The notes under the pieces were generated by a model. The model was not told the origin of the DNA. It saw only the letters and a list, made by a program, of their open reading frames with translations, and did not search any database. Source: Orenia marismortui DSM 5156 (GTDB lineage: Bacteria > Bacillota > Halanaerobiia > Halobacteroidales > Halobacteroidaceae). From it: a stretch of 64,000 bases of DNA. Position 1 is the stretch's first letter; the number at the start of each line of letters is the position of its first letter. The stretch is taken from assembly GCF_000379025.1 (NCBI RefSeq), contig NZ_KB900620.1, forward strand, positions 302,802 to 366,801. Direction: 5' to 3'. The translations under genes were made by a program, and so were the position numbers. This document shows positions 1 through 64,000 of this stretch, piece by piece.

Positions 1-1445
1 TTATACTTTCCTTGTTCAAAATAAAAGTTAGCTAAACGTTTTTGATTCTCTAAAGAATCATCTAAATATAATACATATCTATATAACTCTTCTGCTTTAT
101 CTTCTTGATTAGTCTTTTTATAAAATTGAGCCAATTTTATATATCCCCATGTATCCTGTGGTGACAACTCTATAGCCTTATTATAAGAGTTAATAGCCTT
201 TAATTTTTCCCCCTGCTCTAAATAAATGTCTCCCAAATAGATTCTATATTTTTTATTTTTAGGTTCTAAATCAACTAACTTATTAGCAACTCTTCTAGCC
301 CTATCAAACATATATCTATTAGAACCATCTGCTAAACTACTATAGATTAAGTATAATTTTTCTAAATACAAACTATTATCAGGATCTAATTCAACTGCTT
401 TTTCTATAGAATTTCGAGCCCGATCAATCTTCCCTAATTGCAATTGTATCTCACCTGATAAATAATGCATCTCTGAATTATTGTAATTTGATTGTAATGA
501 TAATCTAACCTCAGCTAAAGCCTCACGATACTTGCCTTGTAATTGATAAAGTTCTACTAACCTTTTTCTATATTTTAGTGCATCTTTTATTCTTATAGCA
601 TCTTTTAAGCTAGCAACTGCAGCATCTAAGTTGCCATCTTTTTTGTAGAGGTCACTTAGTAACCAATATAATTTATCATTTCGGGGTGAGTATTTTATCT
701 TATTTTTTAACTGTTCAATCTGTTGTTTAAAGGTATCATCAAAACCTTTTGCAAAATCAAAATCAGTTAATCCTATATTAACATCCCAATTTTGATAAAT
801 AATTTCCATTAAAATTCTATCTCTAGAATTCTTCACTTCAATTTGCATAGGTAAGTAAATATTAGGATCAAATAATACAAAATTACTATAATTAATACTT
901 ACTAATTTTATATTAGCTCCATTAAAAATTTCTATCTTTGAAATTACCCTTCTTTCTTTATCAAAAAATAATCTTTGAGTTACAAACATATTCTCTAATT
1001 GAATAATATAAACTTCTCGCTCTTTATAAACTGACTCACCTAACAGCTCCATATCGTAAAAATTATCTAAATTATAAAAAGGATCTTGATAATTAGATTG
1101 TCCACCTATTGGTAAAGAATTCTTTATCATATTATAATCAGGTGGCAAATAGATCAAAGGAATGGCATTAAGTAATTTTACCTCTTCTATATTAAAGTTT
1201 TTATTCTCTTCAAAATTATTTTGGCTCATTGACCTAGTTTTTGATTTCATAATTTGGGCATAATAATCTATTACTTGATCATCTAAATATATCTTAGATA
1301 CAACTGTCCCCTTAAAATCTTTCACCTGTTTTAGAGCTGATGCAACTTCATCCAATAAACTAGTAGCTGTTAACTCTTCAGCTTTTACTTGACCAGAAAA
1401 AAACAGTGTAATAATTAGAATGCTTATTAGTAAATATCTTTTCAA
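1..1445 (-). CDS. Exported LolA-like/TPR repeat protein (partial, C-terminus beyond window)
   Basis: 481 codons are visible and the frame is still open at the left edge. The start is a TTG preceded by a strong GGAGGGGG ribosome site about 11 bases upstream. Residues 1-22 form a signal peptide (Lys-Arg, then a hydrophobic run, ending V-K-A before Glu-Glu), so the protein is probably exported. Residues ~25-215 resemble the LolA/LppX outer-membrane-lipoprotein-sorting fold (a helix with DEVASALKQVKDFKG, then beta-rich sequence). From ~235 onward there are tandem tetratricopeptide repeats with the A-x-x-x-Y/L and P-x-x pattern (for example KAVELDPDNSLYLEKL). The fold assignments rest on pattern recognition. 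A role in envelope assembly is inference. There is no lipobox cysteine. Confidence 0.75.
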   Translation of the reverse strand, partial: MKRYLLISILIITLFFSGQVKAEELTATSLLDEVASALKQVKDFKGTVVSKIYLDDQVIDYYAQIMKSKTRSMSQNNFEENKNFNIEEVKLLNAIPLIYLPPDYNMIKNSLPIGGQSNYQDPFYNLDNFYDMELLGESVYKEREVYIIQLENMFVTQRLFFDKERRVISKIEIFNGANIKLVSINYSNFVLFDPNIYLPMQIEVKNSRDRILMEIIYQNWDVNIGLTDFDFAKGFDDTFKQQIEQLKNKIKYSPRNDKLYWLLSDLYKKDGNLDAAVASLKDAIRIKDALKYRKRLVELYQLQGKYREALAEVRLSLQSNYNNSEMHYLSGEIQLQLGKIDRARNSIEKAVELDPDNSLYLEKLYLIYSSLADGSNRYMFDRARRVANKLVDLEPKNKKYRIYLGDIYLEQGEKLKAINSYNKAIELSPQDTWGYIKLAQFYKKTNQEDKAEELYRYVLYLDDSLENQKRLANFYFEQGKY

Positions 1446-1544
1446 TTTTATAACTTCCCCCTCCCAGATGCTTTGAAAACATTTATAGTTAAATATATAA
1501 ATATAACACCTTAACTTTTAAATATATTTCTATATTGAATCACC

Positions 1545-2714
1545 CTAGTCCTTTATTATATTTAAAGTAATATAGACAAAAAGTGCTACTCCAACCTTTA
1601 ATGCCTTTTCATCAAAATTAAATTTAGGATGATGCCCAGGATAATATTCTTCACTAGAATCAGCTGCGCCCAATCTAAAGAAGATACCAGAGATTTGCTG
1701 TAAATAATAAGCAAAATCTTCAGCCCCCATAGATGGTTGAGAGATATATCTTATATTGCTAACATAAGGTATATCTAAAATAACCTCCTTAACCTCTTTT
1801 ACTAGCTCAGAAGAATTGATTAAAACTGGATAGCCAAATCTATAATCTAATTCATAACCTGCCCTTTGGCTTAAAGTAATTCCTTTAATTATCTGTTCTA
1901 TCATTTCAGGAATCATATTTCTCAAGTTAGGAGATGTTGTTCTAATAGTTCCTGTTATTTCAACCTGATCAGCTATCACATTTCTCTTATACCCACCTTT
2001 AATAGTACCTAAACTTATTACAACCGATTGGTGAGGATTAATTTGCCTACTAATAATAGTCTGCAAGGCATTAATAACTTGTGAAGCTACCAAAATAGCA
2101 TCAACCCCTTGATGGGGTGCTGCTGCATGCCCACCTTTACCTTTAATAATAATATCAATTTCATCTGCAGCTGCTGAACCTGTTTTAGGTTGAATTCCAA
2201 TTACCCCTGTAGGCAAAGATTCTTCTATATGTAAACCAAATATATGATCTACTTTTGGATTATCTAATACTCCAGCTTTAACTAAAGGTTCTGCTCCTCC
2301 TGGCCCTTCTTCTGCGGGCTGAAAGATAAATTTGATCTTGCCGCTTAATTTATCTTTAAATTTACTTAATACTTTAGCTGTTGCTAAGAGAATGGCAGTA
2401 TGACCATCATGACCACAAGCATGCATTACTTCCTTAATTTTAGATTTATAGCTAACATCTGTCTTCTCTTCAATTGGTAATGCATCTATATCAGCCCGCA
2501 AAGCAATTGTTGTACCTTCACCACAATCTAGTAATCCTATAACACCAGTTTTAGCAATCTTTCTTACTTCTATACCCAAATCATCCAAAAAATCTATTAT
2601 TTTTTGAGATGTCCGATATTCTTGGAAACCCAATTCAGGATATTGATGTAGATCCCTTCTAATTGAGATTAACTCATCCTCTATTTCTTCAATATATTTA
2701 ATTATTTGATCCAT
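1545..2714 (-). CDS. M20 family amidohydrolase (N-acyl-amino-acid/hippurate hydrolase type)
   Basis: A 389-residue cytosolic metallopeptidase-fold enzyme of the M20D group, which removes acyl groups from N-acyl amino acids. The metal-ligand motif HACGHDGHTA is near residue 100, followed by EEGPGGA, GLHIEE and the C-terminal MGAEDFAYY, all in family order and at full length. A GTG three codons upstream sits directly against the AAGGAAG ribosome site, so I chose the ATG at 2714 (8-base spacing). It lies alone between the TPR gene and the toxin-antitoxin module. A near-perfect hairpin (2739-2770) sits in its 5' region. The exact substrate cannot be told from sequence. Confidence 0.9.
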   Translation of the reverse strand: MDQIIKYIEEIEDELISIRRDLHQYPELGFQEYRTSQKIIDFLDDLGIEVRKIAKTGVIGLLDCGEGTTIALRADIDALPIEEKTDVSYKSKIKEVMHACGHDGHTAILLATAKVLSKFKDKLSGKIKFIFQPAEEGPGGAEPLVKAGVLDNPKVDHIFGLHIEESLPTGVIGIQPKTGSAAADEIDIIIKGKGGHAAAPHQGVDAILVASQVINALQTIISRQINPHQSVVISLGTIKGGYKRNVIADQVEITGTIRTTSPNLRNMIPEMIEQIIKGITLSQRAGYELDYRFGYPVLINSSELVKEVKEVILDIPYVSNIRYISQPSMGAEDFAYYLQQISGIFFRLGAADSSEEYYPGHHPKFNFDEKALKVGVALFVYITLNIIKD

Positions 2715-2738
2715 AATTACCACTTCCTTAATTTAAAT

Positions 2739-2770
2739 TAGCTAACAACTATTGAATAGCTGTTAGCTAA
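2739..2770. repeat. Inverted repeat upstream of the M20 gene
   Basis: The arms TTAGCTAACA and TGTTAGCTAA are perfect complements, and the interior adds CTATT/AATAG with one mismatch, giving a stem of about 16 bp. It lies between the mazF-type gene terminator and the M20 start and has no T-run on either side, so it is not a standard terminator. Function unknown. Confidence 0.6.
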
Positions 2771-2802
2771 TACATATATATTAATTAAGAAAGTTAAAGA
2801 TA

Positions 2803-2850
2803 ACAAAAAATAATTTTAGCTAAGTAATTTGTAAATTACTTAGCTAAAAT
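2803..2850 (-). terminator. Rho-independent terminator of the toxin-antitoxin operon
   Basis: An 18-bp perfect stem (2813-2830 with 2833-2850, two-base loop) is followed on the minus strand by a TATTTTTTG tract. It starts 9 bases after the toxin stop codon. The stem is AT-rich but long. Confidence 0.8.
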
Positions 2851-2859
2851 TATTAACAA

Positions 2860-3210
2860 CTATAAATCAACTAAACCTATACTTATCTCCAATGCCTTAT
2901 TAACTTCTCCTACTATGTTATCACCGAGATGAGTTACATGTCTTTTTAAGCGTTTCTTATCTATAGTCCTAATCTGTTCTAGTAAAATTACTGAGTCTCT
3001 ATCTAAACTACAACTCTCAGAATCTATTTCTACATGTGTAGGTAATTTTGCCTTATCAATCTTAGAAGTAATAGCTGCTATAATAACTGTAGGACTATAT
3101 TTATTACCGATATCATTTTGGATTACTAATACAGGTCTCACCCCACCTTGTTCTGATCCAACAACTGGGTTCAAATCTGCATAGTAAACATCACCTCGTT
3201 TAATTGTCAA
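2860..3210 (-). CDS. mazF: MazF/NdoA (EndoA)-type endoribonuclease toxin
   Basis: A PemK/MazF toxin that cleaves single-stranded mRNA at short motifs. The sequence [21 protein letters not shown], then RPVLVIQND, is the family signature. The Arg in GGVRP and the later [15 protein letters not shown] segments match the Bacillus EndoA (NdoA) subgroup over its full ~116 residues. The start is probably TTG at 3210 (GGAG ten bases upstream); a GTG at 3219 lies too close to the ribosome site and overlaps the antitoxin stop. It is encoded directly after its antitoxin, two bases apart with this start, indicating translational coupling. It is likely autoregulated through the antitoxin's DNA-binding domain. 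Confidence 0.93.
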
Positions 3211-3211
3211 T

Positions 3212-3487
3212 TTAATCACACTCCGCTAATCTAGCCTCATAATTAAAAAAGGTGTTATTCTCAACCATGAAAGATTCAGTTGCTATACCTAGGTTTAATT
3301 TAGACATTTCTAAATAGCCTTGTCTCATTTCATCTTTAAATTTATTAACCCTCAGCTCTTTTACATAAACCTCCATAGCTTCACTAATAAATTGACTCCG
3401 ATCTTGATTATCCTCTTTAATAAACCCGTCAATTTCCTTTAATAAATTATTCGGCAAGCTAATCATAACCTTTTTCAAATTAGTCAA
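3212..3487 (-). CDS. mazE: EndoAI/MazE-type ribbon-helix-helix antitoxin
   Basis: A 91-residue antitoxin. The N-terminal ribbon-helix-helix ([26 protein letters not shown]) binds operator DNA. The C-terminal tail [18 protein letters not shown] matches the part of Bacillus EndoAI that inserts into the EndoA toxin and blocks its active site. The start is probably TTG at 3487, 6-7 bases after GGGGGTG; a GTG at 3496 overlaps that ribosome site. It is cotranscribed with the toxin gene that follows. The same Gly-Tyr-x-x-Met-(S/A)-x-Leu-Asn-Leu tail motif recurs in the small gene just upstream (3669-3830). Confidence 0.9.
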
Positions 3488-3634
3488 AAAGAACACCCCC
3501 AGATTGTAGCTGAAACTTACATTAATATATGTGTAATAAATTTATAGTGTGTACATTAAGTTTTAATTTAGTAAATAAAAATAATCTATACCCTAGTTTT
3601 TACATTATTCTACAAAATATACATATTAGATAGA

Positions 3635-3661
3635 ATAAAAAGAGACGCTATAAACGTCTCT
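3635..3661 (-). terminator. Rho-independent terminator after the small antitoxin-tail gene
   Basis: The stem AGAGACG/CGTCTCT (3641-3647 with 3655-3661, 7-base loop) is followed on the minus strand by TTTTTAT. It starts 8 bases after the stop codon at 3669 and separates that gene from the mazEF-type operon. Confidence 0.9.
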
Positions 3662-3668
3662 ATATATT

Positions 3669-3830
3669 CTAAAAATATTGATAAGCTTCTCTATCTGCTG
3701 GTAATCCCTCCTGGGCCAATTTCAAATTCAAGTCTGCCATTTGGCAGTAGCCTCTCTTTAATCTTTCACGTAATTTTTCCTTGTCTTCTGTTCTAATAGA
3801 CCTTTTCCTTAACAATTGGCTTTGACCCAT
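3669..3830 (-). CDS. Small protein with EndoAI-like toxin-neutralising tail, no DNA-binding domain
   Basis: A 53-residue open frame with an ATG start, a good GAGGTG ribosome site, its own sigma-A promoter (3882-3911) and its own terminator (3635-3661), so I consider it a real gene. Residues ~20-40 read ERLKRGYCQMADLNLKLAQE, matching the neighbouring antitoxin's tail ([19 protein letters not shown]) in the G-Y-x-x-M-x-x-L-N-L core. The N-terminus is basic (MGQSQLLRKRSIRTEDKEK) and has no ribbon-helix-helix. It could be a solo antitoxin or modulator of the adjacent MazF-like toxin; that role is inference. I know of no characterised protein that I could assign it to. Confidence 0.8.
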   Translation of the reverse strand: MGQSQLLRKRSIRTEDKEKLRERLKRGYCQMADLNLKLAQEGLPADREAYQYF

Positions 3831-3881
3831 AGTTTTTATCACCTCATATTAAGTTATAACTACATAAAAGCCACTAAAAAC

Positions 3882-3911
3882 ATTATATATTATCTATAAC
3901 TTATATGTCAA
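3882..3911 (-). promoter_or_regulatory. Sigma-A promoter of the small antitoxin-tail gene
   Basis: On the minus strand, TTGACA (3906-3911), an 18-base spacer and TATAAT (3882-3887), both consensus. The start codon lies about 50 bases downstream. Confidence 0.85.
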
Positions 3912-3965
3912 TAGAGTTAAGAATTTATTATTCATTTCGGACAAGTAATTTATCCCAATTGCTTT

Positions 3966-6206
3966 TTATAAATCATAATAATATCCATTAGATTTAATAT
4001 ATTCAATTAAATTATCATAAGTTGGATGAACAGTAACAGTAGAAGAATCTCCAATAATTATTAACTTTCTTTTTGCCCTAGTTAAGGATACATTAAGTCT
4101 TCTAATGTCTCTTAAAAAACCAATCTTAGCTTTATTATTACTTCTAACTAATGATAATATTATTATTTCTTTCTCACGGCCTTGAAAAGCATCTATCGTA
4201 CTTATCTCTATACCTTCTCTTTTTGATAATCCTTTAATTAAATCAACTTGATCCTTATAAGGAGAAATAACAGCTAACTCACTCTTATCTAAGCCTGCAC
4301 TAATAATGTGATTAATAGTTTCTACACTTAGTTCAGCTTCCATTCGATTATAAATTGAACTAGAACCTTTTTTATAATTTTCAGGAGCCTCCATACCCTT
4401 AGTATCCAAAAAAACAACAGCTTCTTTACAGCTCAAAGATCTTTCTGTAGGTGAATTGCCTTCGGAAAAATTAAGCTCTAGCTGATGGATATTAATATCT
4501 TTAATATCTCTTGCAGCAACTAATTTCTGATTATAAAACTCCTGACTTGCAAAATTCATTATATCTTTATTCATCCGATATTGAAGCTCTAATACTTCTT
4601 TAGCATTAGATCCATGAATCTCTACTAATCTTTCAAATAAAGACTTATCTAGTCCCTTTTCTTTAGCCCGTTGATTTAATATAGTTGGAGGTAATTGTTT
4701 ATGATCTCCTAATAGTATAACTTTATTAGCTTTAACCAAAGGAATTAAAGCTGAAGGTTCTGTAGCTTGTGTAGCCTCATCTACCAATAATAAATCAAAA
4801 TTATTATCTGCCAACACTTCTGAACCAGCCGTAGAATTTGTACTACAAACTATATCAGCATTATTAATTAAATCATCGATAGCCTCTGTTTCCAATTTAT
4901 TTATTTCTCTAAATAAATTATCAATTTTTTCTTGTAGATTTATCCACTTTGCCATCTCTTTAATCTTTTCAGCTGCTATCCCTCTATTGCTTCTACCCTG
5001 TTTAGCAAACTTTTTAATCTGTTGATTACTCATTCCCCTTCTCCATCTACCACTAGGATGAGTAAAATTCTTTTGTTCTCCTATTAATTCATAAACTTCT
5101 TCTCTAAATTCAACAGCTTCTTTATATTTAGGATGTTCTTGAACTAAATAATCAAGACTATGTTCTCTAAGATCAGTAGTTACCCTTGCTGGATGGCCTA
5201 CTCTAACAACTTTTATCCCCTTGTTAATTAATCTTTCTACCAAATTATCTACTGCAATATTAGAAGCAGCAGTAGCTAATATATTATTATATCTACTGAT
5301 AGATTGTTCCAATATCTCAATTGCCGTCATCGTCTTACCTGTTCCTGGTGGACCATGTATTAGAAATAAATCCTTAGCAGCCAAAGCAGATTCCACCGCT
5401 CTTTTTTGAGATTTGTTTAAGCAACTATCTTCAAGCTCTAAGGAGAATCTATCATTAAATTTAATTTCTTCTAATCCTAATAGTTTATCTCTTAATTCTT
5501 TTAATCTGCCTTTAGCATTTTTTAGCTTAGACAATGAATCTAACATTCTTTGATAAGTAATATCATTAACATAAAGGTCTAGCCTAAGATTTTTCCCATA
5601 GACAAATTTATTTGGTCTATTATCAAAAACTACAGTTATTGAATAATTACTTAATTCTACTACTGTACCTGTTGGGTTATTTTTAGCTAAGGGATTATTT
5701 CTAGAAATCATCACTAAATCACCAACACTAATTTGATGATCTGGTAAAGCTTGTCCTTGCCTTTGACACATAAACTTAATTGAAGTTTTCCCACCAAAAG
5801 CTTCCCCTTGATCTCGACCCTTCAACTTGATTATAGCCCTTCCCCTTTTTTGCCGTTCATAACCAGTGAGATTCTTAATCTCTAATTCATGCCTTTTCAT
5901 CTCTTCTTCTCTTTCTAATTGAACTAAGTAGCGGAATTTCTTGATATACTTTTCCACCTGCTGTAATTTATCTTTAAATCCATCATCTAAATAGATCTTT
6001 ACCTTTTCTCCTGCTATCTGACTATTATTCATAGTTTTAACTACCTTTTTTGCAACACTATCATCTATTTCTACAAAGGCAAAATCATCTTTAAGATTGA
6101 TTTTACCTATTTTTTTAGCATTAATTTCAGCTTCATTAGTAAAAGCCCCTACAATATCACCAGGGCCAATATTATCTGTTATGTCTTCAATTACTACTAT
6201 ACTCAT
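3966..6206 (-). CDS. SF1B DNA/RNA helicase (IGHMBP2-like) with N-terminal DbpA-type RNA-binding domain
   Basis: A 746-residue superfamily 1B helicase of the Upf1/IGHMBP2 group. Visible motifs: Q-motif region LNKSQKRAVESAL, Walker A GPPGTGKT (~285-292), DEATQ Walker B (~475), GDHKQLPPT, YRMN, and the C-terminal ISTIDAFQGREKEIIILSLVRSN and LTRAKRKLIIIGD. Residues ~13-75 (GDIVGAFTNEAEI, KKIGKI, FAFVEI) look like the DbpA/DeaD C-terminal RNA-binding fold, here at the N-terminus of an SF1 enzyme. Residues ~80-260 are the beta-barrel/stalk segment. The start is ATG with GGGGGG upstream. The domain fusion suggests an RNA or RNA-DNA hybrid substrate; that is inference. Confidence 0.9.
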   Translation of the reverse strand: MSIVVIEDITDNIGPGDIVGAFTNEAEINAKKIGKINLKDDFAFVEIDDSVAKKVVKTMNNSQIAGEKVKIYLDDGFKDKLQQVEKYIKKFRYLVQLEREEEMKRHELEIKNLTGYERQKRGRAIIKLKGRDQGEAFGGKTSIKFMCQRQGQALPDHQISVGDLVMISRNNPLAKNNPTGTVVELSNYSITVVFDNRPNKFVYGKNLRLDLYVNDITYQRMLDSLSKLKNAKGRLKELRDKLLGLEEIKFNDRFSLELEDSCLNKSQKRAVESALAAKDLFLIHGPPGTGKTMTAIEILEQSISRYNNILATAASNIAVDNLVERLINKGIKVVRVGHPARVTTDLREHSLDYLVQEHPKYKEAVEFREEVYELIGEQKNFTHPSGRWRRGMSNQQIKKFAKQGRSNRGIAAEKIKEMAKWINLQEKIDNLFREINKLETEAIDDLINNADIVCSTNSTAGSEVLADNNFDLLLVDEATQATEPSALIPLVKANKVILLGDHKQLPPTILNQRAKEKGLDKSLFERLVEIHGSNAKEVLELQYRMNKDIMNFASQEFYNQKLVAARDIKDINIHQLELNFSEGNSPTERSLSCKEAVVFLDTKGMEAPENYKKGSSSIYNRMEAELSVETINHIISAGLDKSELAVISPYKDQVDLIKGLSKREGIEISTIDAFQGREKEIIILSLVRSNNKAKIGFLRDIRRLNVSLTRAKRKLIIIGDSSTVTVHPTYDNLIEYIKSNGYYYDL

Positions 6207-6225
6207 TATATCCCCCCTATATAAA

Positions 6226-6249
6226 GATCACACCCTTACAGGTGTGATC
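6226..6249 (-). terminator. Hairpin between the CBS-pair gene and the helicase gene
   Basis: A perfect 9-bp stem GATCACACC/GGTGTGATC with a 6-base loop, followed on the minus strand by TTTATATA. It sits about 20 bases before the helicase start. The T-run is short, so it may be a weak terminator or attenuator. Confidence 0.6.
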
Positions 6250-6317
6250 ACATTAATGAGTATAGCAAAAAAATTTAGGGTAGTCAAAAATCTAATTCAC
6301 CTAAATACTATTCAAAT

Positions 6318-6773
6318 TTAATCTAATATACCTTCGCTTATATACCTTACTATATCCCCTCTACTAACTATTCCTATTAACTTAGCATCTTGTATAACTG
6401 GTACACGATTTACTTCATCTTCAGTCAATATTGTAGCAATATCTTCTACACTTGTATCAGGACTAACTGTTATCAAATCAGTAGTCATAATATCTTTAAC
6501 CTTGACCCCTACCATCTTTTTGAAATCCTTTTCAAATTTCTCAAAGCTCTCTAAATAGAAGACACTATCTAAAAAGTAAACATAATTAGGAAAATTCAAC
6601 TTTTTATCTCTAACGATTAAATCACCTTCACTAACTATTCCTACTACTTCTCCATCCTCTAAAACTGGCACACCACTGATTTTATTATCAGTTAATACCT
6701 TAGCTACTTCCTTTACAGTCTGTTCAGGTGTAACAGTAATTACTTCTTTAGTCATAATCTCTTTTGCTATCAT
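6318..6773 (-). CDS. CBS-domain pair protein
   Basis: A 151-residue protein made only of two CBS domains (Bateman module), residues ~1-58 and ~90-150, each beginning with a V-K-D-I-M-T-like helix (AKEIMTKEVITVTPEQTV and VKDIMTTDLITVSPDTSV). Such pairs bind adenosine nucleotides and act as energy or nucleotide sensors. The partner cannot be told from this sequence. The ribosome site AAGGAGGGG precedes the ATG. It follows the nnr gene across a tandem heptamer repeat, and the helicase gene follows it after a hairpin. Confidence 0.9.
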   Translation of the reverse strand: MIAKEIMTKEVITVTPEQTVKEVAKVLTDNKISGVPVLEDGEVVGIVSEGDLIVRDKKLNFPNYVYFLDSVFYLESFEKFEKDFKKMVGVKVKDIMTTDLITVSPDTSVEDIATILTEDEVNRVPVIQDAKLIGIVSRGDIVRYISEGILD

Positions 6774-6824
6774 ACTATCCCCTCCTTAAATTAGTTGTTA
6801 TTAACTATTAATTGGTAATTACCT

Positions 6825-6904
6825 ACTTGTCACTTGTCACTTGTCACTTGTCACTTGTCACTTGTCACTTGTCACTTGTCACTTGTCACTTGTCACTTGT
6901 CACT
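6825..6904. repeat. Tandem heptamer repeat (ACTTGTC)n, about 11.4 copies
   Basis: Eighty bases of uninterrupted 7-bp units, ACTTGTC on the plus strand. The repeat begins inside the last codons of the nnr gene: that gene's final residues (VTSDK) and TGA stop are written by the repeat itself. The rest forms the spacer before the CBS gene. Because the unit is not a multiple of three but the stop lies in the gene-proximal copies, copy-number change would affect spacer length and not the protein. Confidence 0.98.
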
Positions 6905-8448
6905 ACCTTTAACGCTTGTGGCAAATAATCTATTAAATTACTTGGCAATAAACTATATTCTGTTAAATCTTCTACTGCCAAGTCACCAGCTAATCCATGT
7001 AAATAAGTTGCTATAATAGTGGCAGCTCTGACATCTATATTCTTTTGTGCCAATAATCCAGCAATTAATCCAGTTAAGACGTCTCCACTACCACCAGTAG
7101 CCATTCCAGAATTTCCAGTAGGATTGATATAAATATCCCCTTTAGGTGTAGCTATTATTGTTCTAGCTCCTTTCAATAATAAAACCACTCCATATTCTTG
7201 AGAAAATTCTTTAGCGATCTTTATACTATTTTTTTTAATATACTTGATACTCTTATTTACTAATCTAGACATTTCACCAGGGTGAGGAGTTAAAATAGTT
7301 GATCCTTCTCTTTCTTTTAATATCTCTAAATTATTTATAACATTTAACCCATCTGCATCTATAACTAATGTTTTATCTGTCTGCTTAAGAAGACTATTTA
7401 CAATATACTCTATCTCATCTCTAGCAGTCAAACCTGGACCAATTGCTAATACATCTCTATTATTAATCAACTTCTCTATCTCTTCTAGAGCAGCTATAGC
7501 TAATGTACCAAACTCTGTTTCAGATAAAGGATAAGTCATAGCTTCAGTTAATTTATTCTCTAAGATAGAATTTAAGCTTTTTGGAATAGCAACTGTTACT
7601 AATCCTGCCCCTATCTTCAAGCTAGCTTGAGCAGCTAAGGTAGCTGCACCAGTCATTCCTGTTGAACCTGCTACTAAAAGCAATCTACCATAAGTACCTT
7701 TATGACTATCCTTCTCCCTAGTTGGCAATAAATCATTAATTAGTTTATCAGTTATCAAATGAATGTCTATATTTTGTTGCTTAATCACTTGATGTGGAAT
7801 ACCTATATCTACTATATTTAATTTCCCAACATATTCTGCTCCTGGATATAGTATAGTACCCAACTTGGGAAGAGCAAAAGTAATAGTCTCTTTAGCTTGA
7901 ATAGCTATATCTTCAACTCTTCCTGTATCTGCCTCTACTCCCGAGGGAATATCAATGGAAATCACAGGTAGATTTGATTTATTTACTATAGAAATAACCT
8001 TATGATATATTCCCCTTAACTTACCCTTAATACCTATTCCTAATAATGCATCAATTATTAAGTCACTACTATCTAATCTAGTTTTTAGATCTAATAGCTC
8101 TTCTACCATTACTATTTCTTTTACTTCGATTTTTAACTTCTCTAATATATTTAAATTAACTTTAGCATCACCTGTAACCTTAACCTTCTCTCCTACAATA
8201 AAGACTTCAACATTATATCCAGCCTCCTGAAACATACGAGCAACTGCAAAACCATCACCACCGTTATTACCTGTGCCTGCTAAGACTATAACCTTATTCT
8301 TTTTGAGGTCAGATAAATAATCCTTAGCTACCTTTTTAACCTCCAACGCTGCTCTTTCCATTAATACTATGCCAGGAATGCCTACCTCTTCAATACTATA
8401 ACGATCAATCTCTTTCATTTGATCAGCAGTTACTACTCTAATCTTCAT
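6886..8448 (-). CDS. nnr: Bifunctional NAD(P)H-hydrate epimerase / ADP-dependent dehydratase
   Basis: A metabolite-repair enzyme that epimerises and dehydrates damaged NADHX/NADPHX. Residues ~1-210 form the YjeF N-terminal epimerase domain (VTADQMKEIDRY, GTGNNGGDGFAVAR). Residues ~225-510 form the ribokinase-like dehydratase (GSTGMTGAATLAA, LTPHPGEM, NPTGNSGMATGGSGDVLTG). I chose the ATG at 8448. An upstream in-frame extension to 8493 has no ribosome site. The only Shine-Dalgarno-like stretch (GGAGGTG) nearly abuts this ATG, so the start is not certain. The C-terminal codons run into the heptamer repeat. Confidence 0.92.
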   Translation of the reverse strand: MKIRVVTADQMKEIDRYSIEEVGIPGIVLMERAALEVKKVAKDYLSDLKKNKVIVLAGTGNNGGDGFAVARMFQEAGYNVEVFIVGEKVKVTGDAKVNLNILEKLKIEVKEIVMVEELLDLKTRLDSSDLIIDALLGIGIKGKLRGIYHKVISIVNKSNLPVISIDIPSGVEADTGRVEDIAIQAKETITFALPKLGTILYPGAEYVGKLNIVDIGIPHQVIKQQNIDIHLITDKLINDLLPTREKDSHKGTYGRLLLVAGSTGMTGAATLAAQASLKIGAGLVTVAIPKSLNSILENKLTEAMTYPLSETEFGTLAIAALEEIEKLINNRDVLAIGPGLTARDEIEYIVNSLLKQTDKTLVIDADGLNVINNLEILKEREGSTILTPHPGEMSRLVNKSIKYIKKNSIKIAKEFSQEYGVVLLLKGARTIIATPKGDIYINPTGNSGMATGGSGDVLTGLIAGLLAQKNIDVRAATIIATYLHGLAGDLAVEDLTEYSLLPSNLIDYLPQALKVVTSDK

Positions 8449-8561
8449 CACCTCCAAAAGCACAAAGCATTGATAAATTATAATCAAAAACAATAAACCC
8501 CTTGAAATCTATTAAATTTCTAATAGGTTTCAATTAGAAATTATTTATTATAAATTGTAAA

Positions 8562-8927
8562 TTATATCGCTATCGCTTGAGCTACAGCATAATCTCTACT
8601 ATGTGAGATACTAATCATAATCTTTTTAATTTGAAATTCTTCTAGCAAAGATTGAGCTTTATTATGTAATAATACTTCTGGCTTTCCTAACTCATCTTTA
8701 GTAATCTCTATATCAGTCCATTTAAACCCTCTAAACCCTGTTCCTAAAGCTTTAACAACTGCCTCTTTAGCAGCAAAACGAGCAGCATAGTAAGGCCATG
8801 GGCTTTGATGATCTTCACAATAATTTATCTCATTCTCTGTAAAGAACCTTTTCTTAAACCTCTGATGCTTTAAAATAGCATCTTTTATTCGTTCAATTTC
8901 TATAATGTCTACTCCTAATCCTTTCAT
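8562..8927 (-). CDS. acpS: Holo-[acyl-carrier-protein] synthase
   Basis: A 121-residue AcpS-type phosphopantetheinyl transferase, which moves 4'-phosphopantetheine from CoA to acyl carrier protein for fatty-acid synthesis. The magnesium-binding residues are visible: Asp7 in GVDIIEIERI and Glu55 in FAAKEAVVKALGTG; the C-terminus has ISISHSRDYA. The ATG at 8927 was chosen (AAGGAG 12 bases upstream) over a TTG nine codons earlier without a ribosome site. It is followed by nnr, a common pairing in Firmicutes. The short AT-rich segment after the stop contains an ATTTACAATTTATAA phrase. Confidence 0.93.
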   Translation of the reverse strand: MKGLGVDIIEIERIKDAILKHQRFKKRFFTENEINYCEDHQSPWPYYAARFAAKEAVVKALGTGFRGFKWTDIEITKDELGKPEVLLHNKAQSLLEEFQIKKIMISISHSRDYAVAQAIAI

Positions 8928-9009
8928 CTCATCTTCAGACTCCTTATTCAGCAATTATAATATATTAATTCTACAATTTACCTTTTTTATCCTTCATACT
9001 ATTGGATTA

Positions 9010-9193
9010 TATATATAATTTTCCTTCACTGTAGATCTTCTTTAATATGTAAGATAATATTTTGAGAAGTTCTTTGACACAAGTCCTCTATTACTTTTTG
9101 TGCCATCTACACCGTTTCATTTTCCCTTCTTAGATCCACCTTAGTTTTTCCATCTTCCGTCTGATATATTAAGATATCAGTGTTATTCTCAAT
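9010..9193 (-). pseudogene. Decayed N-terminal fragment of a RhuM-family (KilA-N/Fic-linked) gene
   Basis: Read on the minus strand from an ATT at 9193 (ribosome site AAGGAG still present) the frame gives ENNTDILIYQTEDGKTKVDLRRENETV, a TAG stop, then MAQKVIEDLCQRTSQNIILHIKE. After a one-base frameshift it continues IYSEGKL. This follows the N-terminus of RhuM-family proteins (typically I-x-x-Y-x-T-E-D-G-x-T-x-V, then ETVWLTQ, then TTxQNIxLHI, then EGEL). The start codon, the Trp codon and the frame are all damaged and nothing further is recognisable, so it is a relic. Confidence 0.75.
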
Positions 9194-9363
9194 TTATAAT
9201 ACTCCTTATAATTTATTCTTTTAAACTTTGTTTTTAAATATTATTGAATATAGCTTTAATCTTTTTTATTTCCTCTCTCCTAAGACAGAAAAGACTGGCT
9301 TTGTATGATGAGTTGATAAACCCTAAAGAGAATTAAGAGATAAAATTTAATTGCCTAAATATC

Positions 9364-9390
9364 AAAAACCCCTGAGAAAATTCTCAGGGG
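9364..9390 (-). terminator. Rho-independent terminator of glmS
   Basis: The stem CCCCTGAGAA/TTCTCAGGGG (9369-9378 with 9381-9390) is followed on the minus strand by TTTTTGAT. It lies 170 bases past the glmS stop, beyond two copies of a 46-bp repeat. Confidence 0.92.
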
Positions 9391-9420
9391 TAAATTGATT
9401 ATTGCCCTTCGGGTTCTTAC

Positions 9421-9466
9421 GACTTTTCGTGATCGATAAGTGCCCAAAGAACATGGCACTTATCTT
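9421..9466. repeat. 46-bp direct repeat, copy A (contains a 10-bp inverted repeat)
   Basis: Identical to copy B (9514-9559) except for one base in the loop. It contains GATAAGTGCC and GGCACTTATC as perfect 10-bp arms around a 10-base loop, preceded by GACTTTTCGTGATC. The two copies are 93 bp apart, both downstream of glmS and before its terminator. Confidence 0.95.
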
Positions 9467-9513
9467 ATCTTCTCTTCTCTAATTCCTACTATCTTCTCCC
9501 TACAAGTCCTTCG

Positions 9514-9559
9514 GACTTTTCGTGATCGATAAGTGCCCAAAGAACACGGCACTTATCTT
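9514..9559. repeat. 46-bp direct repeat, copy B
   Basis: Second copy, ending 2 bases before the glmS stop codon. To its left, CTATCTTCTCCCTACAAGTCC then TTCGGACTTTTCGTG forms a short hairpin whose flanks (CTAT..T.TCCCTAC and TTCGTG) match those of the hairpin elements beside cimA (18053-18330). Confidence 0.95.
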
Positions 9560-9561
9560 CT

Positions 9562-11385
9562 CTACTCTACTGTTACACTCTTAGCTAAGTTTCTTGGTTG
9601 ATCTACATCAGATCCTCTTTCTATCGCTACATAATATGATAATAATTGTAATGGTACAACAGATGGTATAGCAGTTAATAATTCATCAGTTTTAGGAATT
9701 TCAATCTTATAATCTAAATCTTCAATTACTTCTTCACCTTCAAATACAATTCCTGTTACAACTCCACCACGAGCTTTAACTTCTTTTACATTACTTAAAG
9801 TCTTATCAATTACAGATTGTTGAGTTGCCACAGCAACTACTGGTACTCCATCTACAATCAAAGCTAATGGACCATGCTTTAATTCTCCAGCCGGATAAGC
9901 TTCAGCATGAATATAAGATATCTCTTTCAACTTTAAAGCACCTTCTAAAGATACAGCATAATCAATACTTCTACCAATAAAGAAAGCATCATTTTGATCT
10001 ACATAATCTTTGGCTAATTCCTTAATAGCGTCTACACTATTATCAATTATCTGTTCTACTTTCTCTGGTAGTCTCTTTAACTCAGAAATTAATTCTTGAC
10101 TTCTACTTAAGTCTAGTATACCTTTCACTTGGGATAAATAGATAGCTAACATATAAAATGCCATTAACATTGTAATATAAGCTTTAGTAGAAGCAACTGC
10201 AATCTCAGGTCCAGCATGAAGATAGATTACATCATCTGCTTCACGTGGAATAGTGCTTCCTACTGTATTACAAATAGCTATTACCCTTGCCCCTTTATCC
10301 TGTGCTTCTCGTAAAGCTGCCAAAGTATCTGCAGTCTCTCCAGACTGACTTACTACAATCACTAATGTATTTTCATCAATTAGTGGATCTCTATATCTAA
10401 ATTCTGATGCAACATCTACTTCTACTGGAATTCGAGCTAAATTCTCAATTGCATATTTTCCTACTATTCCAGAATAATAAGCAGTTCCACAAGCAACAAT
10501 ATAAATTTTATTGTAACTTTCTAATTCCTTAGCTGTTAAACTAACTTCATTAAAATGAATAGTATCTTCATTTAAACGACCAGCAATAGACCTTCTTAAT
10601 GCTTCTGGCTGTTCATGTATCTCTTTAAGCATAAAGTGATCAAAACCACTCTTTTCAGCCATTCCTGGATCCCAGTCAACTTCAAAGACCTCTTTCTCTA
10701 TCCTTTCTCCACTAACAGTAGATAAATCTACTCCATCACAAGTAATAACCCCCATCTCACCATCATCTAAGATAAATACTTTATCTGTATGTTTTAAGAT
10801 AGCAGGAATATCAGAAGCTATAAAGTATTCTTCTTGCCCTATACCAATTATTAGTGGGCTATCTTCTCTAACTGTAATTAATTTATCTGGTTCTTCTGTT
10901 GATAAAATTACTAGAGCGTAAGCTCCTTCTAATTTGCCTACTACTTTTCTAACTGTCTCTTCTAAATTTCCATCATAATACTCTTGAATTAAATGAGGGA
11001 TCACTTCTGTATCAGTTTCCGATTCAAATTCATAGCCTTTAGCTTTTAGCTCTTCCCTTAACTCCATATAGTTTTCAATAATCCCATTATGAACAACTGC
11101 AAACTTTCCATTAGCACTTGTATGAGGATGAGAATTAGGTGTAGATGGTTTTCCATGGGTAGCCCAACGAGTATGACCAATCCCAATACTGCCTTTAGGA
11201 TCTTCTTTATCAGTAAGTGCTTCTAACTCAAACAATTTACCTACCGTCTTAAAAATATTAATCTCTCCATCATTATATAAAGCAACACCTGCAGAATCAT
11301 AACCTCGATATTCTAATTTTTGCAAGCCTTCTACCAATATTGGACTAGCCTGGCGATTTCCAATATAACCCACAATTCCACACAT
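9562..11385 (-). CDS. glmS: Glutamine--fructose-6-phosphate aminotransferase (isomerising)
   Basis: A 607-residue enzyme making glucosamine-6-phosphate from fructose-6-phosphate and glutamine, the entry step to peptidoglycan amino sugars. The N-terminal nucleophile Cys2 is in MCGIVGYIG, and the class II glutaminase domain runs to ~240 (GHTRWATHG, ETDTEVI). Two SIS sugar-isomerase domains follow (VSQSGETADT, CNTVGST, GPLALI), and the C-terminus DQPRNLAKSVTVE is canonical. The ATG has a TAGGGGG ribosome site. A glmS ribozyme lies immediately upstream, so expression should fall when glucosamine-6-phosphate accumulates. It is downstream of cdaA and glmM. Confidence 0.98.
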   Translation of the reverse strand: MCGIVGYIGNRQASPILVEGLQKLEYRGYDSAGVALYNDGEINIFKTVGKLFELEALTDKEDPKGSIGIGHTRWATHGKPSTPNSHPHTSANGKFAVVHNGIIENYMELREELKAKGYEFESETDTEVIPHLIQEYYDGNLEETVRKVVGKLEGAYALVILSTEEPDKLITVREDSPLIIGIGQEEYFIASDIPAILKHTDKVFILDDGEMGVITCDGVDLSTVSGERIEKEVFEVDWDPGMAEKSGFDHFMLKEIHEQPEALRRSIAGRLNEDTIHFNEVSLTAKELESYNKIYIVACGTAYYSGIVGKYAIENLARIPVEVDVASEFRYRDPLIDENTLVIVVSQSGETADTLAALREAQDKGARVIAICNTVGSTIPREADDVIYLHAGPEIAVASTKAYITMLMAFYMLAIYLSQVKGILDLSRSQELISELKRLPEKVEQIIDNSVDAIKELAKDYVDQNDAFFIGRSIDYAVSLEGALKLKEISYIHAEAYPAGELKHGPLALIVDGVPVVAVATQQSVIDKTLSNVKEVKARGGVVTGIVFEGEEVIEDLDYKIEIPKTDELLTAIPSVVPLQLLSYYVAIERGSDVDQPRNLAKSVTVE

Positions 11386-11434
11386 ATATATTAACCCCCT
11401 ATTTACTCTTAAAGTTGAAATAAGTGCTATTCCT

Positions 11435-11594
11435 AAATTCCTTTGTACTTAGAATTACTTCTAAGTTTTAAGAATTTAGTTTAAGGCTAATAGCTATAAC
11501 CTGAGGGTATCCGCCGAATATCGATCAGCCCTCTCCTCGTCAACTCAGAATTAAACACAATTTAAAATTGATAATTAATAATGAGTCCGGGCGC
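11435..11594 (-). ncRNA. glmS ribozyme (glucosamine-6-phosphate-activated self-cleaving riboswitch)
   Basis: In the 5' leader of glmS on the minus strand. Cleavage is expected between A at 11595 and G at 11594 (ATA|GCGCCCGG). Core signatures are present: GCGCCCGGACTCA pairing with TGAGT (P2), then GTTGACGAGGA, then ATCGA..TTCGGCGGAT, with GAGGG/CCCTC pairing across it. A P3-like stem (GGTTATAGCTATTAGCC) and a P4 hairpin (ACTTAGAA/TTCTAAGT inside AAATTC/GAATTT) follow. This matches the known Firmicutes glmS ribozyme in order and sequence. The P2 loop region has an AT-rich insertion containing ATTAATTATCAATTTT. Confidence 0.95.
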
Positions 11595-11608
11595 TATAAT
11601 TATATAGT

Positions 11609-11660
11609 ACAGTTTACAGTTGATAATAAATAAACTTAAACAATGAAAACTGTAAACTGT
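11609..11660 (-). repeat. 12-bp inverted repeat between glmM and the glmS ribozyme
   Basis: ACAGTTTACAGT and ACTGTAAACTGT are perfect complements around a 28-base AT-rich loop. It starts 18 bases past the glmM stop. No T-run follows, so transcripts probably read through into the ribozyme and glmS. Confidence 0.7.
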
Positions 11661-11677
11661 TAACTCTAAGTCATAAA

Positions 11678-13015
11678 CTAATTAAGCTCTGTTCTTATTA
11701 CTTTAGCTACATTATTTGCTAGTTTTTCTATTTCTTCTTCACCTTCCCCTTCAACCATAACCCTGATTAAAGGCTCTGTTCCTGAAGCTCTTACAAAAAT
11801 CCGTCCATTATCTCCTAATATTTTCTCAGACTCTTTTAGTATACTATCAATATTTTTATTATTCTCCCAATCTTTATCTTCTACTTCTATATTGACTAAT
11901 AATTGTGGAAAAGCAATCATCTCTTGACGTAATTCAGATAAATTCTTGCCTGTCTTTTTAATAATATCAATTAATTGTAATGCCGTTAAGATACCATCTC
12001 CAGTAGTATTATAATCTAAGAAAATAATATGACCTGATTTCTCTCCACCTAAAATATAATTTTTTTCTTTCATTTCTGCCAAAACATAACGATCTCCATT
12101 CTTCACAACAGAAACTTGGCCATTTAATTCATTCATTGCTTGATGTAATCCAAGGTTACTATATTTAGTAGCTACTATTGTATTATCTGTCAGGCGTCTT
12201 TCTCTTATTAACTCTCGTCCACAAATCGCTAAAATATAATCTCCATCTACTAAATTACCTTTATCATCAACAGCAATTAACCTATCTGCATCTCCATCAT
12301 GAGCAATTCCTAAATCTGCTTCATAATTTAATACTGCTTCCTTAATAACCTCAGGATTAGTAGAACCACAATTAACATTAATATTTAAGCCAGTTGGATT
12401 ATTATGTATAGCAATAACCTCAGCACCTAATTCTTCTAAGACTTGAGGTGCAGCTTTAAATGCAGCCCCATTAGCACAATCTATAACAACCTTTAAACCA
12501 CTAAAATTATTATCTACAGTAGATTTAATATAATTTATATAATCTGCTAAGCCATCATGAATAAATTTAACCTTACCTACTTTATCTCCTGAGGGTAATG
12601 AAATCTTATCTAAAGAATCAAAAATAATACCTTCAATCTCTTCCTCTTGATCATCAGATAACTTAAATCCATCTTTATTAAAGAATTTGATACCATTATC
12701 TTCTACTGGATTATGAGAGGCTGAAATCATAATTCCTGCATTAACATCCTTAGTTTTAGTTAAATAAGCAACAGCAGGTGTAGGTACTACACCTATTTTC
12801 ACTACATCTATACCTAAAGAAGTAATTCCTGCTATTAAAGCAGCTTCTAACATATCACCTGATTGTCTAGTATCTTTTCCAATTAATATTTTAGGACTTT
12901 CTTCCTCTTGAGACAAATAGTATGATCCAGCCTTACCTATTTTGAAGGCTAATTCAGCAGTTAAATATTGATTTGCTTCACCTCGTACTCCATCAGTTCC
13001 AAATAGATCACCCAT
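11678..13015 (-). CDS. glmM: Phosphoglucosamine mutase
   Basis: A 445-residue enzyme converting glucosamine-6-phosphate to glucosamine-1-phosphate for UDP-GlcNAc synthesis. The phosphoserine is Ser100 in MISASHNP; the metal loop is AHDGDADR, the sugar loop GGEKSGH, and the C-terminal phosphate-binding loop ASGTEPLIRVM. It sits between cdaA and glmS, the conserved Firmicutes arrangement, except that cdaR is not between it and cdaA. In Bacillus and relatives GlmM binds and inhibits CdaA, so the linkage is functionally sensible. An AGGAGGTG ribosome site precedes the ATG. Confidence 0.98.
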   Translation of the reverse strand: MGDLFGTDGVRGEANQYLTAELAFKIGKAGSYYLSQEEESPKILIGKDTRQSGDMLEAALIAGITSLGIDVVKIGVVPTPAVAYLTKTKDVNAGIMISASHNPVEDNGIKFFNKDGFKLSDDQEEEIEGIIFDSLDKISLPSGDKVGKVKFIHDGLADYINYIKSTVDNNFSGLKVVIDCANGAAFKAAPQVLEELGAEVIAIHNNPTGLNINVNCGSTNPEVIKEAVLNYEADLGIAHDGDADRLIAVDDKGNLVDGDYILAICGRELIRERRLTDNTIVATKYSNLGLHQAMNELNGQVSVVKNGDRYVLAEMKEKNYILGGEKSGHIIFLDYNTTGDGILTALQLIDIIKKTGKNLSELRQEMIAFPQLLVNIEVEDKDWENNKNIDSILKESEKILGDNGRIFVRASGTEPLIRVMVEGEGEEEIEKLANNVAKVIRTELN

Positions 13016-13117
13016 CTTTTCACCTCCTTTAATATTATATTTTTATAATCTACTAATGTGAGTAAATAATAAATAAGATACAATACTAATTATATTGTAA
13101 AGGATTATAGTTTTCAA

Positions 13118-13870
13118 CTAATTAACACCTAATTCATCAAATTTACTAAACAGCCTTTCTTTTAAGCTAAATTCATCTAAATTAGATTCAATTCTCCCAT
13201 CATATGTTATAGACACCACACCTGTCTCTTCTGAAACAACTATTACTAAGGCATCACTTTCTTCGCTAATACCTAATGCAGCCCTATGCCTTGTCCCAAA
13301 ACTTTGCTTTAAATTACTATTTTTAGTTATAGGCAATAAACAATTAGCTGCAACCAATCTATTCTTATCTATAATTATAGCCCCATCATGCAATGGGCTA
13401 TTAGGCGTAAATATATTTATTAGTAATTCCACTGATAAAATTGCATCTAATTCTATTCCCGTATCAATTATATCTTTAAGTCCCGTTGCTCTTTTCACTA
13501 CAATCAATGCCCCAATTTTATCTTTGCTTAATCTAATAATAGCCGCTACTAATTTATCAATATGAGTCTGAAATTTATCTCGTCTTCTTAATTGATTAAT
13601 TAAATTTCCTCTTCCTATGTGTTCTAAAGCCCTTCTTAACTCTGGTTGAAAAACTATCGGCAAAGCAATTAATATTACTGTCTTTACCTGATCTAATAAA
13701 GAATTAAATATTTTCAAACCTAATATTCCACTAAAAAATCTAATTAATAATAAAATTAATACACCATTTAGAAGTTGAATAGCTCTCGTTTCCTTAACTA
13801 AGGTGAAAAATTTATAAGAGACTACTAAAGTTACCAAAATATCAATTAACATTAAAATACTGATTTCCAT
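13118..13870 (-). CDS. cdaA: Membrane diadenylate cyclase CdaA (DAC domain)
   Basis: A 250-residue membrane enzyme joining two ATP into c-di-AMP, the signal controlling potassium and osmolyte transport. Three N-terminal membrane segments lie at ~5-75, then the DisA_N catalytic domain with the DGA motif at 162-164 and RHR at 194-196. I took the ATG at 13870 (AAAGGGG then AACACACA); a TTG six codons earlier overlaps the ribosome site. The usual regulator gene cdaR (YbbR repeats) is absent: the 102-base gap to glmM has no coding sequence. Confidence 0.96.
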   Translation of the reverse strand: MEISILMLIDILVTLVVSYKFFTLVKETRAIQLLNGVLILLLIRFFSGILGLKIFNSLLDQVKTVILIALPIVFQPELRRALEHIGRGNLINQLRRRDKFQTHIDKLVAAIIRLSKDKIGALIVVKRATGLKDIIDTGIELDAILSVELLINIFTPNSPLHDGAIIIDKNRLVAANCLLPITKNSNLKQSFGTRHRAALGISEESDALVIVVSEETGVVSITYDGRIESNLDEFSLKERLFSKFDELGVN

Positions 13871-13965
13871 TGTGTGTTCCCCTTTCAATAAAAAGAGGGA
13901 ATATTAATTTTAGGATTTCCAATAATGATAGATATTATAAATACTATTAAGATATTATAATATTA

Positions 13966-14006
13966 TAAAATAAAATCAGGCAGAAAATTTTAATATTCTC
14001 TACCTG
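13966..14006 (-). terminator. Rho-independent terminator after the symporter gene
   Basis: On the minus strand CAGGTAGAGAA pairs with TTTTCTGCCTG (11 bp with G-U pairs), followed by ATTTTATTTTA. It separates the symporter from cdaA. Confidence 0.7.
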
Positions 14007-14136
14007 TATTAACTTATTATAGATATTCAAGTCTAAAATTTAATTTAATTACTAATCACTGTCATCCAACTATATTCCTAATATAAATTTGATTCTAGTT
14101 AGATGATAATATTAAATTATATAGTTTAAATTTATT

Positions 14137-15453
14137 TTATCCTATCCCTCCATAAATAATGCCTAGAACCAAGACTACAATTGCTACTCCTGTAAATATA
14201 TATTTTGCAAAAGGCTCCCACCATATTCCCAATGGTTTTTCTGCTCCTTTATTTATCTCATTTCTTGCATTGTCAACACCATAAATCCAAAAGAAGGTAA
14301 TAGCAGCTAATACAGCACCTATTGGTATCAGATAAACTGTAACAGTATCAGCAAATAAACCAAAGATATTCATATTTAAATCTAATGGTAAACCAATTAA
14401 AAAAGCCAAAATTCCTACAATCAATACACTCTTCTTTCTACTCAAAGAAAAACGTTCAATTAGTGCTTCAACAGGAACTTCTATTAAATTGATTGCCGAA
14501 GAAAGTGCAGCAAACACTACACTTAAAAAGAATAAAGCTCCAAAGAAATAACCACCTGGCATACTCTTAAAAATAGTAGGTACTGTGATAAATAATAGAG
14601 GTGGACCTGCTTGTGGATCTAAACCAAAAGCAAATGTAGCCGGTATTATTACAAAAGCAGCCAAAAATGATGAAATAGTATTGAATATAACCGTATTAAA
14701 AGCAGAAGATGGAATATCTACATCCTCTTTTAAGTAACTACCATAAACCAACATAGCTGCTCCTCCCAAAGAAACCGTAAAAAAGGATTGTCCTAAAGCC
14801 ATAATCCAAGTTATAGGATCAAATAATTTACTCCAATCTGGCAACAACAAGAACTTGATCCCCGCTTTAGCACCAGGCAAAGTTAGTGACCTAAATAACA
14901 AAATAACTAATATTCCAAAAAGTATTGGCATCATAACTTTATTTACCTTCTCAATTCCTTCTTTGATACCAAAGCTAACAATAATTACAGTCAATAATAT
15001 CCCAATAAAATGCCATAAAATTGTATTTGGAGTACCAACAAAAGTCCCAAAATACGCCGGAATACTTTCTATGCTCTCAAAAGAATTAGTTAGAGTTAAA
15101 GTAAAGTATTTTAATATCCAACCAACGACTATAGAATAAAATATAAAAACACCTGTTACTCCTAATACGGGTATAATCCCCAATTTATCTCCAAAGTTAA
15201 GACCTTTATCTTTATATACATCTTCAAAAGCACCAATAGCACCTTTCTTCTTACTTCTTCCAAAAGCAAATTCCTCCATCAATCCTGTTGTACCTAAAAC
15301 TAAAACAAAAAATAGATAAGGAATCAAAAAAGCAGCCCCACCATAAGCCCCTAACCTCCAGGGGAACATCCATATGTTACCCAAACCAATAGCAGCTCCA
15401 ATACAAGCTAAAATAAATCCTAACTTACTAGACCATGTTTCTCTCTCTTGCAT
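14137..15453 (-). CDS. Sodium:neurotransmitter-type symporter (SNF/NSS family)
   Basis: A 438-residue LeuT-fold sodium-coupled transporter with about 11 membrane segments. TM1 carries GLGNIWMFPWRLGAYGG, the family sodium/substrate-binding signature. The commonly seen Arg in W-R-F-P is Met here, followed by a displaced Arg (FPWRLG). Other family landmarks are FGRSKKKGAIGAF after TM2, SLGGAAMLVYGSYL, and FFLSVVFAALSSAINLIE (TM8 sodium site). Substrate probably an amino acid; not identifiable from sequence. Monocistronic, between its own terminator (13966-14006) and the FAH gene 88 bases upstream. Confidence 0.93.
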   Translation of the reverse strand: MQERETWSSKLGFILACIGAAIGLGNIWMFPWRLGAYGGAAFLIPYLFFVLVLGTTGLMEEFAFGRSKKKGAIGAFEDVYKDKGLNFGDKLGIIPVLGVTGVFIFYSIVVGWILKYFTLTLTNSFESIESIPAYFGTFVGTPNTILWHFIGILLTVIIVSFGIKEGIEKVNKVMMPILFGILVILLFRSLTLPGAKAGIKFLLLPDWSKLFDPITWIMALGQSFFTVSLGGAAMLVYGSYLKEDVDIPSSAFNTVIFNTISSFLAAFVIIPATFAFGLDPQAGPPLLFITVPTIFKSMPGGYFFGALFFLSVVFAALSSAINLIEVPVEALIERFSLSRKKSVLIVGILAFLIGLPLDLNMNIFGLFADTVTVYLIPIGAVLAAITFFWIYGVDNARNEINKGAEKPLGIWWEPFAKYIFTGVAIVVLVLGIIYGGIG

Positions 15454-15540
15454 ATCTTAATACCTCCATAAATATTTAGTTTATTACTGCTTATAAAATT
15501 ATAAATATAAGTATTCTTATAGTAGAATTCATAATTAAAT

Positions 15541-16299
15541 CTAAGCTTGATCAATTTGATTCTTTAAGCTCCCTATCCCCTCTATCTTAACTTCTAAATC
15601 ATCTCCAACTTCTACACTGCCTACACCTGGAGGAGTACCTGTTGCAATAATATCACCAGGATTTAAAGTCATAACTTGAGAAATAAAACTTACTAGATAC
15701 TCAACTTCAAATATCATCTGTTTCGTATTGGAATTTTGCTTTACTTTTCCATTATGAAATAATTGAACCTGTAAATCATTTGGATTTACCTCTGTTTCAA
15801 TTATAGGACCAACTGGAGCAAAGGTATCAAAAGATTTTGCCCTGGTCCATTGTCCGTCACGATTTTGTAAGTCTCTAGCTGTAATATCATTAAAACAAGT
15901 ATAGCCCAAAATATGATCGCCAGCCTCTGCTGTCTCTATCTCTCTAATTTGATTCTTTACAACAACCGCTAACTCCGCCTCATAATCTACTTGTTGGCTG
16001 ATCTTAGGATATTTAACCTTTGTATTAGGACCTATGATGGAAGTAGCAGGTTTTAAAAAGATAACAGGTTCTTTAGGTAGATCCATATCTAATTCTTTCG
16101 CATGATCACGATAATTAAGCCCTACACAAATTATCTTACTAGGCTCACAAGGAGCCAATAAATCTACCTCACTTAATAAGTAATTTCTATCAGAAATTTG
16201 ATAATTATTATAAATATCACCTTTGATTTCTCTAATAATACCTTCCTCTAAGATACCATAACTAATCTTTTCTTCTTTTTTAAATCTTAGAAATTTCAT
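15541..16299 (-). CDS. Fumarylacetoacetate hydrolase (FAH) family protein
   Basis: A 252-residue FAH-fold enzyme. The C-terminal core holds IICVGLNYRDHAKELDM, EAELAVVV, YTCFNDITARDLQ and ATGTPPGVG, with the acidic metal ligands in family positions. Members act as hydrolases, isomerases or decarboxylases (often oxaloacetate decarboxylase or acylpyruvase); the substrate here is not determinable. I chose the ATG at 16299 (AGGTGAG then TAGA) over a GTG three codons upstream that overlaps the ribosome site. It follows the YihY-like gene closely, so the two are probably cotranscribed. Confidence 0.9.
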   Translation of the reverse strand: MKFLRFKKEEKISYGILEEGIIREIKGDIYNNYQISDRNYLLSEVDLLAPCEPSKIICVGLNYRDHAKELDMDLPKEPVIFLKPATSIIGPNTKVKYPKISQQVDYEAELAVVVKNQIREIETAEAGDHILGYTCFNDITARDLQNRDGQWTRAKSFDTFAPVGPIIETEVNPNDLQVQLFHNGKVKQNSNTKQMIFEVEYLVSFISQVMTLNPGDIIATGTPPGVGSVEVGDDLEVKIEGIGSLKNQIDQA

Positions 16300-16335
16300 T
16301 CTACTCACCTACTCTACTAAATTATAGACCAATCA

Positions 16336-17589
16336 TTAACAAGCATCATTTAATAAATCAACAATAGTTAATTCTTCTAACTCTTCTCTTAAGCCTTCTA
16401 TTAAAGAATCATATACACTACATATCTCTTGATCTGCAAAAATCTTATTAATTCCTATTTTTTGTTTGAAAATTAATAGTTTACATATCTCCCATAAAGA
16501 AATCTGCTCTAAAGTGGTAACTGGAATATATCTATTATCTTTCGTAATAGCTATTAAATTTTCCTTTATTAAGCCACCTAGATTATCTTCTATTATCTCT
16601 ACTGGAATATTAATTCTGTCGGTTAAACCTTCAAAGCTAATCCCTTTAGATTTACGGTTAACAAATTCTTTGCAGATAACAACTAAAATCGCAATAGGAA
16701 TTAAATTTTGTACTCCTACACTAATATCTTCCAATGTATTGAAATGATGCAAATTACTTCTGTTTTGATAAACATAAGAAATTACCGCTCCCCATAGAGC
16801 AATTAACCAAATTAAATAAATCCAAACTAAAAATAAAGGAATAACCGATAAGGAACCATAAATTTGACTATATCCAACAGCATATTTAGTATAAATTTTA
16901 TATCCAAATTTAGCCAGGTTAAAAAGAAAGCCACTTACAGTACCGCCAACAATAGCTGCTAAAGGCTCCACATCAGTATTAGGAATTAAATAATAACCTA
17001 CAATAAAAATCAGAAAATATGAAAGCATAGACAAGAAACGAAAAAAATAAGTTTTATCTGCTGAAATATTTACAAATCTAGGGCTTAGATAAGAACTAAT
17101 TACCGATATTGTCAAACTTAAAGAAATAGCAATTAAAAAAGTACCTAAAGTAATAAAAGTCCAAAAAGCAACAAACCTTTTGAAAATATCACGATGCTCC
17201 TCAACACCCCAGATTTTATTGAAAGTTATCTCAATTCTTGCTAACATAAATACAATAACCACAACTAATGATAAAAAACTTATTACACCTAACTGTGTAA
17301 CATCAACATTATTAACATATTGTTCTAAATAATTAATTAAAGTTTCTCCAGTTCCAGTTGTTAAATTCTCTAGAATAAGTTCTTTTAGACCATTAATTAT
17401 ACTCTTCATGCCACCAAAAATATTAAATAAGGTCATAATGTAAAATGAGAAGATTAATAATGGAATAATTGACAATAAAGTGGTATAAACCAAACTCATA
17501 GCATTGATAAAAATATCTATCTGTTTTGCTTTTTGATTAACTCTATTAATAAAAAGTTTCCAATTAACATCAAATAAGCTTTTTTCCAT
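16336..17589 (-). CDS. YihY/BrkB (Rbn-like) family membrane protein
   Basis: A 417-residue integral membrane protein with about six membrane segments over residues ~25-270. The family pattern is present (AMSLVYTTLLSIIPLL, FNKIWGV, AIVGGTVSGFLFNLAKFGY, YGSLSVIPLFLVWIYLIW). A ~130-residue cytosolic tail follows with winged-helix-like character (GISFEGLTDRINIPVEIIEDNL). The old name Rbn (RNase BN) for this family is a misassignment; the function is unknown. The GGGGAGG ribosome site fits the ATG. The AT-rich 400 bases upstream probably hold its promoter. Confidence 0.9.
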   Translation of the reverse strand: MEKSLFDVNWKLFINRVNQKAKQIDIFINAMSLVYTTLLSIIPLLIFSFYIMTLFNIFGGMKSIINGLKELILENLTTGTGETLINYLEQYVNNVDVTQLGVISFLSLVVVIVFMLARIEITFNKIWGVEEHRDIFKRFVAFWTFITLGTFLIAISLSLTISVISSYLSPRFVNISADKTYFFRFLSMLSYFLIFIVGYYLIPNTDVEPLAAIVGGTVSGFLFNLAKFGYKIYTKYAVGYSQIYGSLSVIPLFLVWIYLIWLIALWGAVISYVYQNRSNLHHFNTLEDISVGVQNLIPIAILVVICKEFVNRKSKGISFEGLTDRINIPVEIIEDNLGGLIKENLIAITKDNRYIPVTTLEQISLWEICKLLIFKQKIGINKIFADQEICSVYDSLIEGLREELEELTIVDLLNDAC

Positions 17590-17983
17590 AATAGCCTCCC
17601 CAAATTCTTACTACTAACCTTTTCTTTATGATCATCTTTTTTCAAATACTTTTTATTATTTTAACGCATTGATCAATTCAGTATTTACCTAAATTAAATA
17701 TATAATATTCTTATTATAAATTCTTGCTCTCATATAGAAAATAAATTTATCCTTATAATATTTATAAATTATTAAATTCATCCCCAATAATAAACAGATC
17801 ATTTCTTAATTTCTAAAACTTAACAAATTATATGTTTAATTTGAAATCATATCTATCTCTATATTATATGTAGCCAGATTTTCTATATTATATAATTGTA
17901 TTCTATTATCAAAAAACCTTTTTATTTATGCAAATATTTCTAAATATAATATTCTTTTAATTCGACCTAAAGATCAAATAGCT
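17590..17983. other. AT-rich non-coding gap
   Basis: No open frame or RNA gene that I recognise. It should contain the promoter of the YihY-like gene on the minus strand, but AT-richness makes any -10/-35 choice unreliable. Confidence 0.5.
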
Positions 17984-18012
17984 AAAAACCAAGTACTAAT
18001 TTAGCACTTGGT
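17984..18012 (-). terminator. Rho-independent terminator of the ilv-leu-cimA operon
   Basis: On the minus strand ACCAAGTGCT pairs with AGTACTTGGT (one G-U pair, five-base loop) and is followed by TTTTAGC. It ends the long operon about 350 bases past the cimA stop, after the three hairpin repeats. Confidence 0.9.
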
Positions 18013-18052
18013 TTAAACTTTAATATATATAATTATTACCCAGTATATACTT

Positions 18053-18330
18053 AATTCCATACTCTATGCTATCCCTTCGAGTTTTACAGAACAAAAACTC
18101 TTCGTATATGTTACATCGAGACTAAATATCAATATTGAGCTCTATTTGTCCTTCTTGAGTTTAATCCCATATTCTATACTGTCCCTACAGGTTTATAAAA
18201 ACAATAAACCTTCCGTGAGGTGCTCATATTTACTTTTCTATAGATATTTACTTACTACCTTGTTTCAACTTTATCCCATACTCTATACTGTCCCTACGAG
18301 CTTTAAAAAACAAAGCTCTCCGTGAATGAT
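18053..18330 (-). repeat. Three tandem ~109-bp repeats: hairpin element plus copy of the cimA 3' end
   Basis: Blocks with CCATA.TCTAT.CT.TCCCT begin at 18057, 18167 and 18276 (plus-strand view), spaced 110 and 109 bp. The matching stretch inside cimA itself begins at 18385, again 109 bp on. Each block is followed by a hairpin with a different stem: GAGTTTT/AAAACTC, AGGTTTAT/ATAAACCT and GAGCTTT/AAAGCTC, then a TTCGT or TCCGTG motif. The right-hand part (GGGACAGTATAGA.TATGGGAT.AA) copies about 35 bp of the cimA terminal codons. Stem sequences differ but pairing is kept. Confidence 0.9.
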
Positions 18331-18359
18331 ATTTTTATGCTAAATCAAATTTTTGAACT

Positions 18360-19922
18360 TTAATCATTCTTTTTAAGTTTAATCCCATATTCGATACTGT
18401 CCACTAAAGCCTGCCAACTTGCTTCAATTATATTAGTCGAAGCTCCAACTGTACCCCAAGTATGATGTCCATCAGTAGATTCAATTAAAACTCTAACCTT
18501 AGCTGAAGTTCCTTGATTACCTTCTAAAACTCTAACTTTGTAGTCTATCAAATGAATATTCTTTAGCTCAGGATAAAAGCTAATAAGAGCCTTTCGTAAA
18601 GCACCATCAAGAGCATTAACTGGTCCATCACCCTCTGCTGCTGTATGAACCCTTTCCCCGTTAACTTTCACCTTAATAGTAGCCTCTGATAAAGGATTGT
18701 AATCCTCAGATTTTTCGGTAATGATTCTAACTCCCTCTAATTCAAAGAGTTTCTCATACCTACCGGTTGCCTTCTCTACTAATAATTCAAAAGAAGCTTC
18801 AGCTCCTTCAAAGTGATAGCCTTGATGTTCTAAATCTTTAATTTCATCTAAAACAGCTCTTAAATCTGTACTTTCTTCTTCAATATTAATACCAAGTTCT
18901 TGAGCTTTATAAACTAAATTACTCTTACCAGATAGTTCAGAAACTAAAACTCGTTGCTTATTCCCAACTAACTCTGGTTTAATATGTTCATAAGTTTTAG
19001 AATCTCTCAAAATAGCACTAACATGAATTCCACCTTTATGAGCAAAAGCACTATCTCCAACATAAGGCTTATGACTAGGAGGATTTAAATTAGCAACTTC
19101 ACTAACATAACGAGAGACTTCTGTAATCTTAACTAATTGTTCATCAGTTATAAGTTCTTCATTGTACTTTAATTTAAGATTAGGAATAATAGAAGAAAGA
19201 TTGGCATTGCCGCATCTCTCCCCATAACCATTAATAGTTCCTTGAATCTGTATCGCTCCAGCCTCATAAGCTGCTAATGAATTAGCTACTGCCAATTCTG
19301 CATCATTATGAGCATGAATTCCTAAAGGTATGTTGATCTCTTCTTTAATACTTGCAATAATCTCTTTAACTCTAAAAGGCATTGTTCCACCGTTAGTATC
19401 ACATAAAACTAATGTATCTGCTCCCCCTCGTTGAGCAGCCTGTAATACCTTAATTGCATATTCAGAGTTAGCTTCATAACCATCAAAGAAGTGTTCAGCA
19501 TCAAAATTAACCTCTAAACCTTTATTCTGCAAATAATCTATAGAACTTTCAATCATCTTTAAATTCTCTTCTAAAGTAGTCTTTAATGCTTGAGTAACAT
19601 GCAAATCCCAAGCCTTACCAAATATTGTAGCCACCTTAACGCCAGAATCTAATATAGCATTTAGATTCTTATCATCTTCTGCTTTAATATTGGCCCTACG
19701 AGTGCTACCAAAAGCAGCTATCTTGGAATTACTAAGATCTAAGTTTTGTACTTTATTAAAATACTCTATATCTTTAGGATTTGAACCAGGCCAGCCACCT
19801 TCAATATAACTAATGCCTAGCTCATCTAACCTTTTAGTAATATTCAATTTATCCTCTGTAGAATAGGAGATACCCTCTCTTTGACTTCCGTCACGTAAAG
19901 TAGTATCATAAATTTTTAGCAC
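18360..19922 (-). CDS. cimA: (R)-citramalate synthase
   Basis: A 520-residue enzyme condensing pyruvate and acetyl-CoA to citramalate, the first step of threonine-independent isoleucine synthesis. HMGL-like TIM barrel: IYDTTLRDGSQREGISYS at the N-terminus (catalytic Arg and metal Asp), [18 protein letters not shown] and QIQGTINGYGERCGNANL. The C-terminal LeuA regulatory dimerisation domain (VHTAAEGDGPVNALDGALR) suggests feedback control. These are CimA rather than LeuA features. The GTG start has a GGAGGGG ribosome site. It is the last gene of the ilv-leu operon, so LeuC, LeuD and LeuB downstream in the pathway are coexpressed. Its 3' end is duplicated downstream. Confidence 0.95.
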   Translation of the reverse strand: MLKIYDTTLRDGSQREGISYSTEDKLNITKRLDELGISYIEGGWPGSNPKDIEYFNKVQNLDLSNSKIAAFGSTRRANIKAEDDKNLNAILDSGVKVATIFGKAWDLHVTQALKTTLEENLKMIESSIDYLQNKGLEVNFDAEHFFDGYEANSEYAIKVLQAAQRGGADTLVLCDTNGGTMPFRVKEIIASIKEEINIPLGIHAHNDAELAVANSLAAYEAGAIQIQGTINGYGERCGNANLSSIIPNLKLKYNEELITDEQLVKITEVSRYVSEVANLNPPSHKPYVGDSAFAHKGGIHVSAILRDSKTYEHIKPELVGNKQRVLVSELSGKSNLVYKAQELGINIEEESTDLRAVLDEIKDLEHQGYHFEGAEASFELLVEKATGRYEKLFELEGVRIITEKSEDYNPLSEATIKVKVNGERVHTAAEGDGPVNALDGALRKALISFYPELKNIHLIDYKVRVLEGNQGTSAKVRVLIESTDGHHTWGTVGASTNIIEASWQALVDSIEYGIKLKKND

Positions 19923-19934
19923 TACAATCCCCTC

Positions 19935-20990
19935 CTAGCCTAAGACACTACAGATATAATCTCCTACTCCATCAGTAGTTAATTTTCCACCCATATCAAC
20001 AGTAGTTTGATTCTCTGCTAATGATAAATTGATTGCTTTTTGAATCATTTGAGCTTCCTCCGGATTACCTAAAATCTCAACCATCATTGCTGCTGCTAAT
20101 AATGCTGCTAATGGATTAGCTTTATTTTGACCTGCAATATCTGGAGCAGAACCATGTACTGGTTCAAACATAGATACACCTTCTGGATTAATATTTCCTG
20201 ATACAGCCATACCCATTCCACCTTGAATTTCTGCACCTAAATCTGTAATGATATCACCGAACATATTACAAGTTACTACTACATCAAAGACCTCTGGGTT
20301 TCTAACCATCTTCATAGTCATAGCATCAACTAACATATGATGTTTTTCTACATCTGAATAATTGTTTCCAACCTCTTCAAATACTCTCTGCCATAAATCA
20401 TGAGAATAAGTTAATACGTTACTCTTATCACATAAAGTTAACTTGTTCTCTTTATTACGCTTTTGAGCATACTCATAAGCATAACGGATAACTCTTTCTA
20501 CACCTTTATAAGTATTAATCATCTCTTGAGTAGCTACCTCATCCTTAGTTCCTTTCTTGAAGAAGCCACCTACCCCAGCATAAAGACCTTCTGTATTTTC
20601 TCGAACAATCATCATATCGATATCTTTTGGCTCTTTATCTTTTAATGGAGTGAATTTAGAATCTAATAATTTAATTGGACGAAGATTAATATATTGGTCT
20701 AAAGAAAAACGTAAATCTAATAGAATTCCATGCTCTAAAACACCTGGTTTAACACGAGGATCTCCTACTGCTCCTAAATAAATAGCATCAAAATTTGTTA
20801 AATCAGCCTTAACCTCGTCAGTTACTAATTCACCAGTTTCTAAATAATGGTCAGCACCTATGTTGAAATTTTCAAATTCAAAATTTAAATCTGTAATCTG
20901 TCCTAACTTCTCTAATACTTTTACACCTTGTTTAGTTACCTCTGGACCGATTCCATCTCCACCGATTACTGCTATTCTCTTTTTACTCAT
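19935..20990 (-). CDS. leuB: 3-isopropylmalate dehydrogenase
   Basis: A 351-residue beta-decarboxylating dehydrogenase acting on 3-isopropylmalate (leucine) and probably on 3-methylmalate in the citramalate route. Signatures: GDGIGPEV, LLDLRFSLDQYINLRP, VRENTEGLYAGVGG, and the metal-binding NMFGDIITDLGAEIQGGMG followed by EPVHGSAPDIAGQNKANPLA. Full family length. It ends 12 bases before the cimA start and follows leuD. Confidence 0.96.
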   Translation of the reverse strand: MSKKRIAVIGGDGIGPEVTKQGVKVLEKLGQITDLNFEFENFNIGADHYLETGELVTDEVKADLTNFDAIYLGAVGDPRVKPGVLEHGILLDLRFSLDQYINLRPIKLLDSKFTPLKDKEPKDIDMMIVRENTEGLYAGVGGFFKKGTKDEVATQEMINTYKGVERVIRYAYEYAQKRNKENKLTLCDKSNVLTYSHDLWQRVFEEVGNNYSDVEKHHMLVDAMTMKMVRNPEVFDVVVTCNMFGDIITDLGAEIQGGMGMAVSGNINPEGVSMFEPVHGSAPDIAGQNKANPLAALLAAAMMVEILGNPEEAQMIQKAINLSLAENQTTVDMGGKLTTDGVGDYICSVLG

Positions 20991-21096
20991 TGTCTGCTCA
21001 CCTTCTCTATAATTATTATTTTTTAAAGTCTTTTATCTAAATGCAAATGTACAGGTTGGTCGTGACTAACCCCTGAAAATTGTTATTCAAAATTTA

Positions 21097-21588
21097 TTAA
21101 TTCGTTTTCTCTTTTACATAATTTACTAATCCGCCTGCATCAATAATTCTCTGCATAAATGCTGGGAATGGTTCTGCCTGGAACTCAGTATCTTTGCTTA
21201 AATTCTTGATTACTCCAGAATCTACATCTATCTCTACTTCATCTCCCTTTTCAATTCCAGCTACTGCTTCTGGACATTCTAAGATAGGAAGACCAATATT
21301 AATTGCATTTCTAAAGAAGATACGCGCAAAAGAATTAGCAATTACTGCTGATACTCCTGCTGCTTTAATAGCAATTGGAGCATGCTCACGAGAACTTCCA
21401 CAACCGAAATTATCCTCTGCTACAATAATATCACCTTGTTCTACATTGCCAGCAAAAGTTTCATCAATATCCTCCATACAATGTTCAGCCAATTTATCAG
21501 GATCTGATGTATTTAAATATCTAGCTGGAATAATTACATCTGTATCTACGTCATTACCATACTTCCATACTTTACCTTTGATCTCCAT
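21097..21588 (-). CDS. leuD: 3-isopropylmalate dehydratase small subunit
   Basis: A 163-residue swivel subunit of isopropylmalate isomerase, which pairs with LeuC. Motifs: [34 protein letters not shown] and [17 protein letters not shown]. The short form is typical of the LeuC/LeuD pair found in clostridia and archaea. It may also hydrate citraconate for the citramalate pathway. The 106-base gap to leuB contains a relatively GC-rich GGGGTTAGTCACGACCAACC stretch without obvious function. Confidence 0.96.
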
Positions 21589-21693
21589 AATTCTCTTTCC
21601 TCCTCTAATACTTAACTAATTTTCACAGTTTATACCTGCATCTAATACTCTTTTAAATTTTTAACATTATTTTTACTTCTCACTGCTCACTAA

Positions 21694-22956
21694 TTACAGA
21701 ACTTCATCTGGACTAACAATCTTACCTGCAATTGCAGAAGCCGCTGCTACTGCTGGATTTGATAAATAAACTTCACTTTCTGGATGCCCCATACGCCCAA
21801 CAAAGTTACGGTTAGTTGTAGCAATAGATCTTTCACCTTTAGCTAAGATACCCATATGTCCACCTAAACAAGGTCCACAAGTTGGAGTACTTACTGCTGC
21901 TCCAGCATCAATAAAGATCTCAATTAATCCTTCCTTCATTGCTTGCTTATAAATCTCTTGAGTCCCTGGGAAGATAATTAATCTTACATGATCAGCCTTC
22001 TTCTTATCCTTTAAGATTTCAGCAGCAACTCTTAAATCTTCTATTCTACCATTAGTACAAGAACCAATTACAGATTGATCAATCTTAATATCTCCTACTT
22101 GACTAATTCCTTTTGTATTTTCAGGTAAATGAGGGAATGCTACTTGAGGTTCAATATTACTTACATCATACTCTATAACCTCTGCATACTCTGCATCTTC
22201 ATCACTCTTATATACTGTCCAATCACGTTGCGCTCTGTCTTTAACGTACTCTAAAGTAGTCTCATCTGCTTCGATCAATCCACACTTTCCACCAGCTTCA
22301 ATAGCCATATTAGACATAGTAAATCTACTATCCATAGATAAATTCTCAATTACTGGCCCTGTAAATTCCATAGCTTTATATAAAGCACCATCTACACCAA
22401 TATCACCGATCGTATATAAGATTAAGTCCTTACCACTAACCCACTTTTGTAGCTCACCTTTGTAAACAAATTTGATAGTTTCTGGAACCTTAAACCATGC
22501 TTCACCAGTTGCCATACCAGCTGCCATATCCGTACTTCCAATTCCAGTTGCTAAAGCACCTAAAGCACCATAGGTACATGTATGAGAATCTGCACCGATA
22601 ACAATATCTCCTGGACCAACTAAACCTTGCTCAGGTAATAAACAATGTTCAATACCCATTTCCCCTAATTCAAAAAAGTTTGTAATCTCTTTGTCATTAG
22701 CAAATTCTCTAATCATTTTCACCTGTTCGGCTGAATTAATATCCTTATTAGGTACAAAGTGATCTGGTACAATTGCTATTCTATCTTTATCAAAAACATT
22801 CTCTATACCAATCTTCTGAAACTCCTTTACTGCTACTGGAGTAGTTACATCATTTCCTAAAACTAAATCTAACTTAGCATTAACCAATTCTCCTGCTTTT
22901 ACTTTATCCTTGCCAGCATGAGCTGCTAATATCTTCTCTACCATTGTCATTCCCAT
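21694..22956 (-). CDS. leuC: 3-isopropylmalate dehydratase large subunit
   Basis: A 420-residue aconitase-family subunit carrying the [4Fe-4S] cluster. The cluster cysteines are in VIGSCTNGR and [35 protein letters not shown] is also present. The length and sequence belong to the HacA-like short LeuC class. The ATG follows GGAGG by nine bases. Just after the stop comes an AGTGAGCAGTGAGAAGT phrase. It is cotranscribed between leuA and leuD. Confidence 0.97.
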
Positions 22957-23113
22957 AATTACTCGCCTCCTCGATTTCTTTAATTAATAATGTACAATGT
23001 ATAATTATAATCTAAATAATATTGCTTTAAATTAATACTATTAATCACAAAAATAATTATCAATTCAAATTATTGATTCTTTAATTTATAATTGTAAATT
23101 ATCAACTTTAAAT

Positions 23114-24619
23114 TTAATTAGTAGCTGTAAATATTCTATTGATTGCATTATTATAAGCTTTAGCACTAGCCTCAATAATATCTGTACTAATACCTCTACC
23201 AACATAAAGCTTGTTTTCATGCTCTAACTTAACTATTACCTCGCCTAAAGCATCTTTACCACTAGTTACTGAATCAATTTGATAATCATTTAACTTACAA
23301 TCTAAACCTGTTATCCGATTCATAGCCTCATAAATAGCATCAATCGGTCCACCTTCAGAACAAGCACTCTCATTAACCTTTTGACCATCCTTTTCTAATT
23401 GCACAGTCGCTGTTGCTAGACCTGGACTACTTGTTACTTGTAATAGATTTATCTGATAAATTTGCTCTACTTGACTAATTTCATCTTCCATAATAGCTTC
23501 TAAATCAAATCCAGTAATCTCTTTCTTCTTATCTGCTAAGTTTTTAAACCTTTTAAAAGCAGAATTCAATTCTTCTTGGCTTAATTCATAACCTAATTCC
23601 TCTAACTTCTGCCTAAAAGCATGTCGCCCTGAATGTTTTCCAAGAACAATTTTATTCTCTTCTAAACCAATAGTCGTAGCATCCATAATTTCATAGGTGG
23701 TTCTTTCTTTAATCACACCATCTTGGTGAATACCAGATTCATGAGCAAAAGCATTCTTTCCAACTATAGCTTTGTTAGGCTGAATCTCCATACCGGTTAA
23801 ATGGCTAACCAACCTACTGGTACGAGAAATCTCTTTTAGATTTAAATTTGTTTGATCATCAAAATAATCATAACGCGTATTCAATGATAAAGCAATCTCT
23901 TCTAATGCAGTATTACCCGCTCTTTCACCAATCCCATTAACAGCACATTCAATCTGTTCTGCTCCATTCTCAATTGCAGCCAAAGAATTTGCTACTGCCA
24001 AACCTAAGTCATTATGACAGTGTACACTAATTACCGCATTATCAATATTTGCTACATTATCTTTAATATATTTTATTAAGCCACCAAATTCTAATGGAGT
24101 AGCATAACCAACTGTATCAGGAATGTTAATTGTTGTTGCTCCAGCTGAAATTACTGCTTCAAAGACCTCACACAAGAAATCCTTATCACTTCTAAAAGCA
24201 TCCTCTGCTGAAAACTCTACATCATCAGTATATGTCTTGGCATACTTTACAGCTTTAACAGCACTCTCTAAAACTTCTTGGGGGGATTGTTTCAATTTAT
24301 ATTTCATATGAACTGGTGATGTAGCAATAAAAGTATGAATTCTTGGTCTTTGAGCATCTTTAATAGCTTCTCCAGCTCTATCAATATCCTGCTTTGTAGC
24401 TCTAGCTAAAGCTGCAATAACTGGTCCTTTAACTTCTTGAGCTATCTTCTGTACTGCTTTAAAATCACCATCCGAAGCAATAGGAAATCCTGCTTCAATT
24501 ACATCAACTTGCAACTTAGCCAACTGTTTAGCAATCTCAATTTTTTCTTTAGCACTTAAGCTTACTCCTGGTGATTGTTCACCATCACGCAAAGTAGTAT
24601 CAAAGATCTTAATAGCCAT
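23114..24619 (-). CDS. leuA: 2-isopropylmalate synthase
   Basis: A 501-residue enzyme condensing 2-ketoisovalerate with acetyl-CoA, the committed leucine step. The barrel motif is [37 protein letters not shown] and [18 protein letters not shown] supply the metal ligands. The C-terminal regulatory domain with [14 protein letters not shown] allows leucine feedback. I chose the ATG at 24619 (GAGGTGAG ribosome site); a GTG three codons earlier overlaps that site. It follows ilvC across an AGCTA-rich inverted repeat. Confidence 0.96.
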
Positions 24620-24638
24620 AAAACTCACCTCACTATTT

Positions 24639-24715
24639 TAGCTTATAGCTACTAGCTTCTGGCTGTTTAATTTCTAGCCAATAGCTAATAGCTAGCAGCT
24701 ATAAGCTATTATTTG
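24639..24715. repeat. AGCTA-rich imperfect inverted repeat between ilvC and leuA
   Basis: On the minus strand the left arm (AGCTTATAGCT..TAGCTATTAGC.. TTGGCT) and right arm (AGCCAGAAGCTAGTAGCTATAAGCT) can fold on each other around an AT-rich loop. The arms are built from repeats of AGCTA. A related phrase lies upstream of ilvD (32280-32315). No T-run is attached, so the operon probably reads through it. Confidence 0.8.
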
Positions 24716-24718
24716 CTC

Positions 24719-25708
24719 TTAGTCAAGATAATTCATTTTAGATCTTAACTCTGCTCCAACCTTCTCAATTAAATGATCCTCATCAATAGCTTTCTTTCTA
24801 TTATATCCTGGACGTCCAACTTGATTTTCAAGTAACCATTGCTTAGCAAATTCTCCTTCTTGAATATCAGTAAGTAATTTCTTCATAGCCTCACGAGATT
24901 TATCATTAATAACCTGCTTTCCAGCAATTAAGTCTCCATATTCAGCAGTATCGGAAATAGAATCTCTCATTGTAGCAATACCACCTTCATACATCAAATC
25001 AACAATTAGCTTAAGTTCATGTAAACATTCAAAATAAGCAATCTCTGGTTGATAACCAGCATCTACTAGAGTTTCAAAACCTGCTCTAACTAACTCAGTA
25101 GTTCCTCCACATAATACTGCTTGCTCACCAAATAAATCTGTTTCTGTCTCTTCTTCAAAAGTAGTTTCGATTACACCTGCTCTAGTACCACCTACACCTT
25201 TAGCATGAGCCAATGCGAAATCTTTAGCATTACCAGTAGCATCTTGATAGATAGCAATCAATGCTGGAACACCAAATCCTTCAGTGTAAACTCTTCTTAC
25301 CAAGTGTCCTGGTCCTTTAGGTGCTACCATATATACATCTACATCAGCAGGTGGAACTATTTGACCATAATGAATATTGAATCCATGAGAGAATACTAAA
25401 GCATTCCCAGCCTCTAAATTTGCTTCAACTTCACTATAATACACCTTCTTCTGTACTTCATCTGGAAGTAAGATTTGAATTACATCTGCTTCTTTAGCAG
25501 CTTCAGCAGCTGTCTTAGGTTCAAAACCATCTTTAACTGCTTGCTCATAGTTTGGAGTTCCTTCTAATTCAGATACAATAACATCTAATCCTGCATCTCT
25601 CATATTTTGAGCTTGTGCATGACCCTGACTACCATAACCAACAACTGCAATCTTCTTACCTTCTAAAACCTTTAAATTAGCATCTTCATTATAATACATT
25701 TTTACCAT
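24719..25708 (-). CDS. ilvC: Ketol-acid reductoisomerase
   Basis: A 329-residue class I enzyme that isomerises and reduces acetolactate or acetohydroxybutyrate with NAD(P)H. The Rossmann motif is [14 protein letters not shown]; the metal sites are [16 protein letters not shown] and [17 protein letters not shown]. The start is the ATG at 25708, nine bases after GGAG; an ATG directly against that site was rejected. It follows ilvN by about 140 bases and precedes leuA. Confidence 0.97.
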
Positions 25709-25845
25709 TCTTCTCATCTCCTCGACTTTTTTTAGTTTATAATTAACAATTTAAAACATATGGTTTAAGACCACTTGATTCTAATTGCTAAATTGTCAAT
25801 TATTTTTATTTTAATAATTATTAATTATTAATTCTACATTATCAA

Positions 25846-26325
25846 TTATTTCTTCCCTCTTGCCATTGCGATCTTACCAGTTCTAACTAGCTCTTTAATT
25901 CCAAAAGGCCTTAAAAGTTCTTCTATAGCATTAACCTTATCTTCATTGCCAGTTATTTCGACCATTATTGAACCTGAGGCTACATCTACAATTTTACCCC
26001 TAAATATATCAACTATCTGCATAATCTCAGACCGAGTAGTAGCAGTAGCTTTGACTTTGATTAAAGCTAATCCTCTACTTACAACAGATTCTTGGGTTAA
26101 GTCACTAATTTTATGAACAACAATTAATTTGTTTAATTGCTTAGTTAACTGCTCTAAAACCCTATCATCACCTTCAACAACTAAAGTAATCCTAGATATT
26201 TCTTCATTATCTGTCTTACCAACAGATAGACTCTCTATATTAAAGCCTCGCCTACTGAATAAGCTAGCTACTCTAGCTAAAACACCAGATTCATTAGCAA
26301 CTAATACTGAAACTGTATGCTTCAT
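25846..26325 (-). CDS. ilvN: Acetolactate synthase small (regulatory) subunit
   Basis: A 159-residue regulatory subunit that gives valine feedback to the catalytic subunit. The N-terminal ACT domain reads HTVSVLVANESGVLARVASLFSRRGFNIESLSVG, with the second ferredoxin-like half after ~80. Its ATG overlaps the ilvB stop by four bases (ATGA), so the two are translationally coupled. Confidence 0.96.
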   Translation of the reverse strand: MKHTVSVLVANESGVLARVASLFSRRGFNIESLSVGKTDNEEISRITLVVEGDDRVLEQLTKQLNKLIVVHKISDLTQESVVSRGLALIKVKATATTRSEIMQIVDIFRGKIVDVASGSIMVEITGNEDKVNAIEELLRPFGIKELVRTGKIAMARGKK

Positions 26326-28058
26326 TCTACCTCCCCCTTTAAGACCATACTGTCTAAACTACCACCTGGTGGTACCATAGGGAATACATTCTCTTCTTCT
26401 TCTATAATAAAATCTAGCAAGTAAGGTTCTGGACTATTAATTGCTTCTTCTAATGCTGGCCTTATTTCTTCAGCTCTACTCACCCTCTTAGCTTTGATTC
26501 CAAAAGATTCAGCTAATTTTACAAAATCAGGTGTTGTAACTGGACACTGATCACCAGGAGCTGAACACCCTGGCGGACAGCTTTCCTGTTGCTTTAGACA
26601 TACAGAAGAATATCTTCTATCATAGAACATTTCTTGCCACTGCCTTACCATTCCTAAATAACCATTATTAAAAATAACAATATTTAATGGCAATTTATTT
26701 TTAGCTACAGTAGCTAGCTCCTGTAAATTCATCTGAAAGCTACCATCACCAGCTAAAGCCAATACTACACTATCTTTATTACCAACCTGTACTCCCACAG
26801 CAGCTGGGAAACCATAACCCATTGTTCCTAAGCCTCCAGAAGTCATGAAACTTCTTGGTTTACTATATTTATAGAATTGTGCTGCCCACATCTGATGTTG
26901 CCCTACTTCAGTGGTAATCAAAGCCTGCCCTTCAGTTAAATCATCTATCTCTTCTATAATTTCTTTAGGTGATAACTTCTTCTTTTCACCCTCTTCATTG
27001 AGTTCGTCTAACTTACGCCAGTTATCAACTTGGTCCAACCAATTATTTCTTTCTTTAGATTCAATTAACTTATTCATAGTAGTTAAGATTCTTCTAACAT
27101 CTCCAACTATTGGGATGTCGACAAGTTTTCTCTTTCCTACCTCAGCTGGATCAATGTCTATATGAATAATCTTAGCATCTTTAGCAAATGTCTCTAATTT
27201 ACCTGTAACCCTATCATCGAATCTAGCTCCAATAGCCACCAATAGATCAGCATTTGATACAGCCAAGTTAGCTTCAGTAGTACCATGCATTCCTAACATC
27301 CCTAGGCTCAATTCATCTCGTTCATCAAAAGCTCCCAAGCCTGTAAGAGTAGTAGTTACAGGGATATTAGCCTTTTTAGCTAATTCACGCAATTCGCTGC
27401 TAGCACCTGAAATAATAACTCCTCCACCGGAATAGATTACAGGCTTATTTGCCTCATTAATAGCCTTGGCTGCTTCTTTAATTTGTAGCTCATGACCATC
27501 ATAATTAGGTTTATAACCTGGTAAATTAATCTTTTTAGGATATGAAAATTCTGCTTTATCCTTTAAAATATCTTTAGGTATATCAATTAATACTGGACCA
27601 GGTCTTCCTGTACTGGCAATATGAAAAGCCTCCTTAATAATTCGTGCTAAATCTTTTACATCTTGAACTAAGTAATTATGTTTAGTAATTGGAGTCGTAA
27701 TCCCTGTAATATCAGCCTCCTGAAAGGCATCAGTCCCTAACATTGAACTAGGTACCTGCCCAGTAAAAGCCACAATCGGTACCGAATCCATATAGGCTGT
27801 AGCTAATCCAGTTACCAAATTGGTTGCTCCTGGACCAGAAGTGGCAATACAAACCCCTACTTTTCCAGTAGAACGAGCATAACCATCAGCTGCATGAATA
27901 CCTCCTTGTTCATGATGAGGCATAATATGTTCCAATTTAGAATCATACAACACATTATAAATTGGTAATACCGCTCCACCAGGATAACCAAAAATTGTTT
28001 CTACATTTTCACAATAAAGAGATTCTAAAAAAATCTCTGCTCCTGTCTTTAATGTCAC
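26322..28058 (-). CDS. ilvB: Acetolactate synthase large (catalytic) subunit
   Basis: A 578-residue ThDP-dependent enzyme. Motifs: FGYPGGAVLPIYN, HEQGGIHAADGYAR (catalytic Glu), TGQVPSSMLG, and the ThDP/Mg motif GDGSFQMNLQELATVAKNKLPLNIVIFNN. Between MFYDRRYS and PDFVKLAESFG there is a Cys-rich insert (residues ~486-505, spacing C-x6-C-x3-C-x6-C). The GTG start has AAAGGAGTG seven bases upstream. It heads the ilv-leu-cimA operon behind a T-box and a second terminator-like hairpin (28116-28150). Confidence 0.97.
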   Translation of the reverse strand: MTLKTGAEIFLESLYCENVETIFGYPGGAVLPIYNVLYDSKLEHIMPHHEQGGIHAADGYARSTGKVGVCIATSGPGATNLVTGLATAYMDSVPIVAFTGQVPSSMLGTDAFQEADITGITTPITKHNYLVQDVKDLARIIKEAFHIASTGRPGPVLIDIPKDILKDKAEFSYPKKINLPGYKPNYDGHELQIKEAAKAINEANKPVIYSGGGVIISGASSELRELAKKANIPVTTTLTGLGAFDERDELSLGMLGMHGTTEANLAVSNADLLVAIGARFDDRVTGKLETFAKDAKIIHIDIDPAEVGKRKLVDIPIVGDVRRILTTMNKLIESKERNNWLDQVDNWRKLDELNEEGEKKKLSPKEIIEEIDDLTEGQALITTEVGQHQMWAAQFYKYSKPRSFMTSGGLGTMGYGFPAAVGVQVGNKDSVVLALAGDGSFQMNLQELATVAKNKLPLNIVIFNNGYLGMVRQWQEMFYDRRYSSVCLKQQESCPPGCSAPGDQCPVTTPDFVKLAESFGIKAKRVSRAEEIRPALEEAINSPEPYLLDFIIEEEENVFPMVPPGGSLDSMVLKGEVE

Positions 28059-28115
28059 TCTAAATCACTCCTTTCTAATTACTCCTCTACTTCTTTACCT
28101 TAGAGTTAACAATAT

Positions 28116-28150
28116 AACAAAAACTCTGAGCTAGATAGCTCAGAGTTTTT
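28116..28150 (-). terminator. Second terminator-like hairpin just upstream of ilvB
   Basis: On the minus strand AACTCTGAGCTA pairs perfectly with TAGCTCAGAGTT around a two-base loop and is followed by TTTTTGTT. It lies 58 bases before the ilvB start and about 245 bases after the T-box terminator, so transcripts that pass the T-box still meet it. It may be a separate attenuator; no competing antiterminator is obvious. Confidence 0.8.
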
Positions 28151-28394
28151 TAAGATTATTTCAGGAAATTAGATATACTTATCCCTATATAATCAAGCTA
28201 TTATACTCCTCACTACTAACTACTTTTTAAATAATCTATTACTAAATATCTACTACTATGACTACTATCTAATTTTATCTAGATATCTTCTAATAACTAT
28301 TCTTAATAATGAAATTTTTATAACTACTCAATTCTACTTATTAACTTCTCACTAATTTTCAAAATTAAAAATATACTCTACTCAATTTAAATAC

Positions 28395-28745
28395 AAAGAA
28401 CTCTCGTCTCAACCAATAGACTAGTTCTATTAATTGGGACGAGAGTTCTTTCTCACGTGGTACCACCCAAAATTCATTACTATCTTACAATAGTAATCTC
28501 AATAAGTACTCTCATACTAAAATAAAGTATGATCTATACTCCAGTACATGGTAACGGGTACTGTCCTCTAAATAATCTTAGAGTCCCGGCAAAACTTACT
28601 TAGAATATTCTTTCAGTTTGCAGCTCTAGGGTGATTTTCAATAGTGTATTCTATACTGGCTTTCACCAACCCAGTTCGCTAAAGACAGAATCTAAACTAT
28701 TTACTTTCCCTTTCATAGCCTTTTGTTCATTTCTTTATTTGTTGT
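28395..28745 (-). promoter_or_regulatory. T-box riboswitch (probably tRNA-Leu responsive) controlling ilvB-cimA
   Basis: The T-box antiterminator motif GGGTGGTACCACG is at 28456-28468. The terminator is AAAGAACTCTCGTC/GACGAGAGTTCTTT (28396-28409 with 28438-28451). Stem I runs ~28610-28700 with base pairing TAGTTT/AAACTG. The specifier most likely is CTG (28621-28623), directly after GAG, the expected loop-E side; Leu fits the operon. The bulge TGGT pairs with a tRNA ending A-CCA, as tRNA-Leu does. A reading one base on (TGC, Cys) is possible but fits the discriminator and the genes less well. Confidence 0.92.
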
Positions 28746-28750
28746 TATAA

Positions 28751-28779
28751 ATTATAATTTATAACTTATACTTTGTCAA
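28751..28779 (-). promoter_or_regulatory. Sigma-A promoter P2 for the T-box leader and ilv operon
   Basis: Minus-strand TTGACA (28774-28779), 17-base spacer, TATAAT (28751-28756): full consensus. Transcription would begin near 28744, just before stem I. Confidence 0.92.
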
Positions 28780-28794
28780 GAAATTGATCAAAAA

Positions 28795-28915
28795 TAATTT
28801 ATTCTTTTCAGCTTTACAGTTCAAGGGTGAGAAAAATAACACTTTAATTCTCGGTTCTCAGCTACCCCGATTCTCTGTAATTAAAGAAATTATTTTATTC
28901 CCTATCACTACTTTT
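28795..28915 (-). promoter_or_regulatory. Truncated second T-box stem I upstream of the intact leader
   Basis: Minus-strand sequence downstream of promoter P1 contains AGAGAATCGGGG, GCTGAGAACCGAG, then CTCACCCTTGAACTGTAAAGCTGAAAAG, written here in pieces. This parallels the intact stem I (ATCACCCTAGAGCTGCAAACTGAAAG), including the putative specifier CTG after GAA (28817-28819). No antiterminator or terminator follows; the sequence runs straight into promoter P2. It looks like the remains of a duplicated T-box. Confidence 0.65.
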
Positions 28916-28938
28916 AATTTATATTTTATTTAATAAAT

Positions 28939-28967
28939 AGTATATGTAAGATTTTTAGATTTGTCAA
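28939..28967 (-). promoter_or_regulatory. Sigma-A promoter P1, upstream of the truncated T-box copy
   Basis: Minus-strand TTGACA (28962-28967), 17-base spacer, TATACT (28939-28944). Nearly consensus; its transcript would include the stem I fragment and then the intact T-box. Confidence 0.85.
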
Positions 28968-28982
28968 GAACTTTATTCTAAC

Positions 28983-30353
28983 TTAATTATCTATTTTCCT
29001 TAAATATCTACTTCGTGATATACTCAATCCCATTATAGCCCAGAAGACAGGAGCTACAGAAACAACACTAATATTAAACGTTGCTTGGATTAAATAACTA
29101 ACTATTGCAACCAGAAATGCTAATTGATATTTGTCTCTTTTTATCACAACCCTAAAATTTATTATAAGAACTTTAGATAAAAACCATAAATAAGCTAATA
29201 GAGCCGGAATTCCCATAGTAATAGCCATTTGCAAATATTCACAATGCGCTTTATCCAAAACTTGATTTTTACCAACATATTCAGAATACTTTTCTAAAGG
29301 AAAAACTAAATGATACGTGTCTGGACCACTACCAAACAGTGGATTCTTAGATAATAATGGCATAGAAGTCTTGTATATAAACATTCTCAATGAACCAACT
29401 TTATCAATTTCACTTTCATTACCCTTTAATAATGTAACTCCATCTGAAAATATACTTAATAACCTTTTTGAAAAATAACTATCATGAGTTACATTAAAAA
29501 TAAATGTTACACAAATTAAAAGAATTAATAAATAAAGCAGACGTTTCTTTTTAATAGCTATTTCCCCAAAAATTAAATACAATATTAAGATAGCAACAAC
29601 TATAACTCCTAAATAAGCACTTCTTGTTCCAGTAGCAATTAACATCCCATAAAATAGAGTTGTCATTGCCCCTAAAATTAACACCTCATTTTTATTCTTA
29701 GCATAAAAATAAAGAATAAAAGAAAAGGGAAACAACATAGCAATATAACTTCCTGCAAAATCAGGATTACCTAAAGTAGAAAATGCCCTAAACCCATGCT
29801 TTATTTTGTGAGGGTCAGTTAAAGGATCTATACCATAATACTGTAAAATCCCATAAATTGATATTATAGTAGCAGAAGCTAATAAATATTGTGTTACCTT
29901 CTTTATTTTTTTCTTACTATCAACCACATTAATTGCCAAAAAAAAGATAATTACATAAGCAAGCCAAGCTAATAAGCCTTCACTACGCAAACTCTTACCA
30001 TAAATTGCTGTAATCTTATAAGGAGATAATAAAACTGATATAAATATTAAAGATAAAAAAGTAATTAAAGATAAGTAAACCTTTTTCCATTTAACTTTAA
30101 ATTGACTAAATTTGATTTTGAGATATATGTTTAATAGCATTATTAGCTCTATTATTAACAAAGTATATATTTTAGGTTCGCTTACTGTATCTTTAAAAAT
30201 ATGTATAACAGTTTCACCATCTAGCTCATAAAACGCAAAATCAAAGGGTATGAGAGTATAAGATAAATAAATTAATGGTACTGCTGCAATCGCTAAAATA
30301 AATAATCCTAAATTAACTAAATCTAATTTTTCCTCGAAATTATTTAAAAGCAT
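28983..30353 (-). CDS. O-antigen ligase/polymerase (Wzy/WaaL-like) family membrane protein
   Basis: A 456-residue polytopic membrane protein with about 10-12 hydrophobic segments. It has the O-antigen ligase family pattern: AFSTLGNPDFAGSYIAMLFPF, then GTRSAYLGVIVVAIL, then a long exported loop (~290-380) containing LFGSGPDTYHLVFP and AHCEYLQMAITMGIPAL. It may ligate or polymerise surface glycans; the glycan is unknown. An AAGGAGG ribosome site precedes the ATG. It sits between ilvD and the ilvB leader with no glycan genes nearby, so it is out of context, and P1 begins just past its stop. Confidence 0.85.
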   Translation of the reverse strand: MLLNNFEEKLDLVNLGLFILAIAAVPLIYLSYTLIPFDFAFYELDGETVIHIFKDTVSEPKIYTLLIIELIMLLNIYLKIKFSQFKVKWKKVYLSLITFLSLIFISVLLSPYKITAIYGKSLRSEGLLAWLAYVIIFFLAINVVDSKKKIKKVTQYLLASATIISIYGILQYYGIDPLTDPHKIKHGFRAFSTLGNPDFAGSYIAMLFPFSFILYFYAKNKNEVLILGAMTTLFYGMLIATGTRSAYLGVIVVAILILYLIFGEIAIKKKRLLYLLILLICVTFIFNVTHDSYFSKRLLSIFSDGVTLLKGNESEIDKVGSLRMFIYKTSMPLLSKNPLFGSGPDTYHLVFPLEKYSEYVGKNQVLDKAHCEYLQMAITMGIPALLAYLWFLSKVLIINFRVVIKRDKYQLAFLVAIVSYLIQATFNISVVSVAPVFWAIMGLSISRSRYLRKIDN

Positions 30354-30561
30354 TAATCTTCCTCCTTATTATTACAATACTAATTATTTCTATAATTAAT
30401 TTAATTATCCTTCTAATTGATAAAAATAAATATATAGTATTATTTTGGATCAGAGAATACTTTTATATAACATCTTTCCTCTAGTCACAGATTAAAGGGA
30501 ATAAAATGAAAATATGCATAAATTTTATACGACTATCAATCAATTATACACTAGCATATAT

Positions 30562-30597
30562 AATAAAGTTGGAGACTTTTAGTCTCCAACTTTATTA
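30562..30597. terminator. Bidirectional terminator after ilvD
   Basis: AATAAAGTTGGAGAC and GTCTCCAACTTTATT form a 15-bp perfect stem (30562-30576 with 30582-30596) with a five-base loop. On the minus strand the lower stem supplies TTTATTATAT. It lies just past the ilvD stop. Confidence 0.88.
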
Positions 30598-30602
30598 TAT
30601 AT

Positions 30603-32261
30603 CTATTTAAATACTGCCCCTGTACTAGCTGAAGTAACTAATCTAGCATAACGAGATAAATATCCCGTCTTAATCTTAGGTTCTGGAGCCTTCCATTTTT
30701 CTAATCGTGCTTGAATCTCATCATCACTTAACTTGAGATTCAATTTACCATTTGGAATATCGATTTGAATGATATCTCCTTCTTCAACAATAGCCATTGG
30801 ACCACCTTCCATTGCTTCTGGGGATACATGACCAATGGCAGCCCCTCTAGTAGCTCCTGAAAAACGTCCATCGGTAATCAAAGCTACCTCTTTATCTAAA
30901 CCAACTCCTGCAATTGCTGAGGTAGGAGTTAACATTTCTCTCATCCCTGGACCTCCCTTAGGGCCCTCGTACCTAATTACAACTACATCACCTGATTTAA
31001 TTTCACCTGCATGAATAGACTCTACAGCTTCTGGCCCTGAGTCAAATACCCTAGCTGGTCCTTCATGAACTAACATCTCATCAGCTACTGCAGCTTGTTT
31101 AACCACAGAACCATCAGGAGCTAGATTACCTTTTAAAAATGATAATCCACCTTCCGCATGATATGCAGTGGAAAAATCCCTGATTACATTTGTATCTAAT
31201 ACCTTAGCATTTACTAAATTATCTTTAATAGTCTTTCCTGTAACAGTAATTAAATCTTCATTAAGTATTCCTTCTTCACTTAAGACCTTCATCACTGCTG
31301 GAATTCCTCCTGCCTCATGTAAGTCTTGAATATGATGACTACCTGCTGGAGCCAAACTACAGATATGAGGAACTTCTTTCTTAACTTTATTAATTGATTC
31401 TAAATTAAAATCTATACCTGCTTCATAAGCAATTGCTGGTAAATGTAAAGCTGTATTTGTCGAACAACCTAAAGCCATATCTACCTTCAAAGCATTATCA
31501 AAAGACTCTTCTGTTAATATATCTAAAGGCTTGATATCCTTTTCAAACATCTCCATTACTTGAATTCCAGCATATTTGGCTAATCTAATTCTATCAGCAT
31601 AAACTGCAGGGATTGTACCATTACCAGGCAGACCTAATCCTAGAACTTCTGTTAAACAATTCATTGAATTGGCTGTAAACATTCCAGAACAAGAACCACA
31701 AGTCTGACAAGCACTATTCTCTACTTCTAATAACTCAGCTTCGGATATCTTATCTACTTTATATGATGCTACACTTTCAAATACAGTATTTAAGTCTATA
31801 TCCTTCCCCTTATGTCTTCCTGCTAACATTGCTCCCCCACTGACTACAACTGTTGGGATATTTAACCTAGCAGCTGCCATCAACATTCCAGGTACGATTT
31901 TATCACAGTTAGGAATTAAAACTAGGGCATCTAAAGCATGAGCTCTTGCCATAGTCTCTACTGAATCAGCTATTATCTCTCTACTTGCCAAGGAATAATG
32001 CATCCCTTCATGTCCCATTGCTATCCCATCACAGACACCGATTGCTCCAAATTCCAGTGGAGTTCCTCCAGCCATTCTAATCCCAGCTTTAGCGGCATCA
32101 GCTATCTTATCTAAGTCAGTATGACCTGGAATTAACTCATTTACTGAATTACAAACTCCTACTAACGGATTATCCAATTCTTCATCTGTTAATCCCATTG
32201 CTTTAAATAAAGATCTTTGAGGTGCTTTATCAACTTTCGTAGTTACATTCTTACTTCTCAT
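30603..32261 (-). CDS. ilvD: Dihydroxy-acid dehydratase
   Basis: A 552-residue iron-sulfur dehydratase making the 2-keto acids of valine and isoleucine synthesis. Cluster cysteines are in [24 protein letters not shown] and [46 protein letters not shown] and [20 protein letters not shown] are also canonical. AAGGAGGAG precedes the ATG. It has its own terminator and is separated from the T-box operon by the O-antigen-ligase-like gene. Confidence 0.97.
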
Positions 32262-32662
32262 CTTCTCTCCTCCTTATCATTAGCTACTAGCTTTTAACTG
32301 CTAGCTACTGGCTAAATGCTCAAGAAAGTATAAAACAACTATAACTAACTCTAACCCATTAATAATCACTAATGTGTTTGTTTCTTAATCCGCATTTTAT
32401 CGGCGTGAATCTGCGGCTCATAAATAGAGTTTCTTTCGTTACCTTTACGCTAGCTTATTATCTTATAACCAGAAACTAGAAGCAAGTAGCCAGAAGCTAA
32501 ATTTAATATTTTAATTCTATTCTAACAAAAATCTAATCAGCAAGCAATAAATATTAAAAGATATAAACTACCCTAAATAAATTATAAGTATCACTAAAAC
32601 TTATATGTAAAATCCAAAATCAAAATAAAAACTTAGCAGGAAAAAATTTACATAAAGAGAAT
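32262..32662. other. Intergenic region between divergent ilvD and CPBP genes
   Basis: About 400 bases without a gene. It has AGCTA-rich phrases at both ends (32280-32315 and 32465-32505) that resemble each other and the ilvC-leuA repeat. A relatively GC-rich piece at 32389-32420 has CCGCATTTTATCGG, then CGTGAATCTGCGG. A TATACT -10 candidate on the minus strand near 32326-32331 may serve ilvD, but no good -35 accompanies it. Confidence 0.55.
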
Positions 32663-32680
32663 GTAAGTATATATACTTAC
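32663..32680. promoter_or_regulatory. 18-bp perfect palindrome before the CPBP gene
   Basis: GTAAGTATATATACTTAC lies 19 bases before the start codon, immediately ahead of the AGGAGG ribosome site. It could be an operator or an mRNA hairpin limiting access to the ribosome site. No known regulator site matches from memory. Confidence 0.6.
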
Positions 32681-32699
32681 TAAGCAGGAGGATACAATA

Positions 32700-33428
32700 A
32701 TGTGTACAGAAGAACAAGCAAGCAAAGAAAAAGAAGCATATATTCCTTCTTATTTAAAAGAGATATTAAAAGCCCAATTAATCTGGTACCTAATTAATTT
32801 TTTAATTATATTCTTTCAGCTTTATGTTGCTTTTGATATCCCCTTACTTAACAATATCTATATATTAATTTTTAAGATTATTGGCCATAGTCTATTTATA
32901 TCTTTTTTGCTATATTGGACTACTATGATTTATAATCTTTCTTTTCATGAATTAGGAATTAACTTCAAGAACTTTATCGCTAATACCTCTTTAGCAATAA
33001 ATATAAGTTTATTTCTTCTATCAGGTGCTATTATAATTAATTTAACTATAACTAATAGTAAAATAACACCCTTAATTTATATTAAAGATGTTAATAGTTT
33101 CAACCAAAGTTTAATTTATTTCATACTTCTATTCATCTGCTATCTAATACCTGCTTTCAGTAAAGAATTATTCTATAGAGGTTTTATACAGTATTACTTC
33201 AAAGAAGAATATGGGGTAATTATTGGTTCTATAATTAGTATCCTATATTATACTTTTAGTTATTTAGATATCAGATTAACTTCTATTCTACTTCATTTTC
33301 TTATAGGATTTATTACTACATATTTATATGAAAAAACAGATTCTTTAATAACCTCAGTAATATTTCAAGCTACTTATCAAGCAAGTTTAAGTTTATATTT
33401 ATTCTCTTTTGAGAAATGGCCATTTTAG
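32700..33428 (+). CDS. CPBP (Abi/Rce1-like) family intramembrane protein
   Basis: A 242-residue membrane protein with about six to seven hydrophobic segments and the CPBP protease-fold pattern. Motif 1 reads SKELFYRGFIQ (155-160), where families usually have EExxxR: the first, catalytic-position Glu is Lys here. His199 in SILLHFLIGF matches the later conserved His motif. It may therefore be a non-catalytic member. This is the only plus-strand gene in the window. The ribosome site AGGAGG is strong. Confidence 0.82.
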   Translation: MCTEEQASKEKEAYIPSYLKEILKAQLIWYLINFLIIFFQLYVAFDIPLLNNIYILIFKIIGHSLFISFLLYWTTMIYNLSFHELGINFKNFIANTSLAINISLFLLSGAIIINLTITNSKITPLIYIKDVNSFNQSLIYFILLFICYLIPAFSKELFYRGFIQYYFKEEYGVIIGSIISILYYTFSYLDIRLTSILLHFLIGFITTYLYEKTDSLITSVIFQATYQASLSLYLFSFEKWPF

Positions 33429-33538
33429 ATCCTTTTTTTCTTTAGATTTATTATATTAAATACACTGTATTAGTTTGATTTCAATAATAGCGGTTAATAG
33501 GAATATTGCCACAGTTTGTCGGTGTTAGGCTCTAGGGG

Positions 33539-33736
33539 TTAGGAGTTGAGGATATCTAATTGATACTTGGGAAAATATTTGGAAAAATGAAGAGGAATAC
33601 TAGTATCCAAAGTAGCAATCCAATCTACTAGCTCTTCAATCTCCTCTTCACTATTATTTAATCCAGGAATCAATAAGGTAGTAACCTCTAATATAGTTGA
33701 AAAGTGATAATTAAATTCAGAGTAAAAATTTATCAA
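33539..33736 (-). pseudogene. amrS: 3' remnant of AmmeMemoRadiSam radical SAM protein (AmrS)
   Basis: A 65-codon open frame. Residues ~16-57 (LEVTTLLIPGLNNSEEEIEELVDWIA, then IPLHFSKYFPKYQL, shown in part) match the C-terminal third of AmrS radical SAM enzymes. The CxxxCxxC cluster region and most of the barrel are absent, the first ~15 residues do not align well, and the frame ends early. It lies directly downstream of the fused AmrB-AmrA gene, where an intact amrS would be expected. I read it as a deletion remnant, not a working small gene. Confidence 0.75.
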
Positions 33737-33866
33737 CCCTCATTCTTGATTACTAAAAACAATCTCTTCTTATGTAATAAAAGTTGCTTTTGAAAAAACT
33801 TAGCTTATTTTATTCCTTTAATTTTTGATTAATTGTAAATTATCAATTCTACATTGTCAATTGAAC

Positions 33867-35276
33867 TTAGTTATATCTAGTAACTGTAAATCTCATTAAC
33901 TCTATATCATTATCCTCTTTTGAAATTCCAGCTTTTCTCTTAGCTATTTCCACTTGCTTTTTAACATTATCTACACCTTCTAAATTTGGTAATAATAATC
34001 CAGCTCTTTCACCCTTTCTAACAATAACTCCATATTTATTAGGGTTCAATGATTCAATATTCTCTATAATCTCTGCTTCTCCCAAAATATCTACAGAATA
34101 AGTTAACTCATCTATCTCATTCAGATTAACGGGTTCAAATCTCGGGTCCTCAAAAGCAGCACTAAGGGAATTTTTAATGATCTCTCGAGATATGTTAGCT
34201 TGAGTAGGATTAGTAGTTCCAATGCACCCTCTCAAATTACCATTCTTATAGATAGAAACAAATACTCCTGCTCTATCGGCCAACTCAGGATCTATCTTAG
34301 AAGGAGGATCTATGATATTTCTATTCTTAATATATTCCTCAACAGCTTGACGAGCTAATTTCACAACTTCACTTTCATTTTCTCTAACCTCTAGTAACTT
34401 CTCTTTTCTTTTTTTATTTATTTTATCTAATAAACCTTCTTCATCTGTTTTACCAGTAATCTGATAGTTAGCTACAGCATATCCGACTCCAAAAGGACCT
34501 TCATAAGATAATACTCCTCCATCTACATCTAACCTATCTAAAGCCCCTAACATAATCATAATAGGTCTTAATCCACACTCACCTGCTTGAGTGATTAAAG
34601 ATTTATCTAAATCAAATATCTTTTCAAATTCCATATTATCTAGATTCTTAACTAATTTATTATCAAAGACTTCCCCTTTAGGATTAAAGCCTCCAGGTGC
34701 ATCTGAGGTTAATCTATGGGAAAGATCACCACTAGCTATTATAGCAACTTTATAGTCTAAATTCTCTGCTACTAGCTGAATTATTTTACCAAAAGTATAT
34801 AACTCTTCGTAAGATAGCATTCCTATTGTAATTGGAACTAGCGGTTTATGTATTCCAGCTTTTTCTAAATAATACATTGGAACTAAAACACCATGATCTA
34901 ATTCCATTTTAACTTCTAATTTCCGAGCAGTTGCTTTATCAATTCTGGCAGTCACAATATCCTGACTGTTAGCAGCTACAGCTAATTTACTTGTGAATTT
35001 CTCCTCTAATTCATACTTTAACTTAATATCACTTCTTCCAAAATTCGCAAAATCACCTATTAATTCTTTACTACTTAATATACTAATTGCATCAGAAAAA
35101 ACTGGCCCATGAGGACTAATAGTTACAATCATATCTGGATCAATTTTTTTAATCTGATTAGCCACCTTTTGCATGCTAGATTTAGTTTTATTAATATACG
35201 CTAACTCCTCTGTACCTATCTCAGGAATCAAAACTGGAGGATGTGGCGATAAAGCTGCAAAAACGACTCCATTCAT
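33867..35276 (-). CDS. AmmeMemo fusion protein (AmrB/MEMO1-like + AmrA/AMMECR1)
   Basis: A 469-residue protein of the AmmeMemoRadiSam system, whose biochemical role is not established. Residues ~5-275 form the MEMO/class III extradiol dioxygenase-like domain (AALSPHPPVLIPEIG, TISPHGP, ASGDLSHR, possible metal site with His/Asp). Residues ~305-465 form the AMMECR1 domain with the invariant LRGCIG and AFEDPRFEPV. The ATG at 35276 was chosen (GGGAG eight bases upstream); a GTG three codons earlier overlaps. It is followed by the broken amrS piece and preceded by arginase and ornithine racemase. Confidence 0.93.
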   Translation of the reverse strand: MNGVVFAALSPHPPVLIPEIGTEELAYINKTKSSMQKVANQIKKIDPDMIVTISPHGPVFSDAISILSSKELIGDFANFGRSDIKLKYELEEKFTSKLAVAANSQDIVTARIDKATARKLEVKMELDHGVLVPMYYLEKAGIHKPLVPITIGMLSYEELYTFGKIIQLVAENLDYKVAIIASGDLSHRLTSDAPGGFNPKGEVFDNKLVKNLDNMEFEKIFDLDKSLITQAGECGLRPIMIMLGALDRLDVDGGVLSYEGPFGVGYAVANYQITGKTDEEGLLDKINKKRKEKLLEVRENESEVVKLARQAVEEYIKNRNIIDPPSKIDPELADRAGVFVSIYKNGNLRGCIGTTNPTQANISREIIKNSLSAAFEDPRFEPVNLNEIDELTYSVDILGEAEIIENIESLNPNKYGVIVRKGERAGLLLPNLEGVDNVKKQVEIAKRKAGISKEDNDIELMRFTVTRYN

Positions 35277-35317
35277 ATTTATCACTCCCTAACTTAATTA
35301 ATAATTATTATTTCAAT

Positions 35318-36211
35318 TTACAATATTCTTTTCCCTAAAGCAGATAAAATAAGTTCTACTGCTAACTCTGCAGTTTTATTATACTGATCTAAAATCGGAT
35401 TTACTTCAACTAAATCTAAAGAAGTTAAAATTTCATTCTCAGATAGCATCTCTAAAGCTAAATGAGCTTCACGATAACTAATTCCTCCTTTAACAGGAGT
35501 CCCTACACCTGGAGCTTCCAATGGATCTAATACATCAATATCAAAACTAAGATGTACACCCTCTACATCTTTACTACTTATTCTTATTGCTTCTTTCATA
35601 ATTTGATACATTCCTTTTCTATCTATATCATCCATTGTGAAAATTGTTAACTTGGATTCTTTTAACAACCTCTTTTCTCCCTCATCTAAATCTCTTACAC
35701 CTACTAATACTGTATTCTCTTCTTTGACTTTAGGAGAAAAACCACCACAATTAACTAATTCATCAACCCCCTTACCAACTATTGCCGACAGTGGCATCCC
35801 ATGAATATTTCCACTATTGCTTGTCTTATGAGTATTAAAATCACCATGAGCATCTATCCAAATCAACCCTATACTCTCTTTTACTCTAGAAACTCCCGCC
35901 ACACTTCCAATAGCAATACTGTGGTCTCCACCTAAAACGATCGGGAAATAGCCATCACTTACTACCTCACTAACAGTATTTGATAAAACTTCACAGCTAA
36001 CTACTATCTCATCTAAACACTTCAATTTTTGACACTTTGATGTATCTGACCTTGTAATAGGAATATTAATATTACTAATATCTTCAACTTTTATCTTTAA
36101 TTCTTTTAATTTATCAATTAAACCCGCATAACGAATTGCACTAGGTCCCATATCAACACCACGACGATTAGCGCCAAAATCTGAAGGAACACCTAATACC
36201 TTTACTTTCAA
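35318..36211 (-). CDS. rocF: Arginase
   Basis: A 297-residue manganese enzyme splitting arginine into ornithine and urea. Metal ligands: His97 in GGDHS, Asp120/His122/Asp124 in DAHGDFNT, and Asp-x-Asp in SFDIDVLDP. The N-terminus VLGVPSDFGANRRGVDMGPSAIR is that of RocF-type arginase and not agmatinase. Its start is two bases past the stop of the ornithine racemase gene, so product (ornithine) and next enzyme are co-expressed. Confidence 0.95.
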   Translation of the reverse strand: MKVKVLGVPSDFGANRRGVDMGPSAIRYAGLIDKLKELKIKVEDISNINIPITRSDTSKCQKLKCLDEIVVSCEVLSNTVSEVVSDGYFPIVLGGDHSIAIGSVAGVSRVKESIGLIWIDAHGDFNTHKTSNSGNIHGMPLSAIVGKGVDELVNCGGFSPKVKEENTVLVGVRDLDEGEKRLLKESKLTIFTMDDIDRKGMYQIMKEAIRISSKDVEGVHLSFDIDVLDPLEAPGVGTPVKGGISYREAHLALEMLSENEILTSLDLVEVNPILDQYNKTAELAVELILSALGKRIL

Positions 36212-36213
36212 TA

Positions 36214-37278
36214 CTATTCCTCCTCTTTATAACAAATCTTATTAACATATGGTGATGTCATTGCTTGTAATAAAGCTTCATAACTTAATCTAAACTCTAT
36301 TTCATCTCCTAAATTAATATTTTCTACACAGCTAAGGTCCACAATTAAATGATCGCTACTTGCCCCTTCAATAGTTATTTTCTGATTCATAGGAAATAGT
36401 CCTTCTGGAACTATATCCTGCTTACCAATTCCTAATATTCCTCTTTTTATAATCTCTTTATCATTATTTTTAATAAGCTCCTCTTTTGATTCTTCATCTC
36501 TTAGCAAAGTTGGTTTATCTTTTAGTTCTATTACTTCTGCCACTAGTTTAACTGTATCTATTCTTGTTAAGGGAAATTTATCTCCACTTCCTACTTCCCG
36601 ACCTAGTAAAATAGTCTCTCCAACTCTCAGTTGATTAGCAATTGGAATATAGTCCTCATTAATTAATAAAGGTAATGAACTACTATTCCCAGCTGAAATA
36701 ATAGGTAACTCTATTTTAATTTCTTTTCTTATATTTTTAACTAAATTCATTAATTTCATCATATTATATTCATTAGGTAGTATCCCCCTAAAACAAGCTA
36801 AATTACTTCCTACTCCCACTAACTTAATATTAGAAAGCTTATTAATCTTATCAGCTATTTTCAGTGTATCTTTAGGTAATACCCCTTCCCTTCTATCACC
36901 TAAATCAATCATTAGGATTACATTATGAACCTTATTCATACTCTTAGCTACTTTATTTAATTCTTCAATTACCTTTAACTCAGAATTTAGACTAATATCA
37001 ACTAATTCTACTACCTTTTGAATTTCACTTAACATTGGAATTCTTATTAACATTAATGGACAACCTAATTTCTTTAATCTCTCTAGATTACTTAACCTTG
37101 AATCAGCTAAACCTACCACTCCACCTGATAACATAGACTTAGCTACCTCTAGGTTAGCCCTAACTCCTTTTGTTACTCCCCAAATTTGAATTCCTTTTTC
37201 ATGTGAAAATTTAACGATTTGGCTAGCATTATAGTTTATTTTACTTAGATTGATTTCAATTCTAGGATTTAGTGCCAT
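36214..37278 (-). CDS. Alanine/ornithine racemase family PLP enzyme (probable ornithine racemase)
   Basis: A 354-residue fold-type III PLP enzyme. The PLP lysine is Lys37 in QIWGVTKGVRANLEVAK; RIEINLSKINYNA and IDLGDRREGVL also match the ornithine racemase (Orr) group known from amino-acid-fermenting clostridia. Coupling to arginase two bases downstream supports ornithine as substrate (inference). The ATG at 37278 follows GGAGG by five bases; a TTG four codons earlier is part of that site. D-ornithine can feed reductive ornithine fermentation, but those genes are not in this window. Confidence 0.88.
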   Translation of the reverse strand: MALNPRIEINLSKINYNASQIVKFSHEKGIQIWGVTKGVRANLEVAKSMLSGGVVGLADSRLSNLERLKKLGCPLMLIRIPMLSEIQKVVELVDISLNSELKVIEELNKVAKSMNKVHNVILMIDLGDRREGVLPKDTLKIADKINKLSNIKLVGVGSNLACFRGILPNEYNMMKLMNLVKNIRKEIKIELPIISAGNSSSLPLLINEDYIPIANQLRVGETILLGREVGSGDKFPLTRIDTVKLVAEVIELKDKPTLLRDEESKEELIKNNDKEIIKRGILGIGKQDIVPEGLFPMNQKITIEGASSDHLIVDLSCVENINLGDEIEFRLSYEALLQAMTSPYVNKICYKEEE

Positions 37279-37330
37279 AATTACCTCCAATGATTCTAAA
37301 TATAACTTTTGAAAATAAATATTCTAGTTC

Positions 37331-37367
37331 AAAATAAAAAAAGGAAGAGTAGAAAACCCTTCCTTTT
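37331..37367 (-). terminator. Terminator of the rplM-rpsI operon
   Basis: AAAAGGAAG pairs with CTTCCTTTT (37339-37347 with 37359-37367), followed on the minus strand by TTTTTTTATTTTG. Confidence 0.85.
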
Positions 37368-37381
37368 GTGGTAAATATAAT

Positions 37382-37777
37382 TTATCTTTTAGAGAATTGT
37401 GGCTTCTTACGAGCTTTCTTACGTCCATATTTTTTACGCTCTTTCATTCTTGGATCTCTAGTTAAGAAACCAGCCTTTTTAAGTACATCTCTATAGTCAC
37501 CTTCTGTTTCTAGTAATGCACGTGCAATACCATGGCGAATAGCTCCAGCTTGTCCTGAAGTTCCTCCACCATTAACATTAACAACTATATCAAATTCTCC
37601 TAAAGTTTCTGTTACTTCTAAAGGTTGTTTTACGATTTGCTCTAAAACATCTCTACCAAAGTATTCAGATAAAGGCTTATTATTAACAACAATCTTACCA
37701 TCACCTGGTAATAATCTAACTCTAGCAACTGAATTTTTTCTCCGTCCAGTACCTAAGTATTCAACTTCTGCTGCCAC
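37382..37777 (-). CDS. rpsI: 30S ribosomal protein S9
   Basis: A 131-residue S9. [19 protein letters not shown] at the N-terminus, [20 protein letters not shown] in the middle, and the basic tail [20 protein letters not shown] that reaches the ribosomal P site. The likely start is GTG at 37777 (AGGAGG eight bases before); a TTG one codon earlier is less well spaced. Cotranscribed with rplM. Confidence 0.97.
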
Positions 37778-37798
37778 CAAAATCTCCTCCTTCCGTTA

Positions 37799-38227
37799 TT
37801 ATAATTCTAATTCTTTAGGCTGTTGAGCTGTATGTGGATGCTCAGCACCAGCATAAACTTTTAGTTTTTTAAACATTTGACGTCCTAATTTATTTTTAGG
37901 TAACATTCTTTTCACTGCAAGTTCTACAACCTTTTCAGGTTCTTTTTCTAATAACTCACCATAAGGAGTTGACTTTAATCCTCCTGGGTATCTAGAATGT
38001 TTATGATACATCTTTTGTTCTAATTTCTTTCCTGTTAAATGAAGCTTTTCTGCATTAACTACAATTACATAATCTCCTGTATCTATATGTGGAGTATACA
38101 TAGGTTTATGTTTTCCTTGTAGTACTTTAGCAATCTCTGTAGCTACACGTCCTAATGTTTTTCCATCCATATCAACCACAAACCATTCACGATTGATATC
38201 TTTTGGTCTAGCCATATAAGTGCTCAT
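37799..38227 (-). CDS. rplM: 50S ribosomal protein L13
   Basis: A 142-residue L13: [58 protein letters not shown] and the ending [12 protein letters not shown]. It heads the rplM-rpsI pair with a sigma-A promoter (38315-38343). The leader contains a GC-rich hairpin that could be an L13 autoregulatory site. Confidence 0.98.
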
Positions 38228-38309
38228 TTTCTTCCCTCCTTGTAACTTTATTTATATTATTAACTCACACTGACCGGGGCGCCAGTATTAAGTGACAAAC
38301 ACAATCATA
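38228..38309 (-). promoter_or_regulatory. Possible L13 leader (ribosomal-protein autoregulatory RNA)
   Basis: The 5' leader of rplM holds ACTGGC/GGTCAGT (38269-38286) as a hairpin with a GC-rich loop, unusually GC-rich for this genome, flanked by TTAAT/ATTAA-like segments. Firmicutes L13 leader motifs exist in this position. I recognise the position and a compact hairpin, but not the full consensus. Confidence 0.5.
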
Positions 38310-38314
38310 GGTCT

Positions 38315-38343
38315 ATTTTATTATAACTAATATATAGTGTCAA
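38315..38343 (-). promoter_or_regulatory. Sigma-A promoter of rplM-rpsI
   Basis: Minus-strand TTGACA (38338-38343), 17-base spacer, TAAAAT (38315-38320). It lies in the short gap after truA. Confidence 0.8.
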
Positions 38344-38361
38344 GGTTTTTTAATATTTTAT

Positions 38362-39096
38362 TTAATAGTTAATTTTCTCTAAAATCAATCCATGAGCAGG
38401 TGCTGTAGGTCCAGCCTTCTTTCTATCTTTAGATAGTAATATATCTCTAACCTCTTTAGGCCTTATCTTACCCAAGCCTACTCGAACCAAAGTACCTACA
38501 ATAATACGTACCATATTATACAAAAATCCATTACCATGGATATTTAAAACTATAAGATCTTCCTTATATTCCATATTTATATCAAAAATTTTACGAATTG
38601 GACTTTGAGCATTGCAGCCAGACGATCGAAAAGATGTAAAATCATGCTCTCCAATTAAATATTTTAATCCTTCTTCCATCTTTAATAAATCTAATTCATT
38701 ATAAATATGATATGCATAATTTCGGTAAAATGGAGACGGATATTTGTTGTTATATATTTGATATTTATATAATTTATCTTTAGTATTATAACGAGCATGA
38801 AAATTATTATTCATTTCACAAGCATCTAGTATTACAACATCATCAGGCAATTTAGTATTTAACGCTAAAGAAAATCTTTCAGTAGGAATCGAAGAGTCTA
38901 AGTTAAAATTAAATACTTGTCCTCGTGCATGTACTTTCGAATCTGTTCTACTAGCTCCTATAATCTTAACATCCTGCTTAATTAATCTTTTTATTGCATT
39001 TTCAATAACTTCTTGGACTGTTATAGCATTATCTTGACGTTGAAAACCATGATAATTACTTCCATCATAAGCAACAATACATTTTAAATTCCTCAT
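38362..39096 (-). CDS. truA: tRNA pseudouridine(38-40) synthase
   Basis: A 244-residue TruA that modifies the tRNA anticodon arm. The catalytic Asp is in GASRTDSKVHARGQ (~50-63); YDGSNYHGFQRQ and GNGFLYNMVRIIVGTLVRVG are also standard. It follows ecfT by 13 bases in the ecfA1-ecfA2-ecfT-truA order common in Firmicutes. Confidence 0.97.
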   Translation of the reverse strand: MRNLKCIVAYDGSNYHGFQRQDNAITVQEVIENAIKRLIKQDVKIIGASRTDSKVHARGQVFNFNLDSSIPTERFSLALNTKLPDDVVILDACEMNNNFHARYNTKDKLYKYQIYNNKYPSPFYRNYAYHIYNELDLLKMEEGLKYLIGEHDFTSFRSSGCNAQSPIRKIFDINMEYKEDLIVLNIHGNGFLYNMVRIIVGTLVRVGLGKIRPKEVRDILLSKDRKKAGPTAPAHGLILEKINY

Positions 39097-39109
39097 TTAA
39101 TTCACTCCA

Positions 39110-39904
39110 TCATAGAAGGATAGCTATTAAAAGCAAATAAACAATACTAATAAATGTTACTATATAATCTTTTCTAGTTAAAAACAAGACATTCATTCTA
39201 CTACGATTTTCTCCACCTCGATAACATCTTGCTTCCATTGCTAAAGCTAAGTCATCGGCTCTACGAAAAGCATTTACAAAAAGCGGGACTAATAAAGGGA
39301 TTAAACTCTTAGCTTTCTGTACTAAATTTCCACCCTCAAAATCAGCTCCTCTAGCTTTTTGAGCTTTCATTATCTTCTTAGCCTCTTCTAATAAGGTTGG
39401 AATAAATCGTAAAGCTATAGTCATCATCATTGCCAATTCATGAGCAGGAAGACCAATCTTTTTAAAAGGATTTAACATTCTTTCTAATCCATCGGTTAAT
39501 TCCAGAGGTGATGTTGTTAGTGTTAATAAAGAAGTAAAAGTAATTAAGAAGATTAATCTTAAAGACATAAAAAGCCCCAATCGTAGCCCTTCTTCTTCAA
39601 TGGATAAAAACTTCCATTGCCAAAGTATTCTACCACCCTTTGTCATAAATATATGAATAACTAATGTAAATAATATAATAAAGAGCAATGGCCTAATACT
39701 TTTTAAAATATATTTTAAATTAATTTTAGAAAGAAAAACTGTCATCAAAATAAACGCAGCTAAAACAAGATATCCATAAAAACTATTAATCAAAAATATA
39801 GCAAATATAAAAAAAAGTATAATTAATATCTTCACTCTAGGATCAAGATTATGAACTAGTGAATCCTTCTCAATATATTGACCTATCATAATATCATCTA
39901 ACAT
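39110..39904 (-). CDS. ecfT: Energy-coupling factor transporter transmembrane protein EcfT
   Basis: A 264-residue membrane scaffold with about five membrane segments joining substrate-binding S components to the two ATPases. The A-x-x-A-R-G-A coupling helix (KAQKARGADFEGGN) and a second basic helix (ALAMEARCYRGGENR) are the Ala-Arg-Gly motifs that dock on EcfA. Its start overlaps the ecfA2 stop by 11 bases. No S component is encoded nearby, so the module is presumably shared by several vitamin importers. Confidence 0.95.
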   Translation of the reverse strand: MLDDIMIGQYIEKDSLVHNLDPRVKILIILFFIFAIFLINSFYGYLVLAAFILMTVFLSKINLKYILKSIRPLLFIILFTLVIHIFMTKGGRILWQWKFLSIEEEGLRLGLFMSLRLIFLITFTSLLTLTTSPLELTDGLERMLNPFKKIGLPAHELAMMMTIALRFIPTLLEEAKKIMKAQKARGADFEGGNLVQKAKSLIPLLVPLFVNAFRRADDLALAMEARCYRGGENRSRMNVLFLTRKDYIVTFISIVYLLLIAILL

Positions 39905-40760
39905 CTTTTACCCTCTTTACTTTTAGTATTTCTTGCTTAGCATCTTCAATAGTAAATATATCAGTTCTCATATCTGATAATTTTAATTTTTTCTTTAATC
40001 TTTTCATAACACTAGTAATTTGGGGAATACCTAAACCAATTTCCTCAAGAAAACTGTCATGATCAAAAACATAGCTAGGTGATCCCTCTAAAACTAACCT
40101 CCCACTTTCTAAAACTAATATTCTATCAGCTAACTGCGCTATCTCTTCCATCCGATGAGAAATTAATATAATTGTTAAGCCAAACTTCTCCTTTAGATTA
40201 ACAATTTCATTAATTAATTCAACTCTAGCTTTAGGATCTAAACCTGCTGTAGGTTCATCTAAAATCAAAATTTCCGGCTCCATAGCCAACACCCCAGCTA
40301 TAGCAACTCTTCTTTGTTGCCCCCCTGAAAGCCTAAAAGGAGATCTATCTTTAAATTCTTCATAATCTAAATTAACCCATTCTAAAGCTTGTTTCACTCT
40401 TCTATCAACCTCATCCTCATTTAAACCCAAATTTTTAGGACCAAAGGACACATCTGCAGCAATATTTTCCTCAAATAATTGATGCTCTGGATATTGAAAG
40501 ACAAGGCCAACCTTTTTTCTGATTTCTTTAAGGTTTTTAATTTTAGTAATATCTTGACCATCAATTATGATCTCCCCTTTAGTCGGATGAATCAAAGCAT
40601 TTAATGTCTGGACTAAAGTAGATTTTCCTGACCCAGTGTGGCCTATCAATCCAATAAACTCACCCTTTTGAACTTCAAAATTAATATCTTTTAAGGTGTA
40701 ATTATTAGATTTAATATCTGGATCATAAGTATGACTCAAGTTCTTTACTTGAAGCAACAT
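39894..40760 (-). CDS. ecfA2: Energy-coupling factor ATPase EcfA2
   Basis: A 288-residue ABC ATPase. Walker [11 protein letters not shown]-loop [14 protein letters not shown], signature [13 protein letters not shown], Walker [14 protein letters not shown] and H-loop ISHRMEE. The YPE form of the Q-loop region is typical of EcfA2. It overlaps ecfA1 (16 bases) and ecfT (11 bases). Confidence 0.96.
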
Positions 40761-41572
40761 AATTCTTCCACCAACCTATCTACATTAAAAATATCAGATG
40801 GTATATCTAGACCTTCTTTTTGTAATTGAAAAGCTAGTTCTGTAACTTGCGGTACATCTAAATGATATCTTTTTATTCTATCTACTTGACTAAATAATTC
40901 TTCAGGAGTTCCCTCTAACGCTATCTTTCCTTGATCCATTACAATAATTCTATCAGCCTTAATAGCTTCAGTCATAAAATGTGTTATATGAATCACTGTC
41001 ATTCCTAACTCTTTATTTAATCTCTGTACAGCTGACATAACACTATTTCTTCCAACTGGATCTAACATAGCTGTAGGTTCATCTAACACTAGACACTTAG
41101 GGTGCATAGCCAGTATCCCAGCAATAGCAACCCTTTGTTTCTGCCCTCCCGATAAATTATGAGGGGCATACCGTCTAAAATCTTCCATACCAACAGCTTT
41201 TAATGCTTCAGCAACTCGCTCTCTTATTTTTTGAGATTCTAAACCTAAATTTTCTGGCCCAAAAGCTACATCTTCTTCTACTATATTGGCTACTAGTTGA
41301 TTATCAGGATTTTGAAATACCATCCCCACTTGCTGTCTAATATCCCAAATCTCATCATGGTTAGCAGTCTGATTATCCATAACTTTTACTATACCTTTAT
41401 CTGGTACTAACAGACCATTTAACATTTTAGCTAAAGTTGATTTACCTGAACCATTATGCCCTACAATAACTAAAAATTCTCCTTCTTCAACTTCTAAATC
41501 AACACCATTAAGAACCCAGTCATTACTATTATTATATCTATAGTAAAGATCTTCAACCTTGATCAATTGCAT
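40745..41572 (-). CDS. ecfA1: Energy-coupling factor ATPase EcfA1
   Basis: A 275-residue ABC ATPase. Walker [11 protein letters not shown]-loop [13 protein letters not shown], signature [13 protein letters not shown], Walker [14 protein letters not shown] and H-loop ITHFMTE. I placed the start at the ATG at 41572. The in-frame ATG at 41605 lies inside the right arm of the preceding terminator, so the extra 11 residues ([11 protein letters not shown]) are probably not translated. The ribosome site (GGTGA) is weak. Confidence 0.93.
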
Positions 41573-41589
41573 TTTTTCACCAGCCTGAT

Positions 41590-41660
41590 ATAAAAAAACA
41601 GCCATTTATACCGGACGAATAAATTCACGTCCAGTATCTCTAAGTTAATTATGGCTGTTT
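41590..41660 (-). terminator. Branched terminator after rplQ, end of the ribosomal supercluster
   Basis: An outer stem AAACAGCCAT/ATGGCTGTTT (41651-41660 with 41596-41605) encloses an inner stem TACTGGACG/CGTCCGGTA (41628-41636 with 41609-41617). A run of seven T follows on the minus strand. It lies 80 bases past the rplQ stop and overlaps the apparent N-terminal extension of ecfA1. Confidence 0.85.
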
Positions 41661-41741
41661 AGTTAATTATATTTTTTTAGTAAAGTCTTATTTTAAAGAC
41701 TAATAGAGTAATGTAAAATAATAAGATCTATTACAATTTTA

Positions 41742-42083
41742 TTATTCTACCAATTCTAATATAGCCATTGCTGCTGCATCACCGCGTCTTGGACCTACTT
41801 TAATAATTCTAGTATATCCTCCTTGACGTTCAGCGAATCGAGGAGCAATCTCATCAAATAAAATTTCTACAGAATCTCTATCTTGAAGAGTACCCATTAC
41901 TTGTCTACGCGCATGTTGAGTACCTTTTTTAGCTTTAGTTATTAACTTTTCAGCAAAGCTTCTTACTTCTTTAGCTTTTGGCTCTGTAGTTTCAATTCTT
42001 TCGCTCTTAATTAAAGCATTAGTTAAACTAATCAATAAAGCTTTTCTTGGTGCACTCTTACGACCTAATTTACGCTGAGCCAT
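41742..42083 (-). CDS. rplQ: 50S ribosomal protein L17
   Basis: A 113-residue L17: [36 protein letters not shown], and [21 protein letters not shown] at the end. The ATG at 42083 is eight bases after GAGGAGGGG; an ATG two codons upstream is too near. Last gene of the alpha operon, following rpoA. Confidence 0.97.
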
Positions 42084-42117
42084 AACCATCCCCTCCTCAT
42101 TTTGTATTTAATAGTTC

Positions 42118-43059
42118 TTATAATTCAGGTTTTCCTAAAGATAAGTCAAGTTCAGCTATTTTAGCTTTGATTTCTAGTAAGGACTTCTTACCTAAATTTC
42201 TAACTTTCATCAATTCTTCTTCTGATGTGCTAGTTAATTCTTCTACTGTATTAATTCCTGCTCTCTTTAGGCAATTAGAGGATCGAACAGATAAATCTAA
42301 TTCTTCAATAGTTGTTTCTAGAATTTTATCCTTCTTTTCTTCCTCTTTTTCAACCATAATATCTACATTATTGATTTCTTCACTAAGATTAATGAATAAA
42401 TCTAAGTGTTCTGCTAATACCTTTCCAGCTAAACTGATAGCTTCTTCAGGATCAGTACTACCATCAGTAGTAACCTCTAAAGTTAGCTTATCTAAATCAG
42501 TTCTTTTTCCTACACGAGTATCTTCTACATTAAAATTAACTCTTTTAATAGGAGAAAAATCAGAATCAATAGGAATTACACCTATAACATGTTCCTCATC
42601 CTTATTCTCTTCTGCCGTTTTATAACCTCTTCCGCGTTCTATAACAGCTTCTAAAATAAGATCTCCCTCATCTGATAATGTAGCAATATGATGGTCAGGG
42701 TTAAGGATTTCTATATCACCACTAACAGTAAAATCACCAGCAGTTACTTGACCTTCACCACTTGCTTCAATTCTTAAAGTTTGTGCTTCTTCTTCATTCA
42801 TCTTAATAATTACATCTTTTAAATTCAAGATAATATCTGCCACATCTTCTACCACTCCTGTGACAGTAGAAAACTCATGGCGCACTCCTTCAATTTTTAC
42901 CGAAGTTATTGCTGCTCCTGGTAAAGATGAAAGCATGATCCTTCTTAAGGAATTACCTAAAGTAATACCATATCCTCTTTCCAAAGGAGTAATTATAAAC
43001 TTCCCATAAGTATCTGTAGATTCAACACGCTCAATAGTCGGTTTTTCAATTTCGATCAT
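42118..43059 (-). CDS. rpoA: DNA-directed RNA polymerase subunit alpha
   Basis: A 313-residue alpha subunit. The N-terminal assembly domain ([34 protein letters not shown]) runs to ~225. The C-terminal domain ([41 protein letters not shown]) contacts UP elements and activators. The start is the ATG at 43059 nine bases past AAAGGAGGG; upstream in-frame codons precede the ribosome site. Confidence 0.98.
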
Positions 43060-43142
43060 TAACTTAAACCCTCCTTTTGTTAGCACAAGGTTTCAATAAG
43101 TTTAACTGAGGGTGATAACTTGATTAATTTAAAAGTAGCAAA

Positions 43143-43160
43143 GTGGTTCAAAAGAACCAC
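43143..43160 (-). other. Small hairpin between rpsD and rpoA
   Basis: GTGGTTC/GAACCAC with a four-base loop, in the 115-base gap after rpsD. TTTGCTAC follows on the minus strand, too weak for a clear terminator; possibly a processing or attenuation site. Confidence 0.5.
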
Positions 43161-43173
43161 AATTAAACCACTA

Positions 43174-43803
43174 TTATCTAGAGTAGAACTCTACAATTAA
43201 CTGTTCGTTAATTGGAATATCTATTTCTTCTCTGATAGGATCTGATAATACTTTTCCTTCTTTCTTCTCTAAACTAACTTGTAACCAAGAAGGAGTTGCT
43301 TTATCAGCATTTAATTCAATAACTTCTTTTAATCTTTTAAGATCTTTACTACTTTCTTTTACAGTAATCACATCATTTTCGTCTACTAGATAAGAAGGAA
43401 TATTAACCCTTTTACCATTAACTAAAATATGACCATGTCTTACAAATTGTCTTGATTCATTTCTAGAAGTAGCAAAACCTAATCTATATACAACATTATC
43501 TAATCTTCTTTCTAATACTTTTAAGAAGTTTTCACCAGTAATTCCTGGTTTCTTTTCAGCTTGCTCAAAATAACTTCTAAATTGATTTTCTAAAACACCA
43601 TAAATCTTTCTAACTTTCTGCTTCTCTCTTAACTGCAAACCATACTCAGATAGCTTTCTACGTCTACCTCTTCCTTGATCACCAGGACCATAAGAGCGAC
43701 GTTCAATAGCACACTTATCTGTATAACATCTCTCACCTTTCAAGAATAACTTTTCCCCTTCTTGCCTACATTGACGACAAACAGGTCCAGTGTATCTTGC
43801 CAT
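43174..43803 (-). CDS. rpsD: 30S ribosomal protein S4
   Basis: A 209-residue S4 of the zinc-binding (C+) type: [23 protein letters not shown] near the N-terminus, shown up to the fourth Cys. The S4 RNA-binding domain is [20 protein letters not shown] and [18 protein letters not shown]. The ATG at 43803 (GGAGG 11 bases before) gives the canonical MARYTGP start. In many bacteria S4 also represses its own operon. Confidence 0.97.
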
Positions 43804-43881
43804 ATTTTCCGACACCTCCAAGTTTATATCATTATCTTATTATCTATTATCCATTATCCATTTCACTCAAAATTCAATAAA

Positions 43882-44268
43882 TTATACTCTACGACGTTTT
43901 GGTGGACGACAGCCATTATGAGGAATAGGCGTTACATCTTTAATTAAAGTTACCTCTAACCCAGCTGCTTGTAATGCACGAATAGCTGCTTCTCTTCCTG
44001 CTCCCGGTCCCTTAACAAATACTTCAACCTCTTTCAACCCATACTCCATTGCTTCTTTAGCTGCATTATCAGCAGCCATTTGAGCAGCATAAGGAGTACT
44101 CTTACGAGAACCTTCAAAACCTAAATTACCTGCACTTGACCAAGAAAGTGTATTCCCCTTGGCATCTGTCAAAGTAATTATTGTATTATTAAACGTAGAT
44201 CTAATATGTGCTTGACCTCTTTGCACATTAAGCTTTTTCTTTTTCTTCTTTCTCTTTCTACGCGCCAT
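43882..44268 (-). CDS. rpsK: 30S ribosomal protein S11
   Basis: A 128-residue S11: [57 protein letters not shown] and the C-terminal [17 protein letters not shown]. Between rpsM and rpsD as usual; the gap to rpsM is 19 bases. Confidence 0.98.
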
Positions 44269-44287
44269 GATATCCCTCCTCTTTTTA

Positions 44288-44650
44288 TTATTTTCTTCCT
44301 ACAGCTTTCTTTTTACCTTTTCTAGTTCGAGCATTATTTTTAGTGTTTTGCCCACGAACAGGTAATCCTCTTCTGTGTCTTAATCCTCTGTAAGATCCAA
44401 TATCCTTTAATCTCTTAATATTCCCTCTTACTTCACGTCTTAATTCACCTTCAACAAGATGATTTTCATCAATAACTTGACGTAACTTAGCTACCTCACC
44501 TTCAGTTAAATCACGTACTCTTGTATCAGGATCAATTCCAGTTTGCTCAATAATTTCTTCAGCAGTTGATCGTCCGATTCCATAAATATAAGTCAATCCA
44601 ATTACAACTCTTTTATTTCTTGGTAAATCAACACCTTCAATCCGTGCCAT
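44288..44650 (-). CDS. rpsM: 30S ribosomal protein S13
   Basis: A 120-residue S13: [54 protein letters not shown] and the basic tail reaching the P-site tRNA. It follows rpmJ in the standard order. Confidence 0.98.
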
Positions 44651-44683
44651 AAATTTACACCTCCTATTTAAATATAATTAAAT

Positions 44684-44797
44684 TTAACCTTGACGTTGTT
44701 TATGCTTAGGGTTTTCACAAATAACATAAACTCTCCCTTTACGACGAACCACTTTACATTTATCGCAAATAGGTTTTACTGATGGTCGAACTTTCAT
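44684..44797 (-). CDS. rpmJ: 50S ribosomal protein L36
   Basis: A 37-residue protein, [20 protein letters not shown], then [17 protein letters not shown]. The zinc ligands are C-x2-C, C and H, the C+ form of L36. GGAGGG precedes the ATG. Between infA and rpsM as in most Firmicutes. Confidence 0.97.
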
Positions 44798-44824
44798 GTT
44801 AACCCTCCTTCTATCTTGCTTTAA

Positions 44825-45046
44825 TTAAGATTTATGACGATAAGTAATTCGCCCTCGACTTAAATCATAAGGTGACAATTCAACAGTTACCTTATCTCCT
44901 GGTAAGATTCGAATAAAGTTCATTCTCATCTTTCCTGACACGTGAGCCAATACTTTATGACCATTTTCTAATTCAACACGAAATTTAGCATTTGGCAATG
45001 GTTCAATCACAGTACCTTCAACTTCAATAGCTTCTTCTTTTGCCAT
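44825..45046 (-). CDS. infA: Translation initiation factor IF-1
   Basis: A 73-residue single OB-fold protein that binds the ribosomal A site during initiation: [41 protein letters not shown] and [13 protein letters not shown]. First gene after the unusual adk-infA gap; a sigma-A promoter (45110-45139) lies just upstream. Confidence 0.98.
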
Positions 45047-45109
45047 TGATTATCTTTAACCCCCTCTAAGTGATTTACACATTATTCCACTTTCTTATCT
45101 CAATATAAA

Positions 45110-45139
45110 ATTATATCACAAAAATAATATTTTATACAA
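45110..45139 (-). promoter_or_regulatory. Extended -10 promoter upstream of infA
   Basis: Minus-strand TTGTAT (45134-45139), 18-base spacer, TGATATAAT (extended -10, TATAAT at 45110-45115). It would allow infA-rpmJ-rpsM and the alpha operon to be transcribed independently of the spc operon. Confidence 0.7.
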
Positions 45140-45159
45140 TTAAAGTTCAATTTAAAATA

Positions 45160-45270
45160 CGAGGACCCTAAGCTTCTTTAATAAATTCATCTTAAAATGG
45201 GGTGATAGCTTACTGTTCATGTCCAATACAGCCCAACCATCATCAAATAAAATTAGGTCCTCAATATCAA
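45160..45270. other. Unidentified inverted-repeat-bounded segment in the adk-infA gap
   Basis: About 100 bp bounded by GAGGACC (left, plus strand) and GGTCCTC (right). The minus-strand reading has a 42-codon stretch without a stop (DIEDLILFDDGWAVLDMNSK, then LSPHFKMNLLKKLRVLVF) but no convincing start or ribosome site. It occupies the place where map usually lies, yet shows no similarity to methionine aminopeptidase. I do not recognise it. Confidence 0.5.
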
Positions 45271-45357
45271 GATAAATCTTTTAAATATTTTTCTCTAAAT
45301 GATAAACTAAATCTCATTTTATAAAAGTATACTTAGATTAATATAAAATTTATCAAC

Positions 45358-45386
45358 TAGGGCTCAATATAGGAGCCCTATTTTTA
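45358..45386 (+). terminator. Plus-strand terminator-like hairpin in the adk-infA gap
   Basis: TAGGGCTC/GAGCCCTA (45358-45365 with 45373-45380) is followed on the plus strand by TTTTTATAG. The orientation is opposite to all surrounding genes, and no plus-strand gene precedes it except the unidentified segment at 45160-45270. Confidence 0.75.
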
Positions 45387-45479
45387 TAGTTATGTTGACA
45401 AATTTAAAATTAATCCCTATTAGCTATATGTACTAATAGCTTTAAACTCTTATTTTAAAATTCAGTAATCATCAAATTT

Positions 45480-46130
45480 CTATTTAATTGTATCGAGAAA
45501 TCTGTTGATTTCTTCAAACACTTCATCTAAACCTTGTTCTCCATTTATTGTTTTTAATAATTTTCGTTCTTCATAATAATTAATTAATGGAGATGTTTTT
45601 TTAGAATAAACATTTAATCTTTCTTTTATAGTCTGTGGATTATCATCTTCCCTTTGATATAAATCTCCACCACACTCATCACACTCACCTGGTTTAGCTG
45701 GTGGATTAAATTTAATATGAAAAGAAGCACCACAAGACTTACAAATTCTTCTTCCAGATAATCTATTGATAACTTCTTCATCGCTAACTCTAATATTGAT
45801 AACAGCATTTAAAGAAAGATTTAATTCTTCTAAAATAGAACTTAAAGCATCAGCTTGGTTTACTGTTCTAGGAAAACCATCTAATATGAATCCTTCTTTA
45901 CAATCTTCATTGCTTAATCTCTCTCTAACTATACCGTTAGTAACTGTATCTGGGACTAATTGTCCTTGATCAATATACTCTTTTGCTTTTTTCCCTAATT
46001 CAGTCTTATCTTTTATAGCCTTACGGAATATATCACCAGTAGAAATATGAGGAATTTGATAGGTTTCCTCTATTCGAACAGCTTGAGTCCCTTTACCAGC
46101 TCCCGGAGGCCCAAGTAATATTAAATTCAT
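45480..46130 (-). CDS. adk: Adenylate kinase
   Basis: A 216-residue enzyme balancing ATP, ADP and AMP. P-loop GPPGAGKGT at 7-15, STGDIFR, LDGFPRT. The long LID carries a zinc site of four cysteines (130, 133, 150, 153), the Gram-positive form. The ATG at 46130 was chosen (GGGAG upstream); a GTG three codons earlier abuts the site. It follows secY by 20 bases. The expected next gene map is missing. Confidence 0.97.
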
Positions 46131-46149
46131 TGATATCACTCCCTATAAA

Positions 46150-47409
46150 CTACTTCATAAACCCTTCATAATGTCTAGATAATAAGTAGGTTTCAATTTG
46201 TTGCATAGTTTGTAAAGCAACTCCTACTACGATCAATAAAGCTGTTCCTCCGAACCTTACTTGTATTTTTGTAAGCTCAATTACAAAATTAGGCAAAACA
46301 GCAATTAAAGCTAAGAAGATTGCCCCAGCCAAAGTAATTCGGGTTAAGATCTTATCTAGATACTCAGCAGTTGGTCTACCTGGACGGCGTCCTGGAATAA
46401 AACCACCATGCTTCTTCATATTATCAGCTATTTCAATTGGATTAAATTGAATTGCTGTATAGAAGTAAGTAAAGAAGATAATTAATAGTGAGAATAAAAT
46501 TATATATAATATAGATCCTGGAGACAAAGCATTAGCTATAGATTGAGCCCAACTTTGTTGTATAAACTGGGCAATCGTAGCTGGAAATAGTAGAACAGAT
46601 GAAGCAAAAATTACAGGAATTACTCCCGCTTGATTTACCTTCAACGGTATATGAGTTGACTGTCCTCCATACACTTTACGCCCTACCACTCTTTTAGAAT
46701 AACGTACCGGAATCTTTCTTTGACCTTCTTGTATATAAATAACTAACGCAATAACTATTACTGCAATTACTACAAAAATTAGGAGATTAAAAATATTAAT
46801 TGTTCCTGCACTTAATTTACTAATCGCTTGAATAACTCCTGTTGGAAAACGTGAAACAATAGAAGCAAAAATAATTATTGATATTCCATTTCCAATCCCT
46901 TTGTCTGTAATTTGCTCACCTAACCACATTAGAAAAACTGTACCTGCAGTTAAAGTAATCACAATAGTGGCTAAATTAAAGAATGATGGATTAGAAATAG
47001 CACCATAATTTCTAATCATTAAAGTAATACCTGTACCTTGGATAATACCTAAAACCACTGTTGCATATCGAGTGTACTTAGTTATTATCTTTCTTCCTTC
47101 CCCACCTTGCTTAGCAAGTTCTTCTAATTTGGGGATAGCAACGGTTAATAACTGCATAATAATAGACGCAGTTATATAAGGACTAATACTCATAGCAAAT
47201 ATAGTAAAATTCTTTAAAGCCCCACCTGCAAACATGTCTAAAAACCCTAAAACACCTGCTCCTGTAAATAACTTTTGCAATGCTTCAGGGTTAATACCAG
47301 GGACTGGAATATGAGCACCAATACGGTAAACAGCAATCATAGCTAAGACAAAGAAAATCTTTTTTCTCAACTCTTTAACTTTTAGCGCATTACTTAGAGC
47401 TGATAGCAT
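46150..47409 (-). CDS. secY: Preprotein translocase subunit SecY
   Basis: A 419-residue channel protein with ten membrane segments. VYRIGAHIPVPGINPEAL in TM1, the plug region GGALKNFTIFAMSISPYI, EGQRKIPVRYSKRVVGRK (cytosolic loop contacting SecA and ribosome) and GFIPGRRPGRPTAEYLDKIL. Between rplO and adk as in the standard spc operon. Confidence 0.98.
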   Translation of the reverse strand: MLSALSNALKVKELRKKIFFVLAMIAVYRIGAHIPVPGINPEALQKLFTGAGVLGFLDMFAGGALKNFTIFAMSISPYITASIIMQLLTVAIPKLEELAKQGGEGRKIITKYTRYATVVLGIIQGTGITLMIRNYGAISNPSFFNLATIVITLTAGTVFLMWLGEQITDKGIGNGISIIIFASIVSRFPTGVIQAISKLSAGTINIFNLLIFVVIAVIVIALVIYIQEGQRKIPVRYSKRVVGRKVYGGQSTHIPLKVNQAGVIPVIFASSVLLFPATIAQFIQQSWAQSIANALSPGSILYIILFSLLIIFFTYFYTAIQFNPIEIADNMKKHGGFIPGRRPGRPTAEYLDKILTRITLAGAIFLALIAVLPNFVIELTKIQVRFGGTALLIVVGVALQTMQQIETYLLSRHYEGFMK

Positions 47410-47413
47410 TTTA

Positions 47414-47857
47414 TTATATCACCTCTACCTTTCCTCCAGCAGCTTCAATTTTTTCAACTGCAGATTTAGTAAATTTATGTGCTTTAACTGTTAAGGATTT
47501 TTCTAAAGTACCATCTCCTAATACTTTAATTCCATCTTTAACATTATCAATTAAACCAGACTCTTTCAAAACTTCTACAGAAACCTCAGTATCATTGTCA
47601 AAACGATTAAGATCTTTGACATTAATAATAGAATATTCTTTTGCAAATCTAGCATTAGAGAATCCACGCTTAGGTAATCTTCTGAACAAAGGAGTTTGAC
47701 CACCCTCAAATAGAGGTCTTACACCACCACCTGAACGAGCATTTTGACCTTTATGACCTTTTCCAGAAGTTTTCCCTTTTCCAGAACCAATTCCTCTACC
47801 AACTCTTTTTCGGTTCTTTTTGGACCCTTCAGCTGGTTTTAAATCATGTAACTTCAT
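47414..47857 (-). CDS. rplO: 50S ribosomal protein L15
   Basis: A 147-residue L15: [40 protein letters not shown] and [20 protein letters not shown]. The ATG at 47857 follows AAGGAGGTG by six bases; a GTG three codons upstream overlaps it. rpmD (L30), normally before rplO, is missing: the gap to rpsE is about 40 bases. Confidence 0.97.
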
Positions 47858-47897
47858 TACCTTCACCTCCTTAGCAACCTAAAAATAATTTATAATA

Positions 47898-48404
47898 CTA
47901 TCCTAATAATTCTTCAACAGATTTACCTCTTAATTTAGCAACATTTTCAGCATTTTTTAGTTCACTTAAACCTGTAATAGTAGCTCGAACCATATTAATT
48001 GGGTTATTAGATCCTAAAGATTTTGTTAAAATATCTTTTATTCCTGCTAATTCTACAACTGCACGAACAGGACCTCCAGCAATTACTCCAGTACCCTCAG
48101 AAGCAGGTTTTAGAAGAACATTACCAGCACCAAAGATACCATTAATCTGATGAGGAATAGTTGTATCTTTCAAAGGAACCTTAATTAGATTCTTTTTAGC
48201 AGCATCAATAGCTTTATGAATAGAACTTGGTACCTCATTAGCTTTTCCAATTGCAGCACCAACATGACCATTTCCGTCACCAACTACCACTAATGCACTA
48301 AAACTAAATCTACGTCCACCCTTAACTACCTTAGTTACACGATTAATATTAACAACGCGCTCTTCTAAATCTAATTTACTAGGGTCAATTATTTTGCTCA
48401 TCAT
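47898..48404 (-). CDS. rpsE: 30S ribosomal protein S5
   Basis: A 168-residue S5: [60 protein letters not shown]. It begins with two ATG codons in a row; the second (48401) is better spaced from GGAGGG. The 3' neighbour is rplO rather than rpmD. Confidence 0.97.
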
Positions 48405-48428
48405 TATCCCTCCTTTTTATAAAAATTA

Positions 48429-48794
48429 TTAAAATTTCAATCCATTATCTCGAGCTGCTTCAGCTAAAGCTTTTATTCTTCCATGATAGTCATATCCTCC
48501 ACGATCAAATACAACTGTTTCAATTCCTTTATCTAAAGCTCTTTTAGCGATATACTCACCAACTATTTTAGCAGCTTCTATATTTCCACTGTTTTCTACT
48601 TTTTCGCTAATTTCTTTATCAACAGTAGAAGCAGATACTAGAGTTTCTCCAGCAAAATCATCAATAACTTGAGCGTAGATATGTTGAAGACTTCTGGATA
48701 CATTTAGTCTAGGCCTACTTGGAGTACCTTGAACTTTATTACGAATTCTTTTATGTCTTCTTGATCTAGCTTCTCTTTTGCTTAATTTACTCAT
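48429..48794 (-). CDS. rplR: 50S ribosomal protein L18
   Basis: A 121-residue 5S-rRNA-binding protein: [35 protein letters not shown], and the C-terminal [20 protein letters not shown]. Between rplF and rpsE. Confidence 0.98.
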
Positions 48795-48823
48795 GGTCTT
48801 CCCTCCTTTATCAGATACTACTA

Positions 48824-49354
48824 TTAACCAGTCTTACCTTCTTTACGTCTAATGTGTTCATCAACATACTTAATCCCTTTACCTTTATAAGGTTCTGGCT
48901 TTCTAACAGCTCTAATATTAGCAGCTACTTGCCCTACTAATTGTTTATTAACACCTTTTACAATAATCTTATTCTTATCTACTTCAAATTCGATTCCCTC
49001 TATTGCTTCAATAAGAACAGGGTGAGAATATCCAACTTGCAATTCTAAATTACTTCCCTTTTTAAGCGCACGATAACCTACACCATTCAACTCTAATTCT
49101 TTCTTAAATCCTTCAGTAACACCTTGAATCATATTAAGAATTAAACTACGAGTTAACCCATGCATAGATCTATCCGCTTTAGAATCAGTAGGTCTATTTA
49201 CTGTAACTTGATTATCCTCTATTTTAATATCCATTCTTGGACTAACAGTTTCTTCTAATTCACCTTTTGGCCCTTTAACCTTTACAGCATTATTATCTAC
49301 AGTAACATTAACTTTCTCAGGAATCTCAACTGGATTATGTCCAATTCGAGACAT
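48824..49354 (-). CDS. rplF: 50S ribosomal protein L6
   Basis: A 176-residue L6 with its two related alpha/beta domains. [20 protein letters not shown] at the start and the conserved C-terminal [20 protein letters not shown]. Between rpsH and rplR. Confidence 0.98.
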
Positions 49355-49382
49355 AGTTCACACCTCCTCTTTTACTTAAAAA

Positions 49383-49781
49383 TTACCAAACATAACAGAT
49401 AACTTCTCCACCAATACCAGCTTTACGAGCATCTTTATCTGTCATTACTCCGTTAGAAGTTGAAATAATAGCAACACCTAATCCACCTAATACCTTAGGA
49501 ACTTCTTCTTTATTAGCATAAACTCTTAAACCTGGCTTACTGATTCTTTTAATACCAGTAATAACCTTTTCACCATTATCTCCATACTTTAAGAATACTT
49601 TTATTGTACCTTGTGGACCATTGTCAACTCTTTTATAACCTTTAACAAAACCTTCTTCACTTAAAACCCGTGCAATTTCTTCCTTAACATTAGAAGCAGG
49701 TATTTCTACTTCTGTTCTAGAAATATTATTAGCATTTCTAACTCTAGTTAACATATCAGCAATAGGATCAGTAATATTCAC
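49383..49781 (-). CDS. rpsH: 30S ribosomal protein S8
   Basis: A 132-residue S8 that binds 16S helix 21 and, in many species, the spc operon m[23 protein letters not shown] and the C-terminal [20 protein letters not shown] are typical. Follows rpsZ (S14). Confidence 0.98.
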
Positions 49782-49819
49782 TTTACGTACCCCCTTTCAA
49801 ATTAAAACGTTATTTAATC

Positions 49820-50005
49820 TTACCAACTAGCTTTTTTAACACCTGGCAATTTTCCTGCATGAGCTAATTCTCTAAAGCATACTCTACATAATTCAAATTT
49901 TCTAATCACACCATGTGGACGTCCACATTTACGACATCTATGCTCTTGGCGAGTAGAGTATTTAGGTGTACGATTTGCCTTTTCTACTTTAGCCTTTCTA
50001 GCCAC
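49820..50005 (-). CDS. rpsZ: 30S ribosomal protein S14, zinc-binding type Z
   Basis: A 61-residue S14 with the four-cysteine zinc site C-R-K-C...C-R-V-C in [20 protein letters not shown], and the ending [18 protein letters not shown]. The short zinc form is the usual primary S14 in Gram-positives. Confidence 0.98.
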
Positions 50006-50021
50006 TATTTCCCCTCCTTAA

Positions 50022-50561
50022 TTACTTTTTAAACGGCATATTCATTAAAGATAACAACTCTTTAGCTTCTTCATCATTTTCCGCACTAGTTACAATAACA
50101 ATGTCCATTCCAAGAATCTTATCAACATCATCAATTTTGATTTCTGGAAAAACAGTATGGTTATTTAACCCTAGAGAATAGTTACCTCGTCCGTCAAAAG
50201 CTTTACCAGAAATACCTCTAAAGTCACGAACACGTGGCAAAGCAACATTGATTAATTTATATAAAAATTCATACATTTCTTCTCCACGAAGAGTAACTTT
50301 GCAACCTACTGGCATTCCCTCTCTAATTTTAAAATTAGCAACTGATTTTTTAGCTCTAGTAATTACAGGGGATTGACCTGTAATAGTTTGAAGAAATTCA
50401 ACAGCTTCATCTAATAACTTAGCATTTTCAGCAGCTTCTCCAATTCCCATGTTTAGAACTACTTTTTTCAATTTAGGAACTTCCATAACATTACTATAAT
50501 TAAACTTTTCCATCATAGCAGGTACAATATCTTTATTATACTTTTCTTTTAATAGTGACAT
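50022..50561 (-). CDS. rplE: 50S ribosomal protein L5
   Basis: A 179-residue L5 binding 5S rRNA and P-site t[57 protein letters not shown] and [20 protein letters not shown] are conserved. Between rplX and rpsZ. Confidence 0.98.
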
Positions 50562-50587
50562 TATTTTCCCTCCTTTCTTAACAGCAA

Positions 50588-50914
50588 TTAATCTATATCT
50601 TCTCCACAGCTTTTGCAGAAACGAACTTTTTCACCGCTATCTAAAACTTTTTTACCAGCTCTAGAAGCATCTCCGCACTTTTCGCATACTAACATTACAT
50701 TAGAACTATGAATAGGTGCCTCTTTTTCTACAATTCCGCCTTGTGGATTATCTTGAGTCGGTCTTACATGTTTTTTAATAATATTAACACCTTTAACGAT
50801 TACACGACTTGCTTTAGGAAAAGATTTTAGAATTTCCCCTTCTTTCCCTTTATCTTTTCCAGCTATAACTTTTACTTTGTCGCCTTTCTTTACATGTAAC
50901 TTAGATTTAGACAT
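50588..50914 (-). CDS. rplX: 50S ribosomal protein L24
   Basis: A 108-residue L24. The KOW motif is [20 protein letters not shown] at the N-terminus. The C-terminus carries four cysteines in two CxxC pairs ([11 protein letters not shown] and FCKSCGED), which suggests a zinc ribbon. Confidence 0.97.
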
Positions 50915-50947
50915 CCCAATTGCCTCCTTTCTTATCTAAAGCTTTAA

Positions 50948-51316
50948 TTAAAGTACCTCAGGTGCTAAAGAAATAATTCTTGTAAAGTTGTTATCTCTCA
51001 ATTCACGAGCAATTGGTCCAAAGATACGTGTTCCTTTAGGTTCATTATTCTTATCAATAATTACAGCTGCATTTTCATCAAAACTAATATATGAACCATC
51101 TTTTCTTCTAGTTTCATTTTTAGTCCGTACAATAACAGCTTTTACAACATCACCCTTTTTAACCATACCATTAGGGATAGCTTCTTTAACTGTAGCAACA
51201 ATAATATCACCAATAGAAGCATATCTTTTCTTAGAACCACCTAATACTTTAATACAAAGTAATTCTCTAGCTCCTGTGTTATCTGCTACTTTCAATCTGG
51301 ATTCTTGTTGAATCAC
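50948..51316 (-). CDS. rplN: 50S ribosomal protein L14
   Basis: A 122-residue L14: [40 protein letters not shown], and the C-terminal [21 protein letters not shown] bridge protein to the small subunit. Between rpsQ and rplX. Confidence 0.98.
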
Positions 51317-51343
51317 TTTAAGGACCTCCTTTCAATTAGAAAA

Positions 51344-51601
51344 CTATTCAGCTCTTTCAACGATTTCTTTAACTGCCCAATTCTTATGTTTACTAATTGG
51401 ACGAGTTTCAATAATTTTTACCTTATCTCCCTCTCTACACTCATTACTCTCATCATGAGCTTTGAACTTAGATGTTCTAGTAATTACACGTTTATATAGA
51501 GGATGTTGTGTTTTTCTTTCTACAGCAACAACAACAGTCTTATCCATTTTGTCACTAACAACTATTCCCACTCTCTCTTTTTGATCACTACGCTCAGTCA
51601 T
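51344..51601 (-). CDS. rpsQ: 30S ribosomal protein S17
   Basis: An 85-residue OB-fold protein: [60 protein letters not shown]. Between rpmC and rplN. Confidence 0.98.
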
Positions 51602-51620
51602 ACACTATACCTCCTCTCAA

Positions 51621-51836
51621 TTACGCTTGATTAATACCAAGTTCACGTTCATTTAAAATAGTCTTAACACGAGCTATTGATCGTTTAACTTCACGAATTC
51701 GTACTGGGTTATCTAACTGAACAGTAGCATTCTGAAAACGTAAGTTAAATAGCTCTTCTTTTAGTTCATCTAACTTTTGCTCTAACTCTTCGTTAGTTAA
51801 GTTTCTTAATTCCTTAGCTTTCACTGCTTTCACCAT
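51621..51836 (-). CDS. rpmC: 50S ribosomal protein L29
   Basis: A 71-residue helical hairpin protein at the exit tunnel: [40 protein letters not shown]. It overlaps the rplP 3' end by 23 bases. The start could be the ATG at 51836 or the GTG at 51824, which would give the more canonical MKAKEL; ribosome sites for both are weak, so translation is probably coupled to rplP. Confidence 0.95.
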
Positions 51837-52248
51837 CCATTTCTTCCCGTTTTACAAATTTAGTTTTGATAGGTAGTTTATGTGCCGCCAGTCTCATAGC
51901 ATCTCGAGCAAGTTCTTCATCAACACCACCAAGTTCAAACATTACACGACCAGGTTTTACAACAGCAACCCAATGTTCTGGAGCTCCTTTACCACTACCC
52001 ATTCTTGTTTCAGCAGGTTTAGCAGTTACAGGTTTATCAGGGAAGATATTAATCCAAACCTTACCTCCACGTTTTATTTTACGTGTAATAGCAATTCTTG
52101 CTGCTTCAATCTGACGATTGTTAATCCAAGCAGGTTCTAAAGCTTGTAAACCATAATCACCAAAAGTAACTTTGTTACCCCTTTGAGCTTTACCTTTCAT
52201 CCGTCCACGATGCTGCTTTCTGTGTTTAACACGCTTTGGTATTAGCAT
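51814..52248 (-). CDS. rplP: 50S ribosomal protein L16
   Basis: A 144-residue L16: [60 protein letters not shown] and [20 protein letters not shown]. Its last codons overlap rpmC. Confidence 0.98.
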
Positions 52249-52269
52249 TTGATTTGCCCCCTTTCTAAA

Positions 52270-52917
52270 TTAATCTTCATCAATATCAGGTAAGATCTCA
52301 CCTTTATAAATCCAAACTTTAACTCCAATTTTTCCATAAGTTGTATTCGCTTCTGCAAATCCATAATCAATATCAGCACGTAAAGTATGCAAAGGAACAC
52401 TACCTTCACTATAACCTTCAGTACGCGCCATATCAGCACCACCTAAACGACCAGCGCATGAAACCTTAATACCTTCAACGCCTCTTTGACGCATTGCACG
52501 ATTAATAGATTGCTTCATAGCTCTTCGGAAAGATACTCTGTTTTCCATTTGCTCAGCAATATTTTCAGCAACTAATTGCGCATCTTGATCAGGTTTCTTA
52601 ACTTCAACAACATTTACTTGAACTTGTTTATTTGTTAAACCTTCCAAGTCAGATCTTAATTTATTTACTTCAGATCCACCTTTTCCGATTACCATTCCTG
52701 GTCTAGCAGTGTGAATATTTACTTTAATTCTATTAGCAGCTCTCTCAATTACAATACGAGAAATACCAGCATCATACATAGCAGTCTTAATATGATCTCT
52801 AATTTCTAAATCTTCATGTAATAAATCGGCATAATCTTCTTTGTCCGCATACCATTTTGCATCCCAGTCTTTTACTACACCAACTCTAAGACCGTGTGGA
52901 TTTATCTTTTGACCCAT
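52270..52917 (-). CDS. rpsC: 30S ribosomal protein S3
   Basis: A 215-residue S3: [20 protein letters not shown], the KH motif region [20 protein letters not shown], and [20 protein letters not shown]. Its start is three bases past the rplV stop, indicating coupling. Confidence 0.98.
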
Positions 52918-52920
52918 TCA

Positions 52921-53262
52921 TTATCCCTCCTTTTTTTCTGCCACTTTAATAGTTAAATGGCTTGTTCTTTTATTAATAGGACTTGCTTGCCCCATCGCTC
53001 TTGGCTTATATCTTTTCATTGTTGGTCCCTCATCTACATAAGCTTCAGATATATATAACTCATCAGCAATCATGCCATGATTATTTTCAGCATTGGCTAC
53101 AGCAGAATTTAATAATTTTTCGATAATTCCAGCTGCTTTATTAGGTGTATTTCTTAGAACACCAAAAGCTTCACCAATTTCTTTGCCCCTTACTAAGTCA
53201 ATTACTAATCTTGCTTTTCTTGGGGAAATCCGAACACGTTTCGCGATAGCTTTAGCTTCCAT
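52921..53262 (-). CDS. rplV: 50S ribosomal protein L22
   Basis: A 113-residue L22 lining the exit tunnel: [40 protein letters not shown], and the tunnel loop [20 protein letters not shown]. No deletion or insertion in the loop. Confidence 0.98.
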
Positions 53263-53287
53263 GGTTTAACCCCCTTTACTCTATAAA

Positions 53288-53572
53288 CTATTTAAGTGCT
53301 GTAGATCTTTCAGTCTTATCTCCATGTCCTCTAAATATTCTAGTTGGTGCAAATTCACCTAATTTATGTCCAACCATATCTTCAGTGATATATACCGGAA
53401 CATGTTTTCTTCCATCATGTACAGCAATAGTATGCCCTAGCATTTGTGGAAAAATAGTTGAACTTCTTGACCAAGTTTTTATTACCTTTTTCTTACCAGA
53501 CTCATTCATTTCTTCGACCTTTGCTAATAGTTTCCTATCTACAAATGGCCCCTTTTTTACTGAACGACCCAA
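53288..53572 (-). CDS. rpsS: 30S ribosomal protein S19
   Basis: A 94-residue S19: [67 protein letters not shown]. Between rplB and rplV. Confidence 0.98.
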
Positions 53573-53595
53573 TATAATGTCCCCCTTTCAATCAA

Positions 53596-54435
53596 TTATT
53601 TTCTCTTACGCTTAGCATGACGACTACGAACAATCATCTTGTCAGAAGCCTTTTTCTTACGAGTTTTCTTACCAATAGTAGGCTGACCCCAAGGTGTAAC
53701 TGGATGTCTACCAGCAGCCTTTTTACCTTCTCCACCACCATGTGGATGATCATGAGGGTTCATTGCAGTACCACGAACACTAGGTCTACGACCTAACCAT
53801 CTATTTCTACCAGCTTTACCAATAGTAATATTTTCATGTTCTACATTACCTACTTGACCAATAGTAGCTCTACATTTGATACTTACTAATCTCATTTCGC
53901 CAGAAGGCAATTGAATATTTGCATATTTACCTTCTTTAGCCATTAACTGAGCCTCAGATCCAGCAGAACGGACTAGCTGCGCTCCTTTTCCTGGCTTAAG
54001 TTCAACATTATGAATTATAGTACCTACCGGAATACTTTCTAGAGGTAATGCATTTCCCGTTTTTATATCAGCTTCAGGACCAGAAATAATTTCATCCCCT
54101 ACCTGCAATCCTCTTGGTGCAATAATATATCTTTTTTCTCCATCAACATAATGTAACAAAGCAATTCGAGCAGATCTATTTGGATCGTACTCTATTGTAG
54201 CTACTTTAGCTGGGATTCCATCTTTATCTCTTTTGAAATCAATAACTCTATACATTCTCTTATGGCCTCCACCACGGTGACGCACAGTGATTCGACCATT
54301 AGAATTACGTCCACCAGTCTTCTTAAGTGGTTTAAGAAGAGATTTTTCTGGCTGATTTGTTGTAATTTCATCAAAACTTTCCACTGTCATATATCTTCTT
54401 GACGGTGTAGTTGGCTTAAATTTCTTAATAGCCAT
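53596..54435 (-). CDS. rplB: 50S ribosomal protein L2
   Basis: A 279-residue L2 near the peptidyl transferase centre: [40 protein letters not shown], and the conserved [18 protein letters not shown] containing the key His. Between rplW and rpsS. Confidence 0.98.
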
Positions 54436-54460
54436 CTTTATTCCCTCCTTTTCTTATAAA

Positions 54461-54751
54461 TTAAACACCTTCGAATATTTCAATACGATCGCCTTCAGCT
54501 AACTTAACTCTAGCTTTCTTCCATTTAGGCGTTCTTCCCTGAGTATATCCCATTCTTCTTTTCTTTCCAGGCATACGATTTGTAGTTACTTTTTCAACAG
54601 CAACATCAAAAATTTCTTCAATAGCACTTTTAATTTCTGTTTTGTTAGATTTTAAAGCAACCTTAAAAGTATACCAACCTTTTTCTTCCATGTCCATCAT
54701 ACTTCTTTCTGAAATATGAGGCGCAATAATAATGTCCCGAGGATCTTTCAT
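54461..54751 (-). CDS. rplW: 50S ribosomal protein L23
   Basis: A 96-residue L23 at the tunnel exit, docking site for trigger factor and [63 protein letters not shown]. Its start overlaps the last base of the rplD stop. Confidence 0.98.
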
Positions 54752-55377
54752 TATGCTAGCACCTCCTCAACTTTAGCAACTGCATCTTGAGTCATGATTA
54801 CTTTTTTGCTATTTAGAACATCATAAACAGTTACTTTATTAGGTGTTACAACTCTTACACCTGGAATATTACGAGCTGATTTATAAATATTATCATTCTT
54901 TTCTTCAATTACTACTAAAACTTTATCATTAGCTACACCAAATTTATCTAGAATAGATACCATTTCTTTTGTTTTTGGTGCTGAAAAATCAAACTTATCA
55001 ATAATAACTAAGTTTTCTTCCTCTAATTTAACTGTTAGTGCAGACTTAACAGCTAATTTCTTTACTTTTTTAGGAAGTCTCTTCTTATATTTACGAGGTT
55101 GTGGTCCAAAAGTAGTTCCACCACCTACCCAAAGAGGAGATCTAATACTTCCATGTCGTGCACGACCTGTTCCTTTTTGTCTCCAAGGTTTACGTCCACC
55201 ACCAGCAACTTCTCCCCTTGTTTTAGTCTTAGCAGTTCCAGTACGTTTAGCTGCTAATTGTGCAACAACAGCTTCATGAACTACATGCTCATTTACTTCT
55301 ACGTTAAAAACTTCATCTTTCAAATCAACATTTCCTGATTTTTGACCATCAATATTATATAAAGCTAACTCAGGCAT
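54751..55377 (-). CDS. rplD: 50S ribosomal protein L4
   Basis: A 208-residue L4: [40 protein letters not shown] (tunnel extension) and the C-terminal [21 protein letters not shown]4 represses the S10 operon in some bacteria; I see no leader here that shows that. Confidence 0.98.
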
Positions 55378-55398
55378 TTTAATCCTCCTTTCTTAACA

Positions 55399-56022
55399 CT
55401 ATTTTACTGTTTCGCGAATAGTTAATAAACCTTTTTTAGGTCCAGGGACAGCACCTTTAATTAGTAATAAATTCTTTTCGGTATCAACTTTAACAACTTC
55501 TAAGTTTTGAACTGTTACTTTCTCGTGTCCCATATGTCCAGACATTTTTTTACCTTTAAATACTCTTGCAGGATCAGAACCAGCACCGATAGAACCTGGT
55601 CTTCTATAGTTTCTAGAACCATGGCTTTTTGGTCCAGTATTGAAATTCCATCTCTTAACTGTACCAGCAAAACCTTTACCTTTAGAAATTCCAGTTACAT
55701 CTATCTTATCACCTGTAGCAAAAGTATCTACTTTCACCTCATCACCTGGCTCTAAGTTTTCTGCTCCTTCAATTCTAAACTCACGAATATATTTTTTATT
55801 ATCAACACCATACTTTTCAAAATGACCTTTTTGAGCTTTATTAGCTTTATTAGCTTTTTTATCAACAAAGCCTAATTGAACAGCAGTATATCCGTCCACT
55901 TCTTCAGTTTTCTTTTGCACTACAGGACAAGGTCCTGCTTCAACAACCGTTACAGGTACAACTTCTCCAGCTTCATTAAACACTTGAGTCATACCAACTT
56001 TTCTTCCTAATATACCTTTCAT
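55399..56022 (-). CDS. rplC: 50S ribosomal protein L3
   Basis: A 207-residue L3: [35 protein letters not shown], and the central [20 protein letters not shown] loop reaching the peptidyl transferase centre. The ATG at 56022 follows GGAGGTG by seven bases; codons upstream in frame precede that site. Confidence 0.98.
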
Positions 56023-56054
56023 TTCGTTACACCTCCTCAAAACAACATATTATA

Positions 56055-56372
56055 TTATAATTTAATTTCTATATCAACACCAGCTGGTAAATCCAATCTC
56101 ATTAAAGAATCAACCGTCTTAGGTGTTGGATCTTTAATGTCTATTAATCTTTTATGAGTTCTCATCTCAAATTGCTCTCTTGATTTACTATTTACATGAG
56201 GTGAACGTAAAATTGTAAACACCTCTTTTTTTGTAGGCAATGGAACTGGTCCTGAAACATCAGCCCCTGTTCTTTTAGCTGTTTCAACAATTTTCTTTGC
56301 TGAATTATCTAAAAGTTGATGTTCATAAGCTTTCAACCTAATTCTAATTTTATCTGCAGCTTGTTGAGCCAT
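56055..56372 (-). CDS. rpsJ: 30S ribosomal protein S10
   Basis: A 105-residue S10, also the NusE antitermination factor: [60 protein letters not shown]. The ATG at 56372 follows GGAGGTG by six bases. First gene of the S10 operon, after a terminator that follows tuf. Confidence 0.98.
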
Positions 56373-56403
56373 TAATTTCACCTCCAAATAATTTAATTAG
56401 ACA

Positions 56404-56431
56404 GAAAAAAGACGAGGAGGAATAACTCCTC
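56404..56431 (-). terminator. Terminator between tuf and rpsJ
   Basis: GAGGAG/CTCCTC (56426-56431 with 56414-56419) with a six-base loop is followed on the minus strand by GTCTTTTTTC. Only about 30 bases separate it from the S10 start, so partial read-through probably supplies the S10 operon. Confidence 0.8.
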
Positions 56432-56460
56432 ATTCTTTTTTCCAAGTGCTAAAAAGTTAA

Positions 56461-57642
56461 TTATTCAATAATTTCAGTAACAACACCAGCACCAACAGTT
56501 CTTCCACCTTCACGAATAGCGAATCTTAACCCTTCATCCATCGCGATCGGAGAAATTAAGCTTCCTTCCATTTCAATGTTGTCTCCTGGCATTACCATTT
56601 CTACACCTTCTGGTAAGTTAATACTACCAGTTACATCTGTTGTTCTGAAATAAAACTGTGGCTTATATCCATCAAAGAATGGAGTATGACGTCCACCTTC
56701 TTCTTTACTTAATACATAAACCTCTGCTTTAAACTTAGTATGTGGAGTAATGCTTCCAGGCTTAGCTAATACCTGTCCACGTTCGATGTCTTCTCTTTTT
56801 ACACCTCTTAATAATGCTCCAATGTTGTCTCCAGCTTGCGCTTCATCCATCATCTTACGGAACATTTCTACTCCTGTTACAGTTGTAGTTTCAGTATCTT
56901 TGATTCCTACGATTTCTACTTCATCTCCAACTTTAATTACACCTTGCTCTACACGACCTGTAGCTACTGTTCCACGTCCAGTAATACTGAATACGTCCTC
57001 TACAGGCATTAAGAATTCTTTGTCTGTATCTCTTTCTGGAGTTGGGATATACTCATCTACTGCATCCATTAATTCGATGATCTTTTCTCCCCATTCACTA
57101 CTTGGATCTTCTAAAGCTTTAAGCGCAGATCCAACTACTACTGGAGCTTCATCTCCATCAAATTCATATTCATTCATTAATTCTCTTACTTCCATCTCTA
57201 CTAATTCGATTAACTCTTCGTCATCAACCATATCTGCTTTATTTAAGAATACTACTATTTTAGGAATTCCTACCTGACGTCCTAATAATAAATGCTCTCT
57301 TGTTTGAGGCATTGGACCATCAGCAGCTGATACGATCAAGATTCCTCCATCCATTTGTGCTGCTCCTGTAATCATATTCTTTACATAATCAGCATGTCCT
57401 GGACAATCAACGTGAGCATAGTGACGATTTTCTGTCTCATACTCTACGTGAGAAGTTGCAATTGTAATTCCTCTTTCTCTTTCTTCTGGTGCATTATCGA
57501 TATCTTCAAAGTTAGATCCACCTACACCCTTTGATAATACCTTTGTAATTGCAGCTGTTGTTGTTGTCTTCCCATGGTCTACGTGACCGATTGTACCAAT
57601 ATTAACATGAGGTTTCGTTCTTTCAAACTTTTCTTTTGCCAT
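56461..57642 (-). CDS. tuf: Translation elongation factor Tu
   Basis: A 393-residue GTPase delivering aminoacyl-tRNA. G1 GHVDHGKT (19-26), G2 region [15 protein letters not shown]3 [21 protein letters not shown]4 NKAD. C-terminal domains 2 and 3 end in [18 protein letters not shown]. Only copy in this window. Confidence 0.99.
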
Positions 57643-57663
57643 TTTATTCCCTCCTAGTTTTTC

Positions 57664-59736
57664 TTATTGAGTTTTTGAAACAATTTCTTCAGCTATACTA
57701 GCTGGAACTTTATCATAATGATCCATTTGCATTACATATTGAGCACGGCCTTGTGTATTAGAACGTAAAACAGTTGCATAACCAAACATTTCAGATAAAG
57801 GAACTGCAGCTTTAATAATCTTAGCATTACCTCTTTGTTCCATACCTTCTACTTGACCACGACGACTGTTTAAGTCTCCAATTACATCTCCCATATACTC
57901 TTCAGGAGTTGTAACTTCAACCGCCATAATAGGTTCTAATATAACAGGCTTAGCTTTCTTAGCTCCATCTTTAACCGCCATAGAAGCAGCAATTTTAAAT
58001 GCCATTTCAGAGGAGTCAACTTCATGATAAGAACCATCATTTAATGCAACTTTAACATCAACCATTGGATATCCAGCTAAAACACCATTTTCTAAAGCCT
58101 CTCTTGCTCCTTCTTCAACTGAGCTAATGTAGTCTCTAGGAACAGCTCCACCAACGATGTTATCTTCAAACTCAAATCCTGAACCTGGATCTAATGGTTC
58201 AATTTCCATAATTACGTGTCCATATTGACCACGACCACCAGATTGTCGGATGAACTTACCTTCGATTTCAGCTTTCTTAGTAAATGTTTCTCTATAAGCT
58301 ACTTGAGGTTCACCAATATTAGCATCAACACCAAATTCTCTAGTTAAACGATCAACAATTACATCTAAGTGTAATTCACCCATTCCAGAGATAATTGTTT
58401 GACCAGTTTCTTCGTCTGTTTTAACAGTAAAAGTTGGATCCTCTTCAGCTAATTTTTGTAATGATTCACCTAATTTATCACTATCTTTTTGAGTTTTAGG
58501 TTCAATAGCTACAGAAATAACCGGTTCAGGGAATTCCATAGATTCCAAGATGATTTGATCATCTTGATCGCATAAAGTATCTCCTGTTCCAGTATTTTTA
58601 AGGCCTACTGCAGCAGCTAAATCTCCTGCATAAACCTCATCTCTTTCTTCACGCTTATTAGCATGCATCTGTAATATACGTCCAACTCTCTCTTTTTGTT
58701 CTTGTGTAGAGTTGTATACATAAGAACCTGCTTCCAACACCCCTGAGTAAACTCTAAAGAAAGCTAACTTACCAACATAAGGGTCAGTCATAATCTTAAA
58801 TGCTAAAGCTGAGAATGGGGCCTCATCATCTGCATGTCGAGTAACTTCCTCTTCAGTACGAGGTTTAATACCTTTTACAGGAGGAATATCTACAGGAGAC
58901 GGTAAATATTCAACAACCGCATCTAGTAAAGGTTGAATTCCTTTGTTCTTTAAAGCTGTACCACAAAGAACAGGTGTGAATTCATTACCAAGGGTACCTT
59001 TACGGATAGCTGACTTTATCTCTTCTTCAGTAATTTCTTCCCCTTCTAGGTATTTCATCATAATTTCTTCATCAACATCTGCAAGTTTTTCAATTAAAAG
59101 CTCTCTATATTCTTCCGCTTTATCTTGTAACTCAGCAGGAATTTCTTCTATTTCGAAATTAATTCCTAATTCTTCATCATAAACAATAGCTTCCATTTTA
59201 ACTAGATCAATAGAACCTTTATATGTGTCTTCTTTACCAATTGGAATTTGAATAGCTACTGGATTAGCAGCAATTCTATCATCCATCATTTCTAATACAT
59301 TGTAAAAATCTGCACCAGTTCTATCCATCTTGTTTACAAAAGCAATTCTTGGAACATTATATTTATCAGCCTGTCTCCATACTGTTTCAGATTGTGGTTC
59401 TACACCACCAACAGAACAAAATACACCAACAGCCCCATCTAGAACTCTTAATGATCTTTCTACCTCAACAGTAAAGTCCACGTGTCCAGGCGTATCTATA
59501 ATGTTAATTCTATGATCATCCCACTGACAAGTTGTTGCAGCAGAAGTAATTGTAATACCACGTTCTTTTTCTTGTTCCATCCAGTCCATTTGAGAAGCAC
59601 CATCATGAGTTTCCCCAATCTTATGCACACGCCCTGTATAGAACAAAATACGTTCAGTTGCTGTAGTTTTACCAGCATCAATATGTGCCATAATTCCAAT
59701 ATTTCTAGTTCTTTTTAACGGAAATTGTCTGGGCAC
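57664..59736 (-). CDS. fusA: Translation elongation factor G
   Basis: A 690-residue translocase GTPase. G1 [39 protein letters not shown]; domain IV has [15 protein letters not shown]. Full length. Between rpsG and tuf in the str operon. Confidence 0.99.
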
Positions 59737-59762
59737 TTATAACACCCTCCCTTATACTTTGA

Positions 59763-60230
59763 TTACCATCTATAATGTGCAAAAGCTTTATTAGCTTCAG
59801 CCATACGATGTACTTCTTCTTTCTTTCTTACTGCTCCACCTTCTTCATTATAAGCATCAATAATTTCATTTGCAAATCTTTCAACCATAGTTCTTTCATT
59901 ACGGTCTCTAGAAGAATTAACAATCCATCTTAATCCTAATGTAACTCTTCTTCTGTTACTAACCTCAACAGGTACCTGATAGTTAGCTCCACCAACACGT
60001 CTACTTTTAATTTCTAAAACCGGCATAACATTGTTTAATGCTGCTTTTAGAACTTCCATTGGCTCTTCTTCAGTCTTTTGAGCTACTAATTCCATTGAGT
60101 CATAGAAAATATTTTCTGCTAAACTTTTTTTCCCATCTAACATAATAGCATTAATAAAACGACTCACTAACTTACTATTATAAATTGGATCAGGAGTTGT
60201 TTCTCTTGTTTGAGCTCTATTTTTACGCAT
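59763..60230 (-). CDS. rpsG: 30S ribosomal protein S7
   Basis: A 155-residue S7, nucleating the 30S head: [56 protein letters not shown], and the C-terminal [16 protein letters not shown]. Between rpsL and fusA. Confidence 0.98.
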
Positions 60231-60269
60231 AGTTTCCCTCCTCCCTTAATAAAGATTCAAATTTAACTA

Positions 60270-60644
60270 TTAGCCTCTAGGCTTTTTAACGCCATATTTA
60301 GAACGACCTTTTCTTCTATCTTCAACACCAGCAGTATCTAAAGCACCACGAACTATAGTATATCTAACACCAGGTAAATCTTTAACACGACCACCTCTTA
60401 CTAATACTACAGAGTGTTCTTGTAAATTGTGACCAATTCCTGGAATATAAGCTGTAACTTCTTTTCCATTAGTCAAACGAACACGAGCAACCTTTCTCAA
60501 AGCTGAGTTAGGTTTTTTAGGTGTAGTTGTATAAACCCTTGTACAAACACCTCTCTTTTGAGGAGATCCTTCTAGAGCTCTAGCACCTTTCTTCTTTTCA
60601 ACTTTCTTTCTACCTTTACGGATTAATTGGTTAATAGTTGGCAT
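60270..60644 (-). CDS. rpsL: 30S ribosomal protein S12
   Basis: A 124-residue decoding-centre protein: [68 protein letters not shown]. The lysines whose change gives streptomycin resistance (in TPKKPNS and GRVKDLPG) are wild type. The ATG at 60644 follows GGAGGAGGTG by five bases. The L7Ae-like gene often found between rpoC and rpsL is absent. Confidence 0.98.
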
Positions 60645-60688
60645 CAGCACACCTCCTCCCATTTTTTAGAAATATAATTTTTAAGATA

Positions 60689-60712
60689 GGGATGCAAATT
60701 AATTTGCATCCC
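60689..60712 (-). other. 24-bp perfect palindrome between rpoC and rpsL
   Basis: GGGATGCAAATT/AATTTGCATCCC with no loop bases. TATCTTAAAAATT follows on the minus strand, so there is no good T-run. It could be a weak terminator, an RNase III site or an operator. Confidence 0.6.
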
Positions 60713-60841
60713 AATAATAAACTAGATTATATTATTTCAAAACTAATAATTAAATCAGTTATTTAACAAATTCAATCTTTATCACAACACACTCATAGAT
60801 TTTAACATTTACCAAGTCAGCTGTCAACCTTTTTTTCATTT

Positions 60842-63800
60842 TTATTCTACGATTTTACTAGTAGTTTCACGATATTTTTTCATACCAGTTCCTGCAGGAA
60901 TTAATTGACCAATAATAACATTTTCTTTCAACCCTAGCAAGCTATCACTCTTACCTTCTAATGAAGCTTCAGTTAAGACTCTAGTTGTTTCTTGGAAAGA
61001 AGCAGCAGATAAGAAACTCTCTGTTGCCAGAGATGCTTTAGTAATCCCTAGTAATTCTGGAATAGCAGTAGCTGGCTCTTTTCCGTCAGCTATTATCTCA
61101 TCATTAACTTCTTCAAACTCAAAAATATCAACTAAACTACCTGGTAATAAATCAGTATCACCAGCTTCTTTAATTTTAACCTTGTTCATCATCTGTCTTA
61201 CAATAACTTCAATATGTTTATCATTAATCTCTACCCCTTGGGCTCTATAAACATTTTGAACCTCTGTTAATAAGTATTCCTGAACAGAACGCTTTCCACG
61301 AATCCTTAAAATATCTTCAGGATCTAATGGTCCTTTTGTTAATCTATCTCCTGCCTCAACAAAATCACCATCTTTTATTCTCAATTCTGAACCATATGGT
61401 AATTGATAAGTTTTTTGCCTTCCATCTTTAGTCTTAATGACAGCTTTATATGATCTACCATTCTCAACTATGTTTACCTGTCCATCTAACTCAGTAACCA
61501 CAGCTTGACCTTTTGGACTACGGGCTTCAAATAACTCTTCTACACGAGGCAGACCCTGAGTAATATCATCTCCAGCAACTCCACCAGTATGGAAAGTTCT
61601 CATAGTTAACTGAGTACCTGGCTCACCAATTGATTGAGCAGCCATAATACCTATAGCTTCACCTACATTAACTATCTTTCCATCAGCAAGATTGCGGCCA
61701 TAACATTTTTGACAAACACCATGGTCTGTACGACAAGTTAATACACTTCTAATTTCAACTTCTTCAATACCAGCAAGTTCAATTTTTTCCATAATACTTT
61801 CTGTAATTATTTCATTTCTTGATACAATAACTTCTTCAGTTTCAGGATCTAATAAATCTGAAGATGCCACCCTACCAATTAATCTTTCACTTAATGGCTC
61901 AATGATCTCTCCATCTTCCGCAATAGCACTTAGTAATAATCCATCTTCTGTTCCACAGTCATTCTCTCTAACTATAACATCTTGAGAAACATCAACTAAA
62001 CGTCTAGTTAAATAACCAGAGTCCGCAGTTCTTAAGGCTGTATCAGCCAAACCTTTACGAGCACCATGTGTAGAAATAAAGAATTCTAATACTGTTAATC
62101 CTTCACGGAAAGATGCTTTAATTGGCATATCAATAATTCGTCCAGATGGATCAGCCATCAGACCACGCATACCACCAAGCTGAGTAATTTGCGATTTATT
62201 ACCACGAGCTCCAGAGTCAGCCATCATATAAATCGAATTGAATTCATCTAAATTATCTATTAGAGCATCTGTAATTTTATCTTTAGCTTTACTCCAAGTA
62301 TCAATTACACGCTGATACCTTTCTCTCTCAGTAATTAGACCACGACGGTATTGTTTCTCAACCTTATTAACTTTCTGTTCAGACTCTTCTACAATATCAT
62401 ATTTAGCTTGAGGAATATCAACATCAGTAACACTGATACTAATACCAGATCTAGTAGCATATTCGAATGTTAAATTCTTAACAGCATCTAAAATATTGGC
62501 AGTTTTATTAGGACCTAATTGCCTATGACTTTCCCCTACTAATCTACCTAACCTCTTTTTATCAAATACCTCGTTATAAAAAGGTAAATTTTCTGGAAGA
62601 ACATCATTAAATATAACCCTTCCAGCTCCTGTATCAATCCATTCACCATTATCTAACCTATATTTGATTTTTGTCTGTAGAGTAATCTTCCCATTCTCAT
62701 AAGCTTTAATTACATCATCAGCAGAACCAAAGAACTTCCCTTCTCCTTTAGCTCCATCTTTTAAAATAGTTAAATAATATGCTCCTAATACCATATCTTG
62801 TGATGGAACAGCAATAGCACCACCATCAGAAGGCGCCAGAATATTATAAGTTGATAACATCAACAACCTACATTCTGCTTGTGCTTCAGCTGATAAAGGC
62901 ACGTGAACCGCCATTTGATCACCATCAAAATCGGCATTATAGGCAGGACATACTAGAGGGTGAACTCTAATTGCTTTACCTTCAACTAAAATAGGTTCAA
63001 AAGCTTGAATCCCTAACCTATGTAAAGTTGGTGCACGATTTAATAGTACAGGATGTTCTTTAATAACCTCTTCTAAAACATCCCAAACTCTCTCATCTAA
63101 CTTTTCTACCATTCCCTTAGCACTTTTAATATTATGCGCTAATTCCTTATCAACAAGTCGCTTCATAACAAATGGTTTAAATAACTCTAAGGCCATCTTC
63201 TTAGGTAATCCACATTGATCTAACCTTAAATTAGGACCAACAACAATAACAGAACGTCCAGAATAATCAACACGTTTACCTAATAAGTTTTGACGAAAAC
63301 GCCCCTGTTTACCTTTTAGCATATCACTTAAAGATTTCAGAGGTCTATTACCAGCACCTGTAACAGGACGACCTCGCCTACCATTATCAATCAAGGCATC
63401 TACTGCTTCCTGTAACATTCTTTTTTCATTTCTAATAATAATATCAGGAGCACCAAGGTCCAATAACCTTTTCAATCTATTATTTCTATTTATTACTCTT
63501 CTATATAGATCATTTAAGTCTGAGGTCGCAAAACGACCACCATCTAATTGCACCATAGGTCTTAGCTCAGGTGGAATAACAGGAATCACATCTAAAATTA
63601 TCCATTCTGGTCGATTGCCAGAATTCCTTAGCCCTTCTAAAACCTTTAATCTTCTTACTGCTCGTTTTCGCCTTTGACCAGAAACACCTTTTATAGTTTC
63701 TCTTAGGTCATCAACCTCTTTATCTAAATCTATATTTCTAAGAATCTCTTTAATTGCTTCTGCTCCCATACCAGCTTTGAAAGTATCATCATGCTTCATT

Positions 63801-64000
63801 CTTGCTTCACGATATTCACTTTCAGTTAATAACTGTTTTTCACTTAATGGACTCTCTCCTGGATCAATAACTATATAAGACACAAAATAAAGAACTTTTT
63901 CTAAAGATCTAGGAGACATATCCATAATTAACCCCAAACGACTAGGTATGCCTTTAAAAAACCATATATGAGAAACTGGTGCAGCTAACTCAATATGACC
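60842..64000 (-). CDS. rpoC: DNA-directed RNA polymerase subunit beta' (partial, N-terminus beyond window)
   Basis: 1052 codons are visible; the frame is open at the right edge ([20 protein letters not shown] leads in). The missing part is the N-terminal zinc-finger region. Motifs: the active-site [16 protein letters not shown] (near 62930), the rudder/switch region [20 protein letters not shown], the bridge helix/trigger loop TLLEFF-like stretch [20 protein letters not shown], and the second zinc cysteines in [19 protein letters not shown]. The C-terminus is complete. Confidence 0.98.

Follow-up and report, generated by a model that had tools for sequence, protein, structure and literature searches.

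What a T-box stem I with its own promoter and without an antiterminator does upstream of a complete T-box with a second promoter is the question raised by the leader of the ilvB operon of Orenia marismortui DSM 5156, which together with that operon lies on the minus strand of the stretch of 64,000 nucleotides analysed here (the window). By inspection, with gene names taken from protein families, its reading frames code for acetolactate synthase, ketol-acid reductoisomerase, the enzymes of the leucine branch and a citramalate synthase, and since Ile, Val and Leu are all made by this operon, sensing of either Leu or Ile would be physiologically sensible. The leader contains, in the 5' to 3' order, P1, a stem I with the CUC specifier (Leu), P2, a complete T-box with the AUC specifier (Ile) and ilvB, and its features are as follows.

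28967-28939, minus: promoter P1, TTGACA-17-TATACT, 11 of 12 consensus matches, 17-base spacer
28917-28817, minus: upstream T-box stem I (Leu module) with K-turn, specifier loop, distal AGAGA and GCUGAGA loop (RF00230)
28831-28829, minus: specifier CUC (Leu), followed by A28828 (from the sequence; invariant in relatives)
28816-28807, minus: orphan stem II 5' strand, UAAAGCU (28816-28810), and GAA as the 5' side of the S-turn (28809-28807); covaries with 28596-28590 in six genomes
28779-28751, minus: promoter P2, TTGACA-17-TATAAT, 12 of 12 consensus matches, 17-base spacer
28725-28612, minus: Ile module with stem I, stem II 5' strand CAAACU (28620-28615) and GAA (RF00230)
28635-28633, minus: specifier AUC (Ile) of the downstream box (from the sequence)
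28600-28590, minus: shared stem II 3' strand, AGUA (28600-28597) and AGUUUUG (28596-28590)
28589-28432, minus: shared IIA/B, stem III and antiterminator (RF00230), with UGGU at 28465-28462
28450-28396, minus: T-box terminator hairpin, overlapping the antiterminator (from the sequence; position conserved in relatives)
26322-28058, minus: ilvB, first gene of the operon (open reading frame)
28058 to 18360, minus: ilvB-ilvN-ilvC-leuA-leuC-leuD-leuB-citramalate synthase operon (open reading frames and relatives)

Two stem Is and a single expression platform

The tandem arrangement described in the initial annotation was found with the exact hexamers and 17-base spacers of P1 and P2 on the minus strand, and these are the top two promoter matches of the region in a promoter scan, from both of which transcription is predicted. 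The Infernal search with RF00230 that this annotation had proposed for both parts scored the upstream stem I at 39.6 bits and the downstream box at 107.9 bits. Thus, the sequence following P1, described there as stem I-like, is matched at 28814-28917 of the minus strand with an E value of 1.2e-7 when a 274-base stretch is searched alone and of 3.5e-7 in the search of the whole genome, and contains the K-turn, the specifier loop and the distal loops of a T-box stem I. The absence of all parts 3' of stem I accounts for a score under the gathering cut-off of 93, which refers to full-length boxes. No antiterminator or terminator was found between the upstream fragment and P2 (from 28806 on), including directly after the fragment, which agrees with the initial reading and means that this part is not a complete T-box. 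The full T-box that had been placed after P2 is indeed present at 28432-28725 of the minus strand, scoring above the gathering value of 93, with stem I, the AUC specifier, an antiterminator with the UGGU bulge and a terminator. Hence, there is one T-box terminator for both stem Is, instead of one terminator for each unit.

The 3' sides of the two stem Is align as had been observed initially (28831-28817 versus 28635-28621). A specifier of the Leu type had also been correctly proposed for the upstream stem I, but not its triplet, as the suggested CTG lies in the basal helix at the foot of the stem, while CUC (28831-28829) fits the loop position and is invariant. Following the rule for the specifier position taken from the TBDB paper (PMC7778990), the upstream specifier loop ends with U-CUC-A ahead of the CCCU strand, and therefore the specifier is CUC. 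This loop, composed of AAU and U-CUC-A, lacks the S-turn (AGUA/GAA), which is not fatal to a role as sensor, because a short specifier loop without S-turn is equally found in complete single GUA T-boxes of relatives. Genes for the cognate tRNA-Leu(GAG) and tRNA-Ile(GAU) are both present in the genome, and as both tRNAs end in ACCA, the single UGGU bulge fits either of them. From its specifier and architecture, the upstream stem I would be expected to bind tRNA-Leu.

Conservation and origin of the leader

The order of P1, CUC stem I, P2 and AUC T-box was found in nine of the 13 genomes of the order, including the window, with P1 displaced in one of them. Besides the window, the carriers are Halonatronum saccharophilum, Natroniella acetigena, G005 and G002 of the same family, and G008, G009, G010 and G012 of a second family. 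A tenth genome, G011, completes the set of ten leaders compared here; it has kept P1, the CUC stem I, P2 and the antiterminator, with the Ile stem I deleted, so that P2 leads straight into the stem I foot and a complete native stem II. P1 with its 17-base spacing and near-consensus hexamers is retained in nine of these ten leaders and P2 in all of them, at a nearly constant distance between the two (173-189 bases). In G012 (L121), a transposase-like reading frame with a helix-turn-helix, resembling IS30, is located immediately upstream of the Leu stem I; P1 is gone, and the leader is otherwise intact.

The CUC specifier is invariant in all ten leaders, and the Leu stem I, with a mean pairwise identity of 0.77, is the best conserved part of the leader. 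The Ile stem I, taken together with the leader on its 5' side, reaches 0.61, the region from stem II to the terminator 0.65, the P2 spacer and the linkers 0.45-0.50, and the spacer that follows the terminator 0.29. Over 19 tested pairs of the Leu stem I, 99.5% of cells are paired in the ten genomes, with changes on both sides in six pairs, a level reached by none of 500 shuffles, although the shuffle control, like the permutation control used below, ignores relatedness and independent lineages are few. RNAalifold similarly reports changes on both sides in eight of 24 Leu stem I pairs. Judged by these comparisons, selection acts on the upstream Leu stem I.

The ilvB leaders examined from outside the order each consist of one T-box, with a GUA (Val) specifier in a stem I of the upstream type. 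A single GUA T-box at ilvB is likewise present in the congeners G006 and G007, and G008 has two ilvB copies, one with a leader of the nested type and the other with a single GUA box. Comparison with the single T-box of G006 revealed 81% identity of its 5' half to the Leu 5' half (28917-28807) and 83% identity of its 3' half to the shared 3' half (28600-28432), against a baseline from shuffled sequences of 51%, at most 58%. For the Ile 5' half, identity falls to 61% with the G006 5' half and to 64% with the Leu half. As the outer halves match one contiguous T-box, the Leu module and the shared 3' half are read as the two ends of one T-box. The P2-Ile module thus looks like a guest within the stem II loop of this split T-box, judging by the identities. 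Stem Is of the Leu and single GUA types score about 95-114 bits and those of the Ile type about 27-31 bits, with a model that was built from the former two and is biased toward them. A simple duplicate of the downstream copy was rejected as the source of the upstream part by the identities (64% versus 81% and 83%) and by these scores. The initial suggestion of a duplication in which the first copy lost its platform is not supported either, since the identities point to a split T-box and conservation in ten genomes argues against a leftover. The leader would also illustrate a possible route of modular T-box evolution, in which a stem II loop takes up a 5' half together with its promoter.

Partially tandem T-boxes carry two specifier hairpins and one antiterminator, and the primary description of such 'partially double T-boxes' is reportedly that of Vitreschak et al. 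2008. The window leader, with two stem Is upstream of one antiterminator, falls under this definition, and has in addition the internal promoter, the combination of Leu and Ile, and the split stem II with covarying alternative partners. It also resembles the 'partially tandem T-boxes' of a 2020 review, whose mode of action is given there as unknown (PMC7583486). On a leader of nested kind, the literature search yielded only one sentence, in the same review, and an internal promoter, a Leu/Ile pair and a covarying split stem II were not found described in the literature searched, which excluded the primary description of the partially tandem type. With the single T-box of ilv-leu operons (RF00230, transcriptional class), the leader shares stem I with a specifier, the stem II S-turn, IIA/B, stem III, the UGGN antiterminator and the terminator, but possesses in addition an upstream stem I with other specificity and its own promoter, with one 3' half for both. 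Complete tandem T-boxes with one terminator per unit are common in Bacillota, the two or three complete units of trp, thrS and ilv leaders being examples (PMC12452182). They share with the window leader the use of several tRNA sensors in a single leader of the branched-chain amino acid pathway; however, every unit of a complete tandem needs relief, whereas here two sensors face one terminator. A contrasting case is offered by G279 (L226), where three complete tandem T-boxes with AUC, GUC and CUC specifiers (Ile, Val, Leu) and three terminators precede ilvD.

Pairing of the orphan strand and the proposed switch

The orphan stem II 5' strand adjoins the 3' side of the Leu stem I, its own stem II 3' strand is absent, and the GAA following it is retained in nine of the ten linkers. 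The shared 3' strand can form six pairs and one bulge with the native Ile strand or seven pairs with the upstream strand. In the latter, composite helix, the base left as a bulge by the native strand has a partner and covaries with it. The partners are UAAAGCU/AGUUUUG in the window, and in the other complementary genomes UAAAGGU/AGCUUUG (with one mismatch), UGUAACC/GGUUAUG, UAUAACC/GGUUAUG, UAUAGUU/AGCUAUG and UAUAACU/GGUUAUA. In these six genomes, a set picked after the duplex energies were seen, 97.6% of cells of the composite helix are paired and three of seven pairs are changed on both sides; this covariation score is matched by one of 500 shuffles and abolished by sliding of the partners. 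Without any such selection, the cognate duplexes of all ten genomes have a mean energy of -4.3 kcal/mol as compared to -2.8 kcal/mol for permuted partners, and 0.4% of permutations do as well. In five genomes, none of the roughly 400 sites downstream suits the orphan strand better than the composite site. In the window, G002, G005 and G012, forcing the composite pairing on the P1 transcript costs no energy relative to its unconstrained fold; the pairing requires about 200 nt to be looped out. Complementarity is weak in G008, G009, G010 and G011. The Leu stem I is thus retained in four genomes that give no support to strand exchange, which was therefore rejected as a general rule.

These results lead us to propose a nested T-box, in which two alternative 5' sensors use one stem II 3' strand and one antiterminator, and which we regard as having an even chance of being correct. 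The transcript from P1 would contain the Leu stem I together with its stem II 5' strand, with an opened stem II loop that holds P2 and the Ile module, followed by the single stem II 3' strand, IIA/B, stem III, the antiterminator and the terminator. Either 5' module would pair with this single 3' strand, and uncharged tRNA-Leu(GAG) or tRNA-Ile(GAU) would then reach the one UGGU bulge and stop termination. Transcripts from P2 would permit the Ile reading only, while Leu reading, and Ile reading too, would be possible on those from P1, such that shortage of either amino acid could switch the operon on. In its complete form, put forward more tentatively and with somewhat less than even confidence, a T-box lies inside a T-box, with the Ile sensor and its own promoter in the Leu stem II loop, and the two 5' modules exchange strands in competition for a single 3' strand and antiterminator, which makes up an RNA OR gate tuned in addition by the choice of promoter. 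Both sensors, the promoters, the specifiers, the single platform, the conservation, and the complementarity and covariation in six genomes can be read from the sequences, and from them we infer strand exchange and logic of the OR type. G011, which has lost the Ile stem I and kept the Leu stem I and the antiterminator, fits a shared switch in this comparison. Tandem riboswitches with several platforms require every sensor to be satisfied, while this leader, if the model is true, represents two sensors on one switch, and its pairing scheme is testable base by base.

A serious competitor, though a rather unlikely one, is use of the sole antiterminator without any strand exchange, where tRNA-Leu bound to the upstream stem I reaches it with the acceptor end and the downstream stem II stays native, again with an OR-like outcome. 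Retention of the Leu stem I and CUC in all ten leaders, even where strand complementarity is poor, the ACCA ends of both tRNAs suiting UGGU, and the combination in G011 of only a Leu stem I with a complete native stem II are all in its favour, but it leaves unexplained the covariation between the orphan and downstream strands in six genomes as well as the retention of GAA in nine of ten linkers. Improbable in our estimate is a role as competitor or decoy, in which the orphan strand deprives the Ile module of the shared strand, or the Leu stem I does no more than hold tRNA-Leu, thereby lowering or delaying the Ile response with no Leu response of its own. Such interference is feasible given a composite pairing of at least native stability in the window and several relatives; however, an invariant CUC and a distal loop for the tRNA elbow are needless for a pure interferer. 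The initial annotation had offered a decoy or a pre-sensor in the P1 transcript, of which the pre-sensor stands as a possibility, whereas a pure decoy, possible in principle, leaves the conserved stem II strand and its covariation without explanation.

It is very doubtful that P1 and its stem I mainly regulate P2, by interference, pausing or transcript stability, with tRNA-Leu acting through P2, since the nearly constant distance of 173-189 bases between the promoters, which speaks for it, mainly mirrors the length of stem I. Ranked as least likely of all is a functionless Leu stem I left over from an ancestral leader. Its lack of a platform and the occurrence in relatives of single T-boxes with the same stem I type agree with a remnant, but this stem I exceeds all other parts of the leader in conservation over nine genera, and has an invariant specifier and compensatory changes; P1 is also near consensus in nine genomes. 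The nested arrangement with two alternative sensors remains our preferred reading.

Further elements in the window and in related leaders

Between the T-box terminator and ilvB, a second terminator is located at 28150-28119 of the minus strand, and upstream of it lies a conserved motif, AGGGATAAGTATATCTAATTT (window 28110-28200, minus strand), which is also present in most tandem leaders. This motif can be read as a short frame containing Ile, Leu and Val, for which a clear start codon was not found, and judging from the reading frame a leader-peptide attenuator before ilvB is possible. No known RNA family scored above chance in an Rfam search of the spacer before ilvB (28050-28400).

In this genome, leuS is preceded by a Leu (CUC) T-box whose stem I is ultrashort (L010 1084-1657; G000:C1 about 687.2-687.8 kb, minus strand). 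This leader holds an intact tRNA-Ala(GGC) gene, its CCA encoded, which is flanked by IIA/B and the antiterminator and apparently occupies the loop of stem III. The location of a tRNA gene within a riboswitch seems unusual. A tRNA-Ala(GGC) gene is found upstream of leuS in ten of the 13 genomes of the order (L204-L216), the leaders themselves being examined in three, and no further copy of tRNA-Ala(GGC) was seen in this genome in a search that was not exhaustive. In the metG leaders of G004 (L128) and G005 (L134), two stem Is plus a broken one precede one stem II and antiterminator, and are separated by a repeated, structured-looking element of ~85 bases, AGATAAGTGCCC...CACTTGATAGA. Elsewhere in the window, a glmS-like gene (9562-11385) is preceded by an ordinary glmS ribozyme (11423-11606, minus strand).
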